A DNA stretch of 64,000 nucleotides from Pocillopora verrucosa. Lineage: Eukaryota; Cnidaria; Anthozoa; Scleractinia; Pocilloporidae. The notes beneath the pieces are model-generated. The model had not been told where the DNA came from. It saw nothing but the letters and a program-made list of their open reading frames with translations, and did no database searches. The stretch is taken from NCBI RefSeq assembly GCF_036669915.1, contig NC_089324.1, positions 14,238,631-14,302,630 of the forward strand. The letters run 5' to 3'. Of the stretch, positions 1-64,000 are shown piece by piece; position 1 is the first letter of the stretch, and every line of letters starts with the position of its first letter. The position numbers and the translations under genes were made by a program.

Positions 1-1433
1 CCTCTATTGACAAGCTTAATTATTTACATATCGTAAAAAAACTCAATATCTTAGGCTTCATGTACACGCTTCTTTAAAATAATTTCAGAGTAACCAATTT
101 AAGATCTCCGGTTGACTTAAATCTCTTTTGGTCTCATTGACACTAGTATCACAATTGTCAAACTCAAACCCACAAACCCAGAAACCCACACGCAACGGAA
201 ACATGGACCAGTGGGACCAATCAGCATCAAGCGCGCAAAAATTTTTGGCAGGCGCGCCAAATATGTACCAAGCGAAAAGAAAAGAGCGGGAAAAAATAAA
301 TTAAACTGACAAAACCTGAGTCAAGTGCAAGAAGCATGTGGCAATTGAGAGCGCGCCAATCATGTAACCGGTGAAAAGTGGAGGACAACTTGAAGTCAGA
401 TTCACGCTTGCCAAGCACGAAAAAAAGAACATGTGAACTATTTTGAAATCACTACTAATTTCAGATATCCTTGGAGGATCTAAGAAAACAACCAATTTCG
501 TGTCGCGATATTTCCGCACTTGGACATCCAATGCTGAATATAGTTGTTCTCCAATAAGAGATTCAAGTTACATGTCTGGTAATTGTGACACTATTCTCAA
601 GAGACCACAGAAAATAGGTCGGAAAATACATTGAAAGGGATTCCTTTAACTCTATGTTCATCGCAAGGAAGCCAGCCTCTTAGCTTAATACTCTCTTGGT
701 ACATACATAATTCCAACATAGCTCTACAAAGAACTGAAAATATCACTCCTGTTGCCAGAATGTTTGTAGTTATCACGAGCAAGCTTAAAAGTCCACGACT
801 CGTGCAATCTTCAGTACAATTTCGTGAAAAGTCGGTGTCGGCTTTGAATGGCACGAAGAAGCAAAGAATCACATATTTATAAACAATTAGAGTACAATCA
901 TATGTAAATATTTTCTCGTCTTCTTCGTAGAGGAGTAAATCTAAAAAATATTGGCTTTAAAACTTTTATACTCTATACCACAGCCTCTCCTGTTAAGGAT
1001 GTTTTTTTAGCCTCCACGTCTAACGACAAGAATTATCGGCAAAAATTTCATCGCTTGTAAAATGTATAATTAATACTACTGTGAAAAATTCTTCAACTCT
1101 CGCTCGTAGTTGAAATCAACGTCAATGCGTTCTAGTTCAGTTTGCTTCTCACTTTGTATTTTGAATTTCTCTTCTTGATGCTTGAAACTTCCCTTGATTA
1201 TTCCATCGGGATGATAATGCCTTCGTATCACAGATCCTTAGCTTGCCCGCATCAAATGACCTTTAGCTCAACGTTTTTAATTGGCAATTTTGTTGTAAAG
1301 TATACTTTGATGATATTCCTAAGGATTGACTGCAAAGTCGTGATGAAGTTCATCACCCACTCTTTTCAAACGACAGAAAGTCCTTGACTTACAAGGATAC
1401 CTCGTCATAGACATCGCTCGCTCTTTTCGATCG
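1..1433. other. Left flank, downstream of the MAP3K gene
   Basis: This stretch lies 3' of the stop codon of the minus-strand kinase gene, so part of it is probably its 3' UTR. No gene was recognised. A minus-strand open frame at about 597-872 has a hydrophobic stretch but no convincing splice sites or family match. Positions 190-380 look like a degraded copy of the CCAAT-rich repeat family E. Confidence 0.5.
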
Positions 1434-4400
1434 TCATAAACATGTCGTTACTGCGGAGTTTACAACGAAGGTGAAGTTCAGCAGTTCGTCAGCCGAAGGC
1501 CTTTGCCAAGAGTTCCTATGAAGCAGCGAGATTACTTAACCATAGTTGACAAAAAGGCGAAACCTGATGAAGCTTCTGTAACAAATCTTCATCCACTGCT
1601 AACACTAACAGCAACTGACAGAGATGCTACTACTATGAACTACTACCTGATCTCTCCTTCGACTTCCGCTCTCACTACCGCATGTAGTTCCTGCTTCTCC
1701 TAACTCCAGTGCCACCACTTCCTACTGAACATGACGCTGAACTTACCACCACTAGGCTTGCCAAAACCTGGGATAGCCAGCCATGCCGTAACTATCGTAA
1801 ATATTTCTTTTCCTGATCTCCTTAATCAACAACTATCTCTTCTTTTGCATCTACAACAAGTAACGCATCTATCACTACATGGACTACCCCCGAAACAATG
1901 CCTGCCTAGTCTACCTACGTATCTCACTGCGGCAAGTGTTCTTGATTCATCTTCTCCCAATTCCATTATTACCACACCCTCCAGCATCTAAAGCTATCAC
2001 CGCTTCTACCGAAGCCGTGGCTATCAACCTTGATATTGCCTGGCAAGGCTTTCTAAAGTTGCGTTCTCTCGTCCCAAGCAACTACTTCCTATGGCTATGG
2101 TCACCGGCATCCTTGCTCACTCTTTGCAATAATCTCTAGCTACAACCGCTAACGCCATCTTTAGAGACTACTGCTACTACTGACTTCTGACACTAATGCT
2201 GATGCTTCCATAGCTAATACTGCGGCATATAGGACTGTTGCTTCGTCTGTGTTTCCTTGATGCTGCTAATTTTTTCAACAACTACGTAGTGTAATTTCAA
2301 CTTTTCCGTTTTTATGATTTTCCTTGGCAATACTATTGTAAAGCCGATTCTGCTCTGTTACTCTCTAAGAGTGCTGTTGCTGCTACCAACCAACACTTCC
2401 TGTTACGATATAACAAGCTACAGTTATCATTCTTCTGAGGAGGGTTAGTGTCTTCTCTTGAATTTGGTTAATTGAAACGGTCACAGTTTCCAAGACAAAG
2501 CAAGCTAGATAAAGCAGAATATCTCACCAAAACCAGCATGATGCCTAGCAACATCTTTGGAAGTATCGCAGGCTCATCGTATCATCAGAGCCAAAATTGC
2601 CACCTAGAAAATGTACCTGTGAATCTACGCTAACAAACGATCTTCCTCTGCCGCCCCCATCCTACCAACAAACACAACACTTTTCAGGAAAGTCCGTATC
2701 TAGGTACTCACTTTGTCAGAGTGGACTGAATAAACTCCCTGGCGTCCTCACACAGATCGTGCGGCAGCGAAGGCTCTGTAGGCTGCGTTGCAATCTTAAA
2801 CAGGGCCGCCATTGGTTCGAACTCCGCCCATGGAGGCTTCGTCGTCAGCATCTCTACCACCGTGCATCCAAGACTCCTATACAAGAGACGAAGCAAGTTC
2901 GCAATCAAATTTCTCCTTAACGCCTTCAATAAAGCTGTTAAGTATTACATCATTAGACTTTTGAGAATTAAGTTTCACAACTGAACTCGTGCTGTACCAG
3001 ATATCATACCAAATCTACACTGGAGACAAAGCAAATTCACAGTCAAAATTCTCCTTAACGCCCTCTATAAAGTTGAACAAGTATTACATTATTCAACTAA
3101 GGAGAATTTAGTTTCACAACTGAGCTTGTGCTTCACCAGATATCATACCACATTTACACGAGACAAATTAAATTCACAATCAAAATTCTCCTCAAAGCCC
3201 TCCAGAAAGTTGTACAAGTAGTACATCATTCGATTAAGGAGAATTTCGTTTCACAACTAAAATTGTGCTTCACCAGACATCATACCATATCTACACTGGA
3301 GACAAAGCAAATTCACAATCAAAATTCTCCTTAACGCCCTCTACAAAGTTGTTAAAACTTAATATAACTCGGCTTTTGACATATATTTTAAAAACATGAC
3401 CGGTTCCTCACCAGATGTCAGCCTTGCGCCCGTAGCCTTCCCCGTTTATCACCTCTGGTGCCATCCAGTATGGAGTGCCATGAACTGATCGAAAACCAGT
3501 TTTACTTCGAATTGTCTGCGATATTGAAAGATGAAGGTGTTAAGACAAGGCAGTAGTACCACATAAAATTACTGGTCCGTGGCTTTAATACAAAAGAGCA
3601 AAAAACATCTTAACAAGACCTAAATTGAAAATTTCAAGGATCAGAAACGTTCAGAGTAACAAAGCACATTTTAAGTCTTCTTCTTCACTTAAGAACAAGG
3701 TTCAGTGATTGAGTACAGTTACCTGTAATCTCTTGGACGCTCCAAAATCGGCTAATTTCACATTACCACGAAGATCTCTAAGGATGTTTGCACCTTAATT
3801 GTAGAGAACAAAAAAACTGAATAAGTAGATTATATGATAATCGTAATTAGTTTCTTAATATCTCCAAAAGACCTATTTCTGTTGCTATCCTCAGCCAGTT
3901 TTGCTTAGTCAAGTATCAGGCCTCTTTTATACTCATGTGCGGTATTTTCATATTTCAATACGGGTATAAATTTTATCGATCTTCGCGCCTTTTTCGTTAT
4001 GACAACAACTCCTGACAAATTTAAGCTATAGAATTTAAAGTTTTGACATCTCAAGGTTTGTCTGTAGCCCAGAGAAGTATCAGGTATATCGGCTTTCTAG
4101 TGCCAGACCCCTTAGGCCCTCCTTAAAAAATTAATGCCTAGGGCTTAGGCCACACAAAGGCTTCGTCAGAGAAAAGGCGAGCAATGAGTTAAAAAAACAC
4201 ATTAAAACATCTCCAGATCCATTGCTGTTTGAATTTCGATCTATGCAACAAGGATATATGTGCAATCAGCTCTGTATCATAGCACTCAATAGACTGTTTC
4301 TCTAGGGTGTAGTAATCTCATTCAGTTTACCTTTGATATCTCTGTGTACAATTAGAGTCGCGTGAAGGAAAGACACTCCTTCTAGAATTTGTCTTGTATA

Positions 4401-7400
4401 TTTTCTCGTTAAACTCTCATTGAGAGCACCATGTTGTTTGATATGGTCGTGTACCGATGACTGTGGAATGTATTAAAAAAAGTATGCATTAGTTTCCAGA
4501 AGAGGAACAACAGAATGGTTAGCAACACACAAGTTTTGCATTAGAAACACTCGGCGCGTAAACGAGTTTTACACAACTAGACTGGGTGTCGAAGGAGCTC
4601 CTGAATTGCATAGGCCTTCTTTTCGGTCTGCTATTGGTCTTCAAATTATACCAGCCCCTCTTAACCAGAGAGACGTAAAACTGAAACCAACCGCGTTTCA
4701 ACCGCGTTTTCCCGCGCTATCGGCCATTTGCCTTTATTCAGTTTAAGTTCTCATTGGCTTCTATTGATGTTACCCTTTGTTTTGATTGGATAATGTTACC
4801 ATATGACCACTTTAGCTTTAATCTTATAAAATCATTTGAAACGAATCCTGGAATACACTTAATCAGAAAAATGACGGCTTAGAACCGCATAAAGATTTAA
4901 AAGGAACGCATTGAATGCTGAGCTGGCAAGGATACGAAACGGTCAGAACAGTTAAAGAAGACAACAGATGAATACAAGTTATACTTTTAAGTTAATTTTA
5001 ATTAGGAAATTTGGACTAGTATCCAAACTGTGCACCTACGCCACCCCTAACCCAACGTTAACCCTAACTTGTTATCCGTTGACTCTTGTTGGGTTAGGGG
5101 AGGAGTAGATGCGTAGTTTTTCAGATACTGACATTGATCTGGCAATTCTCACCCCAGGCATGTATTCCATAAATATGTAGACATGCAGATCTGTCTGTTG
5201 TGTCCCATAGTATAACACTATTCTGTCGTGTCTGAGATTCTTTAAAAGATCGATCTCTGCTTCGAGAGCTTTCACTTCCTGAAGAAAACCAAAGAACCAT
5301 AAAGCTTTAACACCAATCTTACGACCAGGCTACTGAGTGCTTTACAAAATGGCGGCGTCCACAGCCAAACTTTTACCAAATTTGGAGACAATTTTCGAAC
5401 GATTAAGAGACTTGAAGAGAACTCAAGACGTGAAACGCCGTAAAATATTTATCCATACTTTTAAATAGTAGGGATAAAATTTCGTGGTTTATAGATCAAG
5501 CTTCTCTTTCAATGCTCTCCTGGTTTAACCCTATTGCGGCCAAGATCTCATTAGTAATTTTCCTTACTGTGTGCCATACAATTTTTATGATGTTACTTCG
5601 CCGGATAATTCGGTATTGGATCAACTAATAATCCCCTAAGACATTTTTTTTCGACTCTCATCTCTTGTATGCTTGATATTGTATCGATATTGTAAGGAAA
5701 AAATGCTATTTTGGTCACTTCCCACGTTGCTGGAAGTTGATGACAAACCTTTTGGGTCGCAGTGTTGAGGAGCCCAACTTCAACTTGTTTGACGGCTAAT
5801 TCGCTCCCTGTATCATGGTCATGACACATGTATACCTATACAAGAAGAAACAACTCAAATTAATGACAATTTACCTACAACTAGTAAAATCATGACAGGA
5901 ATTCTTCGTCCAAACAAAGACGCTTACACCCCAAGGGAAAAGGTCTTCGCTGTTCATTGCCTGAATCATATACTTTAGTTTGTTAATGCATGAAATCTAG
6001 TAATATCACTAGCAACATGAAATCCAGGCAAATGTGTTTTTCGCATGCATAGTAGTAAACAGAGCCGTAATATGGAACCAGAGGTGTTGATATCAAATGA
6101 AAAAAGTAAGTAAAAAAGGGGGCACTTAATATACTGAGGAAAGATGTAGCAATGTCAGTATTGTAAGTAATGTCAGCAGTGTAAGAGATTTAGACCTTGA
6201 AAAATGTTACGTTGGAAGTTAACGCTAGCTTCATGTATATAAAGTTAGTTTTTTTAAGCATTGTAGTGCAAGTATTATTAATGTTGGAAGAAATGTACGC
6301 AGCGTAAGTAACGTTTGTCCTGTAAGTAATGTTGCTTTACAATGTGAAAAAGGTCTGAGAAGATCAAGAAGTAACCAAAATAAATGTATCAAATCTTACC
6401 TGACCAAACGCTCCTGCTCCAAGAAGCTTCCCTTTCGTCCAGTTTCGAGGTACCTCAAGCACTGAGGGAAAAATTGTCCATCACAGAATTAATTGTCAGA
6501 AGTAAAACAACGTAATGATCCCAAAACTTGACTTTGAAGTCTCTAGGCCTTTAAATAAAGTGGAGCCACACTATATCATACTCCTTCGCATATCTTAAAT
6601 ATCATGTTGATTTGTAATAAGATTAAAGTAGTATTTGTGTGGCACAGCAACAGGCGTTTTCCTAATGATTAGAACTCTGGGCTTCAAGCCTTCTCCAGAG
6701 TTTCTATTTGGGAGTAAACACTGTACTTGCAAAGTGTCGCTTATACTCCACCCAGAAGTATAAGTGAGTAGTGGTTTGCTGCTAGGAAAACCGAACAAAT
6801 ACTAAACCGCATTTTGATTGGCTGCCGTACAACCAAACCCAAAGTAATCACAGCAGCCAATCAGAACAAAGGTAAATATCACAAGTAGCCAATAAGAATT
6901 CAAAGTAAAAAGGAGCAAACTACAGAAAGCGCGGGAAAACGCGAGTGACCAAGTCGCGGTTGGTTTTATTTTACTTTTGATTGGTTGAAAGTGTGGTGAG
7001 AGTTTTCTGCACCAATCACAGAGCGAATGAAAAGCAAAACCAATGCATTCGCAGATAAAGTTGCTCAATTCTTTTTACCTTTTGTTTCTGTTATTGACAT
7101 GTCTTTAAGCTTCTGCACGGCGACTTCGAGCTCAGACTCTCTTCCAGGTCTTTTTGTGTTTATATCGATGTCAGCGATCAAACCACTACTGCTACTACTG
7201 CTGCTGGCAGGACTAATTTGCTGGTCTATTCTCATCGACAGCGGGATTGGTTTGCGAGAATTCTGTGTACCATTGTATCTTTGGCTTCCTGAAAAAGGAT
7301 AAAAAAGAAAGAGATCAACTTACATGCTCGCTCACAGAAACCTGACTATGTTGTGGTTTGATAACACAAGACATTCAAACCAAGGATGAAAAAAAAAAAA

Positions 7401-10400
7401 AAAAAACCACTTTCACATTTCACCCAAGCTAGTCTCTCTCGTCTTGGATTTTTATGACCTTTCTGCCAAATTAAACTCATTCATGTTGTCAAAAAAATTT
7501 CAGGAAATGGCTAAAGGATATCAAAAACTTTGTTTAGAGGAAAACACATTGACCTGTATTTAGTACTTTTCGATCGAGCGTCAATCAAAAAAATCACAAC
7601 AGCCAATCACAAGAAAGGAAGGAAGACACCTCTAAGAGCCAATGAGAACTCAAAGTAAAAACAAGAATACTGCTTAAAGCGCGGGAAAACGCGGGCGACC
7701 GAGACGTGATTAGCCTTAGTTTTGCATCTGATTGGTTGATAGAATGGCGCCAGATTTCTGAACCAATCAGAGAGCAAAGTAAAGCAAACCAATACAGTCT
7801 CGCATCACTTTGGACACTGCTGAAAATTGCTCAATGAGAAGGAGTTGAAGACGAAAGTTTATTGATCGTTTTACTTCTGTGTCATACCGTCATTATAGTC
7901 CACATCTGGTCCTCCAATCGTGTGACTTCTCCTTCTCGGGTACGTATGAGCTTTACAGTCGGTTATATCTTCTTCTGCAGATTAAAAAACCGGTATAGAT
8001 TCAGTTTGTGTAAAATTGAAACATCTCAATTAAAAAAAGATCTGTGATCAGAGGCAAAAGAATAACTCTTCAAACAAAAATCCCGGAAATAATTTTGAGT
8101 CCACGTTTGAGTTTGAGTCCTTGTGAAGTTTGGACAATAGGACACTACTATTACCCAAAGTAAACGCATATTCAACACTTTGAACCCTATCAGTGACCAG
8201 CATCTAATTTCTCCTTACAATATCACCCCTGAATCAAACAATATGGTCACAAGAATAAAGGAAATGATCACCAACTAAAGAAGCTCTTGAGTGGTCAAAA
8301 TATATTTCCTTGTCATCACCTTAGGAGATGTATAGAGAATCTGCATACTGATGTAGGGGTGTAATGGATTGAGGAAAAAAGAAAAAAACAGAGTATTTCT
8401 CCTTAAAAGAAACTCTACCTGAGGAAAACATTCCACTAGCCACCACCAGTGAGCTGTTTGATGCTGATCTTGTAGAGTTGTAAAATGATTGCATTTCTCC
8501 TCCACTGAAAAATAAATTGTAATTTTAACATTCATTTGTGTCCTTCTCTGGACACAGTTGAAAATTCGTCAGAAAAAGTACTTCATCTAGCCTTTCACTA
8601 CCAATGGTGACCAGTAATCACTTCAGAAATGATATTGATATCTACATTACCTGTCCACAGAAAAGGATGATCCTCTCCAAGAACCTTCAGAGCTTGGACT
8701 GGAAACAACTCTTACCTAGAAACAAGGCAAGTAATAAGGATTACTGAAAATGGAAGAGATCTTCGCTGTAATGAACACTACTTAAACAGCAGTGACCTGT
8801 GGGTACAATGCTCTAATACTGAGCTAACAAGCCAACCAGGAGCTGGTCATTATGTTGGTTCCAAAAAAACCCATGAAGTGATGAATAAATGACTGTAAGT
8901 CTAAGAAAATCATATACACGAACTACCAATAGAGAAATGAATACAAAAAGCAATCTTCCCAGTAATGAACACTACTTTAGCAATAGTGAGAATAAGGCCT
9001 GAAAAAAAAATCAATAACAAGGATTACTGTTAGAGTAGAAGATGAAAATTTCCAATGCAGTTTCCAAATTTTTTATCAAGCAGTAAGTTCACGAGCACGC
9101 AATGTAATGGATCTAATTAACAAATGGATTCCATCTTTCCCTTGCTTCTGTTCAGTAGTAGATCGGAACAAAGAAATGGCATGTGAAGCAGAATACCTCA
9201 TCACCTGATGAGGGCTAACAGTATGCCGTTGTAATTTTATAATCTTTGTTACTAACAACCAATCACATAGAGAGACATGCTATTGGAATAGACAACTACA
9301 GTAGATATACAGTTCACTACCATGAGTAACTACAAACATTTTGCGATTGTGTTCATTAATTACCTGACTGTGTGATAGCGGATCGTACCACATATTCAAT
9401 CGTCTATGAAATCTGGGAACCACCTGAAGATAAAGGAGGAAAATTAAATCCATACTCACAACTAAATTTTCCAGAAAAGTCTGGTAAGATTAAGAACGAA
9501 AATAACTACCGCAAAAAAATTGCATATTCCTACAACAATTTTTGAAAAAACTACAGGATCACATTTGTTTTCTGATAAATACCTTCTGGCCTTTAGAACA
9601 GAGCATGAAAACTTTTGAATTTCAGCTAGCCCTTTGCCACCATGTAAAACAATTTGAAAATTTTCCTTTGTCTGCCACCTATTAACACCACCTTTCAGGC
9701 TGAAAATTTCGGGGGGGGGGGGGAGAGAAAGGGGTAATCAGAATTTTTGGATCAATATCAGTATCTAGGCAATTGCCCACCTACCCCTCCCCTGACCCAA
9801 CAACAGTCAATTGATAACAAGTTAGGGTGAATGTTGGGTTAGGGGAAGGGTAGGTGGGCCATTGCTTAGATACTGATATAATGATCCGAATTTTTATAAC
9901 TATTAACAAGATATATTTTTTTTCCCTCTTAGTCTTAGTCTTAGTCACATAAAAGATGAAAATATTTAGTAGAACATATAATTTTCAAGATTGATTATGA
10001 AGCATACCACATGATCTTGGCTTTCTGGTATAAATTCACCTTCACCCTGTAATAGAACCAAGAAAAATGTATTAACCCTTAAAACTTCTGTGAGTGACCA
10101 AGATGGAATTTTCCCCAGAATATTAATACAATATCGAGCATACAATCAAATAACAAGAATAAAGAAACATATCAACTAGGGGATTGTAAGTTGATTCAAC
10201 ACCAGATTCTCCAAACTAACATCAAAAGAACTGCATATCAGATGGTAAGGAGAATTACCAATGAGATCTTAAGGGTGGTTAATGGTGAGATGTATGAGGA
10301 AAAAAGGTTGATTCTTGGTTGAGTTTTTAAGTATGTGTCAAAGTGGAGTTTAAGGCTTAAACTTCAAAGAAAATAAAGTAGACTGATCCATTCCCTAAAG

Positions 10401-13400
10401 AGCTTGCAGATGACTTGAATCCTGATTTTTTTGTCAATCAACACTCAATCACAACTTACCCTGACCATATGGAAAGGCTGAGCTGGGAATTCATCATGAT
10501 GGAATCCTGGAGGGGGAGAGTTTCGGCCTCTGGTGTTGATATTACTGGATGACATGTATTGCACATTGATGTATCTTGATAAACTTGGTGTGTTGGGTGG
10601 ATCCACTGCCATGTAAGCGATCTCATCAGGGGTTGACTGAGACCTGGAGAGATGCCTTAAATCCTCATTAATCAGGAACTAAATATTGTGAGTGAGTATT
10701 TGAGTAAATATTAGAAGAACAAAAGGCTACACAAAATGTAAGGCAGGTTACCTGATTCCAAGTCCATAACTTCTTGGTTGTCTTTTTTTCTATTCATTTA
10801 AGAGAAATAACAAAATTACTCGTTACAAAAGATTGTCAGTTATACACATAGTAGGGTCTTGCCAACTATTTTAAATTCTGCAACTTTCTAAGCTTTTTGT
10901 CAAAATTTTCGACTCTTTCAGTGATCTATAATTGGGAAAAAAGGAGGCAAGTTCCTAATTAAAAGAAACTGCGGTGCAGCTGATGTTTCTTGTATTATCC
11001 TTCCCACAATCCTCCTGGTGAAAGGCTGATGCTGAAAACATCAGCTTTAGAAACTGTCTGCCAGGGTGGCCAGTTTATATTTTCAACCACATTGAAAAAA
11101 CCAACTTATCCTATGATTGCAAAGCTAATTTCACAATGATAACATGGCCATAACTGTGGTAACTTACATGTAGCAACAATCCTTGCATTGAAAGGACAAT
11201 TGATGAGAAAAAACATTAAAACCAAAACAATTTGTGACAGGGGATTTCTTAACTCTCACTTACATAGAAAGGTTTGCCAAAGAGAGATCCAACCTTTGGG
11301 TTGCTTGGAGGCATCACTGATGCATTTGGCACATTAGATTTGTGACTGGTGTAGTCACTGATGCCATTAGGTAGTGACAAGAGTATTCTAAGGCTGGTGA
11401 GGTGCTGGCTTCTGTCCAAGATTTCAATTGCTTTGTCAAGATCAGACTGGCTTACAAGAGGAATTGCATTCTAGAAGAAAAATAATGAGGGTCAACCTTT
11501 TAACCCTTTAACTCCCACGAGTGACAAAGACAGAATTTCTCCTTACAATACCAATACAATATCAACCAGAAAAGTGATAAGAATGAAGAAAAATATTAAT
11601 TAGGGGATAATTACCGTATTTACCCGTGTATAATACGCGCCCATGTGTAATACGCACCCAATTTTTGACCAAATTTTTCATAAAAAAAGTTTTCACAGAA
11701 AAAAAAAAAAAACGTTAATTCTTCCTACAACTGACATTTCGCAGTGGTAAGTTTCGTTACCATTTCGAATTTCTTATCGCTTGTGATTACAGTAATACGC
11801 TTCGATCGTAATGTTTATCTCGTCAGCTGTTTCTTAAATACTCTACTAAATTTATTTATGGATCGAAATTGAAAAATGTTTCATCGGTAGATTATTTAAC
11901 TCAAGCTAATAAAGACCAATTACTATTAGGCTTTTGTTACTTTCTTTGTTGTGTTTTTAACGTATGAAAATTAGGACGTGCTTGAAAAACAATAGAAACC
12001 GTGTATAATACGAACCGCGATTTTCATGATTATTTTTATAGAAAAAAAGTGCGTATTATACACGGGTAAATACAGTAGTTGATCCAATACTAAATTCTTT
12101 GAAATAACATTATAAGAATTGTATGGTTGACAGTAAGGAGAATAACAAATTTGATCTAAGAGTTAAAGGGTTAAACCCCTGAGAGTAACCAGCATCTACA
12201 TCTAATTTCTCCTCACAGTACTACTGCTGAATCTTTCATTAATATCATGAGAATAAGGGATGAGATCCCCAAGTTAAGAAGCTATGATTGTTTAATGAAT
12301 TCTCCTTGTCAGTATTAAAAGAATGTTTAGAGAAAAGTATGGAGAAAACTGATACTGATGTAATAACTTAATCCGAATTTAGCAGAAGTTTGTTCACAAA
12401 GCAGTGTCTAAGTTTACTGCTTCAAGGTAAAATTTGGAATTTGGAGCTACAGCTAATAATGTTTCGACTAAAGAAGGTTCTTGTAGAATATTTCAACCAA
12501 ATTAAAAACCTGTTAACCTAACTGGGGTACCTTTCACTTATAACAAAAGAGAACAAAAACACACCTCATTGCTGACATAGTTCATCGACAGATCCTGACC
12601 ATACGCTGTCTTGACTTTTGAAAGTAACTCAGATAGAATCACAGGTCTGGCGATTGGAATGATTCTAATAACAGAAAATAAAAGTTAACATTGATAACAA
12701 GGCTGAGTCAATGTGTTGTGTTCTTTGGTAAGAAACTTTACTCTAACTGGGCTTCTCTCTCCACCCAGAAGTATAAATGGGTAGTAACAGTGAACTGTTA
12801 AGGAAGTCTAGTCAAATGCTGAGGAGGGGGGGGGAGAGGGTTAACCTTATGATGGACTACCATCTCAAACAGGGGAAGACTTAAATATTCTGTACCCCTT
12901 CATGCTAGGGAGACTGGAATAAGCACCAACCAGGTGGACCACTTAGGTTGAGTACAAACTTTACCTAAACCAATCTTGATACAGTGAAAATGAAAAGGTT
13001 TACTGTAACTCATTTTCTATGAATCCTTACCTCTTTTCACCTTTAAATTCAAATTTGATGCGAACTTTCTGTTCCATCATGTGAATATTGTTGTTCACAT
13101 TTTTTGCTCTGTGGGTCTGAGATCTGGAGGATTCACTCCCAGGGCTGAGGTATCCACTTTCCAGATCATCATCTGCGTGAATAATTTCAAGAATCAATAT
13201 CATTTTATTTTTTCACCATTAAGTTAACTCTTCAGCACTTAACCTTTAAAGAAGAAGAAGTGATAGCATATTAGTTCTCCCTATATCATCCATACATTCT
13301 TCAGCCAACAAGTGATGAGAATAAAGGAAATGATCACTACTGCTCATTTAAAAAATTCTCTTTGTAAGAACAACAGGAAACAAATTTATAAATAAAACAG

Positions 13401-16400
13401 TGCAGAGAGTAAAGTGTACATATTGGTAAAAACAGCTAAATCTCCGACTCCTAGAAGTGATTAACATGCAACTTCTCCCTATAATATTCATATATTATCC
13501 AGCAAACAGGTAATGAGAACATTCAAACTAATCGGATAGAAATTCTTGTCTTGATCTAACACCAAATTCTTGTAACTACTTTGCAAGTAAATGTGTAGCA
13601 GCTAGAGAGGAGAATTAACAATCAGATCTTGCCTCTTATCAACTACATTGGCTACTCATGAACCTTGAGTAATGGGAATGATAAAAAGAAAACTATATCA
13701 GTCTGAATTTTCATTAATTACAGAATTCTTCTTACAAATTACATGTACCTTAAAGTTTATAGAATGGTAAAATGAGATTTTCAGATTTCATTTGGACTTA
13801 ACAGCCATCTTAATCACATTTATTAAGCGTACTGTCAATGGGCACCAAAGACTTCAAGTAAACTTTATTTGACAAATTTACATCATGGGCAATCCTGTAT
13901 GGAATGATCAATGTAAGTTTCTACACAATAATAATTGATTTTAACATAGAGAAACTTCTTTTGATCACTCCACAACTGGCTAAATTATTTAACTACAAAC
14001 ATGGAGACTTTAATTTCTGGAATCAACTTAAACGGAAACAAAGCTAATGGGAATTTAATGGGATCTGACATATCTTTTTAAATTAAGTTATAATTTGCTA
14101 CTATATCTATAAAACTATAGCCTTTTTGTGTATTACTAGTTTTCTAATAGTATTGCAAGTAGCCTTTATCATTTCATTAATTAGATATACCCAATTCAGC
14201 CTCTGGCTACCAAAATATCTAAAAAAAAGTCTATCTAACTCTCTAAGCCAAAACAAAATTGTCTGACCTCAAGGCTTGATATTGAAAACAAATTGATATT
14301 CTAAACATGTTTTCAACTAACAGGGTTGAAGTAAACTATAAGTTAATTTTCAGAAGGAATATTTACTCCAATTTACTCTCATAAAGAACTCAACTTTTCT
14401 TTGGCTACATTTTAAACAAAACTTTTTTTATGATAAACAAGTGAGGGGCACTGCACAAATCGAAATGGTAAAAACATGTTTTATTTCTTGCATAAATACC
14501 AATGACAGATGAAAAAGTTGTCCTTAATAAATCTAATTAAAAAACCCATTTGGATGGTTTTTGCAACTGAGTGAGGAATTTACAATTACAAGCATGTAAA
14601 TTGTAAAGTAAATATACTGTAAAAGGCTTTCCAAGCCACACAAAGATCTCCCAAAATAACAAAAACTGTCTGCTGTTTTCCTTCAATTCCTTTGCATTCT
14701 GAGTATTAAATTTCTCCTGGAAACTAATCTCCACGCACAGTCAACAAATTGTGACTCTGACAAGATTTTCGATTTTCAAATGCGAAACAAAGCAAACCAT
14801 AAGCTTAAAAATTTGGTTTTATTGACTGTTTTCACTTGATAATCTAACTTAGTCACTGTAGTGGAGAGTTTCTAAAGTTGATGTTTTGAGTACTAGCCAG
14901 AGATTTTAATAAGTGAAACCAGAGATTTACCCACTGGAAACAGCCTTGAGTTCACTGGATAATGTAACTTGGTCACAGGAAAGAGTTTCTAAAGCTGCCA
15001 TTTGGAGTGTAAGCCAGAGATTTTTATACGTGAAACCAGAAATTTTCTCTCTAGAAACAGCACTTTATATTTGAGTTTGGTCCTTGGAAAATTTCCATAT
15101 TATTGAGCAGGAAACGAAACCGCATCAAAAGGTGAAATAGAAGACCAAGGAACATGCACTGTACACATGCATCAATATCCAGCAGGCTACAATGAATAAT
15201 TCACGTAGAGAATCTTAGGTGTATCATCTTGACACCTCTTAGGAAGACACAAATTTTTAAAATCCTTTAAAATAAGGGTATGTTGACTCATTGATGTTGA
15301 CAAGCTAACATTACTCACAATCAGTGTAATATTAAGTCCACTGAGGAAAAGTAAATTATCATTTAAATGAAGCTTGACAGATCAGCTATCTTAGCAGTGA
15401 TTAACTAATTTGATGGAGTAAAAGTTACATGTCAAGGAGTAGCAGACGGTTTACTACTTTAAAAATGATTAAATTAGTGAAAACGGATGTTTTGGGGCAG
15501 TGAGCCGAGTTGTTTACAGTGTATGTTGTTGATCTTCAAAGATGAAGATATCAAAAATGTGAAGTTAATTAAAGAGGTTTATTAAGAATGGTTTGCTAAG
15601 TTTCACCTTAACCCAATTTGTCAAGTTAATTTTGACATAGGGAAGAAGTGTCAAGTCCTCGTAGATTTTATTGGCAAGGAAGAGTGTTTTGATCCTTAGG
15701 CAATATGAATGTAAAGTAATATTTATTGAAAAGTGAAATTTAGAGAACCAGACAGAATAATTAGTCTTCTCTTTGTTCTACTCTACAATAGAGTTTAAGC
15801 CATGGGATTACGAGCTATTTTTAATTTCATGATACAAATTAATGCGCGCTGATATGAATGCTGCTTTGGGGAATCAGGTTTCAAAGTAAATAATTTTTCT
15901 TAGAGAAAAACAAAAAATTTTGTGGAAGATTCAAAGCATGACCAACGGCTGCAAGGAAGACTGCCTATAAGTCAAGTATATTTTTCCTTTGGGTCATGCG
16001 ATCACAGCACGTTAGATTGGTAAAACTCCAAGATTTTCTCACTCGAAATCTCATTAGCACAGTTGGCGACCTAAAGAAACGGCGAGTCTAAATCCGGAAA
16101 AAAATGCGTCCTTGTGGGATAATTTGGTCTTTTTGAAAAGGAAATAACATCAATAAACAGAATCCCTCGTACATAAATACGCTTACATGCTAATGACGCA
16201 TTATTATAATTTGTTCGCGAGCGACAACTTTAATTTAAATTTTCACCTATGACATTCGATTTTCCCAAATATGGAAGCAAAATTCTCCTCCGGATGATAA
16301 AAATTCTGTAATCGGAGGGACAAATCAATGTAGTGAGAGGTTATCCCCTTTGGATGTTTGGACAAACAACTCATCCAAAGGTTTAGGTGTATTAAGAAAA

Positions 16401-17396
16401 AACAGTGCACTTAGGTTTAAAGGCCAAAATGTATTTGGTGCCAGAGGCATGTTTTTTGTGCGATCGAACGTTCTTCACACGAGAACCTCGACAATAAAAT
16501 ATTAACATACCACCACGCACCAAACGCTGAAAATGTGTGCGATCGATCTCTAAAAAACTTATCGCCGAAAGCACGAAAATAACCTTACAGTACTTAAGTG
16601 CGGAGCGTAAAATAACCAGAACATTAGACACAAACTTGCACTAAAGGATTTCATTCACGGTCACATTCTGATATGTATACAGCTGACAAAAAATATTGCA
16701 CACTTGTCTCCAACAACTTTCGCTCACTACTAAGTTTTTAAAATCAGTGGAGCTAGAGTCATTTTCAGGAATACAGCAAAGAGAAAACGAGGCTCGACGA
16801 TTATCCTGTAAAGTTCCTTAGAAAATCGAACGTAGTCGATGTAAAAGGAATTCTGTCATCCGTTTGAATTCAATCGGAAATATATTACCAAGTCCTTCAT
16901 TTGTCTGCCAGCCGTAACGAGGATACAGAACTACGAGATCTAAATTTAATGCGCAAATGTTCACGAACTATACACGAGTGTCACACATTGTACAAACATA
17001 AAACTCAGGCTTTTGTGAAATCAGAACGTACGCGAGACCACAAACGAACATGAAAATACACAATTAGTGTTGGACGAGGCACCGCTGAGCGAAACGGAAA
17101 TTTACAACTCGTGCTCAAACGCTTAAAAGAAACTTAAAAATTGCATATTGCGACAACAGAGGACCAAGGCTACGGTCCATTTATGTAATTAAGAAACAAC
17201 TAGAGAGACTCCTTTAAAGAAAAAAAAAGCAATACTTGCATTGTACCTCCCCAGCGAAGCGGAAGACAAAATGACATTTCATAGCAAGAGAATTCTACTG
17301 AAAGTTTCAAGCAGTGACTCGAAATACACTGGCTTGTAAAAATCGATAAGAGGAGTAGCTTTATCCACTAGAATTCTAGAATAAGTCCTTACCCAT
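1434..17396 (-). CDS. MAP3K2/3-like: MEKK2/3-type MAP kinase kinase kinase (PB1 + protein kinase), 19 coding exons, 653 aa
   Basis: A Ser/Thr kinase of the MEKK2/MEKK3 family, which phosphorylates MAP2Ks such as MEK5 in stress and growth signalling. Coding exons on the minus strand, in order: 17393-17396, 13031-13172, 12565-12664, 11264-11470, 10752-10789, 10460-10643, 10008-10046, 9364-9423, 8651-8715, 8419-8504, 7079-7288, 6400-6461, 5749-5835, 5153-5278, 4331-4460, 3723-3793, 3412-3515, 2712-2876, 1434-1515. All junctions are GT-AG, phases match, and the total is 1962 nt. The PB1 domain is at about 37-115 ([13 protein letters not shown]). A Ser/Pro-rich linker follows to about 375. The kinase has GAGAFG 393-398, AVKQ with Lys415, HRDIK 509-513, DFG 529-531, GTPYWMAPE 550-558 and a final RPSADELL. 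Human MAP3K2/3 are 619 and 626 aa, so the length fits. The start is the first ATG after an in-frame stop in a putative 5' UTR exon. A single gene appears to stand for both vertebrate paralogues. Confidence 0.93.
1516..2711 (-). other. Last intron of the MAP3K gene with Thr/Ser-codon-rich low-complexity DNA
   Basis: The final coding exon lies 1.2 kb beyond the previous one, so this interval is an intron. Positions about 1590-2450 are rich in ctact/actac trinucleotides and read as Thr/Ser-rich peptide with many stops in the plus frames. It looks like decayed low-complexity or retroelement sequence; no family was recognised. Confidence 0.5.
2885..3365. repeat. Tandem repeat, about 3.4 units of 136-140 bp
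   Basis: The landmark TTCTCC recurs at 2911, 3049, 3185 and 3325, with the same following context (caaagttg, acatcat, gagaat, ttcacaac, tacactgg). The array sits in the intron between kinase exons 17 and 18, and its first, most diverged unit begins within about 10 bp of the splice acceptor of exon 18. Confidence 0.85.
4685..4835. repeat. Family E repeat (CCAAT/E2F-motif rich), partial
   Basis: Contains CGCGTTTTCCCGCGC followed by CTCATTGGCTTC and TTGATTGGAT, the same order as in the better copies at 6800-7030, 7570-7800 and 21415-21640. Confidence 0.6.
5011..5141. repeat. Palindromic MITE family F, copy 1
   Basis: An inverted repeat with arms around cacccctaacccaac and gttgggttaggggagg, and an outer end agatactgacattgatc. 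It ends about 10 bp from the donor of a kinase exon (exon starts at 5153). It is homologous to 9749-9887 and 22800-22925. Confidence 0.7.
6800..7030. repeat. Family E repeat, full-looking copy 1
   Basis: Holds several CCAAT/ATTGG motifs (CCAATCAG, CCAATAAG, GATTGGTTG, CACCAATC) around a central AGCGCGGGAAAACGCG. It ends about 50 bp from kinase exon 7079-7288. A second copy in the same orientation lies at 7570-7800. Confidence 0.75.
7570..7800. repeat. Family E repeat, copy 2
   Basis: Same order of motifs as 6800-7030: CCAATCAC, CCAATGAG, AAGCGCGGGAAAACGCGG, GATTGGTTGA, ACCAATCAGAG. It lies in a MAP3K intron. Confidence 0.75.
8181..8372. repeat. Family A element (about 200 bp)
   Basis: Carries the family landmarks in order: gtgacc, catctaatttctccttac, atatcacccctgaatcaaac, gaaatgatcaccaac, ctccttgtcagcacc-like text, tatagagaa, gcatactgatgt. 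Diverged at the 3' end. Confidence 0.75.
9749..9887. repeat. Palindromic MITE family F, best copy
   Basis: Begins GGATCAATATCAGTATCT and ends AGATACTGATATAATGATCC. Internal arms CCCACCTACCCCTCCCC and GGGGAAGGGTAGGTGGG make a near-complete hairpin of about 139 bp. CCCTAACCC-like motifs resemble telomere repeats, but there is no tandem TTAGGG array. Intronic. Confidence 0.85.
10072..10285. repeat. Family D element, diverged copy
   Basis: Shares TTAACCCTTA, gtgaccaagatgga, aatacaatatc, aataaagaaa, taggggat, gttgattcaacacc and gagatcttaa with the copies at 11504, 31721 and 39439. Confidence 0.6.
11504..12172. repeat. Family D element split by a nested MITE
   Basis: Left part 11504-11613 begins AACCCTTTAACTCCCACGAG. 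Right part 12076-12172 ends GAGTTAAAGGGTTAA. The two halves rejoin into the family sequence (ttagttgat) once the inserted element 11614-12075 is removed. Confidence 0.85.
11614..12075. mobile_element. Mariner-like MITE nested in a D element, TA target duplication
   Basis: Terminal inverted repeats CCGTATTTACCCGTGTATAA and the reverse complement of TTATACACGGGTAAATACAG flank 462 bp with no coding capacity. TA occurs on both sides (11612-11613 and 12076-12077) but once in uninterrupted D copies, as expected for Tc1/mariner insertion. It lies in the intron between the two PB1 exons. Confidence 0.85.
12173..12372. repeat. Family A element
   Basis: Starts AAACCCCTGAGAGTAACC directly after the D element and shows catctaatttctcctcac, ggatgagatcccc and gatactgatgtaat. 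The two elements sit back to back. Confidence 0.7.
13435..13640. repeat. Family B element
   Basis: Shows the B landmarks gaagtgattaacatgcaac, tattatccagcaaacagg, atcttgatctaacacca and gagaattaacaatcagatct. Intronic. Confidence 0.75.
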
Positions 17397-17740
17397 TTCA
17401 AAATATCCTCTCTTCACTTGCTGAAAAATTTCAAGAGTCCATGAACTCTACATAACAGACGCAATTGTTAAGATTCCCTCCGATGATGTCTGAGAGATTC
17501 GAAGACTGTTTTCCTGTGGCGTGAGCAAAATCGCATTTTCGTTACACAGTGATAGAGATACCCTTCTTCATTCTTTTCGAGATAATAGATACACGCTTGC
17601 AGCGGGACATTTCAAAGATCACTTGTTGACAATAGCAAGACAAAATATATACAAAACGAAATCTACAGCGCTTACCTTTTCTATAGAAACCCGCTAGCTG
17701 AGTGTCTTGTGTGCGCGCCGTTTTAACAAACATGCGAAGA
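17393..17740 (-). other. Putative 5' UTR exons of the MAP3K gene
   Basis: The ATG exon (17393-17420) has a good acceptor and a GTAAGG donor, and its context GAAATGG is strong for initiation. A second exon ends at 17676 with an AAAAG|GTAAGC donor and extends upstream to an unknown transcription start near 17730-17760. Splicing the two puts an in-frame TAG ahead of the ATG with no other Met between. The exon boundaries are seen; the UTR role is inferred. Confidence 0.5.
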
Positions 17741-17759
17741 TGTGTTCAAAAGGGAAATA

Positions 17760-18331
17760 TCATACAGCTGCGTTTTTCTAGTTGTCCATCATCAAACGTC
17801 AGGTATCGTTCCCAAGTTACTAATGTCAGTGCAGGCGAACTTTAATTTCATTGCAAGTGTGGGAAAAACAGCGAAGACCTTCTGAATCGTCGATCAGGGA
17901 AATTGAATACATTCTCATCCCCAGGTTCCACTGAATTATGCCTAGAACGCCTTGTAGTTTATTGCAAGGTTTTCGGGTTATCTTCGTCTATAATCGTGAG
18001 GTTTCGGAAAGTTTTAAAACAATCTGTTCACCAATCCACACAAAAATTGCAATCACATGAGCATGTACTTTTATAGAACGGGCAAGGTAAAACGCTAAAA
18101 AGTTGAAAAGGATAGTGTTTTTCTTTTAATTTTGTTTTTATTCTTGGGTCTTGACCATGTTATTTGAAGTCTGCTCATCCCAAAGTAAAATTTTCTATTG
18201 CGTATACGTGTGTAATAACTTTTTGGAAGACCTTTTCAAGAACGGAAAACTCACTCAACCTTGCACTTTCGTTTTCGATTTAAAATTCATTTCCTTTGAA
18301 GAAATCCGCTGACAGAGGCAATTTCAATGAG
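17760..18331. promoter_or_regulatory. Shared upstream region of the MAP3K and HEPN-TPR genes
   Basis: Two genes diverge from this interval of about 600 bp, which has no recognised repeat. No clear TATA box or initiator was picked out. A bidirectional promoter is inferred from layout only. Confidence 0.35.
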
Positions 18332-21051
18332 ATGTCTGTGATTTATGGCAGCGAAGATCTAAACTTTTTTCGGCTCACAAAATGCATTCATGATTATTCG
18401 ACGGCAGCACTGAGAAAGGTGTTCATACAAGAATGGAATAAGATTTATGCTTCCTCTCCATGGCAAAATGACACTTCGAGTGGATCACAACTGTTAGCGG
18501 AAGAGATGCCACCGCATCACTCTCGACTTTTTGATCCGGTGTATTGTAATGATTACCGAGATGTCAAGAATCATTTGTCCAACGGGAACATCGAAACTTG
18601 GGACATAACCACACTAGTTTTTGCTCTAAGTTACTCGCACGCTCTTGGTCCCACTCGAGGCACAGTCTACGGGAAGAGAATTTTAAACGCTATACATCAA
18701 ATTCGAAGGGTTAGAAATGCAATGTCGGCGCACGCTGCAAGAGCATCGATATCTCACGCCACATTCAAGACAAGCGTGATGACTTTAATAACAGCTGTTC
18801 AAGGCTTGCTTTCAAAATCTGATCCGATTGTTGAAAATCTTCAGCAAATGCTGACTGAAAGGGAATTCAACACGAACGAACTTCTAAACTACAAAAAATG
18901 GTTGAAAAACGAACATGATCACTCGCGGTCGCTTGAAAGGGTTGTGAAAACATTAGAAGAAAAAATTGAAGAGAGACCTGGGCACAAAAGGAAAACTCCA
19001 CGGGATGAGACCAGGAATTTAAGTTCAGAACGCCACAGAAGGAACGACGCCAAACAATTGGCTACGACTTCTATTGATCAAGTGCCTTCAAAATGGAAAC
19101 TAAACATTTTCACCAAGGGAAGGTACATCAGACTGATAGATAAATCTAATTCATTATCTTTCAATTTTTACTGGGAAGATCTCGAGAAGTTTTTGCAAGG
19201 ATTTAGCGGCAATAGGGATGTAGAGATATTTGCTCAAATCCAAGCAGCTTGCGCGCTCAACCAGCGCTCAAGAAAGGAAGACTCGCTGAAGATGCTAGAT
19301 GGCCTGAAGTCCTCTTGCGGTTTCAACAGAGAATACGGGTATGTGCGTTTAAGCATGAAATTTAAGAAATTCACACCTATGCTCATATATCAGTTAGCAA
19401 AACGAGGAACGAAATTAAATGGCGGAGTGACATGAACGAGGGGGGCCTGGGAAGGGTTATACAGCGAAACCACCGCCCAGTACCGACGCGCCGTTCGTTA
19501 ATTTCGCTCCTCTTCACTAACTGAACGGCTAGAGTGACACTAGAGCAGCCCAAGCTAATACTTAGCCCTTTATCTCCCAAGATCTGATCGTTAATTCTCC
19601 CCTTTAGCTGCTAAACACTTCTTTGTAAATAAGTTACGAGAACTTGGTGTCAGATCGAGATAAAAACTTCAACCTGATAAGTTTCCAATGAGAATGGAAC
19701 ACTAAAACAAAACAACCAATCAGATTTCAAGAAATTTTTTAGAGCAACCTATCAAGTTGTAGGAAAATGCAAGACAAAAAGGCTATTGTAAAGCAATTTT
19801 GCTACTGTAACGAAGTCTCCAGAAATCAATGGAACATTGATTAACCATAACGCTATCGCATAAGCTGAGCTAGAATCTTCTCCATATTCCGGAACATTCT
19901 ATTGAGTTATTTTCAGGATATGTCATAATTAGTGTCTAGAATGTTCTTGCTGCTAAAAATAGTGTTTCAGAAATAAGTATGATGTAATCGGCTACTATAA
20001 ATAAGGTCCGAGGTCGTAAGGTTTTCGGAAGTTTAAGATAAATAATAAGTGTTTAAAAAGGAAAACAAGAATCTTCTCTAGGCTTCTTGACACTACTCCC
20101 GTTGTTCTGTTAAGAAATTGCGGCTGTTGACCAAAATCCAGTATTATAATTATTGAATTACGTGGTCTCAGTATGAATGTAAAGACGTGTCGTTCAAGTT
20201 TATTCCGAAATCATTCTTTAAGTATCAAACTAATTATAAATTGATCTCTTCATTTACCATTATATCGTTTATAAAAACTAACAAGGGGAATAATGAACGC
20301 ATGATGATCGCACAACATAGGCTATTAAATGCACTCGTATTGACCAATGAGATTTTAGAATTTCGTACAGCGTACAAAAACGTAGTCATTTCCTTGAATG
20401 ATTAATTTTGTTTTAATTTTTAGGTTTTTAGCACATGCAAGGATAAGAATATGTATGGCATTCGTTTTACATGACATGGGAAACGACGACGAAGCTATGA
20501 GAGAGGCTGACGAAGCAGATAAGATGCTAAGAGATGGGGAATGCTTTGAGGATTTTGTAGAGATACACAACGTGAAAGCAAATATCATCTTATCTAGAAG
20601 CAAGAACAGCACAGAAGATCGCAAACTCGTTCTGTTTCATTTGAACAGTTCACTCGATTTTTGCGGGAAAGTCTCAGTTGATAAGAGTGTTACCATGGTA
20701 CAAGTGACATTGCGCAATGCTCTGGTTCATTTAGGTTATTATCAGCATGGTATTGCCAAAGAAGTGTCAAAATCTGACGTTGATGTCGCCGGGACTGTTT
20801 TGAGCCGTATTTCATCTCGACAAATCGAGAGATTGTCCGAGAGAAGCAAAATTTACTACAACTATTGTCAGGCATTGCTTGCCTTCAGGAAAGGTGATTA
20901 TGAGAAAGCAAAGAAATTGGAACAAAGAGCAAGACGAAAATGTGAGCTGCAGTCTCTACATAACGAGATACAACAGCTTGATATGCTGAGAAGCCTCTTC
21001 AGTGAACAAGCGGAGGAGATAACGAGTGAGGGAGCCAACATATCCGGATAA
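18332..21051 (+). CDS. HEPN (DZIP3-type) plus TPR-like protein, 2 exons, 544 aa
   Basis: Exons 18332-19338 and 20424-21051, joined across a GT-AG intron in matching phase (1635 nt). The start is the first ATG; the frame is open a few codons further upstream, but without a Met. The N-terminal half (about 10-160) resembles the HEPN domain of DZIP3-like proteins, with the NxxxW..L..L core replaced by ETWDITTLVFAL at 88-99 and an R-N-x4-H signature, RNAMSAH, at 128-134. A charged helical segment at 178-215 may be a coiled coil. The C-terminal half (about 290-540) is helical and TPR-like (AHARIRICMAFVLHDMG, KIYYNYCQALLAFRKGDYEKA). HEPN domains are often RNases or nucleic-acid binders in immunity and stress. 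Large HEPN_DZIP3 families occur in cnidarians. No RING finger or NACHT domain is visible. Catalytic activity is not proven, since the R-to-H spacing is one residue longer than the common RNxxxH. Confidence 0.8.
19339..20423 (+). other. Intron of the HEPN-TPR gene with B-family remnant and possible LTR-like sequence
   Basis: Donor GG|GTATGT and acceptor TTTTTAG|G. Positions 19557-19700 are a partial family B element (cccaagatctgatcgttaat). Positions about 19800-20080 contain ctactataaataagg followed by unique sequence, reminiscent of an LTR promoter, but no matching ends were found. Confidence 0.55.
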
Positions 21052-21414
21052 CGAGCGACTAGATTTTCAATGAAGAGTGCACGATAAACAGATAACCGCC
21101 CTAACATAAACCGACGTGCGAACGAACTTCAACGAACTAGAGACTGCCTCGTGCCCAGACCTCTCCCTGCTGAAAAAATGGACGTACATTCGTGAACCGC
21201 CTGTGGAAGAGAATGGGTTGACGAACTAAAAAAAAAAAAACACAACATACATAGCTACATTGATAAAACTGATTTCAAAATTTTTCCTCTAAACACAATT
21301 ATCCCCGCCATCGCAAATATAACCTCACTACCATAAATCAAACTCAGAAATGGTCGTTCCATCAGATTTACTGAATTCTTAAAACATTATGGCCAGTTTT
21401 TTCATAATCCGTGA

Positions 21415-21640
21415 CTGCATTGGTGTGGCTTTCCTTCGCTCTGTGATTGCTCCTGAAAACTGACGCCACTCTCTCAACCAATCAGAAGCAAAGCTAAGAA
21501 CAACCAGGACTTGGCCGCCCGCGTTTTCCCGCGCTTTGGGCAGCTCTCATTGGCTCTTCAAGATATCTTCTGATTGGATGTTGTAATTACTTTGGTTTTG
21601 ATTTTACTAAACTCAATCGAAAAACTTTCTAGACTGATAC
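21415..21640. repeat. Family E repeat, reverse-oriented copy
   Basis: Reads as the reverse of 7570-7800: CTCAACCAATCAGAAG, CCCGCGTTTTCCCGCGC, CTCATTGGCTCTTC, CTGATTGGATG. It lies about 360 bp downstream of the HEPN-TPR stop codon. Confidence 0.75.
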
Positions 21641-21648
21641 TATTGATT

Positions 21649-22342
21649 AACCCTCTAAACCCTAAGAATGACTAACATCAAATTTCTCCTACAATATCAC
21701 CCCTGACTCACACACTGAGGTCACAAAAATAGAGGAAGTGATCACCAACAAAAGAAGCTTTTGATTGGTAAACAAATTCTCCATGTCAGCACCTTAGGAA
21801 ATGTATAAAAAACTGTAAGGAGAATATTGTTATGGGTAATTGTTGTTGCTTATAGAAATTTCCAAACTGTTGAGTCATGCTGACTTGCATAACGAAGAAC
21901 TTCCCAGAACATTTTATCAAGTCACGTACTTATTATGTAATACTAAAATAGTTCTTAAGTAAGCTTTTGGAATGTTCCAGAACACTTTGTGAATATATGA
22001 ATAAAGACTCGCTTATGTAGTAGAAAGTAGATGTTATCGTTGTAGCGACGACTGTTTTGAAAGCTATACCGAGAGAGAGTTAATGCAGAGGATTGCTTGT
22101 TTCAAAGGACTTTGGAGACAGCAGTGAGATTTTGTCAGTGGTGAGCTAAGATATAAACCGTTTTGCGCTTAATTAAGTTTATTAACGATAAGTATTGTAT
22201 TACTTTGAAGAGTCGCTCCTTGTTAAGAACATTACTCGCTGTTTAATAAAGTAGTTGAGTTCGTGGAATTGTAGCGTTTTCCTGTCGGTAAGTTTATACC
22301 GTAACAATATGCATACTAATGTTAGGTTGTTAAAGGTTAAGA
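21649..22342. repeat. Family A element split by a solo LTR
   Basis: The left part runs from AACCCTCTAAACCCTAAG to GGAGAATAT. The right part resumes ATATGCATACTAATGTTAGG and ends AAAGGTTAA. Removing 21828-22306 restores GGAGAATATGCATACT, as in intact copies. Confidence 0.8.
21828..22306. mobile_element. Solo LTR (479 bp) with 4 bp ATAT target duplication
   Basis: Starts TGTTATGGG and ends CCGTAACA, with TG...CA termini and an inverted TGTTA/TAACA pair. It is flanked by ATAT at 21824-21827 and 22307-22310. It contains AATAAA within gaatatatgaataaagac. No internal retroelement genes are present, so it is a recombined solo LTR of an unidentified family. Confidence 0.75.
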
Positions 22343-22559
22343 TAACAGCTGTCGATAGTTATCCTCTTGAACGCATGTATATGACCACAATCCAGCATGG
22401 ATCACCGTTCAACAATCGTACCAGGCATAAATTTTCTTTGTGCGATACGTTAACACAAGTTATCATACTAAGACTAATAGACAAGAATCTAGGGAAAATT
22501 GTGTCCCAGCAACCTTAGCCATGCCCTGAATAAGAAGCAGTGTTCCGTGCATGTATATG

Positions 22560-22742
22560 TATACATAAAGGGGGTAATTTTCTAAAGAAACTGTGGTGCT
22601 GCGTCGTTAGGAGAGTAGAACAGGAAATTTAGTGTTACAACTGAGTTGAAAACGTAAATTGACCACTGTAAAGAGTCTAAAGGCTGACGTTTTGTGCGTC
22701 TACAATTGCTCTGTTTTCAGCTCAGTTAACACTAAATTACAT
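22560..22742. repeat. Family C element, truncated reverse copy
   Basis: Has aaactgtggtgctgcgtcg, tttagtgttacaactgag, gttgaaaacgtaaattgac and ctgacgttttgtgcg, matching the full element at 40572-40809. Confidence 0.7.
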
Positions 22743-22799
22743 ATATATATTTATATATACATACGTCGATTTCGAGTGCTTACGCAATTCAGCTTCCAA

Positions 22800-22925
22800 A
22801 TCAATGTAAGTATCAGAGCAACTGAGCATCTAACCCTCCGCCCTCAACACAACAACAATCAACTAATGACAAGTTACGATTAATGTTGAGTTAGGGGAGG
22901 GGGTTGGTGCAAATTTGCTCAGGCA
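22800..22925. repeat. Palindromic MITE family F, copy 3
   Basis: Arms taagtatcagagcaactg and gcaaatttgctcagg flank ccctccgccctcaacac and gttgagttaggggaggg, homologous to 9749-9887. Confidence 0.7.
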
Positions 22926-23594
22926 CGTCTACAAGTTAACTAGTACAAAGCAACCCAACAATTGCAACCCAAGGAATTAATCAGAAAAAGGCGAAATTCA
23001 TTAACAAAAAACAAAAACGTTTTGAAACACAAATCATTAAAACTAGAAACTAATAACGAAAAAGACTTAAATAAAATTACGTAAAAAGGGAGAGAAGACT
23101 GAAAGATGTTCTGAAATGACTGAACTTTGAAATGTAAGTTTTTAATGATAAATGAACGCAAAATGTGAAAAACAGCGTTTAGAATATTAGTTTGCGAGAC
23201 GTATAAAATAAAATTTTTGAAAAATCAACGCTGAACTCTGATATAATTGTGTTTTGTCCTTAAAAAAATTCAAAACTAATATTACACTCAAATATAATTA
23301 TACGTACGTATTAAGTAAAATTAGAATACTTTCAAGATAGTATCTTTTCAAACAGTCCCCGAAATAATTCAATATTTATCCATTTTTTTGGAGTGTCGCT
23401 GGATTCACAACAATTTAACCCAATTATACACAAGTTAGGCTTCTATGAACGAAATAATAATAAAAATATTATTAATGATAATATTAAATCAAAAAGTATG
23501 GATTTAAATATTAGTTAAATATTGTTCCATTAATTTGTACGAAAAATTCTTTTCAATTCCAGTATAGACTTCAGGATCGTTAAGGAACAGCTAG
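22926..23594. other. AT-rich intergenic DNA, probable 3' UTR of the peptidase gene
   Basis: It separates the HEPN-TPR gene from the stop codon of the convergent peptidase gene. Very AT-rich with no recognised repeat or coding pattern. Confidence 0.5.
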
Positions 23595-26500
23595 CTAAAC
23601 TTCTGATTTCAAAAACTGAGCTGCCCATTCAATGGCTACTATGGTGTCTGATAACTCCTCTTTCACAACCACCCAATTCCCATTATGTGGGCCATTGTTG
23701 ACCGCTTCAACTAAGGCGTCGTGGAGGCCTGGGAACGTGGCACTTGCGTAAGAGTTGTAGAGACTAGGGGCGAAAATTGAATGCCTACGAACAAAAGAAT
23801 AAAGACGTTATTCAAACACTTGGGCCGCAAAGAAATAAATGAAAAGGACACAAGTACTACAGACAAGCGCTTACAAGCGGAGGCCCTTACGCGAGAAACA
23901 ATGCCTTCAATTACGCACATGTGCCCGCCTTCTTTAACGCGTGGTAATGACGTGCTTGACGCGTACCAGCGAAAAGACTATCACAGTAACTAAAGAACAG
24001 TATGAGGAGTCCACCTGTTCTTATACAGAACACTGAGTAGGCCATATCAAGGAAGTAGCAGTCTTGTTATTTTGCAAAACTTTGAATTCCTAACAGACGA
24101 AAGAAATATTTCCTAAGCTCGCGATTGCTAATCCACCATAATTGACTAAAGCAAAATAAAATTCCTTTTTACCAGTAATTGGGCGTACTTTGCAGCGTAA
24201 CCTTTCAGAACTTGAGGAAAGTCAATAGAAGATTGAGATGGCCCAACAAAAGCGAAGGATTGACATCGATAGCGATAAGATTTGTCACAAGATCTCGTAA
24301 CGAAGATGGTCTCACGCATTCAGGGTCTTAGAGTGTCAAGTAGTTTGTCACTTCTTGCCTGACGGACTCGTCCATTCGCAATGTCTGATTTTATTACCAC
24401 TCACCAGTAAAGAGGCCTTCCCGGCAGTCCTTCAGAGTTAAGGAAGTTCTTTTCCAGTCCTGTCAAACGGTCATTGATAAAGGAAAGCTTCCATGGGCTT
24501 GAGAAGAAAAGATAAAAAAGGCGTACTGATCAGCATCGGAGAGTTACATTTACTTTTACGAACTATTGGGCTGATTAGCCTTAAACTAGAATGTTCCATG
24601 GAAAGATCTGATGGGCTTGTGAATTCTTGACCTAAGGCTGGTTGGCCTGTGACTCGGATGTCCTTAACCCAAAAACTTTTGCTCCAACAGGGTTTCTCTT
24701 TACAAACATCTTGTGCATCTCGCAGCGTTGTTATTAATTTCGTCAGAGCCTTGGAACACGGGTTCAGGCGAAAAGCTTGAAGTTTGAGCTTGTTTTCTAA
24801 TTAAATTTTTGATTTTGTTTTGTTTTCACTTTTGCTTTTTATTTTCAACCTATCAAATGGCACATTTGCTGAAAATATGAGAGAGGATTGTAGATAGAAA
24901 TAGTAGAGATAATAAATTTTTGAGCTTGGAGAGAGGATTACCTCCCTTTGGGTCATAAATTAGCTCTGAAAAGCCAGACATTACTTAGGGACAGGGGGAG
25001 GGGAAACTTACTGCGATGGACTTGTATATTCTCCAGAAAGAGTAACAACTCTCCAGAAAGAGTAACAACTCTTCTAAAAATTTTTCTTTTAGCACAGAAA
25101 AAATATATTTTTTAAATCACTGCATAGGAAATAAATAATATAGACATACGATACATCACTTTACACTTAAGTGGTGGTGCGAAACTCTCCTATGCATGCC
25201 ATGGCAAGGATAATTAATTCTGCACTATTCGGTCGAACCGTAGCCTACGAAAATACTCCTTTAACAGAGAGAAAAGGAGTTTTTACTTACTCATTGAGGT
25301 CTACATTGGCGATAAGTGACTGCATATTTTCAGCTCCATCTTCAAACTTCTTGACAGCCTTCTCCAAGTATTCTGAAACGAATAACAGAGTTCAACTCGA
25401 GGAAAATTTCTGCAATGGAAGTTCTGAGAACCCTAGAGAGTTCAACAAAATTTCTGGCCTTTTTCCTAAAAATTGCGCCATGCGAAAATAGACCAGTGTG
25501 AAGTCTTTCACAGACGACCTACACTTGAACTAAAGCGGGGAACTGTAAATTTGAGTAATTTACAGTGAAGTGCTCAGCCATGATATAGGAATTGAGGGGA
25601 ATAAATACACTGATTTCCCAACGTATATAGAGCTAAAACCAATTTGCCTTGGTCAGTCGTGTTTCCCGCGCTTAACGCGCTTTCCTTGTTTTCATGTTAG
25701 GCTCCTAGTGGCTCTTTTTGATTTGTCACCTTTGTTCTGGTTTGCCAATACGATAAGTATGGTTTTGTTTTCTCGACAATCAATTAAACAGGAGATTAAC
25801 GCTTTATTAATGTCAAGTTTCGATCGCAAAAGATAATTTCCTCCACGAAGCACTGTTATGCATGAAGTACGATTATGCTCTGAAGTACTATTATGCTCTG
25901 ATCGGCTGATACGCCCCATCAATATATTTGTTTCGCTTTTTTTTCTACACGAAACGAAAGATGTTTGAAAGTCTCAATATTACAAAAGAGATGGTTAGCG
26001 TGCAGCGAGCAACCATCGAGTTATGGATGCACGCGGGAGGTTGCTAAGCACGAAAGAAGCGTAAGAGTCGCACGAGGTGATAGCCAAGTGTTACTCTAGC
26101 ATCTTAGGTGCTTAGCAACCTCCCGCATGCATCCATAACTCGATGATCGCATGCTACAGGCTAACCATTTCTTAATTCACGCTCCAAATAAAAGCCACGA
26201 CAGAAATCACAATGTACGTACTTACTTAGAGAAATTCCTTTTTGTTTGAGAGATTTTCCATATTTTGTATTTATGTCGTGAAAACCTTTGTTAAGGGCAA
26301 CGGCGTAGTCCGAGCAGTTGATTGGCAGCACAGGAGTCTCAGCCAATAGGAATGCAGTACTGACCCATATTCGTGCGATAGCTAAGTGGGTTGTAAACTG
26401 CGGATCCACGAACTTCTTAACGTAGTAGAATGTATCATGGATACTGTGATATGTCGGGTACGCAGAGATGTTATGAAACTGGTACTAGAAAAAAAAATTG

Positions 26501-29500
26501 AGGAAAGGAATTGATAAAGAAGAAAGGCAACATTCTTGGTGGCCTGAGTTCCTAAACGGGGACCGTTTATTCTGAGTCGCAAATCAAAGTCGTGGCTGTA
26601 AGGCGCATGTGTAAATCCAATTTTCTTTTTTCAACAGGTAGGCTTCAATAAAGTGAAATGCATGTATAAACCCTGAGCGGAAGGGACAGAATATTCCACA
26701 TATTTTTTTAAATGCCTTACACGTCTTTCCAATGGAAAATTCCACACGGAAATGACATTTTCAAGTGCAATAAGCTTGCGAGTATGCGCCGATATGCGTC
26801 TAGTTTAAACTAAGTAGTGCATACCATGTCAAAAACGTATCGGATATCCGCTGAAGGGACTCCAGCTCTTTGACAAAATGGAGAATAGTCACTGCCAGAG
26901 CCAAGAGGAGGAACCCTTGGAACAAAAAGATAAAGGAGAGATGATCAGACCGGAATAAACAGAAACGTTATGTCACTTCACAATAGGAAGCTTAACCAAT
27001 CACGACGAAAAGAACGAAGAAGACGTCAACTAAACGCGGGGGGACTTGAACAAGAACGTCGTTTTCGGCGAAAAAATACTACGGGACTACAACTGGTGGA
27101 GTAACACGGTTCCTGTAGTATGGGGCGATTTGGGGGTATCGCTACTCCTCCGGGGTGGACTGCTGATCCATAGCAAGTTCCCCCATCCCCAGCAATTCGT
27201 CATATTTCCCTGAAAATTTGCTGGTACTTGGATACCATTACGCAAAAAGTAAATACAAAGTACATAAGGGGGCGAAATTTAATTCATGTAAACTGTTACT
27301 TACTTTGGATTCAGCCCATCTGCAGCTGGAAATTTATCCAGCCAGTTATCATAAACCGATTGTCTAATATCAATAGGATTTTTCACCTGAAAGAGAAGAG
27401 AGGAATTATCTTAAACTTTATTCTTATATTGTGGCAGTCTCTTCATCGAAATTCCTCAGCTATACCACGACCCTCTTTTCCAATAAGTTTAGGGTTCTAA
27501 GCTCCATTGGTGGAAAGAAATTCCCCCCTAAAAAGGCCATAAACGATCGATGTTTTAAACCGCCGTTACAACCTGTATGTGCTCAAGCACTCTCAAGATC
27601 TGTCTGATATATAGCTTTAGAGAGTTCTCATTGGCCCGGCCTTGTTTTTAACAAACACACATGTCAAAGACTTACCTGTTTTGAAGCGTTAAACAAAACC
27701 TGATGCAAGAGAGGGCTGGCTCTAACATAAAGGCTGTAGTTTCCTAGAGAAAAACAAATGACAAAATAAACATGTCAACAAAAAAACGACCCTAAAACTG
27801 CGGCAAGTCATTCCTTGTCGAGCTTGCAGTTTTTAGATAGGACCCTGGAGGAAAGGTGTTTTTTTTTTTAGCGTTTTACGGTCGTGTAGAGGCACGCGCG
27901 AGGCGAGTGTAAGGAAAGCGCAAAAGACGAGACACGCGTGTCAAGGGAAGTGCTGGAAAAAAATGTCCCTTCCTCTCTCTTCGCGTTTGCCTCGCGTGCA
28001 CCGTGGGCTCTCCTCACTTTCACTACGCGTTCGACTCGCACTCACCTCGCGTTCGCCATGCGATTGTCTCCATTTGTCTGAAGTTTCGTTTCAAGTATTT
28101 AAGCCCAGGTATCAGTCCACTAAACTACGTACACATGTACATTCACGTGGGTCTTACCTCTAATGGGAGAATCAACATTCAGGTAAGCCACTGCTCTTTG
28201 ATAAAGTAAGTGAACGTTGTCCTAAAAGACAAAAATTGTAACACGTTACTAATGATAACTAAAAGTGTATTTACTCTGAGACACTCCGAGCTAAAGAGAA
28301 CTAAAAAACAAACTGCCTGAAGCGCTTGAAAACGCAAGTCACCAGGTTGCAACTGGCCCAAGTACAAAAAAAACACTGTTAAATTGATGACTTTTAAGGT
28401 TTTTTAATTATATGAAACAGCTCAAATCAGACTAATTATTCAATGGCAAGACATCTGTTGTACAAACCTCAACCCACTCTGTTGATCCCAGGAGACCATA
28501 CTCCTCGCCTCCCCAACTACAGAGAACAATAGATCGCCGTGGTCTCCACCCTGAAAGACGAGTCAGACACCAATTTAGTATTTTAACTTCAAAGATCTTC
28601 TGATTGTTAATTCTCTCCTCTACCTGATACACATTTCCTTGTTAAGTAGTTACGAGAATTTGAAAAGAGATCAAGATAACAACTTCTGCATGATAAGTTT
28701 GAGTGTTCTCCTTACCTGTTACTGGATAATGGACGGATAAAGTAGGAAGAGGTTTCATGTCAATCACTTTTGGGAGTTAAAGGCAAGCCATATTTCATTT
28801 AGTTCGGCTTTTTGCGGCTTCGGTCATTCAGGTTGTTGATAAAAGGCGACCCTTCACAGAATATCAGACAAGATACACGCATGCAAATGCAACGATTGCA
28901 CGCTTAAACAACAGAGGGGACTTTTAACACGCTATCTGCGTGTAAGTTCTGTGCCTCGTTGGCTTTCAGCTATGGCTTGACACGATTTCAACGAAAGACC
29001 GCGTTCCAGGTTTGCATAGAATATTGCGCGACACACTGACAAGTTGATCGTGTGAAATCACAGTACGCAGTCCTATGCGCCTTCAGATTGGTTCTTTCTT
29101 ATGATGTATTGGAAGACAGACACATGGACGATGTTGATAAAAGGCGACCCTTCAAAGAATATCGAACAAGATACACGCATGCACGCAAATGCAACGATTG
29201 CACGCTTAAACAACAGAGGGGACTTTTAACACGCTATCTGCGTGTAAGTTCTGTGCCTCGTTGGCTTTCAGTTATGGCTTGACACGATTTCAACGAAAGA
29301 CCGCGTTCCAGGTTTGCATAGAATATTGCGCGACACACTGACAAGTTGATCGTGTGAAATCACAGTACGCAGTCCTATGCGCCTTCAGATTGGTTCTTTC
29401 TTATGATGTATTGGAAGACAGACACATGGACGATGTCACCATACACAGTTTTTGCCTCTCTTTAACGTAAAACAAATAGATTCCATTTTGCCGTGCGTCT

Positions 29501-32500
29501 GTCCAGTAATAGATCACAGAAAATGGCAATTTGTGTTTAAAACATCAGTAACACACTCGGCTTCGCCTCATGCGTCAATTTTGGTTCTAAACACATTTTT
29601 ACGTCATCTGTCAAACAGACGCACGGTAACATGGAACATATTTTGTCTTGTTACGAGCGTGGTATCATCTTTCTGCACTTAGGAACGCTATCAAGTTGAT
29701 TAACCTTGTTTGTACTTATTCCCCAGAGCTCTGGCAATCTCCATCAAGGAGGCGGTTCCACTGGAAGGATCAATTCCGCCAAACACCCAAGCATCTCTGT
29801 GGTTTCCTAACAATACCAACCTGTCTAAGAATTGAGATTAAGTTCAGTTTGAACGAAAACGATTTTTATAGCAAAAAAATTTAAGATCTTATTTAGGATG
29901 AAGTCGACAACCTAGTTTCCTACAGCAGTCCAGTTCTGACCAGCTGTTGTACAACGCTGAGCAGCTGCTGAGTACGAAAAAAAAAAACTCTGCCTGCTCT
30001 ACAGAGCTGAATAACGTTTGCGCATGCGTTTAGCTTTGGCGCAATTTGATTTTGCGTCTGTAGGGTAGGTTAAGTGAACCCAATATTAGTTATGAGTAGC
30101 TTTTCATCAACCTCTCTCAAATACCTGGTTCAAGTGATCCTTTTAAGATGGCAATGACGTTGGTAATGTTCCTCTGCGTGTGGTTGTTGTTGGTCTCCAC
30201 TTCCACTTTCCTATGTAATCACACAAACATAAATTTATCATGTATGTAACAGAGAAGCTTCGGTTTTTCTCATAATATCCAGTTCAAATATAGTGTCACT
30301 GGTGCGCTGTGTCAAGTTTATCCAGTGCAACATTAGAGTTCATGTGATAATACCAATAGCTCAAACAAAAAACAAACATAAGAGGACGTATGTCAAAGGT
30401 ATACTTTCAAATTATTTGAAAAAGCAAGTAACATTTTGGTGCACAAGAGGTTTCATCTATACTTTTTTTATCTGTACTATTCTGTAATGGTTCTTCACGC
30501 TACAGTTGAGTCACACCTCAAATTTTGCACCCTTTGAAATTAAACTTCCAAACCAAAATGATTTTTGCATCACCATTCTGTTACCAGTGCCATACTAAAA
30601 CCAATACACCTTGTTCCAACCATTTCATTAGAAAAGACTGATGTGGATGAACCTTTGTGTCCTTCTGCTGGTTAATTTGCACCACTTTTTACTACCTAAA
30701 TACCTAATACAGACTCTTTCACCCTCTAACCCCTTAAGTGATTTGCATCTGATTTCTCCTAACAGTCTCACTGCTATATCAAACATTAAGGGCATGAGAA
30801 TATAGGAAATGATCACTGACCAAAGAGACTCCTGATTGTTTTAAAAACAGACTTGCCTTGTTGTTACATTAAGAAATGAGTGGTCAGAGAACAATGCGAA
30901 GAACATGCATACTGATGCTAGGGTGTGAAGGATTAGTTTAAATAAGACCTACAGCTGACTTACCAGTCACTGTAATTACCAGTAAATCCTGGTCCCAGTC
31001 GATAAGTGATTTGTAATCCTCCTTGCCAGTCATCAGGGGCCTTATCTCCTCCAAGCAGGCTATAAGAGTCAGAGCAGGTAAAATCAAAAGAAAATACCAT
31101 TAACAAGGTGTGTCAAACCATAACTGCCACCTAAAATGGCCCTCACTAGTCCACTACTTAAACTTCATACACCAGAATTGATGATGAAAATTTGCACAGT
31201 TATTTAAATACCATCTTTGAAATTTGTAAAGTTACTGTTACAGTAGCAATTTCACAGTTTTGAGTGGAAGTGGATGCTCAACTCCACCTGTAGATTTTTC
31301 TCAAAGGTTGGTGAAAACTTTGTGGAACATGGGCCATATATACTAACTGAAAGGATAGTTCCATGCTTAAGGTGCAATTTGCCAAAACAACATGGCATCT
31401 TCAAAAATACCTGGTTACATACTACTTCTTGTCAGCCTTCTACTTCCAAACTTGCTAACAGCCCTTATAATCTACCTGCACATAGGTAGTTATTGGAGAA
31501 ACTGGATAACAAGTCACGTTTGACAAAAATCTCAACAGACCTCAGAAAGTGTTCTGCATCCTCAGCTGAAATTGGATGAGCAGGAATATATGGCATTTTG
31601 ATTTCATCTGAACTTTTCCGATAAATACCATCTGTTAAAAAAAGTCAAAAACTGTTTTTCACATTTGTGGAGTAATATTTTAATCATAAATCCAGAGAAG
31701 GTTAAAATAATCTCAGGAAACACTTTAATTCCCAGATCAAATTTGTAATTCTCCTGACTGCCAGCCATACAATTCTTAAATGTTAGTTCAAAGAATTTAG
31801 TATTAGATCAACTAATTATCCCCAAATTGATATTTTTCTTTATTCTCATCACTTACTTGGTTGGTAGTGAATTGATATTGTAAGGAGAAATTCTGTCTCA
31901 ATCACTCATGGGAGTTTAAGGGTTAAAAGAGGTGACAACAAAAAGAACAGAATGTTTGGACAAGTTGGCAGTTTCAAGGGTAACTTGTTAAGCACTGGGC
32001 ATGATCAGGGAGGGAAACAGTCCTTTTTTTTAACATAAAAAGATTACTAATATCAGGGTTTTCAAAATAAGGCAGCAACCAGCACATTGCACCACCTATT
32101 CTGGAAAATGCATTGGTTATTCCAAATACTTGTTGCTCCTGGAGCCCTTACATGCGGTAAAGCCTTTGACTGCTAATGGCACCTACATGTACTTTGTATT
32201 ACAGTCGACCATGTTACATAAATGAATACTAAGCTGTCACCTTTAGAAGGATATCTTGGAGTGAGAGGATCACCAGTGCCCATGAGGATTGAACCACGCT
32301 GCACCCCTGATCTTGGTAGCCACCAGCCATGCGGAAAAAGATCCTCATCTGAGACAGGTGCAAAATCGTGAGGGTCATTGTATATCAGGATAGCTTTTGC
32401 TCCACACTTCTGTGCATTAGTTACCTGAGAATATGGAATAGAACTCAATTCAAATTAAGCAACCTGAACCCAATATTTTCCATATAATTTTCCATACTCA

Positions 32501-35500
32501 TTATCATGGTATTATCTTTGAGAGAGCAGGAATGGTGTAATGGTAGGTAGAGATTGCATTACATAATGTAATCGCAGGAGAATGGTGTAAAGTCATTGCA
32601 CATAATTCTTCTAATCTAACTATAAAATAGCCTCTGCCTTGAAATTTACCAAGATAATTTTGCAGCGTAACCAGAGAATTCTGTAATCTCTTCTGCCATA
32701 GCCCTTGGGTAAGGGTGCCTCTCACCACTGTGACTTGGCTTTGAACCTTACACTCAATGTCACGAGTGGGTTAAGCTTACTACTGGTTTATACCTTGATA
32801 TTTTTTCTCTGCGTTTTGTGGTTTCCCACAATAAGATACAATTCTAATCTAATAAGGTGTATGAGTGAGTGAGAAGAACCACTCTGTGGAGGTCTACTGC
32901 CAAATCCAATTCATTTATCTTTGAGTTCATTTCCTATTCATTTATTTATACACTGACCATGGATAAAAAAAACCAGCAATCAGAAAGTCAAGACTAAAGA
33001 AGGGCCAAAGTGGGAGGGGGGAAATTGTGCATGTTCCACGTACATCAAAAATTGAAATATTGTATCGTGAAAAATCAGATAAACAACTTTGAGGTTCACA
33101 TATTGCAAAGAGCATAAAATTCATGTGGTTTTAATTTTGTAATTTCACTGGTCATGAGAATTAAAAGCAATTCCATATCAAGCAATAACCCCTTCCCCCT
33201 CCCCCTCACTGAACTAAAACCACTGGACCCACCTGGGTGGGCCTCACCACACTACTCACTACAAGGTAATTTGGTTTTATCAACTCAGTTGATGACGTAA
33301 ATTTGCCCACATACAGAGTTTTAAAGCTGACATTTCAAGCAATAGCCCTTTGTTTCTGACAAAGGGCTGACGCTCCAAATGTCAGCTTTAAAACTCTTTA
33401 TGGTGGCCAAATTACATTTATCAACTCAGTTTAAAGGACTAAATTACCCTGTTATATTCTCCCACTGACATAGCATCACAATTTCTATAGAACTTACCCC
33501 CTTTATTCGCTATAAAGATTAGTTGTACAAGTCAAACGGCCTGCTTCTTATCAAGCCTTACACCCTGTATTGATCTGTTACCTTGTCACCTCTAAAGACA
33601 CGCCCATATCTTGCGATGACAATCTTCCCAGAACAGTTGACGTTCATACTTTGCAGTAGTTTAAAATCTTCACGTCTTCCATAATTGACATAAACCAAGT
33701 CACCCTGAAAGGCAATACAGATCAAACTGCATGTAAAGGTTATAGTGACGTACATCAACCTAACCTTGTTTAAACTACAGTGTGGATTGCAATTACTTTT
33801 GATAAAAGCACAAGTTCTAGATTGTTTGGATGAGAAAAAAGGAATGGAGGAAAACTAGGCAATAGAATTTTGAAAAAACAATTCCTGCAAAAAGTGAAGT
33901 GAAAAGAAAAATAGAAATTTTCTTGAATTGAACTGTTTTATGGAGTGCTATCCTGAGTTTACAAAAATTCTGGCAGGAACTTGTATCAAGACGAAAAAAA
34001 GGCTAAATAAAAGGAGTGAATAAACAACATTAAAGGGCTCCCTGTGCTTTTCCCAGTTAATATTTCAGGCAGATTTTCTTGCATTCAAAGAAATCAAACA
34101 AGGGCCATACACTGATATACTGTAGATCTTATCGTGTACATGAAGCTACATGGGTAATTAGAGTCTTATTCTAATTGTCTACCCCACTGACATTTTTTTC
34201 ATTAACATAAATGTCTGCTTTACCCTCCAGAAGCAGTGCTGTTCGAAAAAAATGTTCCATGCCTAATTCTAAGCAAAGTTTAAGAAAATAATGGCAAGAA
34301 AATTTTCATAAATCAGCCATAATTGCACTTCATTTGACTAGCACAGTTTGTTACCTTTTCTTTGCCAGTAGGTGAATAGCCACTGAAAGGAGGCAATGCA
34401 TTAGATGAATTTTCAGATTCCTCCATAACCTTCTCCTTCTCAGCAGTTTGAAACCTAACTGTTCCACTTCCATCGTAAAGTTTGGCTCCATTAATTTTTC
34501 CTTCGACAGGGAAGGAGAGAAGAACATTATATTGAAGTAACTTGACCTCAAAGCCATAACTTTCCCATCTTTCCTTGATCCACTCCGCTAGTTCAGTATT
34601 TCTTTTAGAGCTCGCATGATGAGGATGAAGGGTCAAATTCCTGAGGGAAAAAAACAACGATCATCCTTTAAATCAGCAAAACTATGAGAAATAACTTTTT
34701 ACACCCTGGTTGAATTCATTTGCAATAAAAGAAGGCTTAAGTCCGCCAATATGAATAAAACTCAGCATTTTTATTCAGATGCTAACTTTGATGAGCTATA
34801 TAAAACTATTTTATTCAGTGCTGATTAAAAAAATCCTACCAAAAATGTTTCTTCTTAAAGTCACCTGATAATATCTGTTTTTATTTGACTCAGTTTTTAA
34901 AGTCTCACAGCATGTTCATTTGTACCCTTGTGAGCTACACAACATTTAATTCCTGAAATTATCACAATGGATATTTCAAGTGAGTTGGATTTGATTAACA
35001 TACAAAGCACACTGTAAGAGTGAAGATGGTACACTTTTTTGTCATTTTATTCTACCAGATTTTTTTGCAGAAGTTTATTCTAAAACTTTGATCTTTAAGA
35101 GTGACTAACATCTAATTTCTCCATACAATATCACCCCTGAATCAAACATTATGGTCATGAGAATAAAGGAGATGATCACCAACTAGAGAGGCTCTTGATT
35201 GTTGAGCAAATTCTCCTTGACAAAACCCTTGGAAATGTCTAGGGAGTAGTATGGAGAATATGCATATCGATGTTAGGGAGTAAAGAGTTAAAGCTGACAG
35301 GGGACATTTCTGACCAAAACAACCGCAAGAATTAAAACATGCAATATTTTCATGCTTTATACAGAGCATAATTCAAGTCAAACATCTGAGCATGGCTAAG
35401 ATATGACAACATGAATGATGGCTTAAAAATATATTTTCAACATATTTAAAAAATGTAACAATCATTTTTATCCCTTTAATTCCCAGAAGTGATTAACAGG

Positions 35501-36602
35501 TAACTTCTTCCTATAATATCCATACATTATCCAGCAAACAGGTAATGAGAATACTCAAAACTTATCAGGTAGAAGTTGTTATCTTGATCTGACACCAAAT
35601 TCTCATAATTAATTTATGAGGAAATGTGTTGCAGCTAGAGGGGAGAATTAACAATCAGATCTTAGGAGTTAAAGGGTTAGTAAGAATTTTTTACTGACTG
35701 GAAGTCGTTTACTTATAGGGAGGGAGGAAGGGGGATTTGACTCGCAAAAATGGAAAGAAAAAAACTCATTTGGGCCCAAGTCCATATTGATGTATTTTTT
35801 AAAGTGTATTTCTAGGCTCCATCAAAAACTGATAGGAAGATATAAACAAAATCTGTGAATAAACCGTGCAGAAAAAGCTGAAACCTGGCTGCACCTTCGC
35901 CTAGTCATGCACGAAACGTACATGTCAAGAAGGTGCCAAAAAAATAATCTACATGCTTCGTGCATCCTCGATATGAGTCTATCTGCTGACAACCCTTCCA
36001 GATCGACTACATACTGTGTTACCAGCTGTGCGATAAGCAAAAATTTTTAAACACGCATTTCCATCGAAGTAGAGCGCGTCACAAAACCGCTTCCAACTCT
36101 GTTTCTGTGCATCACGCACAGAAAATAACTGATACACTGTAACAAATTTGCTTGGAGAAGAAACGATTAAAAATAAATTGTTTTTTCTCACCTGCTCTTA
36201 TGAGAAAACGTCGATCTTTAAGCTTCAGTTAATCGTCAATTGATTGCTCTCAAAAGATGCAATAATGTAAATAGTTTGAACAAACCTTAAATTTCCTTTG
36301 ATCTGATCTGCAGACATTTCTGCCAAGATATCCTGCAGTCGAACTTGCGAAGGTGCCGGGGACGACGGAACATCGCCACTGCCTTCTTTTTTACATTTAA
36401 ATACAGTTTTTCGTACCATATACCCACCAATAAATGCCGCAGCTACAACACCAATTATTATTACAACGGCTGTTATTCGTATAACATTACACCGATTTTC
36501 CCCTTTATTTTTGAGAATTATCATGGGCTGCGCAAGGCTCTCCTCCTCAGGGTGTAGCTCCATTTTGGCATCGATCAGGTTAGAAGTGTCAAGCTTATCC
36601 AT
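23595..36602 (-). CDS. NAALAD2/FOLH1-like: Glutamate carboxypeptidase II / NAALADase-family M28 peptidase, 17 exons, 771 aa
   Basis: A type II membrane zinc exopeptidase; family members release C-terminal glutamate from peptides or folates outside the cell. Exons in order: 36286-36602, 34355-34640, 33582-33704, 32241-32424, 31541-31631, 30964-31059, 30125-30210, 29705-29824, 28468-28550, 28158-28221, 27676-27743, 27304-27386, 26825-26915, 26226-26484, 25291-25372, 24405-24497, 23595-23784. All junctions are GT-AG in phase; total 2316 nt. There is one membrane segment at about 40-63 after a short cytoplasmic tail, then PA-like, M28 and TFR-dimer regions. By alignment to human GCPII the zinc ligands are His403, Asp413, Glu451, Asp479 and His577, with catalytic Glu450 (WGGEEYG). 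Human is 750 aa. Several substrate-pocket residues differ (see findings), so NAALADL1-like specificity is possible. Confidence 0.93.
25640..25830. repeat. Family E repeat, degraded copy
   Basis: Contains GTTTCCCGCGCTTAACGCGC followed by ctcctagtggctc and ttgttctggtttgcc, corresponding to the right half of other E copies. Intronic in the peptidase gene. Confidence 0.5.
25993..26166. repeat. Palindromic MITE family G, copy 1
   Basis: Terminal arms GGTTAGCGTGCAGCGAGC and TCGCATGCTACAGGCTAACC, with internal ATCGAGTTATGGATGCACGC and GCATGCATCCATAACTCGAT. The two halves pair over about 60 bp each. Related to 58579-58743. Confidence 0.8.
28582..28785. repeat. Family B element
   Basis: Shows aagatcttctgattgttaat, tctcctctacctgatacaca, ttgttaagtagttacgag, agtgttctccttacctg and cacttttgggagttaaag. 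It lies immediately upstream of peptidase exon 28468-28550 within the intron. Confidence 0.7.
28834..29434. repeat. Near-perfect tandem duplication, two units of about 300 bp
   Basis: Unit 1 (28834-29132) and unit 2 (29133-29434) both begin gttgataaaaggcgaccctt and end cagacacatggacgat. They differ by a few substitutions and a 4 bp insertion (gcac) in unit 2. Intronic in the peptidase gene. Function unknown. Confidence 0.92.
29470..29640. repeat. Imperfect inverted repeat
   Basis: The arm ttttgccgtgcgtctgtcc pairs with caaacagacgcacggtaac across about 110 bp. A MITE-like hairpin just after the tandem duplication; family not identified. Confidence 0.55.
30722..30937. repeat. Family A element
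   Basis: Landmarks ctctaaccccttaagtgat, catctgatttctcctaac, aggaaatgatcactgacca and gcatactgatgctagggtg in the expected order. Intronic. Confidence 0.75.
31721..31926. repeat. Family D element, reverse orientation
   Basis: Reads cccagatcaaatttgtaatt, attagatcaactaattatcc, attgatattgtaaggagaa and gggagtttaagggttaa, the reverse of the copy at 39439-39622. Confidence 0.75.
33265..33505. repeat. Family C element
   Basis: Carries the paired arms aaagctgacatttcaagc and aatgtcagctttaaaact, and the tail tctcccactgacatagcat seen in the full copy at 40572-40809. Intronic. Confidence 0.75.
35082..35291. repeat. Family A element
   Basis: Landmarks gagtgactaacatctaatt, atcacccctgaatcaaac, gagatgatcaccaac, gcatatcgatgttagg and gagtaaagagttaa. 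It sits in the first intron of the peptidase gene. Confidence 0.8.
35471..35679. repeat. Family B element, near full length
   Basis: Starts TCCCTTTAATTCCCAGAAG and ends GGAGTTAAAGGGTTA, so its termini are inverted repeats of each other. Internal landmarks match the other B copies. Confidence 0.8.
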
Positions 36603-38712
36603 CAGATTACCCCTTTGTGGCCAAATTCAAAGAAATTTCAATTGATCCTGGGAATTTTCATCAAGACTGTAGGTTGCAAAGTCTGACGAAAACCAAATGT
36701 TATTGAAATTTGCGACCACGCCTTGTCACATATGGTTCGTTCTCGCGCGCCCAATCATGCATGCAATCGCAAATTTATCCAACATTGCACGAAATTATAT
36801 GGTATTTAGATTTATCATGATTCTTTATATATAAGTGACTATTCCATTAAACACCCATCTTTTCTAATGCACGAGACTAAGCTTAGAGAGTTTTAGCGGC
36901 AAAATTTTATTTTTTCACTCTTCGGGGGCCTTCATGTCTTCTGGAACATATGGGGTTGATACATTGCCTAATTGACTCTTCATTTTAAACCAATCATTTC
37001 TCTAACTGTTAATCCCGATTAAGTGTAACACGAGAACGAAAAATTCATTACCAATATTAAGTTGTAACATGCAAAAACTCACATAGTAAATGAAAAAAGT
37101 CGAGATGTTTGAAATAACTATCTGAACCTTTTAAGGACAGTATTTCTCAATCTTAGTCTTCATTTAATAGAGGGAGATTCTTGCACTATGGTGCTTTAAA
37201 CTGACTTCAAATCTTACCAGCGAGTCACAAAAGGTTTTTTATTATTGCCTTACCTTAAATTACTGTTTTACATTTTTATTGCGTTTAATTTTGTTCTATT
37301 CACTTTGTTGCCGGAAGAGTTGTATTAGAGAAAGAACTTTTTGTACATGATTTCCATGTTTTATTTATTTCATTCTTTCGTTTCTTGTTAATTTTTAATC
37401 ACAAACGACCGACATTTCGGACGGCTGTTAGGAAGCAAAAATTTTCTCATGAAAAACGGACTTAAGGTTGGGTTTTCTATAACGATTATGGAACAAAATA
37501 GTGACAATATTAACTTTGTTGATTGAAAATTTTCTTTCGGGATTCTTCCTGGCTTATGGAGAAGATACATGAAGAAATTTTGCTATTTAGAAATGAGTTA
37601 TCTTTCATCTGCTTTAATTTACAACAAAATCTGTGTCCCACAAGATATGGGTTTTATTCTTAATAATTAATACATAAGTTATCTAATAGGACACCACTAT
37701 GTTTGGCGCAACATTTTTTTTAGTTTTGTCCTTTGAAGTTTTTTTTTTCTTTTTTTTATCTTCAGATAGGAGAGATCCACGTGCATGACAAAACGATGGA
37801 TACAGTTTCTAACCCAAAATTTCAGAGAATATTTTAATTCCCTAAACAACAAGATGAAACACGTATCGCGGGAGCGTTTCTTTATAAGAACAAATTATTA
37901 TCATTATTAATATTTATTTACTTTTATTTTACTTTTTATTTTTTAGCTCAAATAACTTGCTCAGCAATGTGTACATTACGATCGTCTCATTTGAACCGGG
38001 AGGATTGGTGACTATCCGAGTACACGAGAAGATTGGAAACCAATTTATCCGCGCGATATTTGATTTTTTTGAAATTACCCGGAAAGAGATTCATAAATAC
38101 GGTGAGAATCTTTCGTATTGTTATACACTTGTCTTTTATTTATCGCTAAGATGAACGCAATTTTGCTTTTTTTTCCTCCTCTTTGCTCAATTTCAAACAA
38201 TGAAAGGTCGAACATTTCATGATTGCGTCGACACGATGATAAAAATTGTCGCCATGGACGCCATGTTGATTGCCGTTCTTGTTCAGTCGATAAACTATTT
38301 CACTCTTTTTTTCTATGTACGATGAACTTCGGTCTCTGGATGACTTGCCTCTTTGAAAGCTATTGAGAACTGGGTATCCTAGAGTTCTGAGATTTCCTGA
38401 AAAAAAACTTTGCAGGCATGAAACGATATAGCAGTGCAATTAAAAGCTCCAAAATTAAACCAATTAATACTAGCTGTGTCTTTCCCTGATATTTATTCGG
38501 TGCTTGACTTTCTTTAACTCTCGATCCTGAATGTAACCACTGATAAAGAAAAAGGCTCTTTCATTGGCAATTACCACTGCTTTTCAGAAACGTGCCCCTG
38601 AGCCCTTACAGAAACTTGTGAGTAGAATCATCTTAGTTGGGATTTTACAGACATTTCACTTTCTGCTACTGAATCTCTCTTAACAGGTATATGAGAGTGG
38701 TGGCTCCGGTAA
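36603..38712. other. Intergenic region between the divergent peptidase and SAP-domain genes
   Basis: AT-rich. A plausible plus-strand exon lies at about 37948-38101: acceptor TTTTTTAG|CTCAAATAAC, donor AATACG|GTGAGA, encoding VYITIVSFEPGGLVTIRV. It could be a 5' exon of the SAP gene or an unrelated exon; joining it directly to the next acceptor (38687) in phase gives a stop. Nothing else was recognised. Confidence 0.35.
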
Positions 38713-41700
38713 ATGGGATGCATAATGTCTAAAAGGACAGGCAGAAGAAGAAGAAACAACGCTAAACACAAGAATGAAGAATCGGCTACTGCCCTGAATG
38801 AATCAGAACACATATTGGATCTTGGAAAGTTTGAAGAGATGAAACGACCTCAACTTCAGACGTTATGCAAACGGTTTGGACTTAAAGCTTCAGGAAAGGC
38901 AAGAAATTATCCTTATGAATCTTTTCCTCTGTGGACCTAAAGTAACAGTTATATTACAGACAGTTTTCTCTTTATAGGTATAAGTAAAATTAAAACTTAG
39001 TGGGATAAAAGGGTGATTTCCTACTATAGATAAAAAAAATATTTCCAAATAGAAAAATATGAAAAAATCCCTGACTTTGTCCTTGTTACGAAATTATTTT
39101 CACCCCTTCAAAGTGAATGATTTTACTCTTAAAGTGTTAATATACTGAAATTTGCATCTTCTTAATTCAATCTAAGTCTTTCAGTTGATAATTCATCATC
39201 ATAATGCGAAATGCACACATGTATGGAAAAATCTGACTTCGTCCTTGTTAAGAAATTATTTTCATCCCTGTTAAGTGAATGATTTATAAAAACTCTTAAA
39301 GTGGTACAGTAACTAATGCTGAAATTTACATTTCTTCAATTCAATTCATGATAATGCAAAATGCGCACAGGTCCAAGCCAATAGATGGCTAAACTTTGAC
39401 AGTTTTGTTATGCCTATTGACAGAGCACACACTATATTTAACCCTTTAAATCCCATGATTGACTAAGACAGAATTTCACCCAACGATATCAATATCAAGT
39501 AGACAAGAATAAAGAAAAATATTAATTAGGGAATTATTAGTTGATCTAATACCAAATTCCTCGTAGCTAACATCAGAGGTAAGGAGAATTACTTGTGAGA
39601 TCTTAGTGGTGAAAGAAGTAAAGACTAGATCATGAACAAGGTGTCAGCAACTGACAGGAGAGCTTTAACTCTATTTCTGTCTCTCCCTTGTCTCATTAGA
39701 ATACTGAGCTTGTTGAGAGACTTAAAGAACATGTCAGCAACAACAACAACAACAACAACAATACAGAGGAACAACCATTGTCATCAAGTTCTCACCAAGA
39801 AACAGAGGAACCTGAAAAGCCAGGCAATGTTACCTTTGAAAAAGCTGACAGTCATGTACAGGAAGTGAATGAACCCAAAAAACTAAGCAATGTTACTTTT
39901 GAAATAGCTGATAGTCAAATTCCCACAGATGAACATGTCCATATTAGCAGTAATGATAGTAGTAGCTGTGACTCTCCAAGTAGTCATGTAGACCTTCAAG
40001 CAGGTGACGTGAATGGGTGTGTCAACCCAGACAGCACAGTAGAAGCAAATGATCAAGCAAATGCAGAGCAAGCAAAGTCTAAACCTGATTTGTCTTCAAG
40101 CAGAATTTTGAAAGACCTGAACTGCACAGACCCACCTTCCACAGGTCAGTAAAACGATAAATGTGTAACAGCTAAAATTATTTTAAGTGACACTAAAACC
40201 TAATTTTGCAACATATTTTCTATAATTCCAATAATTAGAAACCCTGAAAATCTAGCTAATTTAATGGATAAAGAATTACATTGTAGCATGAGAACCTGAC
40301 ATGTTTGAACCTACATGTGTGTGACTGACAGCATTCAGACAAAATTTTGCACGTGCTATCTATAGTCTCATTTTCCAAACTAAACCTTAGCACCAAGGAG
40401 TGACTCAAATCTAATGTCTTCTTACAATATCACCCCTGGATCACACAATTAAAGTCACAAGAATATAAGAGATTATCACAAAGTGAAGGAGCTCTCCAAA
40501 AAAATTCTTCTTGTCAGCATCTTAGGAAATGTGTGGGGAATGGTACAGAGAATATGTATACTGATGTTAAGCAGGTAATTTAGTGTTAACAACTGAGTTG
40601 AAAACATTAATTAGCCACTGTAAAGGGTTAAAAAGCTGACGTTTCGAGCGTTAGCCCTTCGTCAGAGCGATTGGGTTAATGCTTGAAACATCAGCTTTTT
40701 ACCCTTTACAGTGGCTAATTTACGTTTTCAACTCAGATGTTAACACTAAACTACCTGCTATACTCTCCCACTGATGCAGCACCACAGTTTCTTTAGAAAC
40801 TTACTCCTTTATACTGATGTTAAGTAGTAGAGGGTTGAAAACATGATTGTCTTACCTGTATCGCTAAAAGATTTAAGAGGAAGTAGTAACTAGTGCTTAC
40901 AGCATAGACAACTTAGCTTATCAATGGCCTACAAACACTTGATAAACAAAAAAAGTTATATCCATCATCAAAAAATTAGCTCATGTGTCAATGCGTATTC
41001 ATTGAAATATGAAATATGTGGGAAGTTTAAAACACAAAAGATGCATATTGTAAGGGTTGCTGATGGCTTAGCTCAGGGCAACTGCAGCTTCTTAAGTGCT
41101 TCATATAGGCTTACAGCTGCCAAGTGAATCAATTACATTGTAACATTTTTAAACATTGTTAATGTGGCACATACTTTAGAGAGATTCCCTCTGTCAAGCT
41201 TCAATGTGCTTGAACAATAATATTGACATCAGCATGGAAAACAGGAATATGAAGCATTCTCAGAAAACTGAATTTAGTCTGCAAATTTCATTAAGTAACA
41301 GATAGCTAAGTTATTACATTGATTTATAACCTTTACAGGTCAAAACAGTGACACAAAGAAAGCTAAATTGGATACTTGTACCAAATGGTGCGTTGTTGAA
41401 GGCCTTTTTAAACAGGAAAACAAGGCCGTGTGGAAGAAGATTTTTCTTTCTGGAGGGAAGGCTATGATTTCCAACAGTTTTGGTAAAAGAGTCCCTTTTG
41501 TTTTGGAGCCATGTGGATTGATGACGCCCAAAGACTGTGATGACAACTATATCTGTGGAAGCTGTGTCAGGGACAATGAAGTAGCATTAAGATGCAAAGG
41601 TAGCTCAAGAGTTGTGCATTCTTCTGCTGTGCCACAAGAACCCGATGATGCTGGTAAGGTTGTTACCATTTCTTGTCCTCCCAAGCATTCAGTTACTTTA

Positions 41701-43720
41701 AGTTGTAATGGCCAACTCAGAGTGGCTGATAAATGTTCCTGTTTATTCCTGGATTCTGCATGGGGCTTGTTATATTTTAAAAATCTCAGACATCTGTAAT
41801 TGGGAGAAGCCTGGCACAAAAAAAATTAAAAAACTAAATATGAATTCTTTAATGTCGTACATGAAGGAGGCAGGTACTGACTCTTGAATATCCAGGTGCT
41901 GGTATATACACCAACTCTGTCTTTTAATGAGAACTCTGCCTAGAGAAGTATTCTGCTCCTCTCAGTCAATCATTGGATACTTGTCCATTGCCTATAACCC
42001 TGAGACACTTTTTCCCTGTAGCTTTTCTCCAACCAGTTATACTCCAGATATCTGATATTTCTCCTCTTCTTATCAACTTTCTGTTTGGAAAAAAAAGTGA
42101 TATTTTAAGGAGAAATTCCTCTGAGGACATTTCAGGGAGTGAAAAAGTTAACTATGGATCCTTGTTCTTTTTTGGCTTGTTCTTGCCTGACTCCCCCAAG
42201 GAGTTTCAATGCATAGCAGCAAATCGTAAGGAAAGCTTAGTGAAATGCAGGGGGGTAACCTTTCAGTGGATTGGCATCCCATCCAGGGAAGAGTAATAAT
42301 ACTCCTTGTTGCTTCATACTACAGAAACCAGAATAAGCGCTAACTGAATGGGTCTGACTCAGCTGGAGTACAGATGTTACTTTTTTTACCTTGGGAATAG
42401 ACAGACAAAGCTTTATTTGTATAAATCATTTAAATTAAATTATAATAATTATTTTCTTATTTCACAGTATTGTTGATTGATTAGAAAATAATGTTTTTTT
42501 TTTCCTTAGTATCAAGATGGTTATGTGACACTTTGTGAACCATACTAAACTATGAAATAGCAGTCCAAAAGTGACATGCTTACCTGTACAATGTAGATTT
42601 TTCATTAAACTTGGTAAGTTTCTTTGCTCATCCTGAATGCTCTGTTTTTTTTTTTCACTTTAGAGCCCACTGCTGTATGCAGCACACCCTTATCATCCAG
42701 TCACAGTCTGCTGACAAGCTTTTCAAGATCAGGCTCAGTGAAGCGCAAGAGGAGTGAAGATGCAAACAGTTCTGTAGTGAACTCATCGACTGACTTTAAC
42801 CAAATGGAGAAGAAACCGAGGAAAGATACCATTGTCAGATCTGGTAGCAGCACTCCAGCAAGCCCTCAAGTTCGCAGAGCCAGGGGAGAACAGCTGGTGT
42901 TACCCAGGTGATGATAATGTTACCTCTCCCAAACATCTTCCATCTATTTTCCAGCAACAAGTTATGAGAATAATGATTTTAGATATATGAAATTCATATC
43001 TTTGCACTGCGGTGAAGAAACAAATTTAAGAGATCCTTGCAGCTAAGAACACCACTGAACTAGTAGTTGAAAATAGGACCTGAAAAAAATCTTGTACGGG
43101 CCTGAATTTTTTCAGGTCCTATTTTAAACTACTATTTCAGTAGTGTTCTTAGCTGCAAGGATCTCTTAAATAAGTTATGAGAATTTTTTTAACTCGTCAG
43201 CTTAGAGTTTTTATCTCCAATTTGGTATCCTCTTCAAATGATCTAACATCAAGTTATTATAATTGTTAAATAACTTAATCTTATTGAATGTAACTGCTTC
43301 ATCCTTTCAACCCCTAAGGCTGACTAGCATCTATTTTCTCCTCACAACGTCACTGCTGAATCAAAAACTCAAGTCGTGAGAATAAAAGAAATGATCACCA
43401 CCTTAAGAAGATCATGATTATGAGACAAATTCTCCTTGTCAGTACCATAGGAATTGTATTAGAACAGTATGGAGAATATGCAAACTGATGTTAAGGACTC
43501 ACAGGTTAATAATCATTTTTTCAGAAACCTCACGAGACCATGGCAACCAAAGAAAACAACAAAGACATCACAGAGTGTTGTTAGAGAAGACACAGAATTT
43601 GCCAAAAGAGTTGAGGAGATTATCAAAAAAACACAACCAGGCTCAGAAGAAGAAATGTTCATGATAATGTTTTCTAAATCTAGCAGGATTCAACGTTCAC
43701 CCACTAAGACTACTGAGTAA
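38713..43720 (+). CDS. SAP-domain protein with DPPA2/4-like C-terminal domain, 5 exons, 461 aa
   Basis: Exons 38713-38898, 39700-40144, 41339-41653, 42664-42907 and 43525-43720 are in phase and total 1386 nt; intron 1 is GC-AG. A basic N-terminus is followed by a SAP motif at about 40-76 (KRPQLQTLCKRFGLKASGK plus NTELVERLKEH across intron 1), a DNA-binding helix-turn-helix. An 8-Asn run and two repeats of E-P-x-K...NVTFE-x-ADS follow. Exon 3 encodes WCVVEG...W..., GGKAMI, GKRVPFVLEPCG and DDNYICGSCVRDNEV, the pattern of the DPPA2/DPPA4 C-terminal domain, which in mammals works with SAP in chromatin regulation of pluripotency. Likely nuclear localisation signals are VKRKRSED and KKPRKD (exon 4). 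A second Met is four codons in. Exon 3 could instead end at an upstream donor at 41597 (AAAG|GTAGCT, same phase). Homology to DPPA2/4 is inferred by eye. Confidence 0.75.
38899..39699 (+). other. GC-AG intron inside the SAP domain
   Basis: Exon 1 ends AGGAAAG followed by GCAAGA rather than GT. The acceptor is CTCATTAG. Only this boundary joins the two halves of the SAP motif in frame (LKASGK to NTELVE). It contains a family D element at 39439-39622. Confidence 0.75.
39439..39622. repeat. Family D element
   Basis: Starts AACCCTTTAAATCCCATG. Shows attagttgatctaatacca uninterrupted, which serves as the empty site for the nested MITE at 11614-12075. Confidence 0.8.
40381..40838. repeat. Family A element split by a C element
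   Basis: The A sequence runs to 40571 and resumes at 40810. The break carries a 15 bp duplicated target. Located in intron 2 of the SAP gene. Confidence 0.85.
40572..40809. mobile_element. Family C palindromic element, full copy with 15 bp target duplication
   Basis: TATACTGATGTTAAG occurs at 40557-40571 and again at 40810-40824. The 238 bp insert contains a hairpin with arms such as gttgaaaacattaattagcc and its near complement, a core cgtttcgagcgttagccc, and a tail gcaccacagtttctttag. No open frame. A long target duplication suggests LINE-type target-primed insertion. Confidence 0.85.
42972..43171. mobile_element. Hairpin element H with 13 bp target duplication
   Basis: AAGTTATGAGAAT is at 42959-42971 and 43172-43184. 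The 200 bp insert has arms taagagatccttgcagctaa and ttagctgcaaggatctctta spanning most of its right part. The duplicated copy of this locus near 49620 has a single ggttatgagaatt and no insert. Located in intron 4 of the SAP gene. Confidence 0.85.
43303..43506. repeat. Family A element
   Basis: Landmarks caacccctaaggctgacta, aagaaatgatcaccacc, gagaatatgcaaactgatg and ctcacaggttaa. The same element is present in the duplicated segment at 49736-49942, so it predates the duplication. Confidence 0.8.
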
Positions 43721-44678
43721 TGTTCTTATTTAAGTGAGATTGCATCAAAGTTTTAATTTGCAGGAGGTTTTGGCAGCCTACAACTTTGATAAATATTGTT
43801 TGTAAACAAGATTGTAACATAGCTTCATCGAATGAGTAAACAGCAGTAATTGAAATATTTCAAGTTGTAGCCTAAGCATCCAATTTGACTCAGAATTTCT
43901 CATTCCATCTAATTGTAAAACATTCTTTTCAAAGTAATTCCTATTTTCCTTACAATTTTTTGAGACTTTATTTTAAGTACATTTACTGTTAAAAGTTTAT
44001 TGTCCTAACTTTTAGATCCTGAATTTTATTTTGATGTTGTAGTTTCCTTGTTAAATTTGTTTAGTTACAGATCAAAAACATAGAGAGGACGTTACTCTAG
44101 ATATTTTTTTCATAAGTGTTTTGTAACTGAAAAAAGCCTGTCTTGCACTTAAAATGGGAAGGTATATTTGAAGCTCAGTGAAGGATGCAAGTCAGAAGAA
44201 AATTTATTTTTAGGAACAGTGAAATTATAAACTGTGAATTGTTTTCTCCCACAATAATGGGTATAGTGAAAGCCAAAAAAAACTTTCATGCACTTTAGGC
44301 TGAAATTATTATAATCCTGTGGAGAATTCAAGGATTCAAGAAAACTGCTTTTAGGAGTGCTTGTTTGAAATTCATTACAATCCACAGGAGTTTCAATAAA
44401 AGTCAGAAACTGGCATTCTTCCACCACCTTTAAGAGATCTTACTTCTTTCAGTTTTTCTGAGAATAGTCTCTCATGTGGGGTTCTCCTGACAGCCCCTTT
44501 CCAGGCAGAGCCACCTATTGCAACATCAGCTGCCTCTTATGGACAAAGTTATTGAAACCTCTGAATCTCTTTGATTTTGAACCTCTCATCCTGGTTTAGA
44601 TGAGTCAATTTAAAACAATTCTTAAAGTTATGCTTTTTTTTAACAAAATGAAGTGCATTTTGAGTAATGAACTCTCGT

Positions 44679-44684
44679 AATAAA
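44679..44684 (+). terminator. Candidate polyadenylation signal of the SAP gene
   Basis: AATAAA about 960 bp after the stop codon, conserved in the duplicated 3' flank. Another AATAAA lies near 44394 (tttcaataaaagtcag). Which one is used cannot be told. Confidence 0.35.
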
Positions 44685-45208
44685 ATGCCTTGTTTAAAAA
44701 TCTACAAAATCTATTTTGTGGTGTTATTTATGAATGAATTTCTGTGAGATGTGCCCTGTTCTCTGGAATAAGTAGATTAGAAAATAGAAACATAGGGGTT
44801 TGTCAAATAGTTGTCTTTTCAGATTGGAAATGATTTTTTTTCCTTTGAGGGGCTTAAATGAAGGTGGTTTGGATTTATTATATTTTCCTAACACCTTACT
44901 GGTTCTGATTAAAAACCAAGGTAAAAGTGAAGTCTCTATTTAAGTCAAGAGGCCCATCTTGCCGGTGTTTGTCCAGGTTTCCCAACTACCCCATTGCATG
45001 GGATGCTTATAACAACTCTTCTTTTAAAGTTCCATTAGACCTTTTTTAATGGCCAAAAAATTTTATGATGGTGACTGAAATTAGATATTGCCTCTAATTT
45101 GCATCTGGTAGGTGAATACGTAGAGTAAGAATGTATGAAAAGTAATGACTCATTCAAACGTTGAACTAAATCCTCCTACTTGAGTGAATGGTATACCTGT
45201 AAGGATTC

Positions 45209-45346
45209 TTAACCCTTGAACTCCCATGAGTAACCAGGACAGAATTTCTCCTTGCAATATCAATACAATATCAACCAGATCAGTGATGAGAATGAAGAAA
45301 AATTTCAATTTAGGGATAATTAGTTGATTTGATGCGAAATTCGCAC
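45209..45346. repeat. Family D element, truncated
   Basis: Begins TTAACCCTTGAACTCCCATG and follows the D sequence to agttgatttgatgcgaaatt, then breaks off. Confidence 0.7.
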
Positions 45347-45473
45347 TCTACGATTGTTATTCGAGGATTGTCGATTCATTTATTTTCATTCATTAACGAG
45401 GTCGGCTTTTCTTCCCAGTAAAGGGCTATTACGTTTACATGATAAACAAAATAATACATGGTTTCTTGTAGAA

Positions 45474-45570
45474 ATGGAATTTCTCTACTCGTGTACAACT
45501 CGACATCTCACTCGTTCGCTGCGCTAACTCGTGAGCTATCGAGTTGAACATTCGAAGAGAAATTCAATAT
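45474..45570. repeat. Inverted-repeat element
   Basis: Arms GGAATTTCTCTACTCGTGT and GAAGAGAAATTC, with inner ACAACTCGA and TCGAGTTGAA, around a central tcgttcgctgcgctaactcg. A palindromic MITE-like unit. Confidence 0.6.
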
Positions 45571-45599
45571 TTAGGCGCGCCCAAGAATTATTCACAATT

Positions 45600-46360
45600 T
45601 TATTTCAAAGCACGAGCATTATCGCGCCAAGAACGAAAGTCACATCAACTTCATAGGCAAATGTCGCAGGGAACTTGTATGGTGTGTTAGTTATAATATT
45701 TCTGAAAATAACAATGGTTCATATAGTTGACACAAGTGTATAGTTGTTTAAATCGAATTTTTTTTGTATTCAAACTACACCGAAAAAACAGGCGGTCGGC
45801 ATATGAAATCCCATTTCAACATGTTTCGAAAATTAAATGCTTCATTCGAATTGTTTAGATATTTAAATGACTTTCACAAGTTTATAGTTTAAACATCATC
45901 ACACATGTTCTTCAAATTCTGAAAGACATAACTATCGATCCGCCATCAAACTAAAGGAAAAACCTCAACAACAATTTTCCTTGTACCATTTCTAAAAATA
46001 CCTAGCGTTTAAAGTTTAGAAGTTGAGCTATGCTTGGCCACAAGAATTTAGCGAACCCCTCCTAACATAATTGTCTTCGAAGGTGTGGGTAAACTCAGGA
46101 AAAAGAAAATAAGAAACTAAGTGAACTTTTGTATAGACATGAGCATTGGCACTTAGCTTAGAAACACAAACCGTGTATTATCAAAAAGATCGAAACCGAA
46201 GATTCTACGAAAGACAAGTATACCATCTAGGGGAAAAGAAGGGGATGAGCTCAACCCAGATGGGTCACTAGGCTTTTAAACACCCTTTGACTTCAAATCT
46301 CTCCCCCCCCCCCCCCCCACACTCCCCTCCCCTCATCTTAGTACCCCGCTAAACTCTTAT
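45600..46360. repeat. Left arm of a large inverted duplication
   Basis: Segments such as gaaatcccatttcaac, tgcttcattcgaattgt and cacaagaatttagcgaacccctcc reappear reverse-complemented, diverged, at about 56900-57450. The motif tctacgaaagacaagtatac...gatgagctcaacccagatgg also recurs at 48080-48150 and, inverted, at 55800-55870. The arms extend into the beta-trefoil exon copies. Confidence 0.75.
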
Positions 46361-46451
46361 CTGTTAAATCTCCAGACTTCTCTGAGCTATTTTCCTGCAA
46401 TACCTTTGCCAAATGGAAATGTATGCAATTAATGATGTATTTACCCTATAG

Positions 46452-47758
46452 CAGACAAATGGCGAAATCTTTAAGCACAGTCTCAAAATGTGCAGAGAAT
46501 TTGCACGTGGTCTGACTTTGGTTTTCATTGAGGCAAGTCTGAGAGACGACATGTAGATAGATAGATAGATAGTTTATTATCAAATAAAATACATTGCAGC
46601 CATAGGCTGAATTGCGTGCTTTTCACAATCATTGATTATATAAGACTATATAAGACTACCTATTACAAAAATGCTAAGACCTAAATAAAATTACTAATAT
46701 AACTAATATAGCTAATATACAGCAGTGGAATAGCTAAAAATCTAGGTTAGCACACGCGCACATAGCCGGGATAAATGAAAATTTAAAACGGTCAGTGCGA
46801 AAGCGCGGCATGTTAAAAACGCGCCGGTGTCTATTATTGTAAGCTGAAAAATGCCTATCTCAAATTATATAATTTGTGAGATGGATTTGAGACAGACAAA
46901 AACAGATCCGTAAATAATTTCATGCGTCTGTCATAGAGCGAAGCTAAACCTTGCCTGTCTAAAGAGTCATGGTATGACAGTTCTGGTGAAATGATGGATA
47001 ATGTGCGTCTTTGGATCCTTTCAATGGTATCACTAAGATACGCAGGTAACGCATGATGGAATATTTGTGCGTAGTATTCCAGAACAGGACGTATAGTTGT
47101 ACAATAAAAATTAATTATGTCATCCGCTGGAACGCAGGCTCTCTTTAGGAGGACTAAAAAGTATAATCGTTTGTTTGCTCTTTTTATAACATCATTGACG
47201 TGGTTATTCCACTTAAGGTTACACGAAATAGTCATGCCTAGGACCCTAGCTCTCTCTACTGTCTCTAATACTTTGCCATCGACCAAGAGTTTCTGCCTTT
47301 TGTAGTCGATATGGGTGAATGGCAGATCTGTTTTACCAAATGCAATCGGTGAGAACCAAAAAAGTAGGTCTATCAATAACATTCTTACAATTAAAACTAC
47401 AGAAATAATGGCACCTATGCTACAATCAAAATAGTCAACACCTTGGAATAGCATCACAATCCTTAACCCTATGATCCTAAGGGGTGACTTTCATCTAATT
47501 TCTCACTACAGAACTTTATCTAAATCCCACACTATGGTCACAAGAAGAGGAAACATTGCACGAAAATACAAGTAGAAAAGAAAGTTTCTTGCCTTGTCTT
47601 GACCTGTCAATATAATATTAATGTGGTTTACTAAACAAGTGTCTTGTTTATCACTATACTTTTCAACAGCTCATTTTGAGATCCACCCTGCTGTGGAGCA
47701 GGATCATCAAGTTGTCATTTCAGAACATGAAAGTGGTAGTGATCTGGACATAAACGAG
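46452..47758 (+). pseudogene. Diverged beta-trefoil gene copy, broken by a LINE
   Basis: Homologous to exons 2 and 3 of the minus-strand gene at 53233-56381. The first exon starts after ACCCTATAG at 46452, runs open for about 33 codons with weak similarity to the intact exon, is interrupted by the LINE at 46553-47309, and resumes WVNGRSVLPNAIGENQKS. The second exon is 47670-47758 (FEIHPAVEQ...QVVISEHESGSDLDINE), shortened by about 13 codons but with intact splice signals. No terminal exon follows. Probably non-functional. Confidence 0.7.
46553..47309 (-). mobile_element. 5'-truncated LINE 3' end (CR1/L2/Jockey-like reverse transcriptase C-terminus)
   Basis: The minus-strand frame contains ARVLGMTISCNLKWNNHV, LKRACVPADDIINFYCTTIR and ERIQRRTLSIISPE, typical of the C-terminal part of non-LTR reverse transcriptases. 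The 3' end has a GATA-type microsatellite tail (46553-46573 on the plus strand). The first ~50 residues of the 200-codon open frame are not LINE but antisense of the host exon. Confidence 0.8.
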
Positions 47759-48029
47759 GTATGATGGCAGAAAATTGCCTGTTAATAGTTGTATGTCAGG
47801 GCTAAATCAAACATCAAAAATCAAATGTGTCCTTGTCTTGGACACTTTTTTTATGGACTTATTGAATGAATGAGCAAGGATCTTACTCACTCACCCAGAA
47901 ACTCAACACAGAAAACTGGATAGATATTTCTTTATGTCCCATTATGAATTTGCAGTGCCATCATCAACCATAACATGATAGAAATCATGAGCTAATCATG
48001 TAATTGCTATATGATAGCCAAGGATAATC

Positions 48030-48895
48030 TTCAGACATAGACTGTACTTAGAAAGCAGAGTAGGGGCGGGGTGGAATCTACGAAAGACTAGCTTACCATA
48101 GAGGGGAAGAGAAGGGGATGAGCTCAACCCAGATGGGTCACTAGGCTTCTAAACACCACTCCAAATCTCCCCCCCCCCCTCCCCTCATCTGAATACCCCT
48201 CTAAACTCTTATCTGTTAAATCTACAGTTGTCCCTAAGCTATTTTCCTGCAATACCTTTGCCAAATGTATGCAGTTAATGATGTATTTACCCCATAGAAG
48301 AAAAATGTGAGAATCATTGACCACAGTGACAGAGAATGGAGCACTGCAGATCATCAGCTTTACTCTCGCAACGAAGAATTACTCTTTTCCAAAAAGACAA
48401 GTAAGTAGAATAGAAAGTTTCTTGCCTTGTCTGGACCAGTCAATATAACGTTAGTTTGGTCTACTAAACAAGTGTCTTGTTTATCACTATGCTTTTCGAC
48501 AGCTTATTTTAAGATCCACACTGTCGTGGAGCTTGACGAAAACAACTAACCTCATCAAGTTGTCATTTTAGAGCATAAAAGTGGAAGAGTTGTGGCCATA
48601 AACCAGGATGATGACACTGTCATTGCTAAGGTATGATGGCAGAAAATTGCTTGTTAATAGTTGCATGTCAGGGCTAAATCAAAAATCAAATGTGTCCTTG
48701 TCTTGGAGATTTTTTAATGGACTTATTGAATGAATGAGCAAGGATCTTACTCACTCACTCAGAAACTCAACACAGAAAACTGGATAGATATTTCTTTATG
48801 TCCCATTATGAATTTGCAGTGCCATCATCAACCATAACATGATAGAAATCATGAGCTAATCATGTAATTGCTATATGATAGCCAAGGATAATCTG
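48030..48895. repeat. Inverted duplicate of 54790-55910
   Basis: The text from tagaaagcagagtaggggcg through the exon copies to agaaatcatgagctaatcat matches the reverse complement of 55910-54790 closely. The copy has lost part of the first exon and the intron behind it. Confidence 0.85.
48298..48630 (+). pseudogene. Beta-trefoil gene copy 2 (truncated exon, nonsense codon)
   Basis: The first exon starts at 48298 after CCCCATAG and matches the intact exon through about 48380 (NVRIIDHSDREWSTADHQLY), then breaks off. The second exon, 48503-48630, has the same length (128 nt) and near-identical sequence as 55050-55177, but an AAA-to-TAA change at 48547-48549 stops it. No third exon. Confidence 0.85.
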
Positions 48896-48929
48896 GCAAG
48901 AGTCTGATGATGACCTTCTGAGTAAAAGC

Positions 48930-49125
48930 TAACTCCTTAACTCTCAAGATCTGATTGTTAACTCTCCAGTCTAGCTGCTACACATTTTTTTGTAAATCAG
49001 TTATGAGAATTTGGTGTGAAATTAAGATGAAAACTTCTACCTGATAGGTTTGAGTCTTCTAGTTACCTTATCAACATGATAGGAAGAAGTTGCATACTGG
49101 TCATTTTTGGGAGTTAAAGGGTTAA
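48930..49125. repeat. Family B element
   Basis: Begins taactccttaactctcaag and ends TTTTGGGAGTTAAAGGGTTA with B landmarks between. Lies between two broken gene copies. Confidence 0.75.
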
Positions 49126-49471
49126 CAATGACCTCCATTATGAGGCCTCAAATATGCCTTCCCATTTTAAGTGCAAGATGGGCTTTTTTCAGCTACAAAA
49201 CATTATATGATGTTACTCACGCTACAATCAAAGTAGTCAACACTCAGGAATAGCATCACAAACTTAACCCTTTAACGCCAAGGAGTGACTCACATCTAAT
49301 TTCTCACTACAAAATCACACACCAATGTCACAGGTGAAAGAAACATTACTCTTGTCCTAAATGACAAATAAGTAGAAAAGAAAGTTTCTTGCCCTGTCTG
49401 GACCAGTCAATATAAAATTAGTCTGGTTTACTTTAAACAAGTGTATTGTTTATTACTATGCTTTTCAACAG

Positions 49472-50149
49472 CTTCTTTGAGATCCACACTGTCATGGCGC
49501 TTGACAAAAATGAGAAACTTTGTCAAGTTCTCATTTTAGAGTATAAAGGGCCAGGGGAGAACAGCTGGTGTTACTTAGGTTATGAAAATGTTACTTCTCC
49601 CCACATTTTCAATCTATTTTCTGGCAAACAGGTTATGAGAATTTTTTAAGTCATCAGTGGTTTCCTCTTCAAATGACCTAACATTAAATTATTATACCTG
49701 TTAAATGTCTTAATGTCATTGAATGGAACTGCTTCACCCTTTAACCCCCAAGAGTGATTAGCATCTAATTTCTCCTCACAGCATCACTGCTGACTCAAAA
49801 GCTCAAGTCAGGAGATTAAAGGAAATGATCACCACCTTAAGAAGATCATGATTATGAGACATTCTCCTTGTCAGTACCATAGGAAATGTATAGGAACAGT
49901 TGGGAGAATATGGAAATGAGAGTTAGGGACTCACAGGTTAATGATTATTTTTCAGGAACTAAATAGAACAAGCAAAGAGAACGACCAAAGAGAACAACAA
50001 AGACATCACAGAGTGTTGTTACAGAAGAATTTACGAAGAGAGTTGAGGAGGTCATCAAAAAAACACAACCAGGCTCAGAAGAAGAAATATTTTTAGTGTT
50101 TTCCAAATCTAGCAGGATTCAACGTTCATGCTCTAAGACTACTGAGTAA
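49472..50149 (+). pseudogene. Chimeric pseudogene: beta-trefoil exon fused to the 3' end of the SAP gene
   Basis: 49472 to about 49547 is a third copy of the beta-trefoil second exon (FEIHTVMALDKNEKLCQVLI). At about 49548 it switches to the end of SAP-gene exon 4 (GGGGAGAACAGCTGGTGTTA) and then follows SAP intron 4. The copy of SAP exon 5 is 49956-50149, with an early in-frame TAA after GAAC and small deletions. Neither parent reading frame survives. Confidence 0.85.
49736..49942. repeat. Family A element in the duplicated segment
   Basis: Orthologous in position to 43303-43506 in the parent SAP gene; landmarks aacccccaagagtgattag and gaaatgatcaccacctta. Confidence 0.8.
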
Positions 50150-51420
50150 TGTTCTTATTTAAGTGAGATTACATCAAAGTTGTTCTTTGAAGGAGGTTTT
50201 TGGCAGCCTACAACTTTGATTAATATTGTTACTTTAATTGAAACCAAGATTGTAACATAGCTACATTGAATGAGTAAAGAGCAGTAATTGAATTATTTGA
50301 AGTTGTAGCCCAAGCATCCAATTTGACTTATAATTTCCCTTTCCTATTCCATTCAATTGTAAAACACTCTTTTTTAAAATAATTCCTATTTCCTAACAAT
50401 TTTGTGAGGCAATTTGATGAGATTCTTTTGCCCTTTATTTTGAGTAGATTTATTATTTACAGTTTACTGTCCTGACTTTTCAATCCTTGAATTTTATTTT
50501 GATGCTATAGTTTCCTTGGTAAATTTGTTTAGTTTCAGATCACAAAAATAGAGAGGATGTCACGATGGATATTTTTTTTCATGTCAGGCTCAGTGAAGGG
50601 TGCAAGTCAGAAGATAAATTATTTTTAGGAACAGTAAAATTATGACTTGTTTATTGTTTTCTCCTGCAATAATAGGTACAGTGAAAGCCAAAAAAACAAG
50701 GATTCAAGAATGCTGCTTTTAGGAGTGCTTGTTTGAAATTCATTTCAATCTGCAGGAGTTTCAATAAAAGTCAGAAAATGGCATTCATCTGCCACCTATA
50801 AGAGGTCTTACTACTTTCTGTTTAGCCTGAGAATAGTTTCTCATGTGGGGATTTTGCCCTACAGCCCTTTCCAGGCAAAGCCACCAATTGCAACATCAGC
50901 TGCCTCCTATGGACGAAGATGTTGAAACCTCTGAATCTCTTTGATTTTGAACCTCTCCTCCCACTGAAGATGAGTCAATTTAAAACAGTTGTTAAAGTTA
51001 TACTTCTTTTTAACAAAATTAAGTGCATTTTGAGTGATGAACTATTACAATAAAATGCCTTATTTAAAAATCTGCAAAATCTCTTTTGTGATGTCATTTA
51101 TGAGGGAATTTCTTTGAGATGATATGCCCTGTTCCGTTGGGTAGGAAGATTAGAGATAGAAATGTGAGGGTTTGCCAAATAATTGTCTTTTTGGATTGGA
51201 CTGAAATGATTTTACACATTTTTTCCCGGTTAGTAAGGTTTCCTCACTACCCCTCTGCATGGGATGTTTATAACAACTTCTTTTAAAGTTCTTATTAGCA
51301 TTTTTAGGATCAATGTCAGTATCTGAGCAACCAATTTTTCAATGGCCAAAAATATCACGATAGTGATTGAATTTAGATATTGCTTATAATTTACATCTGG
51401 TGCATGTGTGATTACATAAA
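50150..51420. repeat. Duplicated 3' flank of the SAP gene
   Basis: Homologous to about 43721-45160: gcagcctacaactttgat, ggtgcaagtcagaagaaa-like text, tgcaacatcagctgcctc and taacaaaatgaagtgcattt-like text recur in the same order with substitutions and gaps. A short F-family fragment (aggatcaatgtcagtatct) occurs at 51309-51330. Confidence 0.85.
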
Positions 51421-51425
51421 GTAAG

Positions 51426-51918
51426 CAAGGCGTGAAATTTCCACTAATACAGGCGCCACTGCACTAAATTTTTCACTTTGGTGACCAAATCCTGAAAATT
51501 AGTCGCCAAATTGGCGACTAGAATGTTTCATCGTAACCTTACCTAGAGATATAATGAATAAAAAGATAAATCCGCGGCAAACTTCCTCGTTAAGTTTGTT
51601 TCCAAAACGCAGCACATGCATCTCGATCGATAACTAGTCGTCATTTTGGATTAAGGCGAGCTTGAACGTTGCATATCATCCATCCTAGTGTCCACTTTGT
51701 AGTACGTTAAAGAACTTGGCGAAATTTATGCACAGCCCCAACTTCATTATGCATCCATATATTGGGGCTTTACTATTCGGTGTATCACCAATAAGATGTG
51801 CATGCATAATTAAGTATAGGGCCGTGTTGAAATTTTTCCAACAACATTTTTTGAATTGGCTGCCACTTTGAAGAATTTAGGAGCCAAGTGGCTATCAGAA
51901 AAAAAAAATCACGCCCTG
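51426..51918. mobile_element. hAT-like non-autonomous DNA transposon, copy 1
   Basis: The ends CAAGGCGTGAAATTT and AAAAATCACGCCCTG are near inverted repeats starting with the CAGGG-type end common in hAT elements. GTAAG flanks both sides (51421-51425 and 51919-51923), a shorter duplication than the 8 bp usual for hAT. It holds the inverted pair attagtcgccaaattggcga. No transposase frame. Confidence 0.6.
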
Positions 51919-52352
51919 GTAAGCTGTGTGAAATCGAAGTAGTGAATAGTTCAAATGTTGAAGTGCTTTGACACACATTGCGTGCCTACTTTAGACGCTC
52001 ATACCCAGGCCTCACGTTACCCGTATGATTTTTCCAAAACAGTCAAGACACTGCGAGGCGCCATTTTTGGGCGAATTGAACAGGAAAAAAAGCCATGTGT
52101 CAAGCACTTTTCGTCCTTACAGAAATGTCACGGTGTAGAGAGATCACGAGGTACGCTTCCTATGTAGTTAGCCAAAGATTAAGTAGGCCACGTGTTGTAC
52201 AAACTAAATTCTTTGCATCTCAATCCCATCCGGAGTAAAATTGACGGCCATTTGTTTCCAGTTCATAATTATTATTTTGCGATGCAATTGTGTTTTATTA
52301 AAGCAGTTTTTCCCATCGAAAATGCTGATTGCCGAGTAAGAAATAGACGTAA

Positions 52353-53232
52353 CGTGGACAAAATGCAAACTGAACCAATGCTATGCGAATATATAGACAT
52401 TAAAACAGCTGCATCTTTACAAATGTCGCACAATCGTACATAAGCTAGTATTTACCTTATTAAATAATTTAATAAGGTAAATACTAGCTTAGAGAGAATA
52501 ATTATTATTCATTACTTGCGTAATTAACCCTTTCACTCCTAAGATCTCATTAAGTACTTCTCCTTATTGTCTGTCTGCCCTACAATGTTTAATTCGATTG
52601 ATGACAATATAAAACAAATCACAAATTAATTTTCAAAGAAATATTTATTTAAGATTGTTAGCAACATGTTCATAACCATTTTGCTTCATGCAGGTCTTAA
52701 AGAAACTGAAAAGAGATTTTTTCTATTTTTAAAATAGTCCCATTACCTTTTACTTGGGAAAATCAGTAGAAAAATGAAATATCTCCTAGAAATGCTAGTG
52801 AAATATTATGAAACTTTTAAGAGGATATGACACGTATCAAATTCATTATGAATCTAAATTCACCATCAGCTTAAATGCAGTACTTTTCTTAAAAATTCAT
52901 CTGTAATTAAGCGTTTTGAAATAACTTGGGCATTAAAGTGATATTCATTATGAAAAAAAATTTAGCAAAACTGTGGATTTAATTCCTATTTTATGAAAAT
53001 ATTTTTCCAACATGTATAAAATTACATTTTGATTGCTATTTCATCCTAAAACAGACAGTAAACAAATGTCTTATCATGCTAAACTTCATGAACTTTGTTG
53101 TCAAACTTACACTGCATATGACATCTTAGCTAAACCTAAGTGAAAAATTTTTCTTACCAGAATTTATTGTTTGGAAAATATCTTTTACTTCAACTGTAAA
53201 CTAGAACTTTAATTTTGCAGTTGCAAGAGATT
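52353..53232. repeat. Direct duplicate of 63178-63936; 3' flank of the beta-trefoil gene
   Basis: The text from gtggacaaaatgcaaactga to the stop codon of the minus-strand gene recurs at the right edge of the window in the same orientation. It probably contains the gene's 3' UTR. It includes family-D-like ends (taaccctttcactcctaag) near 52527. Confidence 0.85.
52441..52491. repeat. Perfect 24 bp palindrome with 3 nt loop
   Basis: TAAGCTAGTATTTACCTTAT begins the left arm, and the right arm is its exact complement through TAAATACTAGCTTA, separated by TAA. The related locus near 63254 (cataagcaagtgtttaccta) lacks the right arm. Confidence 0.9.
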
Positions 53233-56200
53233 TTACACTACAGAAAACAGACTTTCCTGCTGCTTGGGTTGTACTTGGGAGGTGTTCATTGGATTTCCTT
53301 CCGGATCAAAGCCAAGGATGCGTTGCTTATCTTTGAGGTAGGACTTGAAGTAATACAGCTCACTGCCAGGTTCCTTAGCCACTTTGTAAAACAACACCTC
53401 AGGACTGTCTCTTTTAACTTCTTTAAGGGTGTCACTTTGGCTTGGAGGTTTAGGAAGTTCCTGTTGAAAAGAGCAGTCAGACTCTGAGTAAGAGTAGCTG
53501 GGGAAATGACTGCTGTTGGTGACAGTGGCTGATGTTGTGACAGCCTCATTGGAGATCATTGTTCACCCTTTAAGTCTCAGAAGTGATCAATGTGCAACTT
53601 CTCCCAATCATGTTCATACACTATCCAGTAAACAGATAATGAGAAGACTCAAACTTATCAGGTAGAAGTTGTCATCACACCAAATTCTCATAAATGATTT
53701 ACAAGAAAATGTGTTGCAGCTAGATAGGAGAGTTAACAATCAGATCTTGAGAGTTAAAGGGTTTAGCTTTTGCACAGAAGGTCATCATCAGACTTTGACT
53801 GAGGTGTCAATGTGCATGTCATATCACCCAGAACATTCCTTTTCAGTAAAGTACTCTGTCTGTGATATTCAAAAATAAATAATTTGTAATATGCAATATA
53901 ACAATCAGGCATATTAATGCTAAATTCAAATAGAGTACAGTTGTTTGCACTCTCCCCACCCCTTCCCCCTGCCCTCTTCCTTAAAAATTCCTACATCTAA
54001 ACACCTGGATGTGACTGAAGTATAATATTAGCATTCCAAAGTCATCAGGACCCCTTGTTAACTCTCAACTCCTAAGAGTGATGAGCATGTAATTTCTTAT
54101 TACAATATCACCCCTGAATGAAGAAGTAAGGTCATATGAATAAAGGAATGATAACAATGTCAAGATGCTCTTGATCATTAAACAAATTCTCCTTGTAAGC
54201 ACCTTTTGAAATGTATAGAGAACAGTATGGAGAATATGCATACAGATGTTGGGGCGTAAAGGGTTAATATCCCCTGGTTTTTTAAGGGCATGAAATTTTT
54301 TTTTTTTCTGATAGCCACTTGGCTCCTAAATTTTTCAAAGTGGTAGCCAATTCAAAAAACGTTGGTCGCTGTTTTTAAAAACAAACAAAACCTTTTTTTA
54401 CGCTGTCAGTGTTCTAGATAGACACTCCAAAATTAAGTAAGAAAAAACATCTTCAACACGTTACGAAGTGGACACTAGGATGGATGATATACAACGTTCA
54501 GGCTCACCAAAATCCAAGATGACGTCTAGTTATCGATCGAGATGCATGTGCTTCGTTTTGGAAACAAACTTAACGAGGAAGTTTGCCGCGGATTTATCTT
54601 TGCAAGTCTTTTAATTCTCTATATATCTAGGCAAGGTTATGATAAAGCGTTCTAGTCGCCAATTTGGCGACTAATTTTCAGGATTTGGTCGCCAGGGTGA
54701 AAAATCTAATCGCATTGGCGCCTGTATTAGGCGCAATTTCACGCCCTGTTTTCATGTAGAGTCTCCACTAAGCAGACAGTCTCTGTCTAAAGATTATCCT
54801 CGTCTATCGTAAGCAATTATATTGTGAGCTCAAGATTTCTATCACATTATGGTTGATGATGGTACAGTAATTTCAGAATGGGACATATAGAAATATCTGT
54901 CCAGTTTTTTTCGTTGAGTTTCTGAGTGAGTGAGTAAGATTCTAGCTCATTCAATAAGTCCATTAAAAAATGTCCAAGACAAGGACACATTTGATTTTTG
55001 ATTTAGCCCTGACATGCAACTATTAACAAGCAATTTTCTGCCATCATACCTTAGCAATGACAGTGTCATCATCCTGGTTTATGGCCACAACACTTCCACT
55101 TTTATGCTCTAAAATGACAACTTGATGAGGTTTGTTGTTTTCGTCAAGCTCCACGACAGTGTGGATCTTAAAATAAGCTGTCGAAAAGCATAGTGATAAA
55201 CAAGACACTTGTTTAGTAGACCAAACTAACGTTATATTGACTGGTCCAGACAAGGCAAGAAACTTTCTATTCTACTTACTTGTCTTTTTGGAAATGAGTA
55301 ATTTTTCTTTTACTTGTAACTGTAGTGTGTGATTCAGGTATGATTTCGTTGTGAGAAATTAGATGAAAGTCACCCCTTAGGCACAAAGGGTCAAAGATTG
55401 TGATGCTATTCCAAGGTGTCGACTATTTTGATTGTAGCGTAGGTCCCATTATTTCCGTATTTTTGATTGTAAGAATATTTATTGATAGACTTACTTTTTT
55501 GGTTCTCGCTGATTGCATTTGATAAAACAGATTTGCCATTCACCCACATGTAGTGACCTGGAACCTCTCCTTCTTCGTTGCGAGAGTAAAGCTGATGATC
55601 TGCAGTGCTCCATTCTCTGTCACTGTGGTCAATGATTCTCACATTTTTCTTCTATGGGGTAAATACATCATTAACTGCATACATTTGGCAAAGGTATTGC
55701 AGGAAAATAGCTTAGGGACAACTGTAGATTTAACAGATAAGAGTTTAGAGGGGTATTTAGATGAGGGGAGGGGAGGGGGGGAGATTTGGAATGGTGTTTA
55801 GAAGCCTAGTGACCCATCTGGGTTGAGCTCATCCCCCTCCCTTCCCCTCGATGGTAAGCTAGTCTTTCGTAGATTCCACCCCGCCCCTACTCTGCTTTCT
55901 AAGTATGTGGTGGGATGGTCTCCACAGCAAGAGGCACGCTGAGCAAATTTTGTCCATCGGGCCATGCCATGAGGTAGAGTAGTGCCGATATACGACAACT
56001 ATAAAATACTGTTTTCGGATTTGAACTTCCAGTTTTCATATGTGCAAGAGCGTAATTATCCAAAACGAGCCTTTCAATTTTCAATCTACCAGAAGTAAAA
56101 ATGTCTTAAAAGCCAATAATTTACGAAAAATGTAGATTTTCACCGAAATTAAGTGATTCGGTTGCTCATGGTGGAAATGGGTTTAAAACATACTCTATTT

Positions 56201-56381
56201 GACTCTATCATAAGCGCTGAGCCGAAGTATTTTGGAAGTCTGATTGCATTGCCATTCAATTATGCTCGGGGATAAACACACAACGATGTGCTTTCGAAGG
56301 TGAAGCGAAGGTTTCGTAGAATATTTGAAATCTAAATTGAATATTTAAACTTACATTTTCCCCACACTCTTTGGTCTCCAT
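53233..56381 (-). CDS. Putative interleukin-1/FGF-type beta-trefoil cytokine-like protein, 4 exons, 179 aa
   Basis: Exons in order: 56355-56381, 55495-55651, 55050-55177, 53233-53460, all GT-AG and in phase (540 nt). The protein starts METKECGENKKNV, has no signal peptide and no membrane segment. From about residue 42 it shows repeating short beta-strand segments: HYMWVNGKSVLSNA, FKIHTVVEL, HQVVILEHKSGSVVAINQDD, TVIAKE, then VLFYKV...YYFKSYLKDKQRILGFD and a terminal ESLFSVV. The order and spacing recall the IL-1 family (LFY...G...F-x-S...P) and FGFs (V-x-I...SG...A-x-N). The closing part does not satisfy the strict IL-1 signature. Lack of a signal peptide and small size fit IL-1-like proteins, which leave cells by unconventional routes. 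The intact exon copy contrasts with three broken plus-strand copies. Exon 1 (9 codons) is the least certain. Family assignment is an inference. Confidence 0.5.
53563..53764. repeat. Family B element
   Basis: Begins tcaccctttaagtctcag and ends GAGAGTTAAAGGGTTTA with B landmarks between. In the last intron of the beta-trefoil gene. Confidence 0.75.
54059..54267. repeat. Family A element
   Basis: Landmarks aactcctaagagtgatgag, atcacccctgaatgaag, gagaatatgcatacagatg and gcgtaaagggttaa. In the last intron of the beta-trefoil gene. Confidence 0.75.
54284..54748. mobile_element. hAT-like element, copy 2 (inverted relative to copy 1)
   Basis: The left end AAGGGCATGAAATTTTT and right end GCGCAATTTCACGCCCTG match the ends of 51426-51918 in reverse orientation. 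The interior matches too (gatagccacttggctcc, gaaacaaacttaacgagg, attagtcgcc). It lies in the last intron of the beta-trefoil gene. Confidence 0.65.
54790..55910. repeat. Right arm of the inverted duplication, containing intact beta-trefoil exons
   Basis: Reverse complement of 48030-48895 plus the part deleted there. Homology stops near 55910, where actttctaagtatgtggtgg departs from the plus-strand copy. Confidence 0.8.
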
Positions 56382-58578
56382 GAGAACACCGAGTTCTATT
56401 GTAAATCTGTGGATGTTTTACAGTTGCGAAGCTAAGTGCGCGAGCTGTAGCGAAGAATGATCCTTACTCGTTAACTCGGTCACATTTAACCAGCTCGACC
56501 CGGACATTACGTCATTGATTGAGAGTGGGACTTTTTACTTTCGTCCCTAACTTCCGATTCTGGTACGAAAGTTAGGCAAAGTTTGAAGTTTGAACCAGTG
56601 AAGACATCTTTTTTTATGTAGAGCACTTTAAGTCCGATGTACACTGTATTTTTTTGGGTTTATCACTCCTCAATTTATTTCTTTCGAATCGTGACAACAA
56701 GTGGCATTTCCCTCTAGTTGCGTGACACGTAAGTTTCTCTGGGGCTTGTAAGGCTTGGTTCGGAAGTCAAAGATTTTTGTTTCGTTTGATTTTGACAGGC
56801 GTGTATTGTTTCAGCTTAACAGGGAAGTTTGTTCCGCAATAATTACACCTCTTTCACTTGTTATTTTTCCTGTTTCACTGCTACCCAAAATAGTCAGCTG
56901 AGCTTTGAAATATAGTACATGTAACAATATTGTTTAGGTTTCTGAATCTTCGGTTTCGATCTTTTTGCTAATGCACGGTTCGTGTTTCTTCTTGGGTGTA
57001 CCCACATCTTTGAAGACAATTATTTTAGGAGGGGCTAGCTAAATTCTTGTGGCCAAGCATAGCTAAGCTTCTAAATTTTAAATGCTAAGTAATTTTTCAG
57101 AGTTGGAAGAAATACGGGACGATGTTCTTATGACGTACAGCTGATAAATTTTAAAACTACAAACTTGCGAAAGTCATTTCAATATCTACACAATTCGAAC
57201 GAAGCATTTAATTTTCGAAACAAGTTGAAATGGGATTTCATATGCTAACCGCCTGTTATTTAGGTATAGTTTGCTTTCAAAAAGATTTCGATTTAAACAT
57301 CTGTACACTTAATTGCGTCCACTTTATGAACATTTTTTTATTTTTAGTTATATTATAATTAACACAATCTAGAAGTTTCCAATATTTGCTTATGAACTTG
57401 ATGTGACTTTCGTTCTTCGTTCGATAATGATCATGCTTAAAATAAAAAGCTGTTATCATCAAAATATAGCATATTTTATTTCATTTTAGCTTATCTTCTC
57501 GAAAATATTAGTTCTACGGCTACACTGTGAGTTTCGAGCATAAATAAAGTATATGCATGTATGTATGTAGAATCACGTGGTGGGCGAATGAAAGCTAATA
57601 TTTCCCTTGACATGTTGTTTTAGTTTCTAGACTCCACCGTCGAGGGACCAATTTTTTTTTTAAAGAATCAACATTTGCCATAGATTGAGAAGTCTAACTG
57701 AGCGAAAAGACGTTTCCTTCTAGTCATAGCTGGCGTTTGGACGTTTATTGGTTTTGCAGTAGTGCCAAGAACGCGTTTTATTCTTTGGGGGAAGGGTGGG
57801 GAGGAAAGTAGTGGAAGCCATTTTTTCACTCCAAAACTACGTATGCCCTTAACAGAAACGGCATGTTAGGAGCGGACTCGAACGTAGCACTTGAACTCGA
57901 CAAGTAGCGCTGGAAACGGGCGTAAACCAGAAAATGTTTCTCTTACGAGCGATAATGTTTAATCTAAAACCACTTTGTGTCTAGTGCGCTAACAAATACG
58001 CAGGCAACGTAGAACTTTATTGAATATCTTATGTTCTGTGTTGTGGTCTAAAGTCAACAATATAATGATATTAACTTCGGCAATCACGGTGCGGCTTTAA
58101 TTACTAGACGTTTCATTTCTATAACTTTTTGATTGATACACTGATAAAGGCAATATCCTTTGCTGAAATTCCGCTTCAGGCTTTTATTTGAATTCTATCA
58201 TCACCTTTGAGTTACAGGAAACTAACAGAAGCTCTTATTATTGTGTGAATAGTTCTCACATCGTTCTGCAATGCACACTGAAATTAATATACGGCGCTCT
58301 CATTGATATGTAAATAGTTCTGAAAACACTTTCGTAAGCAAATTTTGGTCGAAAGACATTCACTGGGAACAAAAAAGTCACCAATTGGTCATTAATAACT
58401 TTAAAGGTAGAATTTCCGCTTTTATTGTTGTTTTTACATTTGTTCAACCTGGGGAATAGAGTACACAGTTGTTAATTGGGAATTTACCGAAACCAAAACA
58501 GTCACAATTGCACTCTGTCACAAGAAAAGGCTTCTTCGCGCAGATCCTTGTTGTCGCTCTGTTATAAAAGAATTTGCT
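56382..58578. other. Intergenic, upstream of the beta-trefoil gene
   Basis: About 56900-57450 is the far arm of the inverted duplication (partner 45600-46360). A short (atgt)n run lies near 57556. No gene was recognised between 57450 and 58578. Confidence 0.5.
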
Positions 58579-58743
58579 CATGCTTTTAGCTGTGCGTATA
58601 TCGAGTTATGGATGGGAAGTTTGGAGAGCACTCGAAAAGCTAGAGTTGCTCTCGGCTGCGCCTCGAGCTACTCTTACGTATTTTTCGTGCTCTTCAAACT
58701 TCCCGCGTGCATCCATAACTCGATATACGCACGCTAAGCATGA
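58579..58743. repeat. Palindromic MITE family G, copy 2
   Basis: Arms CATGCTTTTAGCTGTGCGTA and TACGCACGCTAAGCATG, with ATATCGAGTTATGGATG and CATCCATAACTCGATAT inside, related to 25993-26166. Its right end lies about 80 bp from the BEL/Pao insertion. Confidence 0.8.
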
Positions 58744-59213
58744 ATAAATTCTTAAATTAGAGATGTGGGACGAACTGACTCTTTTTTGGAACGAACTGAC
58801 TCTTTTGTTAAACGATCTGACTGTTGGGGCAAATTTTTCCCTTTATTTTCATTTCTCACTTGTCATCGTGTACTTTTGTTTTTTTTTCTTCTTTTCGCTC
58901 TTCGGTATTTTGTAAATTACGCTCCTTTGTTACGTGCTGTATGTAAATTTGGTTATAGTTTGTTGTCTCCAACCACCAACACTAGTTATCCTCAGCATTT
59001 GGTAAGCGGTCTCATTTTCATCGTTTTCTTTAATTTCGTTTTGTAGTTGCCTTTAGGTAGTTTGTCTGTGATGTAATTATTATGTTTTCGCTCTTGTAGG
59101 AATTTCCTTTTTTCTAACGTTATAGTAAAAACATTTGCTAAGGCATCGTGTTGTGTTTTCTTCGAATTGGCTCTTGCCTGTACATTTGTAAATTCTAAAT
59201 GACGGAGTAAAGT

Positions 59214-64000: not shown

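Follow-up and report, generated by a model that had tools for sequence, protein, structure and literature searches.

A duplicated family of leaderless, probably FGF-like beta-trefoil proteins in stony corals

Whether a coral genome can hold a relative of the vertebrate inflammatory cytokines is the question raised by one gene in the window analysed here, the whole 64,000-nucleotide stretch of Pocillopora verrucosa DNA. A preliminary description had presented this gene as a candidate leaderless beta-trefoil cytokine of the IL-1/FGF type. According to the accessible part of PMC9020223, no IL-1 homologues are known in invertebrates and IL-1R-like genes occur in Cnidaria, the latter being a circumstance that would favour a true invertebrate IL-1 family member acting on an IL-1R-like TIR receptor; the part available of PMC5861070 describes FGFs as related to IL-1 in structure, with evolutionary kinship not evident. 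The explanation that fits the results best, to which as a whole we assign a probability of about 0.6, is that the gene belongs to a leaderless FGF-like beta-trefoil family of stony corals serving as a non-canonical released signal.

The window carries a genuine spliced stony-coral gene for a small FGF-shaped protein. The gene spans 3,149 bp on the minus strand, and its four joined exons, stop included, translate exactly into the 179-aa product, with GT-AG borders at every intron and phases of 0, 1 and 0 at the ends of exons 1, 2 and 3, respectively:

56355..56381, minus strand: exon 1, METKECGEN, ending in phase 0 at donor GTAAGT; counterpart starts in other coral genera
55495..55651, minus strand: exon 2, 157 nt, first beta strands, phase 1 at its end
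55050..55177, minus strand: exon 3, 128 nt, middle trefoil exon, phase 1 before and phase 0 after
53233..53460, minus strand: exon 4, 228 nt with stop, last strands, matching PF00167 positions 70-123 at 17.5 bits (cut-off 24)

The METKE start of the short first exon has counterparts in METKEN (Stylophora), MDVKDM (Oculina) and MEVKHT (Desmophyllum). A database search with the 179-aa protein returned 22 relatives at E values from 1.9e-110 to 5.5e-19, beyond chance. The best of these, P0001, matches the full 179 aa at 96% identity and comes from two contigs, neither exceeding 1,096 nt; being so much shorter than the gene, they cannot include its introns, and the exons therefore occur ready-joined in an assembly that was probably made from transcripts. 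The four in-phase exons and 179 residues of the preliminary description, which named no DNA strand, are thereby upheld, the motifs that it quoted are present in the protein, and the relatives in other corals bear out an anthozoan gene.

Structure models of the window protein and of a paralogue both form a beta-trefoil closest to the FGFs, with about 126 residues aligned, in agreement with the FGF/IL-1-type trefoil first recognized by eye. The beta-trefoil fold is common to many families. In VIA-align comparisons all 50 of the matches listed for each model were FGFs, and among the matches listed the nearest solved structures were FGF18, FGF8 and FGF1. Foldseek with the paralogue model gave FGF8 at E 1.4e-6 and, in favour of an IL-1 relationship, 4kc3_A (which we take to be an IL-33 structure) at E 2.9e-5, rank 25, and IL-1beta 31bi at E 4.1e-5, rank 39; there was no IL-1 entry among the 50 matches listed in the Foldseek comparison for the window protein. 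The top four rows from a library of viral structures were named FGFs of iridoviruses and baculoviruses, supporting the fold and nothing further. Sequence searches of the PDB, with the 179-aa protein and with a profile of the family alignment, returned nothing relevant (best E 0.37 each).

At the level of sequence, PF00167 (FGF) was the best Pfam match of the window protein, below its gathering cut-off at 17.5 against 24 bits, and PF00340 (IL-1) gave no row at E 10. Against the family alignment, PF00167 matched six of 13 members at E <=1 (best 0.002). A genome search with PF00340 found no match, its controls also matching nowhere, and a search with PF00167 found 69 exon matches, 41 of them over the cut-off and none inside the four clusters of the coral family described below. 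The FGF complement of P. verrucosa is unusually large, with matches on C1, C5, C7, C9, C10, C13 and C14 and tandem clusters on C1, C5, C9 and C10.

Profile comparison by hhalign aligned the family with eight human FGFs end to end and colinearly over 121 columns (E 1e-4, probability 57.8), against 40 columns at E 0.12 with seven human IL-1 family proteins. Control alignments of FGF with IL-1 reached E 0.0014 over 43 columns, and 3.6e-4 in a repeat with the family's first exons omitted; without those exons the family's signal weakened, to 0.0013 over 27 columns with human FGFs and 0.017 over 84 with coral FGFs, beside 0.071 with IL-1. The similarity of the family to FGFs is marginal, the FGF-versus-IL-1 controls being nearly as strong. 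When human and coral FGFs were combined in one HMM, the best score among 200 shuffles was 7.4 bits and was exceeded by 15 of 19 family rows, the highest at 21.2 and the window protein at 12.9, and human IL-1s reached 9.7 bits; an IL-1 HMM placed five of the 19 slightly above its best shuffle (7.3 versus 4.2 bits at best), a point on the side of IL-1. The family's own HMM scored FGFs at 7.5 bits at best, IL-1alpha at 5.8 and the best shuffle at 5.4. In a tree with supports available within the family alone, the family (support 100) fell outside the FGF and the IL-1 rows alike. The FGF signature pattern (presumably PS00247) occurred in none of 19 family members, in 8/8 human FGFs and in just 2/13 coral FGFs; the IL-1 pattern (presumably PS00253) was likewise absent from all 19 versus present in four of seven human IL-1 family proteins, and its relaxed form separated them completely (0/19 versus 7/7).

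Nineteen FGF loci in the genome were inspected for the arrangement of introns, and the middle exon lay in the fetched DNA for 14; in all 14, with splice sites picked from candidates without transcripts, phase 1 precedes this exon and phase 0 follows it, as in the family. It measures 101-113 nt in 13 joined coral FGF genes (104 nt in nine), and its counterpart in the window gene, exon 3, has 128 nt. Aligned with MAFFT, 12 of 13 coral FGFs have their first intron in the column where the family has its own, and the remaining one differs by a single column; the coral FGF rows had been cut at that intron beforehand, which biases toward agreement there. The second intron lies one residue upstream in 11 and 15-16 residues away in two, the gaps in the long loop being placed differently there. 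Human FGF genes have the same core intron arrangement, and human IL1B has similar intron phases; introns may therefore fail to separate FGF from IL-1.

The family thus shares with the FGFs (PF00167) the beta-trefoil, two core introns of the same phase in nearly the same place and a colinear profile match, but falls below the Pfam cut-off, lacks the FGF signature and has a longer loop before its LFYK strand. With the IL-1 family, IL-36 and IL-33 especially, it shares the trefoil, the absence of a leader and a long loop preceding the LFY strand, but lacks the IL-1 signature and matches the profile weakly and locally. We consider it very probable that these proteins are FGF-like trefoils, not IL-1, and their origin is best explained by a family that either arose from the FGF genes or is their sister group.

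By a hydropathy scan, run uncontrolled and in place of a dedicated predictor, none of 17 family proteins has a hydrophobic start (10-residue hydropathy <=1.01), which agrees with the earlier description of a leaderless protein and differs from FGFs, no signal peptide being seen. Positions E96 and Y103 of FGF2 are here assumed to be FGFR contacts, and the heparin-touching positions are likewise taken from FGF2. In the E96 column Glu occurs in none of eight family members versus 8/13 coral FGFs; in the Y103 column all eight carry Ser and none Tyr or Phe, whereas 13/13 coral FGFs have Tyr or Phe. Only 2/40 heparin-site cells are basic in the family, compared with 49/65 in coral FGFs and 29/40 in human FGFs. 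With the FGFR and heparin contact residues lost, it is unlikely, judging from sequence, that the family works as a standard FGF.

Profile searches of the protein database recovered 61 proteins at E 1 and 57 at E 10, many rows being fragments, by a search that depends on shared five-residue words and that distant members can escape. Members with named organisms come from Pocillopora, Stylophora, Oculina, Desmophyllum, Porites and Acropora, and are annotated as uncharacterised, hypothetical or unnamed proteins. A search of the P. verrucosa genome with the last exons produced 21 matches, and the family profile search located four clusters, beyond which searches with two paralogue types found none:

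C13, 14.29-14.31 Mb: family cluster 1
C6, 25.26-25.29 Mb: family cluster 2
C10, 6.73-6.77 Mb: family cluster 3
C13, 8.97-8.98 Mb: family cluster 4

Beside the window gene there are 15 exon sets, 12 with all three core exons and the rest incomplete. Among the 12 complete sets, 10 have a consensus-type donor that ends exon 2 in phase 1; among all 15, exon 3 ends in phase 0 at the consensus donors listed for four, and no such donor is listed for the rest. Comparisons among three copies of the C13 cluster gave dN/dS of 0.58, 1.11 and 1.16 at dS 0.16-0.19; the nominal values above 1 may reflect relaxed constraint. As found so far, the family is repeatedly duplicated, uncharacterised and known only from stony corals.

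In the preferred explanation, the protein would be made in the cytosol, leave the cell upon damage or by some unconventional route as a non-canonical signal, and act without heparan sulphate on a partner that it engages otherwise than by the standard FGF-FGFR contacts, with a role within a fast-changing repertoire of defence or tissue interaction. Function as a released signal is a tentative proposal, somewhat short of even odds. Tandem growth, fast change and the missing leader would fit a damage-released, defence-type signal; they would also fit a cytosolic protein of the FHF type. The latter, an intracellular FGF-fold protein like FGF11-14 that is never secreted and has an ion channel, a kinase scaffold or another cytosolic protein as its partner, is the strongest competitor and a real, if lesser, possibility. 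Against it, FGF1 and FGF18 score as high as or higher than the FGF homologous factors among the VIA-align matches listed for both models; the C-terminal segment retains 6-7 Lys and Arg in FGF12 and in FGF1 and FGF2, which are themselves leaderless (seven in FGF12), a basic stretch missing from the coral family (0-3); and tandem expansion with high dN/dS would be unusual in a housekeeping scaffold. It is improbable that the genes are a diverged paralogue array of no important function, kept open through recent duplication: the stop-bearing degenerate copies found in the window and dN/dS of about 1 or above in two of three comparisons would suit this, but the gene is intact in the six named coral genera, 15 columns are invariant across 21 family rows (some of them fragments), and the three C13 copies contain no stop or frame break. 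An IL-1 identity, as suggested by the preliminary description, is more improbable still, its resemblances in leader, loop, Foldseek and HMM scores being outweighed by the profile, Pfam and signature tests, which lend membership no support, and by VIA-align matches that, as listed, are all FGFs.

The released FGF-like signal preferred here could represent a novel type of cell signal. A bolder and rather doubtful extension would make the family a third class of beta-trefoil cytokine in stony corals: leaderless, FGF-derived, free of heparan sulphate and FGFR, tandem-expanded, fast-evolving and damage-released like vertebrate IL-1 and IL-33. If this were true, core introns of FGF type, close to those of IL1B, would show an FGF-type gene turning into an IL-1-like alarmin, or else the family would have kept a condition close to that at the divergence of FGF and IL-1. 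The shift of a trefoil signal from growth factor towards alarmin becomes open to test in this leaderless FGF-type family, expanded as it is in reef corals, which also supplies candidate genes, presently labelled uncharacterised, for coral wound or immune responses. No description of the family was found in the literature searched, which comprised few subscription papers and included the accessible parts of PMC12108812 and PMC2754479; the same literature yielded no mention of LOC113665788, LOC111327610, LOC111327566, LOC114951322, LOC113676350 or SpisGene7838. Among coral papers, the available text of PMC9897584 has no mention of fibroblast growth factor or FGFR, and that of PMC10236652 none of FGF.

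Further traces of the family lie elsewhere in the window:

53461..53559, minus strand: open frame, MISNEAVTT... / MISNEAVTTSATV..., continuous into exon 4, 99% like P0015
46201..49547, plus strand: exon 2, exon 3 and intron sequence copied in part, degenerate and inverted, 79-98% nucleotide identity
63940..64000, minus strand: end of the next paralogue's last exon (C13:14302570-14302854), cut by the window edge; P0005 95% over 20 aa

The open frame has counterparts in two C13 paralogues (L009) and is possibly an alternative start or short isoform, or else intron read-through or intron sequence common to recent duplicates. In the degenerate copies at 46201..49547 exon 2 is shortened and the frame is interrupted by a stop, and no exon 4 match was found among them. 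A predicted P. verrucosa protein, P0022, matches piecemeal along 6.5 kb of degenerate copies (43542-50093, plus strand) and looks like a gene model assembled on pseudogene pieces. PF14047, the conserved region of Dppa2/4 and a family known from vertebrate germ-line factors, matches the plus strand at 41323-41796 (E 6.5e-13). Repeats of 69-96% identity are common to the gene's introns and other parts of the window (54462-54751 and 51423-51701; 53555-54267; several other places), and appear mobile-element-like.
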